Shown here in pieces: positions 1 to 34,053 of a stretch of DNA of 34,053 nucleotides (position 1 is the stretch's first letter; each line of letters opens with the position of its first letter). The notes under the pieces are model-generated. The model was not told the DNA's origin, ran no database searches, and worked only from the letters and a program-made list of their open reading frames with translations. Source of the stretch: Pseudomonadota bacterium (lineage in GTDB: Bacteria; Desulfobacterota; Desulfobacteria; Desulfobacterales; Desulfolunaceae); the NCBI GenBank assembly GCA_018818835.1, contig JAHIRD010000149.1, positions 1 to 34,053 of the forward strand. Reading direction: 5' to 3'. The position numbers and the translations under genes are program-made.

Positions 1-114
1 ATTAAATCCTTTCATGATCAGGTGCTGGGTCGAAAGGATCCCGCCCGCATGGGGCCCTCGGTGATTGAATACATGGCAAGCCAGGTTCTTGCCGCTCATC
101 CGGATATGGCTTGA
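1..114 (+). CDS. C-terminal end of an unidentified protein (partial)
   Basis: The first base is in frame with 37 sense codons ending at TGA 112-114. The readable tail begins IKSFHDQVLGRKDP and ends LAAHPDMA. Codon use is normal for the window (GCC, CTT, CCG), which supports real coding. I recognise no motif and the 5' part is outside the window, so no function is offered. It is on the same strand as der, but a good promoter begins only 14 bases after its stop, so der need not depend on it. Confidence 0.5.
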   Translation: MKSFHDQVLGRKDPARMGPSVIEYMASQVLAAHPDMA

Positions 115-127
115 TCCGCAGGATGAT

Positions 128-156
128 TTGACAAGGTCTTAAAATTAAAGTATATA
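128..156 (+). promoter_or_regulatory. Sigma70-type promoter, probably for der
   Basis: A perfect TTGACA (128-133) is followed after exactly 17 bases by TATATA (151-156), which matches four of the six consensus -10 bases. Transcription would start near 163 and give a leader of about 115 bases before der at 280. That leader would include the foldback-repeat relic at 173-218. It is assigned by eye; strength and use are inferred. Confidence 0.5.
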
Positions 157-172
157 GGCGCGTTAATGTTTT

Positions 173-218
173 GATGGCGTTGTAAATAGCCATCTTTAAA
201 TTTTTTACGAATGTGTCA
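173..218. repeat. Short relic of the foldback (MITE-like) element seen at 23681-23831
   Basis: The 16 bases TTGATGGCGTTGTAAA at 171-186 recur exactly at 23679-23694, the left end of a 151-bp foldback element. The right side here, TTTTTACGAATGTGTCA (202-218), resembles that element's right end, TTTTTACGAGTTCATC. The interior is missing, so this looks like an internally deleted copy of about 46 bp. GATGGC (173-178) and GCCATC (189-194) can pair into a small hairpin in the der leader. Confidence 0.5.
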
Positions 219-279
219 ATTGTTTGATTTATAAAAGTGATTTACAAAAAAGAAAAATGGCTCGAATCGGAGATACGTT

Positions 280-1731
280 ATGAAACCCGTGGTTGCTCTT
301 GTGGGGCGTCCCAATGTCGGAAAATCAACCCTTTTTAACCGGATTGTCCGGAGCAGGGAGGCCTTGGTGGATAATATGCCCGGAGTCACCCGTGACAGGC
401 ATTATTGCGATGCCACCTGGGAAGGCAATGAATTTACTCTTGTGGATACCGGGGGCTTTATTCAGGGTGATGATGATAATTTTGCCGAAGATATCCGATT
501 CCAGGTCATACAGGCCATTGACGAGGCCGATGTTGTGGCTTTGGTGCTGGACGGAAAATTCGGCCTTTCACCTTATGACAGGGATCTGGTGACGATTTTA
601 AGGGGATCGAATCGACCTGTCTTTTATCTGGTCAACAAAATCGACGGAGAAACCCAGGAGGAAAACCTGACTGAATTTTTTGCCCTGGGCATAGACACCC
701 TTTATCCTGTATCCGGTGAGCATGGCTACGGGGTTCCTGATTTTATGGATGATCTGGTCCAGGAGCTTCCTCAAGCCCAAGAGCAGGAAGAGGAGGATGT
801 GATTCGTATTGCCGTGGTGGGTCGTCCCAATGTGGGAAAATCCTCCCTGATCAATAAAATTCTTGGGGAAAAACGCCTGGTGGTCAGCGATGTGGCAGGA
901 ACAACCAGGGACTCCATAGACACTCCGTTTACCCGATCAGGTAAAAAATATCTTTTGATTGATACAGCGGGGATCCGTCGTAAAGGCAAGGTGGGAGAAA
1001 AACTGGAAAAATATTCTGTGATCAAGGCCTTGAAAAGCCTGGACCGTTGTGATGTGGCCCTGATCCTTATCGATTCGGAAGAAGGCGTCACGGATCAGGA
1101 TATAACCATTGCGGGGTATGCCCAGGACCGTGGCTGCGGCTGTATTTTTCTATTAAATAAATGGGATCTGGTGGACCGTAGGGAAACAGGAATCAAGGCC
1201 TATCTTGACAAACTGTACATGGAGGCCAAGTTTTTAAATTTTGCCCCGGCCATGGCGATTTCGGCGCTGACCGGTCTTCGGGTGGCCAAGATTTTCAAAT
1301 CGGTGGATGAGGTCTATGGACAGTATGAAACCCGAATTCCCACAGGGGAGCTGAACAAGATCCTCAATTGGGCCACTGAGCGGACGCCGCCATCAATGCA
1401 CAAGGGCAAACGGCTGAAATTTTATTACGCCACCCAGGTTGAAACCAAACCACCCACGGTGGTGTGTTTTGTCAATTATCCCGAAGCGGTTCATTTTTCA
1501 TACAAACGGTATTTGATCAACCAGCTTCGGGATCACACCCATCTGGATAAAACCCCCATTAAGCTTGAGTTCCGGCAACGGACCGGTAAAATCGATTTCA
1601 GCACATTAAAAGATGAAAACCACCATACCCGGAATAAAGAACACAAAGATAAGATCAGCAAAAACAAGGAACAAAAGAAACGGGAGAGGAAAATCCAGAG
1701 CCGGAAGAAAATCGAGCGCCTGCAAAAATAG
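280..1731 (+). CDS. der: Ribosome biogenesis GTPase Der (EngA)
   Basis: Der is a cytoplasmic double GTPase needed for assembly of the 50S ribosomal subunit. The protein has 483 residues with two consecutive G domains. G1 motifs GRPNVGKST (9-17) and GRPNVGKSS (181-189), G3 motifs DTGG (56-59) and DTAG (228-231), and G4 motifs NKID (119-122) and NKWD (293-296) are all intact. A KH-like C-terminal domain follows, ending near [10 protein letters not shown]. The last ~40 residues form a Lys/Arg/Glu-rich tail longer than in the shortest Der proteins, plausibly an rRNA-contacting extension. The ATG at 280 follows CGGAGA. The stop at 1729-1731 abuts a hairpin. LysE and rarA lie downstream on the same strand but have no functional link that I know of. 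Confidence 0.97.
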
Positions 1732-1782
1732 GTTTGGCTTGGGCCAAACCTATGAGAAACAATGGCCCCAAGGCCATTGTTT
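1731..1782 (+). terminator. Two adjacent perfect stem-loops with complementary loops, between der and the exporter gene
   Basis: Hairpin 1 pairs GGTTTGGC (1731-1738) with GCCAAACC (1743-1750) around loop TTGG. Hairpin 2 pairs AAACAATGGCC (1757-1767) with GGCCATTGTTT (1772-1782) around loop CCAA. Neither is followed by a clear T run, so ordinary intrinsic termination is not certain, although hairpin 2 ends in TTGTTT. The pair lies immediately before the AAGGA ribosome-binding site (1791-1795) of the next gene. It could act as an attenuator, an mRNA-stability element or a translational control. Confidence 0.5.
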
Positions 1783-1804
1783 GAAGGGATAAGGATTGTA
1801 TCAT

Positions 1805-2434
1805 ATGTCATTTGATTTTATGGCTCTTTATGTTGTGACGGTTTTTGTTGCATCGATTATTCCGGGACCGAGTATGCTGCTGGCTTTGACGCACGGGATG
1901 CAATACGGACCGGGGAGGACCATGGCGTCGGCCCTGGGAAATGTTTCGGTGACGATTGTCCAGGCGTCTGTTTCCATGGCAGGGCTGGGGGCGGTTTTAA
2001 TTGCCTCCGAAACCGTTTTTAGGACAATTCAATGGGCCGGGGCCGCGTATCTGATTTTTATTGGAATTAGCCTTTTTCGTTCTTCGTCAACAGACGTTTC
2101 ACCCTTTGAATCAGGTCTTGGAAACACACCGCCTTCGCTTGGGAAAATGTACGTTCAGGCTGCTTTGGTGACGGCCGGGAATCCCAAAGCCATCGTGTTC
2201 TTCACAGCGATTTTCCCTCAGTTTATAGATCATAACACGGCGTTTTTACCTCAATTCTGTCTGCTTGTTCTTATCTGTGCACTTATCGCCTTTTGTTGTT
2301 TCATGATATATGCACTGAGCGGCAATCGTATTGTTTCCTTGTTTCAAAAAGAAACCATAAGAAACCATGTGAACAAGGTGATGGGCGGCACGTTTATCGG
2401 TGCCGGAATCGGACTTGCTGTAAGCAGAAAATAA
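1805..2434 (+). CDS. LysE/RhtB family amino-acid exporter
   Basis: This is an inner-membrane permease of the LysE/RhtB superfamily. Members export amino acids such as lysine, threonine, homoserine or leucine in exchange for protons; the substrate here cannot be read from sequence. The 209-residue length is typical. The family signature appears near the N terminus as IIPGPSMLLALTHG (residues 18-31), and the second conserved patch AGNPKAIVFF sits just after residue 120. About five or six hydrophobic segments are visible, ending in GGTFIGAGIGLAVSRK. I chose ATG 1805 because AAGGA lies 9 bases upstream; an in-frame TTG at 1796 would overlap that site. It may be co-transcribed with der across the twin hairpins. 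Confidence 0.9.
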   Translation: MSFDFMALYVVTVFVASIIPGPSMLLALTHGMQYGPGRTMASALGNVSVTIVQASVSMAGLGAVLIASETVFRTIQWAGAAYLIFIGISLFRSSSTDVSPFESGLGNTPPSLGKMYVQAALVTAGNPKAIVFFTAIFPQFIDHNTAFLPQFCLLVLICALIAFCCFMIYALSGNRIVSLFQKETIRNHVNKVMGGTFIGAGIGLAVSRK

Positions 2435-2477
2435 AAAAAATCCACAGCAGAAACTGATGGATAATATTAATAGGCCA

Positions 2478-2514
2478 CATAAGTCCCATGGGTCCCATAA
2501 GTCCCATTGGACAT
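2478..2514. repeat. 9-bp-period palindromic repeat, copy 1
   Basis: The stretch reads as consecutive 9-mers ATAAGTCCC, ATGGGTCCC, ATAAGTCCC, ATTGGACAT. The same 9-base unit (consensus ATRRGTCCC or its complement) appears at 4211-4264 and 24101-24150. It fills most of the gap between the exporter gene and rarA. No spacers are present, so it is not a CRISPR array. Confidence 0.7.
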
Positions 2515-2578
2515 CACGATATGTTGTGACTATGCCACCGACCTGAAGTGGACACTCTATTGAGGATGTGGGAAGCGT

Positions 2579-3955
2579 ATGGATCTGTTTGATTATCAAG
2601 GCCATAAAGCAGCAGAGGATACCCGGCCCCTGGCGGACAGGATGAGGCCCAGGAGCCTTGATGAGTTTATCGGCCAGCCCCATATCTCCGGAAAGGACAC
2701 CCTGATCCGCAAGGCCATTGAAAATGACAGAATTTTTTCCATGATCCTTTGGGGGCCCCCAGGGTGTGGAAAGACAAGCCTTGCCAACATTATTGCCCAT
2801 GAAACCCGTTCGGAATTTGTTCAGATTTCAGCGGTGCTGTCCGGTGTCAAAGACATTCGGGAGGTGATTGAAAAGGCAAAACAACAGCTCAATCATTTCC
2901 GGAAACGCACCCTTCTTTTTGTGGATGAAATCCATCGTTTCAACAAATCCCAGCAGGATGCGTTCCTTCATCATGTGGAAAGCGGTTTGATTACCCTGAT
3001 CGGGGCCAGCACGGAAAACCCTTCCTTTGAGGTGATTCCGGCCCTCTTGTCCCGCTGTAGGGTCATTACACTTTCTGCACATAGCGACGAGGATATTGTA
3101 AGGGTACTTCATATGGCCCTATCGGACCTGGAAAGAGGTCTGGGAAAGATGGATATCCGTTTTGAGGATGATGCCCTGGTCCATCTTGCGGGCCTTGCGG
3201 ACGGGGATATCCGATCCGCCCTGAACAGCCTTGAGATGGCGGCCTATCATGCACTGAAAAACACACCTGGTGAGGGTGCAGATCGGCAGGTGAGCCTTTC
3301 GGATCTTGAAGAGATTCTCCAGAAAAAAGCCTTGTTGTATGACAAGTCGGGTGAAGAACACTTCAACCTGATCTCGGCCTTTCATAAAAGCCTCAGGGGC
3401 AGTGACCCGGACGCGGCCATGTACTGGCTGGCCCGCATGCTTATGGCTGGAGAAGATCCCATGTATGTGGCCCGGCGCATGGTTCGTTTTGCATCGGAAG
3501 ATGTGGGACTTGCGGATAACAACGCCCTTATTGTGGCCTTAAAGGCCATGGAATCCTACCGCTTTCTGGGCTATCCCGAAGGGGAACTTGCCCTGGTCCA
3601 GGCGGCTGTCTATCTGGCCACCGCTCCGAAAAGCAACAGCATATACCTCGCATACAGTGAGATTAAGGATGCCGTGACACGCACAGGCGCTCTTCCCACG
3701 CCCATGCACATCCGTAACGCTCCCACCCGACTGATGAAGGATCTGGGTTACGGGGACGGCTATAAGTATGCCCATAACTACAAAGGGGGGTACGTTCCCC
3801 AGGACTACCTGCCGGAAAAACTCCAGGGCCAGGAATTCTATCACCCCAGTGAACGAGGCTACGAAAAAATTGTGACCCAGCGCCTTTCTGCCTGGCGGGA
3901 CCTGAAACGTGAATTGAAATCAAAACGCTCAGGTGACGAGACAGAAGATATTTAA
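2579..3955 (+). CDS. rarA: Replication-associated recombination protein A, AAA+ ATPase RarA (MgsA)
   Basis: RarA is a clamp-loader-like AAA+ ATPase that acts at stalled replication forks with SSB and RecA. The 458-residue product has the family start DLFDYQ and ADRMRPRSLDEFIGQ. Walker A is GPPGCGKT (59-66) and Walker B is LLFVDEIHRF (D116, E117). The conserved sensor segment GASTENPSFE follows, with a HLAGLADGDIRSALN lid. The C-terminal tetramerisation region includes KSLRGSDPDAAMYWLARM and a YKYAHNYKGGYVPQDYLPE segment typical of the family. Length is as expected. The ATG follows GGGAAG. No intrinsic terminator was found right after the stop. Confidence 0.96.
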   Translation: MDLFDYQGHKAAEDTRPLADRMRPRSLDEFIGQPHISGKDTLIRKAIENDRIFSMILWGPPGCGKTSLANIIAHETRSEFVQISAVLSGVKDIREVIEKAKQQLNHFRKRTLLFVDEIHRFNKSQQDAFLHHVESGLITLIGASTENPSFEVIPALLSRCRVITLSAHSDEDIVRVLHMALSDLERGLGKMDIRFEDDALVHLAGLADGDIRSALNSLEMAAYHALKNTPGEGADRQVSLSDLEEILQKKALLYDKSGEEHFNLISAFHKSLRGSDPDAAMYWLARMLMAGEDPMYVARRMVRFASEDVGLADNNALIVALKAMESYRFLGYPEGELALVQAAVYLATAPKSNSIYLAYSEIKDAVTRTGALPTPMHIRNAPTRLMKDLGYGDGYKYAHNYKGGYVPQDYLPEKLQGQEFYHPSERGYEKIVTQRLSAWRDLKRELKSKRSGDETEDI

Positions 3956-4057
3956 GGTTCTTTTCATACTCACTGATATGACAAATAAAATCGGTATGCG
4001 TTGACGGGGTAAAGCATTCACGATTCGAGGCTTTCAGTTTGGTAACATCGTTTTTAT

Positions 4058-4152
4058 CAACCACCCGCTCCCGTTGGTCGCTGAAGAACACGAAGGGCAC
4101 GAAGAAAAGATATCAGCTCCAGCCCAAACTTCATGTCCTTCATGACCTCATG
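4058..4152. repeat. Dispersed foldback repeat, copy 1 (second copy between ptb and buk)
   Basis: Bases 4059-4106 match 25671-25718 with 3 visible mismatches over 48 bases (starting AACCACCCGCTCCCGTTGG). The right side, CTTCATGTCCTTC near 4128, is complementary to GAAGGGCACGAAG in the left part at 11 of 13 positions, so each copy can fold back. It carries no coding capacity that I can see and lies in the 506-base gap between rarA and the peptidase gene. Confidence 0.6.
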
Positions 4153-4158
4153 GTGATT

Positions 4159-4186
4159 ATAAAAATCCCAGGACTTGCCTGGGATT
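4159..4186 (-). terminator. Intrinsic terminator for the peptidase gene
   Basis: On the - strand a perfect 9-bp stem, AATCCCAGG with CCTGGGATT (4164-4186) around a 5-base loop, continues directly into TTTTTAT. It lies about 275 bases downstream of the stop of the - strand gene that ends at 4462. On the + strand the stem is followed by A residues, so it would not terminate rarA transcripts. Confidence 0.6.
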
Positions 4187-4210
4187 GAAAAAAAGCAGTT
4201 TAATCATGAA

Positions 4211-4264
4211 GTCCTATAGGGCCCATGGGTCTTATGGGACCTATAAGACCTATGGGACCTATAA
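4211..4264. repeat. 9-bp-period palindromic repeat, copy 2
   Basis: Repeated 9-mers of the type TATGGGACC and TATAAGACC run for about 54 bases, the reverse complement of the unit at 2478-2514. A palindromic core CCCATGGG is present. It lies in the intergenic region downstream of both rarA and the convergent peptidase gene. Confidence 0.7.
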
Positions 4265-4363
4265 AGAATTGTTTTTGGTGCGGCTTTGCCGCTTAGTTCC
4301 CAGGTTTTATTTAATGTAAGGGTATAACCCATGGAGTTACCCTTTGTTGGCGATCCAAAATAG

Positions 4364-4402
4364 TCGTACGCGTACGAGAACGAGTTCGAATAATTCGGAA
4401 GT
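4364..4402. repeat. Palindrome TCGTACGCGTACGA with adjoining CGAGTTCG/ATTCGG units
   Basis: TCGTACGCGTACGA (4364-4377) is a perfect 14-base palindrome, followed by GAACGAGTTCG, AATAATTCGG and AAGTACG. A related piece, AATTCGAGTTCGTATT, occurs near 23898-23913 upstream of the histidine kinase gene. This looks like a decayed member of another short dispersed repeat family. No function is evident. Confidence 0.45.
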
Positions 4403-4461
4403 ACGTCACCAACCAACAGCTGGAGGCAACGCATTAAACTGCGCGCCTCAGCTTGGCGATA

Positions 4462-7400
4462 TTACCACACTTGAATCATTCCACCCCAGGAGGTCAGCTG
4501 ACCTTCATCACAACAGCCGTCCGTGCCTGTACAGGTCGGATTCCGAAATTCCAATTCATTGACACCCACAGTTGTTGCCAAAGGAAGTTCAAATCCCGGA
4601 TCCCCGGGTGTTAATGTCAGCAACCTGATAAAGTCACCATTCAAGTAAAGTTCAACGCTGACTGCGGTGCACCAGCGTGGTCCAGGTGTGAATTTCATGG
4701 TTGTGGTAGTATTGGCCGCAGAGAATTCCAATGAATAATCCATCGTGGGTGCAGACTGTTCAAACCAGGTTGCCTCCACCGAGGTATCCCGTGTCTTGAG
4801 GCATACAGAGCCTCCCCAGGAGTCAAGGGTTCCATCCAGGCAGCTCCCAGAACCCGTTGTACAATTGGGGTTTTTAAGCTCAACGATATTTTCACCCACA
4901 ATGATAAGATTGTCGGGTAGGACAATATCGCTGCTTGTTTCACCCGGTCCCACCGAATCGATTTTTGCGATATAGGTCCCGTTCAGGTACAACTGGTATG
5001 AGACATCGGTACTGGCATCAGGGCCGGAACTGTACTCGAAGGACATCTGGCTCTGGGTGGCTGCAAGATACGCCTTTGCATCCAGATCCGGATCATACCT
5101 CGTAAATGTTGAACAATAATGGGGCCGGGCAAAAATGCCGCTGATATCATAGATTTTCAATCCGGGCTGACTGGCCGTGTAGAGATAATTACCCCGTACG
5201 GCAGCTTCCTGGACATAATGATCCACCTGAAGGGTAAACATGTCCGGATTGATGGGATCACGTGTGTCGACAATGGTTGCCATGGCGTCACCGGTATTAC
5301 TTAGTCGTGAAACAGTGTAGCAGTTGGTGTTTCCTGCTTCGGCGAATGTTGTGGTGGTGGGTAGAAAATCAGCGATTCGAGATCCCAGGATTTGGGGATT
5401 CTGGGGATCAGAGATATCCAGAGTCGTCAGAGTAAGGTTCCCGTCCAATCTGGGATTGCCGTTATCCATGATAAATCCACCGGTACATCCCACGGCAAGG
5501 GCCCTTGCCCCGTTGACTTCCACACTTGTAAGCACCCGGGATCCCGGTATGGCCAAGGTACTTAAAACGGATAGATTGGCCGGATCTGAAATATCGACAA
5601 TGTCAATGCGGCCTGTTCCGCTTGTGGCCGCTGTCTCACCGGTGGTGCTTGGAATGAGAGCGATTCCGCTTCCGACGTTACATCCTTGCCCGACCAGATA
5701 GTTGCTTCCTGGCCATTCAGGGTTTAAGGTTTGGGGGGTATTATATAGGGCGTCCAATTGTATCGGTGCCGAAGGTGTTGTCAGGCTAAATGGAACCACA
5801 TCCCCTCGTATAAGGGCAATCGTATTGGTACTTGCGTAATGCCCAAGGATATTGGTATTGAGAAACAGATGGTCTCCCTGGACAAACCCGCCGCTCAGCC
5901 AATTGTAACCCGTATTTTCCTCTCCAACCAGTTGGGGCAGTTCGGGGTTGCTCAATCCATAGATGTCCAGGGTGGTCCACCCGGATCCAACGACAAGGTG
6001 ATCCCCCACCATGCGACACCGGATATAGATATAGGTTGATTCACCAAAAGTGGCTGCGGCTGATGGGTTTACCGGATCCTGGATATCCACAACCGTCAGA
6101 TGCTCCGGGCCGCCCATATACGCATAATCTCCGTATAAGGCTAAGGTTTCTACACCGCCTGTTGTTTCTGCCTCACCCAGCAGGATAAAGGACGTGGCCG
6201 ACATGGCCACGGTGACGACACCATAATCGGTTTTTCCGTTGTTGGTGACGGTCATGGACGCGCTTCCGCTGGCAAGGGCTGTAATCAAACCGTCCCCTGA
6301 AACCGTGGCTATGGAGGGATTGGACGAGTGATACAAGGTTCCAGTCATGGCGGTGGTGAGGTCTCGCTGGCTGCCATCGGCAAAATGGCCGGTCACAGAG
6401 AGCTGAATCGTCTCTCCGATTTGGTTCAAGGATAGATCCGCCGGACCCATGGTTATGGAGTCCAGAAGCGTTGGGGGAAGGTCAAATGACTCCACCGGGT
6501 CGCCATCGTCCGGGCCATTGGTTTGTGCGGAGTGTCCCATGCCCCGGGCTGCAAATATCTCCCAGATCACTCCAATATCGGCACCGCCGTAGTTTTCCCG
6601 GTCCGAAAGGAGTATAAAATCACGATTGTCAAGAAATGTGGGCTCGGCAGGCGATAGTTTCATGGCATCCACAACCAGCTGCTCAACTCTGTGTTTACCC
6701 TCAGCCTCCCCATACCGGTTAATAAACGCCTGACGTAAATCCCAAAGCGTGGCAGACCAGATCTCACCATCGGTATACCTGTTGGTCGCGCCGGTATATC
6801 CAATATCACCATAGCTAAGGTCATTATCATCCATGGTATGGCGCCTAATTCCAACGGTGGGGTTACCGGTGACATATTCACCCGTAATCGGGCTGTTAAA
6901 CATATTGGCCGCAAACCAGTCTGACCAGGCCTCGGCCATGGCAGCGGCCTGGATCGAATTGAGGGCCTCACCGCTATATTTATGAGGACCTCCGCAAAGA
7001 CGGTTTGAAAGACCGTGGGTGTATTCGTGAATCATGATATCCCCGGAAAGGGCTGAATCGCTAAATCGAAAGGGAGGGTCCGTAAACATCCTCAAGGCCA
7101 TGTGACTTCCATCCTGGCCCTCCGGATATGTCATGAAATGAGCATTGTTTCTATAGGTGGTGTCATCCCAACCGTACTGCACATAGACATGCACCGGATC
7201 CTGGCCTTCCCCTCCGCGGTTAAAATTATCGGTCTGGAAATTTCCAGCGGCTTCGTCAAAACCCAGGTTATAAAAGTGGTCGTGCATGAGGTTGGACCAG
7301 TAAAATGCATTGACGATATCCACATTCAAATCTGTCTGAACATCAACGCCACGACTTGTTTCATAAGCATTTTGGAATATATAAGAGAAATTGGATTGAA

Positions 7401-8478
7401 CATTGTTGTAAAATATTGATCTGGGGAAGGCACGCACAAGGGTCTCCCGTGATCCACCGGCCCAGACATTGTTACCAAATGTGGAAAATTTTCCTATGAA
7501 TCCTTCAGGGAAAATACCTATGTTTGTGAGAAAATCTTCCGTGATCCATCCCTCCGGGGATGCCTGGGGATCGCCATTGAAAGACACCCAGACCTGATTG
7601 CCTGCATCGGGATTTTCTTCAAAGACCAGGCCGCCTGTCTCACTGCTTGTATAGGCCTGAACAGCATTGGACTGGTAAAGGACGGCTCCTGTTTGGGCAT
7701 CCACCAACACGATTAAAACCTGGTCTGCGGCTTTTTGGAATATGACTTTCCAGGAGAGCTTGAAGGTATTTTCCATGGGCATAATGACCAGAGATGCCCG
7801 GTGTATATCAAAATAGGGCCCCGGATCAAAGGTGCATTGCTTTTCCGGTCCATCCGGTCCGGTCAAAAGCGTGGGTTGATAACCTGTATTCAAGGGATCA
7901 AAATTTCTTGCAGCGATAGATAGGGCCTCAGTCCCGGATAGGGCAGGGGTGACAGGAATATTTATACCGGGATAATAGTCACCGGTAATCGTGATGATTT
8001 TACCCTGTTTGTTGATCCCCGATTGAATCCTGGCACCCCATACAGGGATATCCTGGAAATATTGCTCAATCAACAGATGACGGACCTGGTTGTGTTGACT
8101 CGTATAATTGCTTTTTATGCTGAAATTGGCCAGTTCGGAAGAAGGGAGTTTGAAGAGATCCTCATGGGTGGCAAGGAAATTAAAAAAAACATCCTCGGTT
8201 GAAAGGGTGCTTTCGCCTGTCAAATAACCGGATGAATTGTATAATAGTGATGGGAGTCCGTTTTTTTGATTCCAGCGGACCCTGGCACTCCCACCAGTCT
8301 GGATGTTTAATGCATCATAGGCGGCCTGGGTTGAAGCGGAAATAAGAGAGCCGCCTGGAGTTGATCCGCCACCTCCGCTGCTGCCACATGCGGTGAAAAG
8401 TGTCAGGGAAATAAGGGTGATGAGAATCCAATAGAGGGATCTCATCCTGTCAGTGCCAAGCCTTGTCGTGATTGACAT
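4462..8478 (-). CDS. Secreted lipoprotein metallopeptidase, fungalysin (M36) type, with Ig-like, LVIVD propeller and duplicated C-terminal module
   Basis: The 1338-residue protein starts with a lipoprotein signal (hydrophobic 15-28, LFTAC with C31), so it is probably anchored in the outer membrane or exposed at the surface. Residues ~50-280 look like a fungalysin/thermolysin-type propeptide. The catalytic domain carries HEYTHG (484-489; zinc ligands H484, H488) and the third-ligand motif EAWSD (E516), as in M36 peptidases, preceded by NAFYWSNLMHDHFY. Residues ~670-760 form a Big_2-like Ig domain and ~765-1120 contain LVIVD-type propeller repeats (LTVVDIQDPVNP, IDIVDISDPANL, LTTLDISDPQNP). The end has two copies of a cysteine-rich module (NPNC...DSWGG at ~1203-1223 and NPTC...TSWGG at ~1313-1333). 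ATG 8478 is preceded by GAGGAGA at good spacing. It is monocistronic, with a terminator at 4159-4186. The substrate is unknown. Confidence 0.9.
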   Translation of the reverse strand: MSITTRLGTDRMRSLYWILITLISLTLFTACGSSGGGGSTPGGSLISASTQAAYDALNIQTGGSARVRWNQKNGLPSLLYNSSGYLTGESTLSTEDVFFNFLATHEDLFKLPSSELANFSIKSNYTSQHNQVRHLLIEQYFQDIPVWGARIQSGINKQGKIITITGDYYPGINIPVTPALSGTEALSIAARNFDPLNTGYQPTLLTGPDGPEKQCTFDPGPYFDIHRASLVIMPMENTFKLSWKVIFQKAADQVLIVLVDAQTGAVLYQSNAVQAYTSSETGGLVFEENPDAGNQVWVSFNGDPQASPEGWITEDFLTNIGIFPEGFIGKFSTFGNNVWAGGSRETLVRAFPRSIFYNNVQSNFSYIFQNAYETSRGVDVQTDLNVDIVNAFYWSNLMHDHFYNLGFDEAAGNFQTDNFNRGGEGQDPVHVYVQYGWDDTTYRNNAHFMTYPEGQDGSHMALRMFTDPPFRFSDSALSGDIMIHEYTHGLSNRLCGGPHKYSGEALNSIQAAAMAEAWSDWFAANMFNSPITGEYVTGNPTVGIRRHTMDDNDLSYGDIGYTGATNRYTDGEIWSATLWDLRQAFINRYGEAEGKHRVEQLVVDAMKLSPAEPTFLDNRDFILLSDRENYGGADIGVIWEIFAARGMGHSAQTNGPDDGDPVESFDLPPTLLDSITMGPADLSLNQIGETIQLSVTGHFADGSQRDLTTAMTGTLYHSSNPSIATVSGDGLITALASGSASMTVTNNGKTDYGVVTVAMSATSFILLGEAETTGGVETLALYGDYAYMGGPEHLTVVDIQDPVNPSAAATFGESTYIYIRCRMVGDHLVVGSGWTTLDIYGLSNPELPQLVGEENTGYNWLSGGFVQGDHLFLNTNILGHYASTNTIALIRGDVVPFSLTTPSAPIQLDALYNTPQTLNPEWPGSNYLVGQGCNVGSGIALIPSTTGETAATSGTGRIDIVDISDPANLSVLSTLAIPGSRVLTSVEVNGARALAVGCTGGFIMDNGNPRLDGNLTLTTLDISDPQNPQILGSRIADFLPTTTTFAEAGNTNCYTVSRLSNTGDAMATIVDTRDPINPDMFTLQVDHYVQEAAVRGNYLYTASQPGLKIYDISGIFARPHYCSTFTRYDPDLDAKAYLAATQSQMSFEYSSGPDASTDVSYQLYLNGTYIAKIDSVGPGETSSDIVLPDNLIIVGENIVELKNPNCTTGSGSCLDGTLDSWGGSVCLKTRDTSVEATWFEQSAPTMDYSLEFSAANTTTTMKFTPGPRWCTAVSVELYLNGDFIRLLTLTPGDPGFELPLATTVGVNELEFRNPTCTGTDGCCDEGQLTSWGGMIQVW

Positions 8479-8845
8479 AGCAAATCTCCTCTCAAAGGAG
8501 GATGGATTGGGACACCATAAAAAAATTAATCATTGTATATCTTAATTAGAAATCAGTCCTGTTATGTTCGTGCCCCGTTCCCCCCCCAATGAAAAAAAAT
8601 GTAAATGTGATGGTGTTGACTGATTTCATTTATTCCATAATATAGTACAGTGGTTATGGTAAAATTATTTTAATAGTAATAACATAGCCATTATAAATGC
8701 AAAAAAATTGATGTTCAGGAAAGCTCAAAAGAGACATCCTTTGTTTGAAAAAATAAAGTAAAAAATTAGTGAATGTATTCTTCTTGGTGGGGTATCAGAT
8801 TTTTTTATAAAAAGCAATATGACCTTGTCGAATATTTAAGTGACA
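8479..8845. other. AT-rich intergenic region, presumed promoter area of the peptidase gene
   Basis: These 367 bases are clearly more AT-rich than the flanking genes. They hold the ribosome-binding site of the peptidase gene near 8485-8492. I found no convincing - strand promoter, no strong hairpin, no repeat shared with other parts of the window and no small gene with coding character. Confidence 0.5.
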
Positions 8846-10747
8846 CTAAATGCCATACAGGTAATGGCAGATTCTGCACCCTTTCGGAGCATCGGGCATG
8901 GCATTGATGGCTGACTGGTTGGCTGCTTTGAGTTTCTGCAAGGAAGGTTCGGATAAATCCACCTGCATGAATCCATCGTCATAGGCACTGACCCGTTGTT
9001 CAAACCGCGTTTTATACAAGGTACACGATTCGGTATTCCAGAGCTGTTCCAGGTTTTGATCCGGCAGACGCCCATAATGGATCGAGGGCATGGTGACATC
9101 CTTGCCTAAAAAGGTCGTGGGGCCGCCAATGGCAAGATTGATACACGGGGAAACCTGACCGTTATAACGGATAAATAAGGAATTCCTGGGATCTTGGGCG
9201 CAAACCGGCAATTCTTCTGGTGTGAAAGAAAATGCAGTTGTGTTTACACCCAATTTTTTCCCAAGTTTTTGTGCACGCTCAAGTGCTTTTTCCAGATGGC
9301 GTATCTCTTTTGTTTTTTTGGGTGAAAACAAACCATAGCCTTTCCCGTGAACGCCTCGGATGACATCACATTGCTTGAAATTCACCTGGGCCACCCCCAG
9401 GTCTGCCGCACGTTTTATCATGTCTTCCAGTTGGTGCTGGTTCAAGGACATGATCACGAAATTAATCATGGTTTTTATGCTTTTTGCCAGGGGCGAACCG
9501 CAAAAATAAGAGACATTCTTACAGACTGTGTCAAAATTTGATCCAAGACGTATGGAATCATAGATTTTTTTGTTTGAACCATCCATGGAAAAGCAAATCC
9601 AGTCAAGGCCCACGGAAAGAAAGTGATCTGCTTTTTCCTTGTTTAATAAAAGGCCGTTGGTCAGAAACCCTGTTTCGCACCCTTCTTTTCGTGCATCGCT
9701 GATCCATTGGGCAAGATGGGGTTGCATAAGGGGCTCGCCCCCTCCTGAAAAATCAATGGATTGAATCATAGGCAGATGGGGCTTTATGGCGTTCCAGATC
9801 GATGGTTTTAAGTTCCCCTGATTTTCAACATGAATTCTCTCATCGATCCATGGGCACATGATGCATTTCAGGTTGCAGGCAAGGGAGCTTTCAATCTGAA
9901 CCAAGCGCCAGGGTCGTTTTTTTGCTTCAAACATAAGGCTGGCAGGCCCCAATGCTTTTTTCTTGAGCTCATCGAATCGTTTATCGACAAGGCCGGGCAA
10001 GATGAGACTCACCGCAGCCATCCATTTCGCTTTGGTCTCAAACCAGACCTCTCCCGATGGGCCTGCTGCTGCATCCAGTATTTTTAGCGTTGTTTCATGG
10101 ATGGTGGCTCCGCGCGAATCCAGCGGACAGACTCCGGGTATTTTCTTTTCACGAAGGGCATGCTTTTCAAAATCCGTTGCAACGGTTCCAGGGTATATCG
10201 TGATGATATGGATATTTTGGGTGGATAATTCCAGCCGCATGGTGTTGGCCATAATGGCAAAGGCGGATTTACTGCCCCCGTAAACCCCTTCGGTTGGAAT
10301 GGGAATTCGACCGGTACAAGACACCAGATTGATGATTCTTCCCTGGCCTCGTTTTTTCATATGTGGGACAAGTGCTGTCATTAATTGCAGTGGGGCAAAC
10401 GTGTTCAACTCAAACAGGTGACGAAGATTTTGATTGCTGACATCTTCCATCAAGGAAAAATAACCCACCCCGGCGATATTAAACAGGGCATCGATGTAAC
10501 CGAGATGCTCCAGTGCTTTTGTTGCAAGCACGTCTGCTTGACCTGGTATTGAAAGATCTGCCGGAATGATGGCGATGTGATTGGGGCCAGGTAATGAGCT
10601 GAGAAGATGTTTTAGGCCGACGTCCGACCGGGCACTCAGGACCATGTGAGCTCCTTTTTCAGCGAGCATTCCAGCCAAAGCCGAACCCAAGCCCCCTGTG
10701 GCGCCTGTTATAAGTATATGTTTGCCTGCGAACGTGTAATGTCCCAT
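8846..10747 (-). CDS. Fused SDR oxidoreductase and radical SAM/SPASM enzyme
   Basis: One 633-residue polypeptide joins two normally separate enzymes. Residues ~5-270 form a classical short-chain dehydrogenase/reductase: nucleotide motif TGATGGLG (14-21), NIAG in place of NNAG, catalytic S143, and YGGSK with Y156 and K160. Residues ~275-633 form a radical SAM enzyme with the [4Fe-4S] motif CNLKCIMC (C291, C295, C298) and a GGGEP SAM-contact motif (335-339). Its SPASM-like tail has cysteines at 516, 535, 624 and 627, the last two as CRIC. The ATG at 10747 is chosen because AAGGA lies 8 bases upstream and the SDR fold starts at once; upstream in-frame ATGs lack a site. It follows the acyl-CoA synthetase gene on the same strand after 115 bases. 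The fusion suggests redox and radical steps on one carrier-bound or CoA-linked substrate. That is inference; the product is unknown. Confidence 0.88.
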   Translation of the reverse strand: MGHYTFAGKHILITGATGGLGSALAGMLAEKGAHMVLSARSDVGLKHLLSSLPGPNHIAIIPADLSIPGQADVLATKALEHLGYIDALFNIAGVGYFSLMEDVSNQNLRHLFELNTFAPLQLMTALVPHMKKRGQGRIINLVSCTGRIPIPTEGVYGGSKSAFAIMANTMRLELSTQNIHIITIYPGTVATDFEKHALREKKIPGVCPLDSRGATIHETTLKILDAAAGPSGEVWFETKAKWMAAVSLILPGLVDKRFDELKKKALGPASLMFEAKKRPWRLVQIESSLACNLKCIMCPWIDERIHVENQGNLKPSIWNAIKPHLPMIQSIDFSGGGEPLMQPHLAQWISDARKEGCETGFLTNGLLLNKEKADHFLSVGLDWICFSMDGSNKKIYDSIRLGSNFDTVCKNVSYFCGSPLAKSIKTMINFVIMSLNQHQLEDMIKRAADLGVAQVNFKQCDVIRGVHGKGYGLFSPKKTKEIRHLEKALERAQKLGKKLGVNTTAFSFTPEELPVCAQDPRNSLFIRYNGQVSPCINLAIGGPTTFLGKDVTMPSIHYGRLPDQNLEQLWNTESCTLYKTRFEQRVSAYDDGFMQVDLSEPSLQKLKAANQSAINAMPDAPKGCRICHYLYGI

Positions 10748-10862
10748 GTCAGCCATCCTTTTCGAAATAAAAGTAGCTATTTGGCAACCTTCATAAAAGA
10801 GCCTGCCCCAGCGAAGTGAAGGGTTGGCCCCCGGCAGGGTTGCCCAAGACATGCGAACCTAT

Positions 10863-13028
10863 TCAATCCAAAACAGCCTGTTTGTTCGGTGCAACAATGA
10901 TGCGTGCATCCACAATGCTCAGGCCTTGCTCATGGACAATCACGGGATTAAGATCCATCTCACGAATCTGGGGATAGGCTTCGATGATTTCGGACACCAG
11001 CAAAAGAAGTCGGTGGATTGCTTTTTTGTCGCCAGGGGGCTTGCCACGCATTCCGTTTAGAAGGGGCGATTTGATTTCATTGACCATTTTCTTTGCTGAA
11101 AAATAAGAAATGGGCAGGACCCTGAAGACCACATCCTTCAATAGCTCGACAAAGATTCCTCCCATGCCGAACATGAGGACCGGACCGAACTGATCGTCGA
11201 TCTTGGTGCCGATGATGACTTCAACACCGTCCTTGGCCATGGGTGCGATTATCACGCCACGGATGTCCGCATGGGGGTTGTGCTTATTAACGTTTTCCAT
11301 GATTTCCCCATAGGCACGTCGGATATCTTCTTCTCCGTTTAAATTGAGCCGGACACCCCCGATATCGCTTTTATGCATGATGTCTGGCGAGGCGATCTTC
11401 ATGACCAGGGGGCCGGATAGTGTCCGTGATACGTTGACGGCGTCATCAACTGAACTGGCCAGCATGTCTGTTGTAATAGGAATGGCATGGGCCTTGGCAT
11501 GCATATTGATGATCCGTTTGACCTCATGTTCGAGGAGCAACGTGCGGCCTTCCTTTCCGGCCTGGTCGATGATCTTCCGGGCTTCGGGTTTGGATTTGGC
11601 TCCCCAGTTAAAAACAAAATTGGTTTTGATCTTGTGGGATTGAAGGTGCCCGCCGTATTCCGCAAGAACCCCGACACATTTGGTGGCCACTTCCAGGGAA
11701 TCGTATACCGGGATATTGTAATACCGGAGAAGATGGTGGGAATGGGGACGGGCCGAGGCGAAAAGGCTGTGGACAATGATGGGTTTATTCCGTTTTTTAA
11801 TCAGCTTGCCCATGCGGTGGGCCGCATCCTCTTCTTTGAGGGATAGGCTTTCTTCGAACCGGATGCCATACCCGCCGAAAAGACCCACAATAAGAAGGCC
11901 TCCCACGGCAGGATCCTTGAGAATGATGTCCACGCAGTCGGCAAAGATGGTGGGATCGGAATCGGTTCCTCCGGCAACATCCACGGGATTGCCAACGGCA
12001 GCCGCCGCCGGAAGGATTGACTTGAGTCTGGCCTGGACCTTGCCATCCAGCTCGGGGATGGTCAAACCCAGATCGGTTAAAAGATCCGCAGCAATGGTGG
12101 CATGGCCCCCGCCATCAGCCAGAATGGCCACAGAGTTGTTCTTGATAGGCGGCAAACTGGACAAGGTTTCTGCAGCAGGGAAAAGTTTGTCCGAATCTTC
12201 GATCACCACAATTCCGGCCCGGCCAAAGGCGGTTCGTGATACTTCGGAAATACCGGCCAGGGCACCGGTATGAGAGCCCGCAGCTTTTCTTCCGGTGTCG
12301 GTTCGCCCGCTTTTCAGCAGAATAATGGGCTTGCTCAGGGTTGTTAAATGAGCCTGCTGCAAAAATTTCCGGCCATCCCGCATGCCTTCCACATACATGA
12401 GAATGGCCTTTGTTTCAGGGTCATTTTTAAAAAATTCCAGGTATTCATGGAATTTGACATCCGCCTCATTACCCACACCGATATAGTAGGAAAACCCTTT
12501 CAGGCTTTTGACCTTGGCTTCGGTGATCAGGGCCAGCGCCATGTTACCGCTTTGACTGATCAATGCAATGTCGCCCTTGGGCGCATTGCGCAGACCTACA
12601 AGGTTAAGGTTATTTTTCAGGTTGATCATGCCCGATGTGTTTGGCCCGATAAAACGGACACCCGATTGCAGGGCCGCTTCCTTGAGTGCGTCTTCCAAAC
12701 GTTGCCCGTCCTGGCCGGTTTCGCGGAAGCCCCCTGCTATGATGACCGCCCCTTTGACGCCCTTGGCTCCACAGGCAGCCAGAAGCCCGGGAATGGTGCG
12801 TGCGGGCGTGACGATAAGGACCGTATCCACCGGCCCCGGGACATCGGCGATATCCTGATAGCATTTTAAACCTAAGATGCTGCTTTCTTTGGGATTGACC
12901 GGATAGATGACCCCTTCGAATTTTTCATCCAACAGGGTTTTGATTGCCTGAAACCCCCGTTTGGTTTTATCCTTGGACGCCCCGATAATGGCGACGGATT
13001 CGGCATTCAAAAGTTTTTCAAGGGACAT
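10863..13028 (-). CDS. ADP-forming acyl-CoA synthetase (acetate-CoA ligase family, fused alpha-beta type)
   Basis: Enzymes of this family interconvert acyl-CoA, ADP and phosphate with free acid, CoA and ATP, through a phosphohistidine. The 721-residue protein carries, in order, a CoA-binding Rossmann domain (VAIIGASKDKTKRGF at ~12-26), two flavodoxin-like ligase domains with the phosphohistidine loop GSHTGALAG (H253), and a C-terminal ATP-grasp domain (~500-721; LVMKIASPDIMHKSDIGGV and EMDLNPV). The alpha-then-beta fused order is the common bacterial form. I chose ATG 13028 (SLEKLLNAES follows) because AAGGA lies 5 bases upstream. The SDR-radical SAM gene follows on the same strand, and a BTAD-type regulator is divergent. 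The acyl substrate cannot be read; the neighbour suggests a specialised rather than general acid. Confidence 0.92.
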   Translation of the reverse strand: MSLEKLLNAESVAIIGASKDKTKRGFQAIKTLLDEKFEGVIYPVNPKESSILGLKCYQDIADVPGPVDTVLIVTPARTIPGLLAACGAKGVKGAVIIAGGFRETGQDGQRLEDALKEAALQSGVRFIGPNTSGMINLKNNLNLVGLRNAPKGDIALISQSGNMALALITEAKVKSLKGFSYYIGVGNEADVKFHEYLEFFKNDPETKAILMYVEGMRDGRKFLQQAHLTTLSKPIILLKSGRTDTGRKAAGSHTGALAGISEVSRTAFGRAGIVVIEDSDKLFPAAETLSSLPPIKNNSVAILADGGGHATIAADLLTDLGLTIPELDGKVQARLKSILPAAAAVGNPVDVAGGTDSDPTIFADCVDIILKDPAVGGLLIVGLFGGYGIRFEESLSLKEEDAAHRMGKLIKKRNKPIIVHSLFASARPHSHHLLRYYNIPVYDSLEVATKCVGVLAEYGGHLQSHKIKTNFVFNWGAKSKPEARKIIDQAGKEGRTLLLEHEVKRIINMHAKAHAIPITTDMLASSVDDAVNVSRTLSGPLVMKIASPDIMHKSDIGGVRLNLNGEEDIRRAYGEIMENVNKHNPHADIRGVIIAPMAKDGVEVIIGTKIDDQFGPVLMFGMGGIFVELLKDVVFRVLPISYFSAKKMVNEIKSPLLNGMRGKPPGDKKAIHRLLLLVSEIIEAYPQIREMDLNPVIVHEQGLSIVDARIIVAPNKQAVLD

Positions 13029-13038
13029 GGTCATCCTT

Positions 13039-13194
13039 TCACGTTGAACTGATTTTTTATAGAGGCGCCATATGGGAGGCCGCGGGCATGGGCAAAACAA
13101 TTTGTCAGACTATGGGATTCTGTAACCCAATCCCTGATAAAAATCAATGATGGGATGATTTTCTAAAACGGATATATGAACAATCACGTTGAAC
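13039..13194. promoter_or_regulatory. Pair of identical 11-mers TCACGTTGAAC in the divergent intergenic region
   Basis: TCACGTTGAAC occurs exactly at 13039-13049, just upstream of the ribosome-binding site of the acyl-CoA synthetase gene, and again at 13184-13194, where it includes the -35 box of the candidate regulator promoter. Two identical 11-mers within 156 bases of a divergent promoter region fit binding sites for the adjacent regulator. That role is inferred from position only. Confidence 0.35.
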
Positions 13195-13217
13195 AAAATA
13201 TAGAAAGCGAATAACAT
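13189..13217 (+). promoter_or_regulatory. Candidate sigma70-type promoter for the BTAD regulator gene
   Basis: TTGAAC (13189-13194), 17 bases, then TAACAT (13212-13217). Each box matches four of six consensus positions, and the spacing is ideal. Transcription would start near 13224, about 50 bases before ATG 13273. The -35 box overlaps the right copy of the repeated 11-mer, so the regulator could control its own gene. Confidence 0.4.
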
Positions 13218-13272
13218 CGTATTTATAGCTGACAAAATATGGACAGGCCAACCCGAGAGGACGTTTAAAACC

Positions 13273-16200
13273 ATGATCAAGATCAGCCGTCCCATACCTG
13301 ACGGAGAATATATAAGGCATCGTTTGTTCCGGCGTATGGATGAGCTTCGGACAAAGCAGGTGACCTGGCTCAGTGCTCCGGCGGGCTCGGGTAAGACCAC
13401 ACTTGTGGGGAGCTATATCCAGTATGGCAAAATTCCGTGCCTATGGTACCAGCTGGATGCGGGAGATGCAGATCTGGCCACATTTTTTTACTATATGGGT
13501 GAGGCCGGGAAAAAGGCCGCGTCAAAAAAGAAGAAGGCGCTGCCTCTGTTTACGCCCGAGTATCTTCTGGGTATCAAAGCCTTTTCCTTGCGTTATTTCG
13601 AGGAACTTTACAACCGCTTGAAGAAACCGGGTCTGATCGTTTTCGACAATTACCATGAAATCCCCTTGGATTCAGCGCTTCACGACGTGATGCTTCATGC
13701 GTTTTCAATGATTCCACCTGGAATCCATGCTGTTGTGATCAGCCGGAACGAACCCCATCCTGCCTTTATCCGTCTGAAGGCCGGCATGATGCTGGATAGT
13801 GTTGGATGGGAGGAAATAAAACTGGTGGAAGAGGAGTCGGAGGGGATTATCCGGATGAGGATGCCGGGTGAATCCGATGATCATAGGATCCGCGAGATTC
13901 AGGGGATGGCCGGTGGATGGGCGGCGGGTTTGACACTTATGGCCGAGGCCATGAAACGGAAAAACCAGCATTTGAAAGTGATGGGGACATTCACCCGGGA
14001 AGAGATCTTTACCTATTTCGTCCAGGAGGTTTTCAAAGGACTGGATGAGAAGACCCGGTCCTTTATGTTGAAGACGGCATACCTTTCGAAGATGACAACT
14101 GCCATGGCCTGCGAATTGTCGGGAGAGGCTTTTTCCGGCAGGATCCTGTCAGATATGGTCCGTTGTAATTACTTCATTTCCGAACGGTTTGATCCTTTGC
14201 CTTCATACGAATACCATCCCCTTTACCGGGAATTTTTGCTTTCACGTGCAGGGGAAGATCTTTCACCATCGGAGCAGACAGCCACAAGACGTTCTGCCGC
14301 TCTTATTCTGGAACAATCAGGGCAGACCGGGGAGGCTGTGGACCTGCTCAGGGCTATGGGTGACTGGGAAGGGATTGCCGGAATCGTTCTTGCCCACGGA
14401 AAGGACATGGTTTCCCAGGGCCGCTTTGTCCCCTTGCAGCGATGGATAGAAGATATCCCTGAAGATATTCTCTCGGGCAATCCCTGGCTTCTTTACTGGA
14501 AAGGGATGAGTCTGCTCACGTTTTTACCCCTTCAGGCCAAGCCCTTGTTTGAAAAGGCATACGATGTGTTTAGCCAAGGAGATGACTCCATGGGCGCACT
14601 TCTTTCAGCATCCGCTGCCATGAATGCCATTTACATCGGTACGGAAGATTATGAGCCCCTTGACCACTGGTTTAGTGTGGTCAATGACCTTTGCCGGGAG
14701 GCCGGTTCTTTTCCGGCCCCGGAAATCGAGGCCTGGGTAACATCGGGAATGATGGCGGCTTTAGGGTTGAGAGAGATCGTTCATCCTGAAGCGGATGAAT
14801 GGGTCGAACGAGTCTACAGGCTTGATGAACGTCCTGCCTCGATTATTCCCAAGGCCAATGCGCTTCACCAGCTTTTCTGGTTCGGGGCCATGCGAAGCGG
14901 GCTGCCAGCGATCAGGAGGGCAGAAACGGAGTTGAAACGCATGGCCCGGCAGCGGGATGCCCATCCCCTGGTGGTGATCACGTCGAAACGGGTGGAGAAC
15001 TCATATTATCAGCTTTCCGGGATGACCGAAAGGTGTATCGAATCGGCAAATGAGGGGCTCGAACTTTCACGAAAGCACGGCATCCTGTTTTTTGATTTTG
15101 TATTCATGGTTACGAAGGTCACGAGCCTTCTGGATGCGATGGATATCAACGGGGCGAGGCGTGTCCTTGGGGACCTGCTTTCCTCAGACGCATGTCTGTC
15201 CCGTCACGGGCGGGCGGCTTTCCTGATGTACAGCACCCGGGAAGCTCTGATAAGCGATGAACCGGAAAAGGCCCTGGCTCAGGCCGGTGAATTATATCAT
15301 CTGGTCCGGTCCCTCAACTCTCCCTTTGGATACGGGATGTGTCTTCTTAGAAAAGCCCTGGCCTTTCATTTTCTTGGAAAAAAAGATGAGGCATGGCTGA
15401 ATCTGAAGGATGTTTTTGATATGGCCGATACCCACGCAAGCCAATGGCTCCGGATGTTCGCCTTTTATCATCACGCCCATTTCTCCTTTGAACAGGGCGA
15501 TGAGGAAAGAGGCAGGGAGGCCCTGGGGCAATCTTTGATACGTGCCAGAAAATCCGGTTATGTGTTTTGCACGGACGATCATCCCGGAATCACCTCCCGG
15601 CTATGCGTGAAGGCCTTAGAACGAGGGATCGAGAAAGAATACGTCAAGGAGATCATCCTCAGGCGAGGGTTCACGCCTCCCCTTGAGGCGGGCACAGGCG
15701 TTCTTGCCCTTGATGAATGGCCCTGGCCAGTTAAAATATACACCCTTGGGCGCTTTGAAATAGTCAGGGATGGCGTCCCCCTTGTGTTTTCCGGCAAGGT
15801 GCAGAAAAAACCCCTGGAAATGCTCAAAGCTATCATTGCCATGGGGGGCACACACGTACCGGTGGAGCAGTTGACCGATACGCTATGGCCCGATGCTGAC
15901 GGAGATCTTGCTCACAAGTCTTTTGAGGTGACCCTGAGCCGTTTACGCAAACTGCTGGGCCGGGAAGAAATCATCACATACAGCGCCGGACAGCTGGGAC
16001 TTGATCCTCTCCGGTGCCGGGTAGACTCTCTGGTGCTGGAATCTGTCATGACGTCCATGGTCACAGTGGAGGGTGCAGCGTTTGTGGGGATTTGCGAGAA
16101 GGTCCTCCCCATGTACAAAGGGTCTTTTCTTCCGGGGGATACCGGTCTCCCATGGTCCTCACCACGCCGTGACGTGCTGCACAACCATATGCTGCGAATC

Positions 16201-16458
16201 TTGATCAGAGCCGGTCGCCATTATGAATGCGTTGGTCAATGGGAAAAGGCGCTGGATTATTATTTAAAGGGAATCGAGATAGACAGTCTGGCCGAGTCCT
16301 TCTATCAGCGGTGCATGGTCTGCTGCCTGGAGCTCGGCCATGGCGCCGAGGCTGTCAAGGTCTATCATGCTTGCAGCCGACTTCTCAAAGTCCACCTGGG
16401 CATAAGCCCTTCCGAGGCCACCGAGGCCATTTATACCTCTGTTCTGAATAAACGATAA
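13273..16458 (+). CDS. MalT-like ATPase with C-terminal OmpR-type winged helix and BTAD domain, transcriptional regulator
   Basis: The 1061-residue protein has a STAND/MalT-like NTPase at the N terminus: Walker A APAGSGKTT (35-43) and Walker B LIVFDNYHE (D124). A long helical TPR-like region (~350-800) follows, then a winged-helix/BTAD segment (~816-1061; VKIYTLGRFEIVRDG, LWPDADGDLAHKSFEVTLSRLRKLLG). Thus the DNA-binding part is at the C terminus, the reverse of Streptomyces SARP/AfsR proteins but common in delta-proteobacterial relatives. Such proteins usually bind a ligand through the TPR region, hydrolyse ATP and activate nearby genes. The gene is divergent from the acyl-CoA synthetase and SDR-radical SAM genes, the most likely targets (inferred). 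GAGAGG lies 12 bases before ATG 13273, rather far, so the start is slightly uncertain. Confidence 0.88.
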   Translation: MIKISRPIPDGEYIRHRLFRRMDELRTKQVTWLSAPAGSGKTTLVGSYIQYGKIPCLWYQLDAGDADLATFFYYMGEAGKKAASKKKKALPLFTPEYLLGIKAFSLRYFEELYNRLKKPGLIVFDNYHEIPLDSALHDVMLHAFSMIPPGIHAVVISRNEPHPAFIRLKAGMMLDSVGWEEIKLVEEESEGIIRMRMPGESDDHRIREIQGMAGGWAAGLTLMAEAMKRKNQHLKVMGTFTREEIFTYFVQEVFKGLDEKTRSFMLKTAYLSKMTTAMACELSGEAFSGRILSDMVRCNYFISERFDPLPSYEYHPLYREFLLSRAGEDLSPSEQTATRRSAALILEQSGQTGEAVDLLRAMGDWEGIAGIVLAHGKDMVSQGRFVPLQRWIEDIPEDILSGNPWLLYWKGMSLLTFLPLQAKPLFEKAYDVFSQGDDSMGALLSASAAMNAIYIGTEDYEPLDHWFSVVNDLCREAGSFPAPEIEAWVTSGMMAALGLREIVHPEADEWVERVYRLDERPASIIPKANALHQLFWFGAMRSGLPAIRRAETELKRMARQRDAHPLVVITSKRVENSYYQLSGMTERCIESANEGLELSRKHGILFFDFVFMVTKVTSLLDAMDINGARRVLGDLLSSDACLSRHGRAAFLMYSTREALISDEPEKALAQAGELYHLVRSLNSPFGYGMCLLRKALAFHFLGKKDEAWLNLKDVFDMADTHASQWLRMFAFYHHAHFSFEQGDEERGREALGQSLIRARKSGYVFCTDDHPGITSRLCVKALERGIEKEYVKEIILRRGFTPPLEAGTGVLALDEWPWPVKIYTLGRFEIVRDGVPLVFSGKVQKKPLEMLKAIIAMGGTHVPVEQLTDTLWPDADGDLAHKSFEVTLSRLRKLLGREEIITYSAGQLGLDPLRCRVDSLVLESVMTSMVTVEGAAFVGICEKVLPMYKGSFLPGDTGLPWSSPRRDVLHNHMLRILIRAGRHYECVGQWEKALDYYLKGIEIDSLAESFYQRCMVCCLELGHGAEAVKVYHACSRLLKVHLGISPSEATEAIYTSVLNKR

Positions 16459-16587
16459 AACATCCAAAATTATTTTTTGTCAATCCGTAAGCCATCTGTG
16501 GGTGACGCCGTTGTATGGTGGCATTGGAATGATTAGAGATATGTTTTGCACATCGTTTGTTTGAAAAAAATATAATTAAGGTTAAAC

Positions 16588-19500
16588 ATGCTGCTTTTCG
16601 AAACACAATTAAGACAAAATAGATCAAAAAAGCTCAAGCAGATAGCGCTCAGCATCATGATTATCGTGTTTGGGCTGTTTTTATGTTTTGCGGGAAATGC
16701 TTTCGGAGCCGATGAGCCGGAAGGAAATATTGATTTTCCTGATTCCAACCTTAAGACCGCTCTGATTGACTTGGGCGCGGACGCTGATAATGACACCTTC
16801 ATCACCGAAGATGAAATGGCCCTGTTGGGTGAAAACGGGTTTGGTGAACTGATTCTTTACAGCAATAACATTTCCAATCTGACAGGACTTGAGTACGCTG
16901 TAAATTTCACTAAAATCTATCTGGACAACAATCTGATCAGCGATCTTGGCCCCTTATCCCCTATGACATGGATAACGAGCCTCCACCTGAGCGATAATCA
17001 AATTGAAAATATCGAACCGCTTTCCACGTTGACGAATCTGACCTACCTGGACCTCGGGCAGAATCGTGTTACGGATCTGACGCCTTTATCCTCCCTGAAC
17101 CAACTTCAAACGTTATATATCAGAAATGTCGATGTGGTCGCTCTGGACAACCTTACACCCTTAAGCGCCTTGACCAGCCTCACCAGCCTGTGGATCACAG
17201 GGACCACCCTCTCGGACATCAGCCCTCTTGAGGGCCTTGTTAATCTGGATAATGTCGATTTTCAAAGCAATCAAATCAGCGATATCAGCGCCTTGCACAC
17301 CTTGCCCAAACTCAATATGATCTCCCTGGATACCAATCCGATCAGTGATATCAGCCCCCTGGCCGGTTTGAATGAGTTACAGACCCTTTGGCTTCGTTAT
17401 ACCAAAAACGTGGAAGACATATCGGCTTTAAGCGGATTGCCGATGTTGGATAACGTCTATCTGGACGACAATCTGATCTCCGATCTCAGTCCATTGTCGG
17501 GAAGCACATCCATTCGTTTCTTGTCAGTAAGGGATAACCGGATAACCGATCTCAGCCCTTTGCAGACCTGTACGGGACTCAGGTATCTTTGGATTGACAG
17601 CAATCCGGTTGAAAGCCTGGAATCCCTGCCCCAATGTCCATCCCTGTATTCCCTTTCTGCAAGCACCATTAAAGCAAGGGATTTCAGTCCCCTGGGCTCC
17701 ATGACAGGGTTGGGTGAGTTGGTTCTTTCATTCAATCTCATTGAGGACATGGGGTTTGTGTCCACGATGACAGGACTCACCCGGCTTACGCTGGGCTACA
17801 ATCACATCTCCGATGTACCCTCTTTGACAAATCTGACGCATCTGAATTCCTTATTTCTCAATAACAATAGGCTGGCCATCCTGCCTGAAAATGCTTTCAG
17901 CACGTTGACAGAACTGAGTACCCTTCATATCGCAGACAACGGCATTGATTTAAGAACCCAGGTATTGCATCTTCCGCCTTCCCTTTCAAACGGGGGTTTT
18001 TATTACAACAATCAATATCTCATTTCATTCACTGAGCCCAATGACCCGATTTCTCTTGACGTTGGAGAAACCGTCAGCCGAAGTATTGAAGCTGATGCAA
18101 CACGAATCACGGCCAGCGGCAGAGATGGCGTCACCGGGGAATTTACCGGCGTCACCAGCACCGATTATGTGAATATTGCTGGCAAATGCAATGTAACCAT
18201 GGTGGCGGGCGATGAATTCGCGACGGTCATTAAAAACGGGGATCAGGCTGACGTGACAGGGCTTGCCCTGGGCACAGGGAAAATGGCCCTTGAATGGCTT
18301 GATTATGCCATAGGGTTATACCAGCCCCTGGTCATACGGGTAACAACCGTCAATGTGGATGATCCCTCCATCCAATTACCCGTGCTGAGCTTCAGCGAAG
18401 CTTCGGCTACAGTGAATGAAGGGGATTCCCATGTGGTTTATGTTGAAAGAAATCTGTCCCTCGGAGCCATCACCTGTCAGGTGGATGTGACAGGCGGTAC
18501 GCTCTCTGCGGATGAATATACACGTTCCGTGACCTTTCCCGTGACCCTTTCCTTTGCAAACGGTGAAACCCGAAAACCCATCACCCTGTCCCCCCTGGCC
18601 GATGGAAAAACGGAAGGACTGGAATTCCTGACGCTGGGCATTGTCAGAGCTGGCTTTGAGCCACTGGACCCCGTCCCTACATTTATACTTGATGTCGCCG
18701 ATACCAGCATACGCTTAAATGATGCCCGGGTGGTTTCCATGGATTTTCCCGCCACCATGCTGGCCTATCAGGATAATATCGCAACCATCACTCTTGAAAA
18801 CAACGGCAACACCATCTGGGACCATCAGGCATCCCCCTTTAACCTGGGCAATCCGTCCATGCCCGGTGATATCTATGAGCTGAAGATTGGTGTGGAGGGA
18901 ACCTCTCCCGGAGACGGGCCGGATGATCTTGAACCGGGATTCGCCTTTGTCAGAACCAGTACAAAAGAGATCGTAGAACCTGGGGAACAGGTCACCTACA
19001 CGTTTCATATCACCCCAAAATTCACTGGAAACCAAACCCTGAAATTCAAAATGCTGGGGCTGGACATCAACATTGATCAGTCTCCTTTCCTTCACTACTT
19101 CGGAGAAACGGCCACCCTGAATTTTACCGTCAGGCAACCGATTGACGATGCCCAGATCATCAGTCTGGATTGCCCACACCTGTTGCTGACCGAACAAAGC
19201 ACACAGGTGACGGCTGTGGTGAAAAACACCGGCGAAACCACCTGGATTCCCCGCTCCGTTGAAAATGGCAGCGAATGGGATTGGCCGGGCAATACCCTGG
19301 TCTGGTATCTGGATGGGGATTCAAGCCACCCGAGCTGCCCGCCCATGGTCCCCGGCGCTTTGTTTGACTGGACCCTGGGGTCTTCCCATGCGTCCGTGAC
19401 TCCGGGCGAAACCGTAACCTATACCTTTACCTTCACACCCCGAAGAGCTGCGGTGGGAGAGCATGTCGTCCATTTCAGAATGCTCGGGCTCAGCCCCACA

Positions 19501-21096
19501 AATCAATACAACTATTTCGGGGACACACACGCGCCGGATGTGGAAATTAAAAATCCCTGGAATGATGCCCGGGTGGTTTCCATGGATTTTCCCACCACCA
19601 TGCTGGCCTATCAGGACAATATTGCCACCATCACCCTGGAAAACAACGGCACCACCACCTGGGACCATCAGGCTTCCCCCTTTAACCTGGGAGATCCTAC
19701 CATGCCCGGTGATATTTATGAGCTTAAAATCGGTGTGGAGGGAACCTCTCCCGGAGACGGGCCGGATGATCTTGAGCCGGGATTCGCCTTTGTCAGAACC
19801 AGTACAAAATCGGTCGTAACACCGGGGGAACAGGTGACATACACGTTTCACATCACCCCAAAATTCAATGGCAACCAATCCCTGAAATTCAGAATGCTGG
19901 GGATGGACACCAACATCGACAATTCTCCCTTCCTCGAATATTTCGGAGAAACGGCAACCCTGAATTTTACCGTCAGGCAACCGGTTGACGATGCCCAGAT
20001 CATCAGCCTGAATTGCCCGCCCCTGATGTTGACCGAACGAAGCACACAAGTGACGGCTGTGGTGAAAAACACCGGCGAAACCACCTGGATTCCCCGTGCC
20101 GTTGAAAATGGAAGCGAATGGGATTGGCCGGGTAATACACTGGTCTGGTATCTGGATGGGGATTCAAGCCATCCGAGCTGTCCGCCCATGGTCCCCGGCG
20201 CTTTGTTTGACTGGACCCTGGGGTCTTCCCATGCGTCCGTGGCTCCGGGCGAAACCGTAACCTATACCTATACCTTCACACCCCGAAGAGCTTCGGAGGG
20301 TGAGCATGTCCTCCATTTCAGAATGCTTGGACTCAGCCCCACAGATCAATACAGCTATTTCGGGGACGCCTCCTCCAAAACCGTGATCATGCGTTTAAGC
20401 AACAGTGTTGGAATTCCAACGACAGTCACCCTGGGCGGCATCGAGATCACCCTTTCAGGGGATTCCATTCATGCCCCCGAAGGAACTGATCTGGCAAGCC
20501 TTTTGACCCAAGGCACATTGTCCGTTCCCGTTTTAGATGATGATGGTGTCACCCAGATCGGCATCATGGGAATTGAGTTGGAATCTGTTTCAGGAAATGA
20601 AGCTAACCTTGCTTCTGCCGTGCTCAAACTTGACATGAACCGTCAGATGGAGGGACAGGATATCAATGTATTGATCGAAGTCCAGCTTTTCCAAATACCC
20701 CAATCAGGAATGTTTGAGATCACACTGGATCCGGTTGAAAGTGCAGACGGGGATGGAATCAACAGCCTTTTAGACAAGGATGGCAACGCAATGGAGGGAT
20801 TGCCTCTGGTCATTATAAATGTTGTAAAACATAACGTTGATGAACAGGATATTGGTCCAGCCCGGGTGGAAATCCGTATGCCAAAACCACCTGGATTTAC
20901 GTCACGGCAGAGTTTCCTTATGGTGAAAGAAGATGGCCAGGCCATGGTAATTCTGCCCACGGAGTTTGTGGAAGAGGGGCCTTTGGTGATTTTCCGGGGC
21001 TCATCTCCGGGTGGATTCTCCCGATTCATCCTGGTCCAGCTTGAAGATGATAAATCGGACGATGGCGGCTCCTGCTTTATCTCTTCCATGCATTGA
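16588..21096 (+). CDS. Exported LRR, Calx-beta and NBR1-like Ig multi-domain surface protein
   Basis: The 1502-residue protein begins with a signal peptide (hydrophobic 17-38, cleavage near AFG-A at ~40). A canonical EF-hand-type loop, DADNDTFITEDE, spans residues 65-76. About fourteen ~22-residue leucine-rich repeats follow (to ~470; for example SDLGPLSPMTWITSLHLSDN), of the internalin/SDS22 kind. A Calx-beta-like domain covers ~595-705. Two tandem 281-residue units (711-991 and 992-1272) each hold two NBR1-like Ig domains with the NNGNTIW and NTGETTW signatures. The C terminus (~1273-1502) ends GGSCFISSMH, resembling the Cys-Phe-Ile tails seen on delta-proteobacterial exported proteins but lacking a following membrane anchor. 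AAGG lies about 7 bases before ATG 16588. It follows the BTAD gene by 129 bases. The likely role is adhesion or surface interaction. Confidence 0.85.
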   Translation: MLLFETQLRQNRSKKLKQIALSIMIIVFGLFLCFAGNAFGADEPEGNIDFPDSNLKTALIDLGADADNDTFITEDEMALLGENGFGELILYSNNISNLTGLEYAVNFTKIYLDNNLISDLGPLSPMTWITSLHLSDNQIENIEPLSTLTNLTYLDLGQNRVTDLTPLSSLNQLQTLYIRNVDVVALDNLTPLSALTSLTSLWITGTTLSDISPLEGLVNLDNVDFQSNQISDISALHTLPKLNMISLDTNPISDISPLAGLNELQTLWLRYTKNVEDISALSGLPMLDNVYLDDNLISDLSPLSGSTSIRFLSVRDNRITDLSPLQTCTGLRYLWIDSNPVESLESLPQCPSLYSLSASTIKARDFSPLGSMTGLGELVLSFNLIEDMGFVSTMTGLTRLTLGYNHISDVPSLTNLTHLNSLFLNNNRLAILPENAFSTLTELSTLHIADNGIDLRTQVLHLPPSLSNGGFYYNNQYLISFTEPNDPISLDVGETVSRSIEADATRITASGRDGVTGEFTGVTSTDYVNIAGKCNVTMVAGDEFATVIKNGDQADVTGLALGTGKMALEWLDYAIGLYQPLVIRVTTVNVDDPSIQLPVLSFSEASATVNEGDSHVVYVERNLSLGAITCQVDVTGGTLSADEYTRSVTFPVTLSFANGETRKPITLSPLADGKTEGLEFLTLGIVRAGFEPLDPVPTFILDVADTSIRLNDARVVSMDFPATMLAYQDNIATITLENNGNTIWDHQASPFNLGNPSMPGDIYELKIGVEGTSPGDGPDDLEPGFAFVRTSTKEIVEPGEQVTYTFHITPKFTGNQTLKFKMLGLDINIDQSPFLHYFGETATLNFTVRQPIDDAQIISLDCPHLLLTEQSTQVTAVVKNTGETTWIPRSVENGSEWDWPGNTLVWYLDGDSSHPSCPPMVPGALFDWTLGSSHASVTPGETVTYTFTFTPRRAAVGEHVVHFRMLGLSPTNQYNYFGDTHAPDVEIKNPWNDARVVSMDFPTTMLAYQDNIATITLENNGTTTWDHQASPFNLGDPTMPGDIYELKIGVEGTSPGDGPDDLEPGFAFVRTSTKSVVTPGEQVTYTFHITPKFNGNQSLKFRMLGMDTNIDNSPFLEYFGETATLNFTVRQPVDDAQIISLNCPPLMLTERSTQVTAVVKNTGETTWIPRAVENGSEWDWPGNTLVWYLDGDSSHPSCPPMVPGALFDWTLGSSHASVAPGETVTYTYTFTPRRASEGEHVLHFRMLGLSPTDQYSYFGDASSKTVIMRLSNSVGIPTTVTLGGIEITLSGDSIHAPEGTDLASLLTQGTLSVPVLDDDGVTQIGIMGIELESVSGNEANLASAVLKLDMNRQMEGQDINVLIEVQLFQIPQSGMFEITLDPVESADGDGINSLLDKDGNAMEGLPLVIINVVKHNVDEQDIGPARVEIRMPKPPGFTSRQSFLMVKEDGQAMVILPTEFVEEGPLVIFRGSSPGGFSRFILVQLEDDKSDDGGSCFISSMH
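18718..20403 (+). repeat. 843-bp internal tandem duplication in the LRR/Ig gene
   Basis: The sequence at 18718-19560 is repeated in frame at 19561-20403. Both copies open with AATGATGCCCGGGTGGTTTC, offset by 843 bases (281 codons). Long runs are identical or differ mainly at third positions, for example the segment around GGAACCTCTCCCGGAGACGG. This points to a fairly recent duplication of a pair of NBR1-like Ig domains. Such repeats can expand or contract by recombination. Confidence 0.92.
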
Positions 21097-21177
21097 GGTG
21101 GGGTTTTCAATAGAATTTAATGTTCGTACAAGATCATGGCGAATCATTTCATTGAGGTCGTTCTGGGCATTTCCGAT

Positions 21178-23622
21178 TCAACCCATCTCTCTGCGCTCTT
21201 TTATTAATTTACCATCTACCATAACAAAAAAATCACTCTCACCTTCCACAATTCCTGATTCCACATAACATGACAGGCTTTTGCGTAAGAGATCCAGTTT
21301 GATCGGCTTCTTAAGAAAATCATTCATGCCGCATTCAGTACACCGTGTCTTGTCAGCATCCATAAGATTCGCAGTAACGGCAATGATCGGTATATTTTTT
21401 AGTTGATCATCTCGCTCACGAATTTTTGCTGTACAGGTGAAACCATCCATCACCGGCATTTGTAAATCCATCAATATCAAAGAGACAGCTTCCTTTTCCA
21501 ACACGTCAAGAGCTTCTTGACCATGATTGGCAATCAATGACTTATAACCTATCTTCTCCAGTAGTTTCATCATGACTTTTTGATTAGCAATATTATCTTC
21601 AACCACTAAAATGGGTAAATCACCAGAAGCACGGTGTGTATTTTTTTCGATAAGGGGTTCGACTCCGGTCTCAATGGGTAAAATCACAGTGAAGGTGCTG
21701 CCTTGCCCCAGGACAGACTCATGCCTGAGTTCACCGCCTAATGCTTCCGTCAGCTTTTTACATATAGATAAGCCTATACCCAAGCCGCCATATCGTCTTT
21801 GAAAGCCGCCTTCCGATTGTGTGAATGAATCGAATATGTGGACTTGCTTTTCCCGGGCAATTCCAATGCCCGTATCTTTCACGACGCATATACATTGCCA
21901 AGGTACTGTGGATCGGTCGCATGTTATGTTTAATGTCACCTGCCCTTGCTCAGTGAATTTGATGGCGTTATCCAGTAGTTTGGATAGTATGATGACGAGT
22001 TTTTCTTCGTCTATACAAATCCATTTTGGTAAGGTGGCATCCACCTGCCAATTGAGTTGTAATCCTCTGGTTTCACAGAAATATTCATAGATTCCACACA
22101 GTGATTTTAGTATGGGCTGAATAGCGATGTTGTTGGATTGAATTGTGAGGCGATCAGACTGAATTTCTGTATGGGTCAGGATATCATTGACCAGGTTCAT
22201 CATATCTGATGCGCCCCCTTGAATAATATCCAGGGTCGATTTTAAGGGCCCTGAGGGATGTTTTTGAGCGACCTCTAAGCCTCCAATAATAGCATTCATC
22301 GGCGTGCGCAATTCATGACTGATCGATGTAATAAAATCATTCTTCAATTTCAGGCTGGATTCAATTGCCACTATAGCGTCTCTTTGGGCAATGGCTTTCT
22401 CTGTTTTAAGGACATTAATACGATCTGCCAAGCCTAACGATAAAAGTATGACTTCTATTGCGGACCCGATTTGTATACTTTTTTCAAAAAGGAATGTCGC
22501 GGGCAGGACACCTGTAATTTTTAGAACAAATATTAAAATTGATAGCAAAAGAGTCGTCCATGCAAGAAGGAAATAACGGGCAGGTCTATACCCCGACCTA
22601 AAGCAACTGATTCCCGTTGCAATGGCCGCTATACTTAAGGGAATTCCAAGACATACCAGTATTTTGAGCCCAATAACATAAGGGCCCGTAAAGCAGAAGA
22701 ATATATTGAATATCAAACCGCTGATTGCTACCTTGGAAAGTATATCATACCGGGGTACCAGGCGTTTCGTATCTAAAAAGAAACGAACGAATTGGATCAT
22801 AAATATAGACCAGAAACTGGAACTTACGATGATCACCTGATTCCCCCAATTGGGTGAATTCGGCCACAGGTATTGAAAGGAGTATCCATAGTAAGTGGCT
22901 AACCATACTAAGAAGCCGGTAATGTAGACCACATAGTATGCATATGCATGATCCCTCACCGACAAAAAAATAAACAGATTGTATATGGCCATGGCCACCA
23001 TGATACCAAAGTACAGCCCCATGCCCAGATTGCGGACACCATTGGCAAGGGCAAAGGATTGGTGATCCCATAGAATGATAGGGCAGGGTTCGTGCAGTCC
23101 ATCATGGGATGATAATCTCAGGTATATCTGCCTGGTTTCTTTCGGAGAAATGTCAAGTTCAAATAAGAAATTACGATAATCCACGATTCGACTGTTAAAC
23201 GGAAGACGATCACCCGTGTGAACAACGCTAAGAACGTCTCCTTCATGCAATACATAGCAATCGATATAATCTTGAAGGGCAAACGCCACCTCTAACCACC
23301 ATTTTTTTTGAATTTGCATGTCAGAGCTTAGATTTATCCGCAACCAATACACACTGTCTGAAAACGAAAAGTTTGGTGTTGCCTGTTGGTTTTGAACCCA
23401 TTGGTTCGCATAGGCTGGGGAGCTGACCTGTTCGAGGGTAAGATCCCCTTGCGGATCTTCCAAAATATCAGTATGTAACGCCAGATCATATTTCCCTATA
23501 CCTGGCTTTAACTGGGCTGGTGGAGCGGCCTGGGCGGCTGACGAGATAATCAGGAGGATGAAGATGATATACAGTCTGAATATTATCCGGTTTCTTCCGA
23601 TAATTATATGGTCAAAGGTCAT
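21178..23622 (-). CDS. Hybrid sensor histidine kinase of the 7TM-DISM class with receiver domain
   Basis: The 814-residue membrane protein has a signal-anchor (14-32), a 7TMR-DISM extracellular sensing domain (~40-190; a jelly-roll type thought to bind carbohydrate-like ligands) and about seven transmembrane helices (~200-400). The kinase core has the H box SISHELRTP (phosphoacceptor H436), N box DNAIKF (N552), G1 box DTGIG (583-587) and G2 box GGLGIGL. A receiver domain (~670-785) has acidic pocket VVEDN, phosphoacceptor D719 in LILMDLQMPVMDG and K772. No output or HPt domain is present, so phosphate must go to an unlinked partner; none is encoded in this window. It is convergent with the LRR/Ig gene (82-base gap), without a visible terminator. 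The start ATG 23622 directly precedes the hydrophobic N terminus. Confidence 0.94.
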   Translation of the reverse strand: MTFDHIIIGRNRIIFRLYIIFILLIISSAAQAAPPAQLKPGIGKYDLALHTDILEDPQGDLTLEQVSSPAYANQWVQNQQATPNFSFSDSVYWLRINLSSDMQIQKKWWLEVAFALQDYIDCYVLHEGDVLSVVHTGDRLPFNSRIVDYRNFLFELDISPKETRQIYLRLSSHDGLHEPCPIILWDHQSFALANGVRNLGMGLYFGIMVAMAIYNLFIFLSVRDHAYAYYVVYITGFLVWLATYYGYSFQYLWPNSPNWGNQVIIVSSSFWSIFMIQFVRFFLDTKRLVPRYDILSKVAISGLIFNIFFCFTGPYVIGLKILVCLGIPLSIAAIATGISCFRSGYRPARYFLLAWTTLLLSILIFVLKITGVLPATFLFEKSIQIGSAIEVILLSLGLADRINVLKTEKAIAQRDAIVAIESSLKLKNDFITSISHELRTPMNAIIGGLEVAQKHPSGPLKSTLDIIQGGASDMMNLVNDILTHTEIQSDRLTIQSNNIAIQPILKSLCGIYEYFCETRGLQLNWQVDATLPKWICIDEEKLVIILSKLLDNAIKFTEQGQVTLNITCDRSTVPWQCICVVKDTGIGIAREKQVHIFDSFTQSEGGFQRRYGGLGIGLSICKKLTEALGGELRHESVLGQGSTFTVILPIETGVEPLIEKNTHRASGDLPILVVEDNIANQKVMMKLLEKIGYKSLIANHGQEALDVLEKEAVSLILMDLQMPVMDGFTCTAKIRERDDQLKNIPIIAVTANLMDADKTRCTECGMNDFLKKPIKLDLLRKSLSCYVESGIVEGESDFFVMVDGKLIKERREMG

Positions 23623-23680
23623 GTGTTATCCATTGATGCAGCGTGATGTATATACCCCAAAGAACACAAAACGAAACATT

Positions 23681-23831
23681 GATGGCGTTGTAAAAAGTCC
23701 CATATGCGGCGTTATAGTATTTGGCCGGACGTTCGACATACGACCAAGTATGCCGTAACGCCCGGCCAAACACCATGCCTTGCCTATGGACCTTTTTCCA
23801 TAGCCATCCGTCGACTTTTTACGAGTTCATC
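23681..23831. repeat. MITE-like foldback element
   Basis: The element starts GATGGCGTTGTAAAAAGTC and ends GACTTTTTACGAGTTCATC, forming imperfect terminal inverted repeats (GATG, then GTAAAAAGTC). Nested arms continue inside: CCATATGC against a CCTATGG segment, and TTTGGCCGG (23719-23727) against CCGGCCAAA (23762-23770), with CGTT/AACG and CATAC/GTATG closer to the centre. Nearly the whole 151 bp can fold into one hairpin. There is no gene inside. It lies about 60 bases upstream of the histidine kinase start. Related short copy: 173-218. Confidence 0.75.
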
Positions 23832-24100
23832 AGCATTGGACGCTTGATACGTTTATCCTGAAAACAATCGCATTTCCCATGGAAATCATTTACAGAAAAA
23901 CAATTCGAGTTCGTATTAAATATAGTTCGGCTTATCCATGGATAACTTTAATCAAGATCTGATAATCATACAACATATATTTCCATTGAATGCGCGCTGT
24001 TTTTTGTGGAAGATCACGGCTTAAAGTAAAAAGATCTTGTGGAAATCGGAAGCCCCGGTTTTGTATGGAAAGCGTGACAAGGGTGTTTAATAAAAGGGTA

Positions 24101-24150
24101 CATGAGTCATGGGATTATATGGGACATATATTTTTTATGGGACCTATGGC
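24101..24150. repeat. 9-bp-period palindromic repeat, copy 3 (decayed)
   Basis: ATGAGTCATGGGATTATATGG and TTATGGGACCTATGG-type units with the same 9-base rhythm as 4211-4264, less regular. The rest of the 574-base gap (23623-24196) holds the foldback element at 23681-23831 and AT-rich DNA with a short CGAGTTCG relic near 23900. I see no gene in it. Confidence 0.55.
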
Positions 24151-24196
24151 CACCCAAGAAGGATTAAATGTTTGAATGTGATGCACCTGCGGTCTT

Positions 24197-24604
24197 TTAT
24201 CTTTTCGGCATATAGGGGCAATGGCCTTTTCTTGGGCCCACGATAAGGGGGTGGTTCCGGCAGACATCGGGCCGTTTGTCATACACGCGGCAGCGTCGGT
24301 TTTTATCGAGAAAAAGGCAGTCGCTACCTTTTTTCTGCTCCAGAGTGAACATCTGGGTTTTGATATCGAACCGCGTGATGATTTTTTGTTTTTTCAGACG
24401 ATGCACCAGTTCTTTTAAACAGTTTTCCACCTCCCAGTCATCGGTGAGACCCAGGCAGATCAGATCGGATGCTTTGACTTCAACAATCAGGGTACAGCAC
24501 CCTGCCATGCATGAATCGCACATGCCTTTTTTATATCGGGGCCAGGTGCCTGGTTTTTCGATATCGGTCTGCCCCTTGTACTCTATTTTAACGGCCTGGG
24601 CCAT
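24197..24604 (-). CDS. YkgJ-type cysteine-cluster protein (putative metal-binding)
   Basis: The 135-residue soluble protein shows the YkgJ/UPF0153 cysteine pattern: CDSCMAGCC at residues 29-37, then a C-terminal set in GSDCLFLDKNRRCRVYDKRPDVCRNHP and a last Cys in GHCPYM. Family members are thought to bind zinc or an Fe-S cluster; no reaction is established. The start at 24604 has a G-rich Shine-Dalgarno (AGGGGGGA) upstream. It follows ptb on the same strand after 76 bases and may be its co-transcribed last gene, though no functional link to butyrate metabolism is known to me. Confidence 0.85.
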   Translation of the reverse strand: MAQAVKIEYKGQTDIEKPGTWPRYKKGMCDSCMAGCCTLIVEVKASDLICLGLTDDWEVENCLKELVHRLKKQKIITRFDIKTQMFTLEQKKGSDCLFLDKNRRCRVYDKRPDVCRNHPLIVGPRKGHCPYMPKR

Positions 24605-24680
24605 GTATTCCCCCCTTTTGATGAATCGGGGGTTTTACCAGAACCCGTGGACACTTTCAAGGCTTATTCTGTTGGTGTTT

Positions 24681-25601
24681 TTAAGGCCGGTCCTTGATGT
24701 ATCGGCTGAACAAAACCGATGAGCAGATGGTCAGAAATTTGGATCGATCCGTGTCGCTTCGGGACGAGATGATCAGGGGGACCTGGGCTCCGGGGACCAC
24801 ATTGGCCACAGCGCCCCCAATGGTGGCAATCCAGCTTTTGTAAAGGACATTCCCGCTGACGATGTCCGGGGCAATGAGGATATCTGCCTGGCCGGCCACG
24901 GGATCATGGGTCATTCCTTTTTTCTCTGCAAATTGGGGGTAAAGGGCAATGTCGTAGGACAATGGACCTGAGACTACAGCGTTTTTCCAGTGCATACGGG
25001 ACAGGGCCTGTGCATGGAGAGAGGAGGGTACCGATGGTGAGGGCACCTCATTGGCTCCGAGAATGGCCACCCTTGGCGTGGGTATGCCGATGCTCCAGGC
25101 CACATCCATGGCATTTTGGATGATATCCATGCCGCTCTCGGGTGTGCCTATGGGGAAAAGATGGGGATTGATTCCAGGGTCGGTCAGAATCACCAGCCGG
25201 TCCATACCCGGTATTTCAAAAATGCAGACCAGGGAAAGACGCCGGCCAGCCGGAAGACCGGTTTTTCTGTCCAGAATGGATTTCAGAAAAACCGCTGTGT
25301 TGAGTTCCCCTTTCATGATCATTTGGGCCTGGTTGGATTTGACCAGGGAAATCCCTGTGGCGCATGCTGATTCAGGGGAGTCAACCTCAAGAATGTCATA
25401 CTGATTCCGGAATGGACCGGTCAGGTTGGACAGGGAATGAATCCGTGTCTTGTCACCCACAAGAAAAGCCTGGCTGACAATGCCCTGGGCCATGGCCTCG
25501 TTTACGGCGGAAAGCGCCTTGTTGTCCGGGCAGATCAATGCCATGGGGGCTCCGCCGGTTTTCCGGGCAGCATCCACCAGTGCATCCATATTTGTCCCCA
25601 T
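24681..25601 (-). CDS. ptb: Phosphate butyryltransferase (phosphate acetyl/butyryltransferase family)
   Basis: This enzyme converts butyryl-CoA (or related acyl-CoA) plus phosphate to the acyl phosphate and CoA. The 306-residue length and the motifs GPLSYDIAL (~212-220), LIAPDIVSGNVLYK (~242-255) and GAQVPLIISSRSDT (~271-284) are those of the family. ATG 25601 (GTNMDALVDA follows) is chosen because AAGGAG stands at good spacing, while an in-frame ATG 12 codons upstream has none. The butyrate kinase gene precedes it on the same strand, so the pair would make ATP from an acyl-CoA. The 287 bases between them hold a dispersed repeat. The butyryl assignment rests mainly on the adjacent kinase; branched or other short acyl groups are possible. 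Confidence 0.88.
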   Translation of the reverse strand: MGTNMDALVDAARKTGGAPMALICPDNKALSAVNEAMAQGIVSQAFLVGDKTRIHSLSNLTGPFRNQYDILEVDSPESACATGISLVKSNQAQMIMKGELNTAVFLKSILDRKTGLPAGRRLSLVCIFEIPGMDRLVILTDPGINPHLFPIGTPESGMDIIQNAMDVAWSIGIPTPRVAILGANEVPSPSVPSSLHAQALSRMHWKNAVVSGPLSYDIALYPQFAEKKGMTHDPVAGQADILIAPDIVSGNVLYKSWIATIGGAVANVVPGAQVPLIISSRSDTDRSKFLTICSSVLFSRYIKDRP

Positions 25602-25670
25602 GGTCGTACTCCTTTTATACATCAAATAATACATCAAAAGACTGATATAGTGTTAATGCAGTATATTTTT

Positions 25671-25812
25671 AACCACCCGTTCCCGTTGGTCGCTGAAGAA
25701 CATGAAGGGCACGGAGAATTGCAAAAAAGGCCTCCGGCGGCCCTGCCGGGAGCCAAACTTTTGAAAAGTTTGACAAACAGGTGTTATTCTCTTCATGTCA
25801 TTCGCGGTAGAC
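25671..25812. repeat. Dispersed foldback repeat, copy 2, between buk and ptb
   Basis: Bases 25671-25718 match 4059-4106 with about 3 differences in 48. In this copy the two arms are separated by a GC-rich segment containing CCTCCGGCGG, CTGCCGGGAG and a perfect hairpin CAAACTTTT/AAAAGTTTG (25752-25770). It ends near CTTCATGTCATTCGCGG (25793-25809). It occupies half of the space inside the buk-ptb pair and could terminate or stabilise the transcript there. Confidence 0.6.
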
Positions 25813-25888
25813 TTACGATGAAACATCAACTCCAGGAATCCATTTGCCCAGCATTTTTAAAAGTTGGCCGTCGGCATTGTTTTTGTCA

Positions 25889-26968
25889 TCAATCACAGCC
25901 CTCTGTCCAGGGATAGGTCCGTGGGACCTCCTTTTTTTCCATCACACGCCGGGCGGAATGGATAAGGGCTTCCAGTTCATGTTCTCCGGGCTCAATATAA
26001 ACAGGGGCAATGAATCTGATTTTTTCAATGATGCGCGCTGTGATGTCACTGCTGTGAGCCATGCCTCCGGTGATGACAATGGCGTCCACCTCACCGTTCA
26101 ATGCAGCGGCAAGCCCTCCGATTTCTTTGGCGATTTGGTAAATCATTCCGGTCAGAACCAATTGTGCCTTTTCATCACCGTTCTTAAGGCGGACAATCAG
26201 TTCCCGGATATCGGTTATCCCTAAATAAGAAAAGATTCCGCCTTTTCCGGCGGCGGTTTTTTCCAGGGTGTCCGGGGTCAGGGATCCTGACCGGATCAGG
26301 GATGCAATGCCGCTTACGGGCAGTCCGCCGGTTCGTTCGGGAGAATAGGGGCCATCCCCGCTCAACGCATCATTGACATCCACCACCCGGCCCCGTAAGT
26401 GGGCACCCACACTGATGCCTCCGCCCAGATGGGCAACGATCAGGTTGAGATCCCCATAGGAACGGCCCAGTTTTTCTGCTGTTTTCCGGGCCATGGCCTT
26501 TTGGTTGAGGGCATGAAAGATGCTTTTGCGTTCAAGGCCGGATAAGCCGGACAGTTTTGCTTCAGGGCTCATTTCATCCACGACCACCGGATCGGCGATA
26601 AAGGCAGGGCAGTGGAACCGTTCGGCAAAGTCATAGGCAAGAAGGCCTCCCAGATTGGATGCATGCTGTCCATTGACCCCCATGGTAAGGTCTGTGATCA
26701 TGCTCGGATTAACCGCGTAAACCCCACCGGGGACAGGGCGTATCAGGCCCCCCCGGCCGATGACGGAACAAAAGGGGAGATTGGAAAAACCCTGGGTGTC
26801 AAGCCAGTTATCAATAAAGCTGTACCGCATGGGTTTCTGATCAAAAATACATGAAAACGTGTCGAGAACATGCCTGGGATGGTCCATGATTCCTTTGATT
26901 AACTTATCGTTCCAGTAAACGGCAACTTTTGTGCTGGTGGAACCCGGATCTATCGCCATATAGGCCAT
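25889..26968 (-). CDS. buk: Butyrate kinase (acetate/butyrate kinase family)
   Basis: Butyrate kinase transfers phosphate between acyl phosphate and ADP. The 359-residue protein begins with the ASKHA phosphate-1 motif AIDPGSTSTKVAVY (5-18). The family signature AHLGGGISVGAHLRGRVVDV lies at ~184-203, followed by DGPYSPERTGGLP and the adenosine motif ITGGMAHS. The size and GPYSPERTGGLP block favour butyrate over acetate kinase (about 400 residues). AAGGA lies 8 bases before ATG 26968. It is the first gene of the buk-ptb-cysteine-cluster series and is divergent from the acyltransferase-hydrolase gene. No clear - strand promoter was identified. Confidence 0.94.
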   Translation of the reverse strand: MAYMAIDPGSTSTKVAVYWNDKLIKGIMDHPRHVLDTFSCIFDQKPMRYSFIDNWLDTQGFSNLPFCSVIGRGGLIRPVPGGVYAVNPSMITDLTMGVNGQHASNLGGLLAYDFAERFHCPAFIADPVVVDEMSPEAKLSGLSGLERKSIFHALNQKAMARKTAEKLGRSYGDLNLIVAHLGGGISVGAHLRGRVVDVNDALSGDGPYSPERTGGLPVSGIASLIRSGSLTPDTLEKTAAGKGGIFSYLGITDIRELIVRLKNGDEKAQLVLTGMIYQIAKEIGGLAAALNGEVDAIVITGGMAHSSDITARIIEKIRFIAPVYIEPGEHELEALIHSARRVMEKKEVPRTYPWTEGCD

Positions 26969-27077
26969 GTCATGTTTCCTTTGAGTCTGGTACCCAAAAA
27001 ATAGTTTTGTAATACAAGGCCATGAAAAAGCAAGGGCCTTATTCAGCCCAGGACTTTAGCATTCATTGATTTTCACG

Positions 27078-27182
27078 TCAACTCCAACACATACCCCTCA
27101 ACGTGGGTTTTGAGATAGTGATTCAACCGCATCAGGCAGTCACACTGTGTTTTGATGGATTGGGCTTTATGTCTTCTCTTGA
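27078..27182 (-). pseudogene. Possible remnant of a small coding region
   Basis: On the - strand a 33-codon open stretch ends at a TGA (27078-27080) and reads KAQSIKTQCDCLMRLNHYLK, then ends THVEGYVLELT. An in-frame stop lies just upstream, and no ribosome-binding site precedes its only ATG. The residue pattern looks protein-like, so it may be the tail of a lost gene; I do not recognise it. The rest of the 416-base gap holds the promoter for the gene at 27385. Confidence 0.2.
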
Positions 27183-27207
27183 TTTAATTGTTTGTTTTGA
27201 TTATAAT
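27179..27207 (+). promoter_or_regulatory. Sigma70-type promoter for the acyltransferase-hydrolase gene
   Basis: TTGATT (27179-27184), 17 bases, then a perfect TATAAT (27202-27207). Transcription would start near 27214 and leave a leader of about 170 bases before ATG 27385. It is the best promoter match in the window together with 29850. The AT-rich surroundings fit. Confidence 0.6.
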
Positions 27208-27384
27208 TTATATGAATCCTTAATAAAATGTTGCAGCGCAATATTAATGACAGGGAGAAAATAATTTCTTTCAGTTGAATTTATTCGTGAGGATGGTTAT
27301 GGTTTCGATGAACAGTGGACTTTCCTGCCAACTCAACTTTCAGGCTGCAGACATTAAAAGTAAGAAAATTTTCGTGGAGGGCTG

Positions 27385-29547
27385 ATGAACAAAGTTGCGT
27401 TTCTGACCACAGAATATGCGATCAAGAAGATTTACGATTTGTCGAAAACACGGGTGAATCTTCACAATACGGAGCATATTCCGGACGGGTCCATTATTTT
27501 TGTTGTAAATCATTTCACGCGCATAGAAACGATTTTCCTTCCGGTCAATATTCAGAAGATCACCGGTGTTCCGGTCTGGTCCCTGGCTGATTCGGGTCTG
27601 TTCAAAGGGTTTGTTGGCGAATTCATCAGCCAGGCAGGCGCCGTCTCCACCCATGACCCGGACAGGGATAAACTTATGGTTCGAAGCCTGTTAACCGGGG
27701 AAGCCAACTGGATCATCTTTCCCGAAGGGCTGATGGTGAAAAACAAGAAGCTCATGCATAACGGTGAATTCATGGTGGGGACGGAAACCGGTGCCAAAAA
27801 ACCCCACACAGGGGCGGGCACCCTGGCCCTGAGGACCGAATTTTACCGTGAACGATTGCGATATGTATCACAACATGACCCGGATGAGTTGAAAAAACTC
27901 CTGGAACTTTTCGGGATTGACTCCCTGGATAACATCTTGAATCGAAGTACCTATATTGTTCCGGTCAATATTACTTACTACCCCATACGGTCCAGGGAAA
28001 ACATCCTCAGTCGCCTGGCCGGGAGCCTGATGGAAAACCCGTCGGAGCGTATGATTGAAGAGATCATGACCGAAGGGACCATGATCCTCTCCGGCGTGGA
28101 TGTGGATGTTCGTTTTGACGAGGCCATCAAGATCAGACCCTATATGCAGAATCCGGTTATCCAGTGGGACATCAATTCAAAAACCCCCATCCGGTTCGAT
28201 GACCCCATCGCGTCCAGGGATATGCTCAGGAACCTTGCACGGAACATCATGCATGGCTATATGACGTCCATATACACCATGACCACGGTGAATCATGATC
28301 ATCTCTTCGCATCCATACTGTATCGCATGCCCCAAGAGAGGATTGACATTGATGATCTGAAACGGCGGGTTTATCTGGCAGCCACCCTGGATCTGTGTGA
28401 TGAGAAGTGTTTTAAACATAAAAGCATGCTGGAAAGCCAGGTTCATCTTTTAACCGATGACCGGTATCAGAAATTTGATAATTTTATGGCCTTTGCCAAA
28501 GACAAAGGGCTTTTGACCATCGAGGAGGACCGGTACCTTGTCAAGAATACCGAGGCGTTTCAAGAGGAAACAAATTTTCACACAACCCGGGGCGATAATC
28601 CTCTGATTGTGATGGCCAATGAAGTGGAGCCCCTGACTGTTCTTCAGTACAACATCCAGCTTTTATCCCAGGAATCGCCTGAACGAATCAAAGAGATGGT
28701 TTATGAACAGCTTTATCAAAAAACCATCAGGGATTTTGAAAAGGACTATTCGGAATTTTATATTGACAAAGAATCCAAACCCAAAGAAATCGGGCGACCC
28801 TATCTCCTGGAAGGTGAAGAAAACAGCACAGGTATTGTCCTGATTCATGGCTATATGGCCGCCCCCCAGGAAGTCCGGGGACTTGCCGATTATCTGAACC
28901 GTCTGGGGTACAGTGTGTTTGCTCCCCGCCTGAAGGGACATGGGACTTCACCGGATGACCTGTGTGAACGTTCGTATATGGAATGGATTGAGTCAGTGGA
29001 AGAAGGCGCCGTGATGATGGTCTGCCGTTATGAATCGGTCGTGGCCGGAGGGTTTTCCACCGGGGCAGGTCTGGCACTGGATATCAGCAGCCGCTTAAAG
29101 GGACTCAAGGGCGTCTTTGCCGTATCCCCCCCCATGAAACTCAAGGATTATTCAGCCAAATTTATACCGGCCGTGAGCGTGTGGAATATGTTGATGGATA
29201 AGTTTCATATTGAGTCAGCCAAAAAAGAGTTCATTGAAAATCATCCTGAAAATCCCCACATCAACTACACACGGAATCCCATTGCAGGCGTCCGTGAGCT
29301 TGAACGCCTGATGAAGGATCTGGAAGACAGGCTGGCCGGCATCACCATTCCCGCCTTTGTGCTTCAATCAGGCATTGACCCGGTGGTCAATGTGAAGGGC
29401 ACCCGGATGATTTACGAACTTCTGGGGTCCCAAAAAAAAGAATATCACCTGTTTCATATCAATCGCCATGGGATTCTCCTGGGTGAAGGGGCTGAACGGG
29501 TCTATAAGACCATCGGAGAGTTTTTGAAAACCCTTAACATGATTTGA
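27385..29547 (+). CDS. Acyltransferase (PlsC/GPAT-like) fused to an alpha/beta hydrolase
   Basis: The 720-residue protein has an N-terminal glycerolipid acyltransferase-like domain: motif I NHFTRIE (H43, E48; the usual HX4D aspartate is replaced by Glu) and motif III FPEG (112-115). A middle region of ~300-470 resembles the helical part of larger acyltransferases but has no clear motif. Residues ~480-720 form an alpha/beta hydrolase with oxyanion HG (H488), nucleophile elbow GFSTG (S558), acid SGID (D665) and catalytic RHG (H695), like monoacylglycerol lipases. There is no signal peptide, so it is probably cytoplasmic or membrane-peripheral. The two activities together suggest lipid remodelling or acyl transfer between lipids (inferred). 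GGAGG lies 4 bases before ATG 27385. It is divergent from buk. Its stop lies inside a repeat that carries a vapC remnant. Confidence 0.85.
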   Translation: MNKVAFLTTEYAIKKIYDLSKTRVNLHNTEHIPDGSIIFVVNHFTRIETIFLPVNIQKITGVPVWSLADSGLFKGFVGEFISQAGAVSTHDPDRDKLMVRSLLTGEANWIIFPEGLMVKNKKLMHNGEFMVGTETGAKKPHTGAGTLALRTEFYRERLRYVSQHDPDELKKLLELFGIDSLDNILNRSTYIVPVNITYYPIRSRENILSRLAGSLMENPSERMIEEIMTEGTMILSGVDVDVRFDEAIKIRPYMQNPVIQWDINSKTPIRFDDPIASRDMLRNLARNIMHGYMTSIYTMTTVNHDHLFASILYRMPQERIDIDDLKRRVYLAATLDLCDEKCFKHKSMLESQVHLLTDDRYQKFDNFMAFAKDKGLLTIEEDRYLVKNTEAFQEETNFHTTRGDNPLIVMANEVEPLTVLQYNIQLLSQESPERIKEMVYEQLYQKTIRDFEKDYSEFYIDKESKPKEIGRPYLLEGEENSTGIVLIHGYMAAPQEVRGLADYLNRLGYSVFAPRLKGHGTSPDDLCERSYMEWIESVEEGAVMMVCRYESVVAGGFSTGAGLALDISSRLKGLKGVFAVSPPMKLKDYSAKFIPAVSVWNMLMDKFHIESAKKEFIENHPENPHINYTRNPIAGVRELERLMKDLEDRLAGITIPAFVLQSGIDPVVNVKGTRMIYELLGSQKKEYHLFHINRHGILLGEGAERVYKTIGEFLKTLNMI

Positions 29548-29649
29548 AATAGAGACAAGCTGACAAAAAAAATGGTATTCGTTCACGGTCAAAAATGGGC
29601 CGCCCCGAAACACAAAAGCCCCCTCACGGGCACACCCTCTATTAAGGTG
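29543..29649. repeat. Direct repeat R, copy 1 (upstream of vapBC), including a vapC 3' remnant
   Basis: Aligns with 30495-30599 over its whole length with scattered differences. Its first 21 bases read TTT GAA ATA GAG ACA AGC TGA (FEIETS-stop), matching the last codons of vapC (FEIEQS-stop) at 18 of 21 bases. So this is the tail of a second, lost vapC plus its downstream DNA. The rest of the gap to 29910 contains a GCACACC/GGTGTGC hairpin (~29630-29651) and a short hydrophobic open frame (MMVTMISVVMIVMAGYT, ~29728-29805) without a ribosome-binding site. Confidence 0.75.
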
Positions 29650-29849
29650 TGCTGTGCCCACCAAAAAGCCCGACTCCTTATAAAATGCGACACCGCTCGA
29701 TAAGGCGATCAATAAACACGATGCGGTGATGATGGTAACCATGATTTCGGTTGTTATGATTGTCATGGCAGGTTACACCTGCCTGGCTGCCAAGGTTTTG
29801 GGGTAGATTAAATCCGAATTATGCAAACGGTGATTAAGCCAAAGTGGCT

Positions 29850-29904
29850 TTGACATGCAAATGTTTGTGTGATATTTTGTGTAATATAATGTGTAAACAG
29901 GAGG
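29850..29904 (+). promoter_or_regulatory. vapBC promoter and putative operator
   Basis: A perfect TTGACA (29850-29855), 17 bases, then TATTTT (29873-29878) preceded by TGA, an extended -10. Across it run three 12-base direct repeats: TTTGTGTGATAT (29864-29875), TTTGTGTAATAT (29876-29887) and AATGTGTAAACA (29888-29899). Toxin-antitoxin operons are usually repressed by their own complex, so these are likely operator half-sites. AGGAGG (29899-29904) is the vapB ribosome-binding site. Confidence 0.65.
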
Positions 29905-29910
29905 TCTGCC

Positions 29911-30108
29911 ATGGCGACAAACTTAGCTATCGATCCGAACTTACTGCAAAAAGCCTTAGAAATTAGCGGGTTGAAAACCAAGAAGGAAACTGTTAATTTG
30001 GCTTTACAAGAGTTTATTAACAGACATAAGCAAATAGAACTATTGGATCTTTTTGGCAAAATGGACCCGGATCCCAGCTATGATTATAAAAAAGGAAGAG
30101 CCCGGTGA
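29911..30108 (+). CDS. vapB: VapB-type antitoxin
   Basis: The 65-residue protein has a short N-terminal strand followed by a helical segment, NLAIDPNLLQKALEISGLKT, then KKETVNLALQEFI. This is a ribbon-helix-helix DNA-binding pattern of the VapB/DUF2191 kind. The acidic C-terminal part (LFGKMDPDPSYDYKKGRAR) would wrap the toxin. ATG 29911 has AGGAGG 6 bases upstream. Its TGA overlaps the toxin start (GTGA), so the two are translationally coupled. It is expected to neutralise VapC and repress the operon. Confidence 0.88.
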   Translation: MATNLAIDPNLLQKALEISGLKTKKETVNLALQEFINRHKQIELLDLFGKMDPDPSYDYKKGRAR

Positions 30109-30515
30109 AAGTTCTCGTCGATACTCCCATCTGGTCTTATGCCTTACGGACCCAACAAAAAGAATACCAGCATGAAGTAGCGCAGCTTGAATCCCTCATC
30201 AAAGATCAAAGGGCCCTGATCATTGGGCCAATTCGTCAAGAAATTCTTTCCGGTTATAGTGACTTCAAGAAATTTAAAATATTGAAAGAAAAACTATCTT
30301 ATTTTGAAAATTCACTTATTCAAGATTCCGATTATGAAATTGCAGCCGAAATGTGTAATCAATGCCGGAAAAAAGGAATCCAAGGCTCTCACATTGATTT
30401 CCTCATATGTGCTGTTGCCAAAAGATTGGATACCCCCATCTTCACCACAGACAAAGATTTCATCCATTATAAAAAGATTCTTCCTATAAAATTATTTGAA
30501 ATAGAACAAAGCTGA
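30105..30515 (+). CDS. vapC: VapC-type PIN-domain ribonuclease toxin
   Basis: VapC toxins are Mg-dependent endoribonucleases that cut tRNA or rRNA. The 136-residue protein keeps the PIN acidic residues: D6 in VLVDTPIW, E46 in RQEILSG, D98 in SHIDFLICAVA and D116 (with D118) in TTDKDF, so it appears active. It starts at GTG 30105, overlapping the antitoxin stop by 4 bases. The last codons (FEIEQS) lie inside direct repeat R, whose other copy at 29543 preserves the same tail of a second vapC. The RNA target is not readable. Confidence 0.9.
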   Translation: MKVLVDTPIWSYALRTQQKEYQHEVAQLESLIKDQRALIIGPIRQEILSGYSDFKKFKILKEKLSYFENSLIQDSDYEIAAEMCNQCRKKGIQGSHIDFLICAVAKRLDTPIFTTDKDFIHYKKILPIKLFEIEQS

Positions 30516-30599
30516 CAAAAAAAGGTATTCGTTCACCATCAAAGATGTGCCGCCCCAAACCACGAAAGCCCCCTCAAGGGCGACGCCCTCTAGTAGGTG
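30495..30599. repeat. Direct repeat R, copy 2 (downstream of vapBC)
   Basis: Starts within the last codons of vapC and runs to GGTGG, aligned along its whole length with 29543-29649; shared blocks include GGTATTCGTTCAC and AAAGCCCCCTCA. Together the copies bracket vapBC as ~105-bp direct repeats about 950 bases apart. A third, more diverged piece lies at 33853-33905. Just beyond it a short frame starting GTG 30597 and ending TAG 30734 encodes one strong transmembrane stretch (FFWVLVLVCIVIVIIR) in a different frame from the PEGA sequence that follows. Confidence 0.72.
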
Positions 30600-31150
30600 G
30601 AGATCCTGAAACCCCAAACGAAGACAGGTTTTTGGTCGGATTACGGTGCTCCGTTCTTTTGGGTTCTGGTATTGGTTTGTATCGTCATCGTGATTATCAG
30701 AAATGGGGCAATAACAGAAATAATGACCAGATAGATGACGTTCATTCAACCATATCAGCCAACGTTGGGGTTTTGAAACTCACCACCACACCTCAGGGTG
30801 CAACGGTGTATCTGGATAATCGTAAAAAGGGTGAGACCCCTTTGACCCTTGGCAATGTTATAACAGGCAGCCGGTCTCTTCGTTTTGAACGTGATGGCTA
30901 CAAGTCGGAAAGCAAGGAAATCCAAGTCAACAAAGATGAAGTCAGCAGCCTGACTGTGACCCTGACCAGAGGAAAATGAAATCTGACAATCCAAACAACC
31001 CCGTCAGGTGCTTTGGCCTGGGTGGATGGTGTGAAGCAGAAGGAAAAGACGCCGTTGACCGTATATGGGTTGGCCGCCGGGAACCACAGTCTCAAACTTT
31101 TTTGTGAAGGGTATGTCAGGGAAACATTGGATGTGACTGTTTCCGATTAG
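30545..31150 (+). pseudogene. Broken 5' part of a PEGA-domain/beta-helix gene
   Basis: An open frame (30545-30979) encodes a clear PEGA domain, GVLKLTTTPQGATVYLDN, then KKGETPLTLGNVI. It is stopped by TGA (30977-30979). The same frame resumes at once with a second PEGA domain (NLTIQTTPSGALAWVDG, then KTPLTVYGLAAGNHSLKLF) until TAG (31148-31150), and then continues into the downstream beta-helix frame. No frameshift is needed across the three pieces. The first ~70 residues are translated repeat DNA and not genuine protein. The original N terminus is missing; a membrane segment in another frame at 30597-30734 may be part of it. Confidence 0.75.
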
Positions 31151-31189
31151 AAAACTGAAGTTATCACCAGCACCCTTGGCTCTATTCCT

Positions 31190-32332
31190 GTGGGCGGACT
31201 TTATGTGGACACAGTTCCTTTGGAGGCCAGTGTGAAAATTCTCAATATCAAACCGAAGTTCACCCAGGGAATGGAACTTCAGAATGGGAAATACCATGTC
31301 CAGGTATCGGCCCCGGGACATATCACATGCCACACCTGGTTCGAGGTCAAGAAATCCCAAAAGAATTATCTGAAAATTGAGCTTTCAAAAAACGTGATTC
31401 AAGTGTCCGAGGCAAGAACACGTTATAACAACGCATCCGGCGGGGCATATGCCCTGGCAGCAAGCGCTGAGGAAATTTCTAAAGCCATCGCAGACGCCCC
31501 TAACGGTTCTACGATTCGGATTCCACCGGGTACCTACACCATTCCCGGCTATGCTCTCTACAAAGATTTAACCCTCCTGGGCTCCAACCCCTATTCCACT
31601 GAACTGGTGTTGTCTGACACGATGATGGCTATTTTGAGTGGTCATCTGGACCTGTCCGGCCTTTCGATTCGATACGCATCGGAAAAAGGGAATCCGGTCT
31701 GTTACTCCGGAGAGGGTGCCACATTGTCTGTCACGAATTGTCGAGCCACTGGTGGAACCTATTCAGGTATTGACGTGAACGGAGCCGCCACAGTAACGCA
31801 ATGTGAAATTATCGGGAACAAGCAGGCAGGTGTGCATGTTTATGGTAAAAGCAAAGTTCGGGTCATAAAAAGTTATGTGGCGGAAAACTGGTCAAATGGG
31901 TTTGCCTTCAAAGAAGGTGCTGTACCGGATATTATCCAATGTGTGGTTGTTGGGAATAAAGGTTCAGGAATCGGTGTATACGAAGGAGGGAATCCAACAG
32001 TAAAGGGATGTGATATTTTTCAGAATAACCAATTTGGGATTTGTATTACTCAACAGGGTAAAGGTGTGTTTCAGGAATGCACGATCACTGAAAATATTTT
32101 GTCCGGGGTGTTGATTCGAGACGGTTCGGCCCCCCAGGTTGAGCAATGCACCATTGCCGAGAATAAGCAGACGGGTATCATTTTTGTTGAAAAAGGGATG
32201 GGTTCAATTATTGGCAATACTATTTACGGTAATGGGTATGATGCAATCGATGTCAGTGAGGGATGCAAACCCACGTTTTCCGGCAATGACGTCAAAGGAT
32301 CGTTGACGGGTATTGCACGGGATAAGTTATAA
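31190..32332 (+). CDS. Third PEGA-like repeat and right-handed parallel beta-helix domain, downstream part of the broken gene
   Basis: The 380-codon open frame is the continuation of the PEGA gene in the same frame. It holds a third PEGA-like repeat (~1-65, VSAPGHITCHTWFEV), then a pectate-lyase/NosD-like beta-helix (~85-375). The helix has at least eight ~23-residue coils of the type GNKQAGVHVYGKSKVRV and ENKQTGIIFVEKG. Such proteins are usually exported and bind or cleave polysaccharide, or act as scaffolds. Here there is no signal peptide and no ribosome-binding site before GTG 31190, so it is probably not expressed as an independent protein. Codon use is still normal, suggesting the stops arose recently. 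Confidence 0.7.
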   Translation: MGGLYVDTVPLEASVKILNIKPKFTQGMELQNGKYHVQVSAPGHITCHTWFEVKKSQKNYLKIELSKNVIQVSEARTRYNNASGGAYALAASAEEISKAIADAPNGSTIRIPPGTYTIPGYALYKDLTLLGSNPYSTELVLSDTMMAILSGHLDLSGLSIRYASEKGNPVCYSGEGATLSVTNCRATGGTYSGIDVNGAATVTQCEIIGNKQAGVHVYGKSKVRVIKSYVAENWSNGFAFKEGAVPDIIQCVVVGNKGSGIGVYEGGNPTVKGCDIFQNNQFGICITQQGKGVFQECTITENILSGVLIRDGSAPQVEQCTIAENKQTGIIFVEKGMGSIIGNTIYGNGYDAIDVSEGCKPTFSGNDVKGSLTGIARDKL

Positions 32333-32433
32333 ATGGTCACGGTCATAAAACCCATTCCGACAATGGAATTATATTAAAAGTACAAAACGTATTTTATAAA
32401 AATGCAAATAAAACATAAATACATTTTCATAAA

Positions 32434-32462
32434 TTGACATAATGATTGAAATATATGAAAAT
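32434..32462 (+). promoter_or_regulatory. Candidate promoter for the AAA/DUF4143 gene
   Basis: A perfect TTGACA (32434-32439) is followed after 17 bases by GAAAAT (32457-32462), four of six -10 matches, in AT-rich DNA. Transcription would start near 32469, leaving a ~20-base leader that still includes AAGGAGG (32474-32480) before ATG 32488. Confidence 0.4.
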
Positions 32463-32487
32463 ACAATTTCAATAAGGAGGTGCCATT

Positions 32488-33693
32488 ATGTTGAATTATT
32501 TTAGGAATAAGCAGGCTCGTATACTTCAGGCGGTTCCGGAGGGGTTTATCCGAGAGCGATATATGAAACCCCTGGAGTCTGACAACAGGTTGGTGGGTCT
32601 GATCGGACCACGGGGAGTCGGGAAGACGACGCTGATGCTGCAATATCTGAAAAAGAACTTTAAGGTGAGCGAGTTTTTGTATTTCAGTGCGGATGATGTC
32701 TATGTCGCTGATACGAAGCTGGTTGATATTGCCGAAGAGTTTGTCCGGAATGGCGGTGTAGTCCTTGCGGTTGATGAAATTCATAAATACGGGAATTGGG
32801 CACAGGAAGTTAAAAATATCTATGATTCGTTTCCGGATCTTCGGGTCCGGTTCAGCGGTTCATCCATGTTGAACCTTCTTTATCAAAGCGTTGATCTGAG
32901 TCGGCGGTGTGTGACGGTGACCATGAACACACTCAGTTTTCATGAATTTATCGGAATCAAGCGGGGTGTCACATTGCCCGAGTATTCGTTTGACGATATT
33001 CTTGCATCGGGATACGAGATCGGCCAGGACATTGCCTTGTCCCGGTCCAACCTTTACAGTGACTTTAAGGATTATCTGAAGCACGGGGCCTATCCTTTTT
33101 TTGTGGAAGATACGGATGCGTATAAAAACAAGCTGTTTAACGCTTTGCAAAAAATCATCAACGAAGACATTCCCTCTTGCCATGCCATTGATTTTGCACA
33201 GATTTGTATTTTTAAAAAGCTGATCGCAAAACTCATTGAAGCCAGTCTTCCCTATAAGGTCAATGTGTCAAAACTCGCTTCCGAGTTCGGGATTTCCCAG
33301 CCCACCCTTTCGACCTATCTGGATATTTTAAAGGATACGAAAATTTTCCGGCCCATCAAAAAATTTTCGGCAAAGGTGTCAAAGAAACCAGCCAAGATTC
33401 TTTTTGATAATACCAGCATTCTTCATGCTTATGCTGATGAGTTCGGTGTGGATGTCAATGCCGGGACCGAACGGGAAACCTTTTTTGTCACTTGTTTTAA
33501 AGATATCTTTTATTCCGATGTGGGAGATTTCAGGGTGAAGGATGTTGTTTTTGAAACAGGGGGGCGAGGCAAATCCATGAAGCAGATCCAGGGGCTTGAA
33601 AAGGCTTACCTTGTTATTGACACGGACTATACAACGGATTCCAAACGGATTCCGCTTTGGTTGTTTGGGATGATGGGGCAGGGGGAATGGTGA
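32488..33693 (+). CDS. AAA-14/DUF4143 family ATP-binding protein
   Basis: The 401-residue cytoplasmic protein has Walker A GPRGVGKTT (40-48), Walker B VVLAVDEIHK (D96, E97) and a GSSMLNL sensor segment. A C-terminal DUF4143 region with a winged-helix-like stretch (KLASEFGISQPTLSTYLDIL) and a nuclease-fold-like end follows. The family is widespread, mobile and of unknown function; a link to defence or plasmid-like elements is often suspected but not proven. AAGGAGG stands 7 bases before ATG 32488. The last residues, MMGQGEW, come from a G-rich tract; many relatives end soon after IPLWLFG, so the natural end may have been altered. It lies in the accessory zone next to vapBC and transposase DNA. 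Confidence 0.88.
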   Translation: MLNYFRNKQARILQAVPEGFIRERYMKPLESDNRLVGLIGPRGVGKTTLMLQYLKKNFKVSEFLYFSADDVYVADTKLVDIAEEFVRNGGVVLAVDEIHKYGNWAQEVKNIYDSFPDLRVRFSGSSMLNLLYQSVDLSRRCVTVTMNTLSFHEFIGIKRGVTLPEYSFDDILASGYEIGQDIALSRSNLYSDFKDYLKHGAYPFFVEDTDAYKNKLFNALQKIINEDIPSCHAIDFAQICIFKKLIAKLIEASLPYKVNVSKLASEFGISQPTLSTYLDILKDTKIFRPIKKFSAKVSKKPAKILFDNTSILHAYADEFGVDVNAGTERETFFVTCFKDIFYSDVGDFRVKDVVFETGGRGKSMKQIQGLEKAYLVIDTDYTTDSKRIPLWLFGMMGQGEW

Positions 33694-33720
33694 ATGGGGA
33701 AGAGGGAAGGGGGAAGGGGG
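33675..33720 (+). repeat. G-rich tract with G-quadruplex motif
   Basis: Six runs of three or more G occur in 46 bases. The last four (GGGG 33696-33699, GGG 33704-33706, GGGGG 33709-33713, GGGGG 33716-33720) are separated by loops of only 4, 2 and 2 bases, which satisfies the usual intramolecular quadruplex rule. The tract contains the stop codon of the DUF4143 gene and continues beyond it. Confidence 0.7.
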
Positions 33721-33770
33721 AAAATGAAATATCCAACGGTGGGGTTTTTTAAAAGGATGAGAGCCAAATC

Positions 33771-33787
33771 GGTGGGTACAGCCCACC
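33771..33787. repeat. Short inverted repeat GGTGGG/CCCACC
   Basis: GGTGGG (33771-33776) and CCCACC (33782-33787) around a 5-base centre form a hairpin. A similar piece, CTGTGCCCACC, occurs near 29652 next to repeat R copy 1. Nothing else recognisable lies between 33721 and 33850. Confidence 0.4.
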
Positions 33788-33852
33788 CTACGAGGTCTTT
33801 CGCAAGGGCGGAGGGTTTTGTTATGCGGTCAAGGGCCTGGAAATAAATGGAT

Positions 33853-33905
33853 GACACGGCCCACAAAACGAAAGCCGTCTCACGGGCAACACCCTATAGT
33901 AGTCA
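33853..33905. repeat. Diverged third piece of repeat R
   Basis: CACAAAACGAAAGCC, TCACGGGCAACACCCTATAGTAG resembles the inner part of repeat R at 29600-29645 and 30555-30597 (ACGAAAGCCCCCTC, ACGCCCTCTAGTAG). It is the right-most of three copies around the accessory zone and ends just before the transposase leader. Confidence 0.55.
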
Positions 33906-33926
33906 GCTATAGTATACAAAAAAAAA

Positions 33927-34006
33927 GGATGACCTTTATTCCAAGAAGAAATAGTTTTTTGTTAAGCCATAACCAAAACCTAAAACTTAAAGGATAAAGG
34001 TCATCC
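33927..34006. repeat. Inverted repeat enclosing the transposase leader, covering its ribosome-binding site
   Basis: GGATGACCTTTATTCC (33927-33942) pairs with GGATAAAGGTCATCC (33992-34006) with a single bulged T. The right arm contains AAAGGT (33996-34001), the likely ribosome-binding site for ATG 34009. These may be part of the left end of the insertion sequence. The repeat would fold only in transcripts entering from outside. Confidence 0.6.
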
Positions 34007-34008
34007 AG

Positions 34009-34053
34009 ATGAAAAAAAAAGCGTATCGAGCAATAGAAGTCAAGAAAATAAAT
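34009..34053 (+). CDS. N-terminal end of a probable transposase (partial)
   Basis: ATG 34009 opens a frame of 15 codons to the end of the window, MKKKAYRAIEVKKIN. AAAGGT lies 7 bases upstream and a 15-bp inverted repeat encloses the leader. The start resembles IS110-family transposases (for which (K)YRAIEVKKIN-like openings occur), but 15 residues are too few to be sure. If correct, the non-coding DNA before it could hold the bridge RNA of the element. Confidence 0.4.
   Translation, partial: MKKKAYRAIEVKKIN

Follow-up and report, generated by a model that had tools for sequence, protein, structure and literature searches.

The window, meaning the whole 34,053-nucleotide stretch of DNA that was analysed, carries on its minus strand (the initial annotation of the gene had given no strand) a single open frame that joins an SDR to a radical SAM enzyme. 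The gene, its parts and its upstream neighbour are as follows.

8846..10747, minus strand: SDR–radical SAM fusion gene, a single open frame of 633 aa with its stop codon within the coordinates, identified by Pfam domains and full-length fused homologues
9962..10747, minus strand: SDR half, residues ~1–262, with TGATGGLG at 14–21, R40, N115, S143, Y156 and K160
9923..9961, minus strand: linker, residues ~263–275
8849..9922, minus strand: radical SAM half, residues 276–633, with C291, C295 and C298 and, in its C-terminal auxiliary domain, the four cysteines C516, C535, C624 and C627
10748..10852, minus strand: in-frame 5' extension of 35 codons from an earlier ATG at 10852, which would yield 668 aa and is probably untranslated
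10863..13100, minus strand: NDP-forming acyl-CoA synthetase gene, upstream and co-directional (Pfam ATP-grasp_5, Succ_CoA_lig and CoA_binding_2)

No stop codon interrupts the minus strand between 10747 and 8846. The start at 10747 was preferred over that at 10852 because the N-terminus it gives agrees with those of the other fused proteins (M1 is nearly invariant among 13 aligned SDR halves) and because AAGGA lies upstream of it; residues of the protein (P0001) are numbered from this ATG. Elsewhere in the window, the minus strand encodes a 1338-aa M36 (fungalysin) metallopeptidase with a propeptide motif, Big_2 and an LVIVD repeat (4462–8478), and has a phosphate acetyl/butyryl transferase gene next to one for an acetokinase-family kinase (24681–26968). 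The plus strand encodes a 1502-aa protein with several leucine-rich repeat stretches (16588–21096) and a 720-aa chain with acyltransferase and alpha/beta hydrolase domains (27385–29547).

Searches with P0001 found matches in 15 of 146 relatives at E≤1e-60 (window genome counted) and, at E≤1e-50, in 23 of 389 genomes of the class, 24 of 389 of the order (almost the same set of genomes) and 9 of 42 from another class of the same phylum. With just the radical half as query, at E≤1e-45, matches came from 5 of 395 genomes drawn across the phylum. The window genome itself (G000; 6.75 Mb in 334 contigs) has a single full-length copy, its 15 other matches being ordinary SDRs or radical SAM proteins at 25–33% identity, and seven other listed genomes of the same family had no match to P0001 at E≤1e-60. 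On contig C78 of the window genome, a 623-aa protein (L003, 1249–3120) appears by eye to join two different SDR-type domains. The resulting fused set comprises 14 genes: that of the window, those of G093, G034, G009, G046, G132, G389, G352, G324, G261, G785 and G783, one further gene (L009) from a contig scan that reached close relatives only, and that of G129. Eleven of the 13 genes beyond the window are full length with their catalytic motifs, one (L009) lacks CxxxCxxC and one (G129) is truncated where its contig ends. A further eighteen homologues have no SDR, among them one fused to another protein (G693) and one whose 3' end is cut by the contig (G186), and three more distant rows served as outgroups. 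No viral copy appeared in one pattern scan, whose reach was close relatives only.

The initial annotation had described one chain without stop or frameshift, had allowed that homologues might always have the halves as separate genes, and had proposed a search for proteins with both domains. That search returned a fusion family spanning two classes, and the open frame together with the 13 further fused genes bears out the single chain. The merging of two genes through a sequencing or assembly error, for which no supporting evidence was found, was rejected as extremely improbable because fused genes occur in other genomes, across several families and two classes.

The three Pfam domains proposed for the protein all score above cut-off in one frame. 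In the N-terminal half, adh_short (PF00106) reaches 145.9 bits against a cut-off of 26.6 over residues 9–197, and the protein has the TGxxxGxG motif and catalytic N-S-Y-K residues of classical SDRs. The SDR motifs first noted in the window protein (TGATGGLG, S143/Y156/K160) are conserved across 13 aligned SDR halves: N115, S143, Y156 and K160 are invariant, as are T14, G15, A16, G18 and G21 of the glycine-rich motif, in which G19 is replaced by D in L041. An arginine after strand 2 of an SDR is a mark of NADP(H) preference, and the invariance of R40 at this position suggests that the SDR half is probably NADP(H)-dependent. PRK06181 gives the best NCBIfam score for this half, 145.8, below its cut-off of 215.

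The C-terminal half matches Radical_SAM (PF04055; 50.3 bits against 29.5, residues 288–446) and SPASM (PF13186; 27.5 bits against 21.5, residues 516–579). In an alignment of 22 radical halves that includes two 32%-identical outgroups and excludes L009, the CxxxCxxC cysteines (C291, C295 and C298) are invariant, as are C357 and, in the pattern C-x13-G-x4-C and CxxC, C516, C535, C624 and C627. A full SPASM pattern has seven cysteines for two clusters. Only these four are invariant in the C-terminal part of the half, the number found in a twitch-type domain with one auxiliary cluster. The invariant cysteines thus uphold the radical SAM assignment and the four auxiliary positions of the initial annotation; its 'SPASM' is a loose label, and the cysteine pattern fits a twitch-type domain better. 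In BtrN, as described in PMC9012708, the extra cluster has four cysteine ligands and the reaction is a two-electron oxidation. A profile of the radical half gave its best matches among solved structures with BlsE (1.8e-13) and BtrN (9.3e-11), both weak and partial. With P0001 itself, the best 60 of 533 matching solved sequences matched best in the SDR half only. None of the best 25 of 254 NCBIfam models matched by the window protein reached its cut-off; TIGR04311 (putative metalloenzyme maturase) scored 127.7 bits against 400 and TIGR04317 (tungsten cofactor oxidoreductase maturase) 122.1 against 380. AlphaFold2, run on two sequences (the window protein and L009), gave a mean pLDDT of 46.8, too low for the structure to be relied on. 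In L009 (1053–2882) an in-frame gap deletes CxxxCxxC and leaves the remaining frame intact, so that the SDR may act alone there unless the assembly is wrong.

Both halves of the fused proteins are conserved, the SDR at least as well as the radical half. Among 12 fused proteins (L009 left out), mean pairwise identity was 63.5% over residues 1–245 and 59.8% over residues 278–633; residues 246–277, which take in the linker whose conservation the initial annotation had proposed to check, were the least conserved of the compared stretches (43.6%). Across four close pairs of relatives, dN was 0.08–0.13 and dS 0.66–1.3 in the SDR half (dN/dS ~0.10–0.14), and dN 0.08–0.18 and dS 0.84–1.97 in the radical half (dN/dS ~0.08–0.09). 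In these close pairs, purifying selection thus acts on the SDR and the radical half alike; the pairs exclude the window gene, for which dS was saturated against both relatives tried. The pairwise distances of one half track those of the other (r = 0.88 over 13 proteins; none of 9999 permutations was as high). One ancient fusion would account for this, and so would plain vertical inheritance of any two genes. Stronger support for a maintained pairing comes from the searches for stand-alone members of this SDR clade, which found none. Across 194 genomes, all seven SDR-half matches at E≤1e-30 were fused genes (the window's own counted). When 18 SDR-less and two fused genomes were searched for the SDR, the fused genes scored above 300 bits, and 17 SDR-less genomes, four of them under 85% complete, gave at most 100 bits (35% identity) or nothing; no other SDR was found in G037 (65% complete). 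The remaining genome, G319, gave a 235-bit match to a decayed copy, L046. In the genomes searched, close relatives of the window SDR therefore occur only in the fusion or in a decayed copy of it.

Several of the SDR-less genes carry remnants of the missing half. G072 retains SDR residues 1–36 and G112 residues 1–24, both with TGASGG, and G264 retains GGGLGAALRKLL; each remnant is in frame with the SDR tail or linker, and G072 and G264 are single-contig assemblies. N-terminal similarity was compared with 500 shuffles for each of 17 SDR-less genes (G693 left out), uncorrected for 17 tests. No shuffle reached the observed value in G072, G112 or G264, 4 and 6 did so in G319 and G299 (~six SDR residues kept), 20, 37 and 48 in G060, G781 and G771, and at least 99 in the other nine. 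The SDR tail region was recognisable (0 of 500 shuffles) in G112, G319, G264, G771, G060, G037 and G781, although in such genes it may belong to the radical half instead. These in-frame scraps ahead of the radical half show that the SDR was excised more than once; at least three relatives, and probably five, keep N-terminal pieces of it. G112 and G319 belong to one genus and have differing junctions. The bases at the G112 junction, CAGCCCTG, recur, by eye, within the L046 tail, a pattern that recombination between short repeats might have left. L046 itself (1483–2220, G319) is a decayed fusion copy that lacks residues 1–81 and ends after residue 325, in a genome that also carries an SDR-less copy; assembly contamination (6%) is a possible alternative source.

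Supply of the SDR in trans was also considered and rejected. No other SDR was listed beside the SDR-less family genes in the neighbourhoods compared, several of them short, and at genome scale no other SDR scored above 100 bits in 17 of the 18 SDR-less genomes. Since 18 homologues do without the SDR and 17 of their genomes gave no close SDR match elsewhere, the SDR step is dispensable in many lineages, and the two halves are not obligate partners. The outgroup G418, the only genome available in its class, has an SDR gene of its own (28% identity to the fused SDR) on the same strand as a distant radical-half relative and 50 bases upstream of it (L062, 7034–9021); this single case is possibly the unfused arrangement.

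Fused and SDR-less genes are intermixed in a tree of 35 radical halves, in which 17 of 32 inner branches are weak. The fused label changes eight times, at least three of the changes being forced by well-supported branches, and within genus g386 one gene is fused (G783) and another is not (G782). A single clade of fused genes (AU p = 5.4e-6) and a single clade of SDR-less genes (AU p = 2.2e-4) were both rejected, the groups being defined by architecture and not by the tree. The SDR is absent from all three outgroup rows and from G186, which has a long branch, so a single early gain within the family followed by frequent losses is probable, an order that the tree alone does not fix. The window row sits on a long branch (0.72); nearest to it by path, with weak support, is the fused G783 of another class, and its most identical row is the SDR-less G060 (59%). 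Lateral transfer may have occurred.

Gene neighbourhoods were clustered for 35 genes of the family and its outgroups (34 besides the window, 3.5 to 34 kb). The most frequent neighbours were a protein designated C1 (14), NF038143 proteins (12), a YeiH-type transporter (11, two of them in outgroups) and a sodium/calcium exchanger (9), and Rnf-operon genes, assigned by reading of sequences, were also frequent; none of these lies beside the window gene. NF038143, on which no open-licence literature was found, occurred (E≤1e-10) in 12 of the 15 genomes that carry the family (one below the curated cut-off) and in 13 of 131 other relatives (Fisher p = 1.4e-8, a test that ignores the relatedness of the genomes). 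The window genome, without an NF038143 match at E≤1e-10, is one of three exceptions among the carriers, and it gave no match to C1 in a search with one query and no positive control. C1 scores below the Pfam cut-offs for LPG_synthase_C (16.0 against 27.5) and Acetyltransf_6 (16.6 against 22) and matches no solved structure at E≤1; 'GNAT-like' is only a guess. C1 is often the upstream neighbour of the radical-half gene, and in G763, taking the first TTG as the start codon makes the C1 and radical-half frames overlap. In G693 (L048, 436–2571) the radical half is fused to a C1 relative, 50% identical to the C1 of G072, and thus bears a second, different partner. A conserved link with the acyl-CoA synthetase, whose conservation the initial annotation had proposed to check, was rejected on this clustering: none of the 34 other neighbourhoods (some of ~4 kb) contains a counterpart, so the synthetase is no guide to the substrate. 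The conserved neighbours likewise point to no substrate.

Taken together, these data lead us to put at about an even chance that the protein is a bifunctional redox enzyme, in which a BtrN-like radical oxidase and a probably NADP(H)-linked SDR would serve one pathway, the SDR step being optional. The C-terminal half would carry one extra [4Fe-4S] cluster on the four cysteines, as expected for a BtrN-like radical SAM enzyme, and would most likely act on a small molecule, by a two-electron radical oxidation or another step initiated by H-atom abstraction. The SDR half would reduce or oxidise a carbonyl or carbinol on that same scaffold; it might, for instance, reduce a ketone formed by the radical half back to the alcohol. 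The fusion would pass the intermediate locally between the halves. Radical oxidation and hydride transfer on one scaffold are suggested by the four auxiliary cysteines shared with BtrN, by the best solved matches and by R40. This bifunctional reading is favoured by domains above cut-off, invariant catalytic residues, an SDR at least as conserved as its partner half and an SDR clade found, in the genomes searched, only fused or in a decayed fusion copy. Against it, the 18 SDR-less homologues indicate that the radical step runs without the SDR, L009 lacks CxxxCxxC, and BlsE, a decarboxylase, outranks BtrN. As the SDR is dispensable, and has been discarded several times, an optional tailoring step is more likely than a required one. 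The initial annotation's fused enzyme is thus real, occurs in two classes and is conserved in both halves; its 'two consecutive steps on one substrate' is a hypothesis, and the SDR step is dispensable in many lineages.

Alternatively, though we regard this as somewhat unlikely, the SDR may act on another substrate or serve only as an aid to folding or location, the joint protein being an accident in which each half is selected apart. Such an accident would accord with the excision of the SDR from several relatives that retain the radical half, with the lack of an SDR gene beside SDR-less genes in the stretches examined, and with the different partner in G693, but would leave unexplained why the SDR catalytic residues are invariant, why conservation of the SDR in the fused proteins matches that of the radical half, and why no close relative of it turned up on its own in the searched genomes. 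It is doubtful that the radical half modifies a peptide or metalloenzyme, as the names of TIGR04311 and TIGR04317 imply, with the SDR tailoring the modified residue: each of the 22 scanned radical halves hits both models at ≤1e-10, but P0001 lies far under both cut-offs, and no aldehyde oxidoreductase or short precursor peptide was recognised near the genes, without a dedicated search. A more specific and equally doubtful form of the bifunctional reading is a single-chain epimerase of a new kind, in which H-atom abstraction by the radical half would turn a carbinol into a ketone, which the NADP(H)-dependent SDR would then re-reduce from the other face; an SDR-less radical half would keep its role, the ketone being the product or passing to another partner, as in G693.

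The protein would place hydride and radical chemistry on one chain, and relatives with the SDR, with scraps of it, with none, with a deleted radical site or with another partner form a natural domain-deletion set that could separate the product of each half. It combines two known superfamilies in an architecture of which, as had been supposed, no characterised enzyme or description was found in the open-licence literature on radical SAM–SDR fusions. The TIGR04317 and TIGR04311 maturases are the nearest NCBIfam models to the radical half, which reaches about a third of their cut-offs; the models span 349 and 423 positions and contain no SDR. BlsE (cytosylglucuronate decarboxylase, PDB 7vob), the top solved match at 1.8e-13, is a 360-aa chain with no SDR part, and its match ends at profile position 176, ahead of the auxiliary domain. 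BtrN (PDB 4m7s/4m7t), a radical SAM dehydrogenase with a twitch domain, is not known to carry an SDR; it shares the radical SAM core, its match spanning profile positions 1–130 only, and the four cysteines lead us to expect one auxiliary cluster in the radical half as well. With classical SDRs (PF00106; PRK06181) the SDR half has the cofactor motif and N-S-Y-K residues in common, whereas its clade differs in occurring, among the genomes searched, only when fused or as part of a decayed fusion copy.
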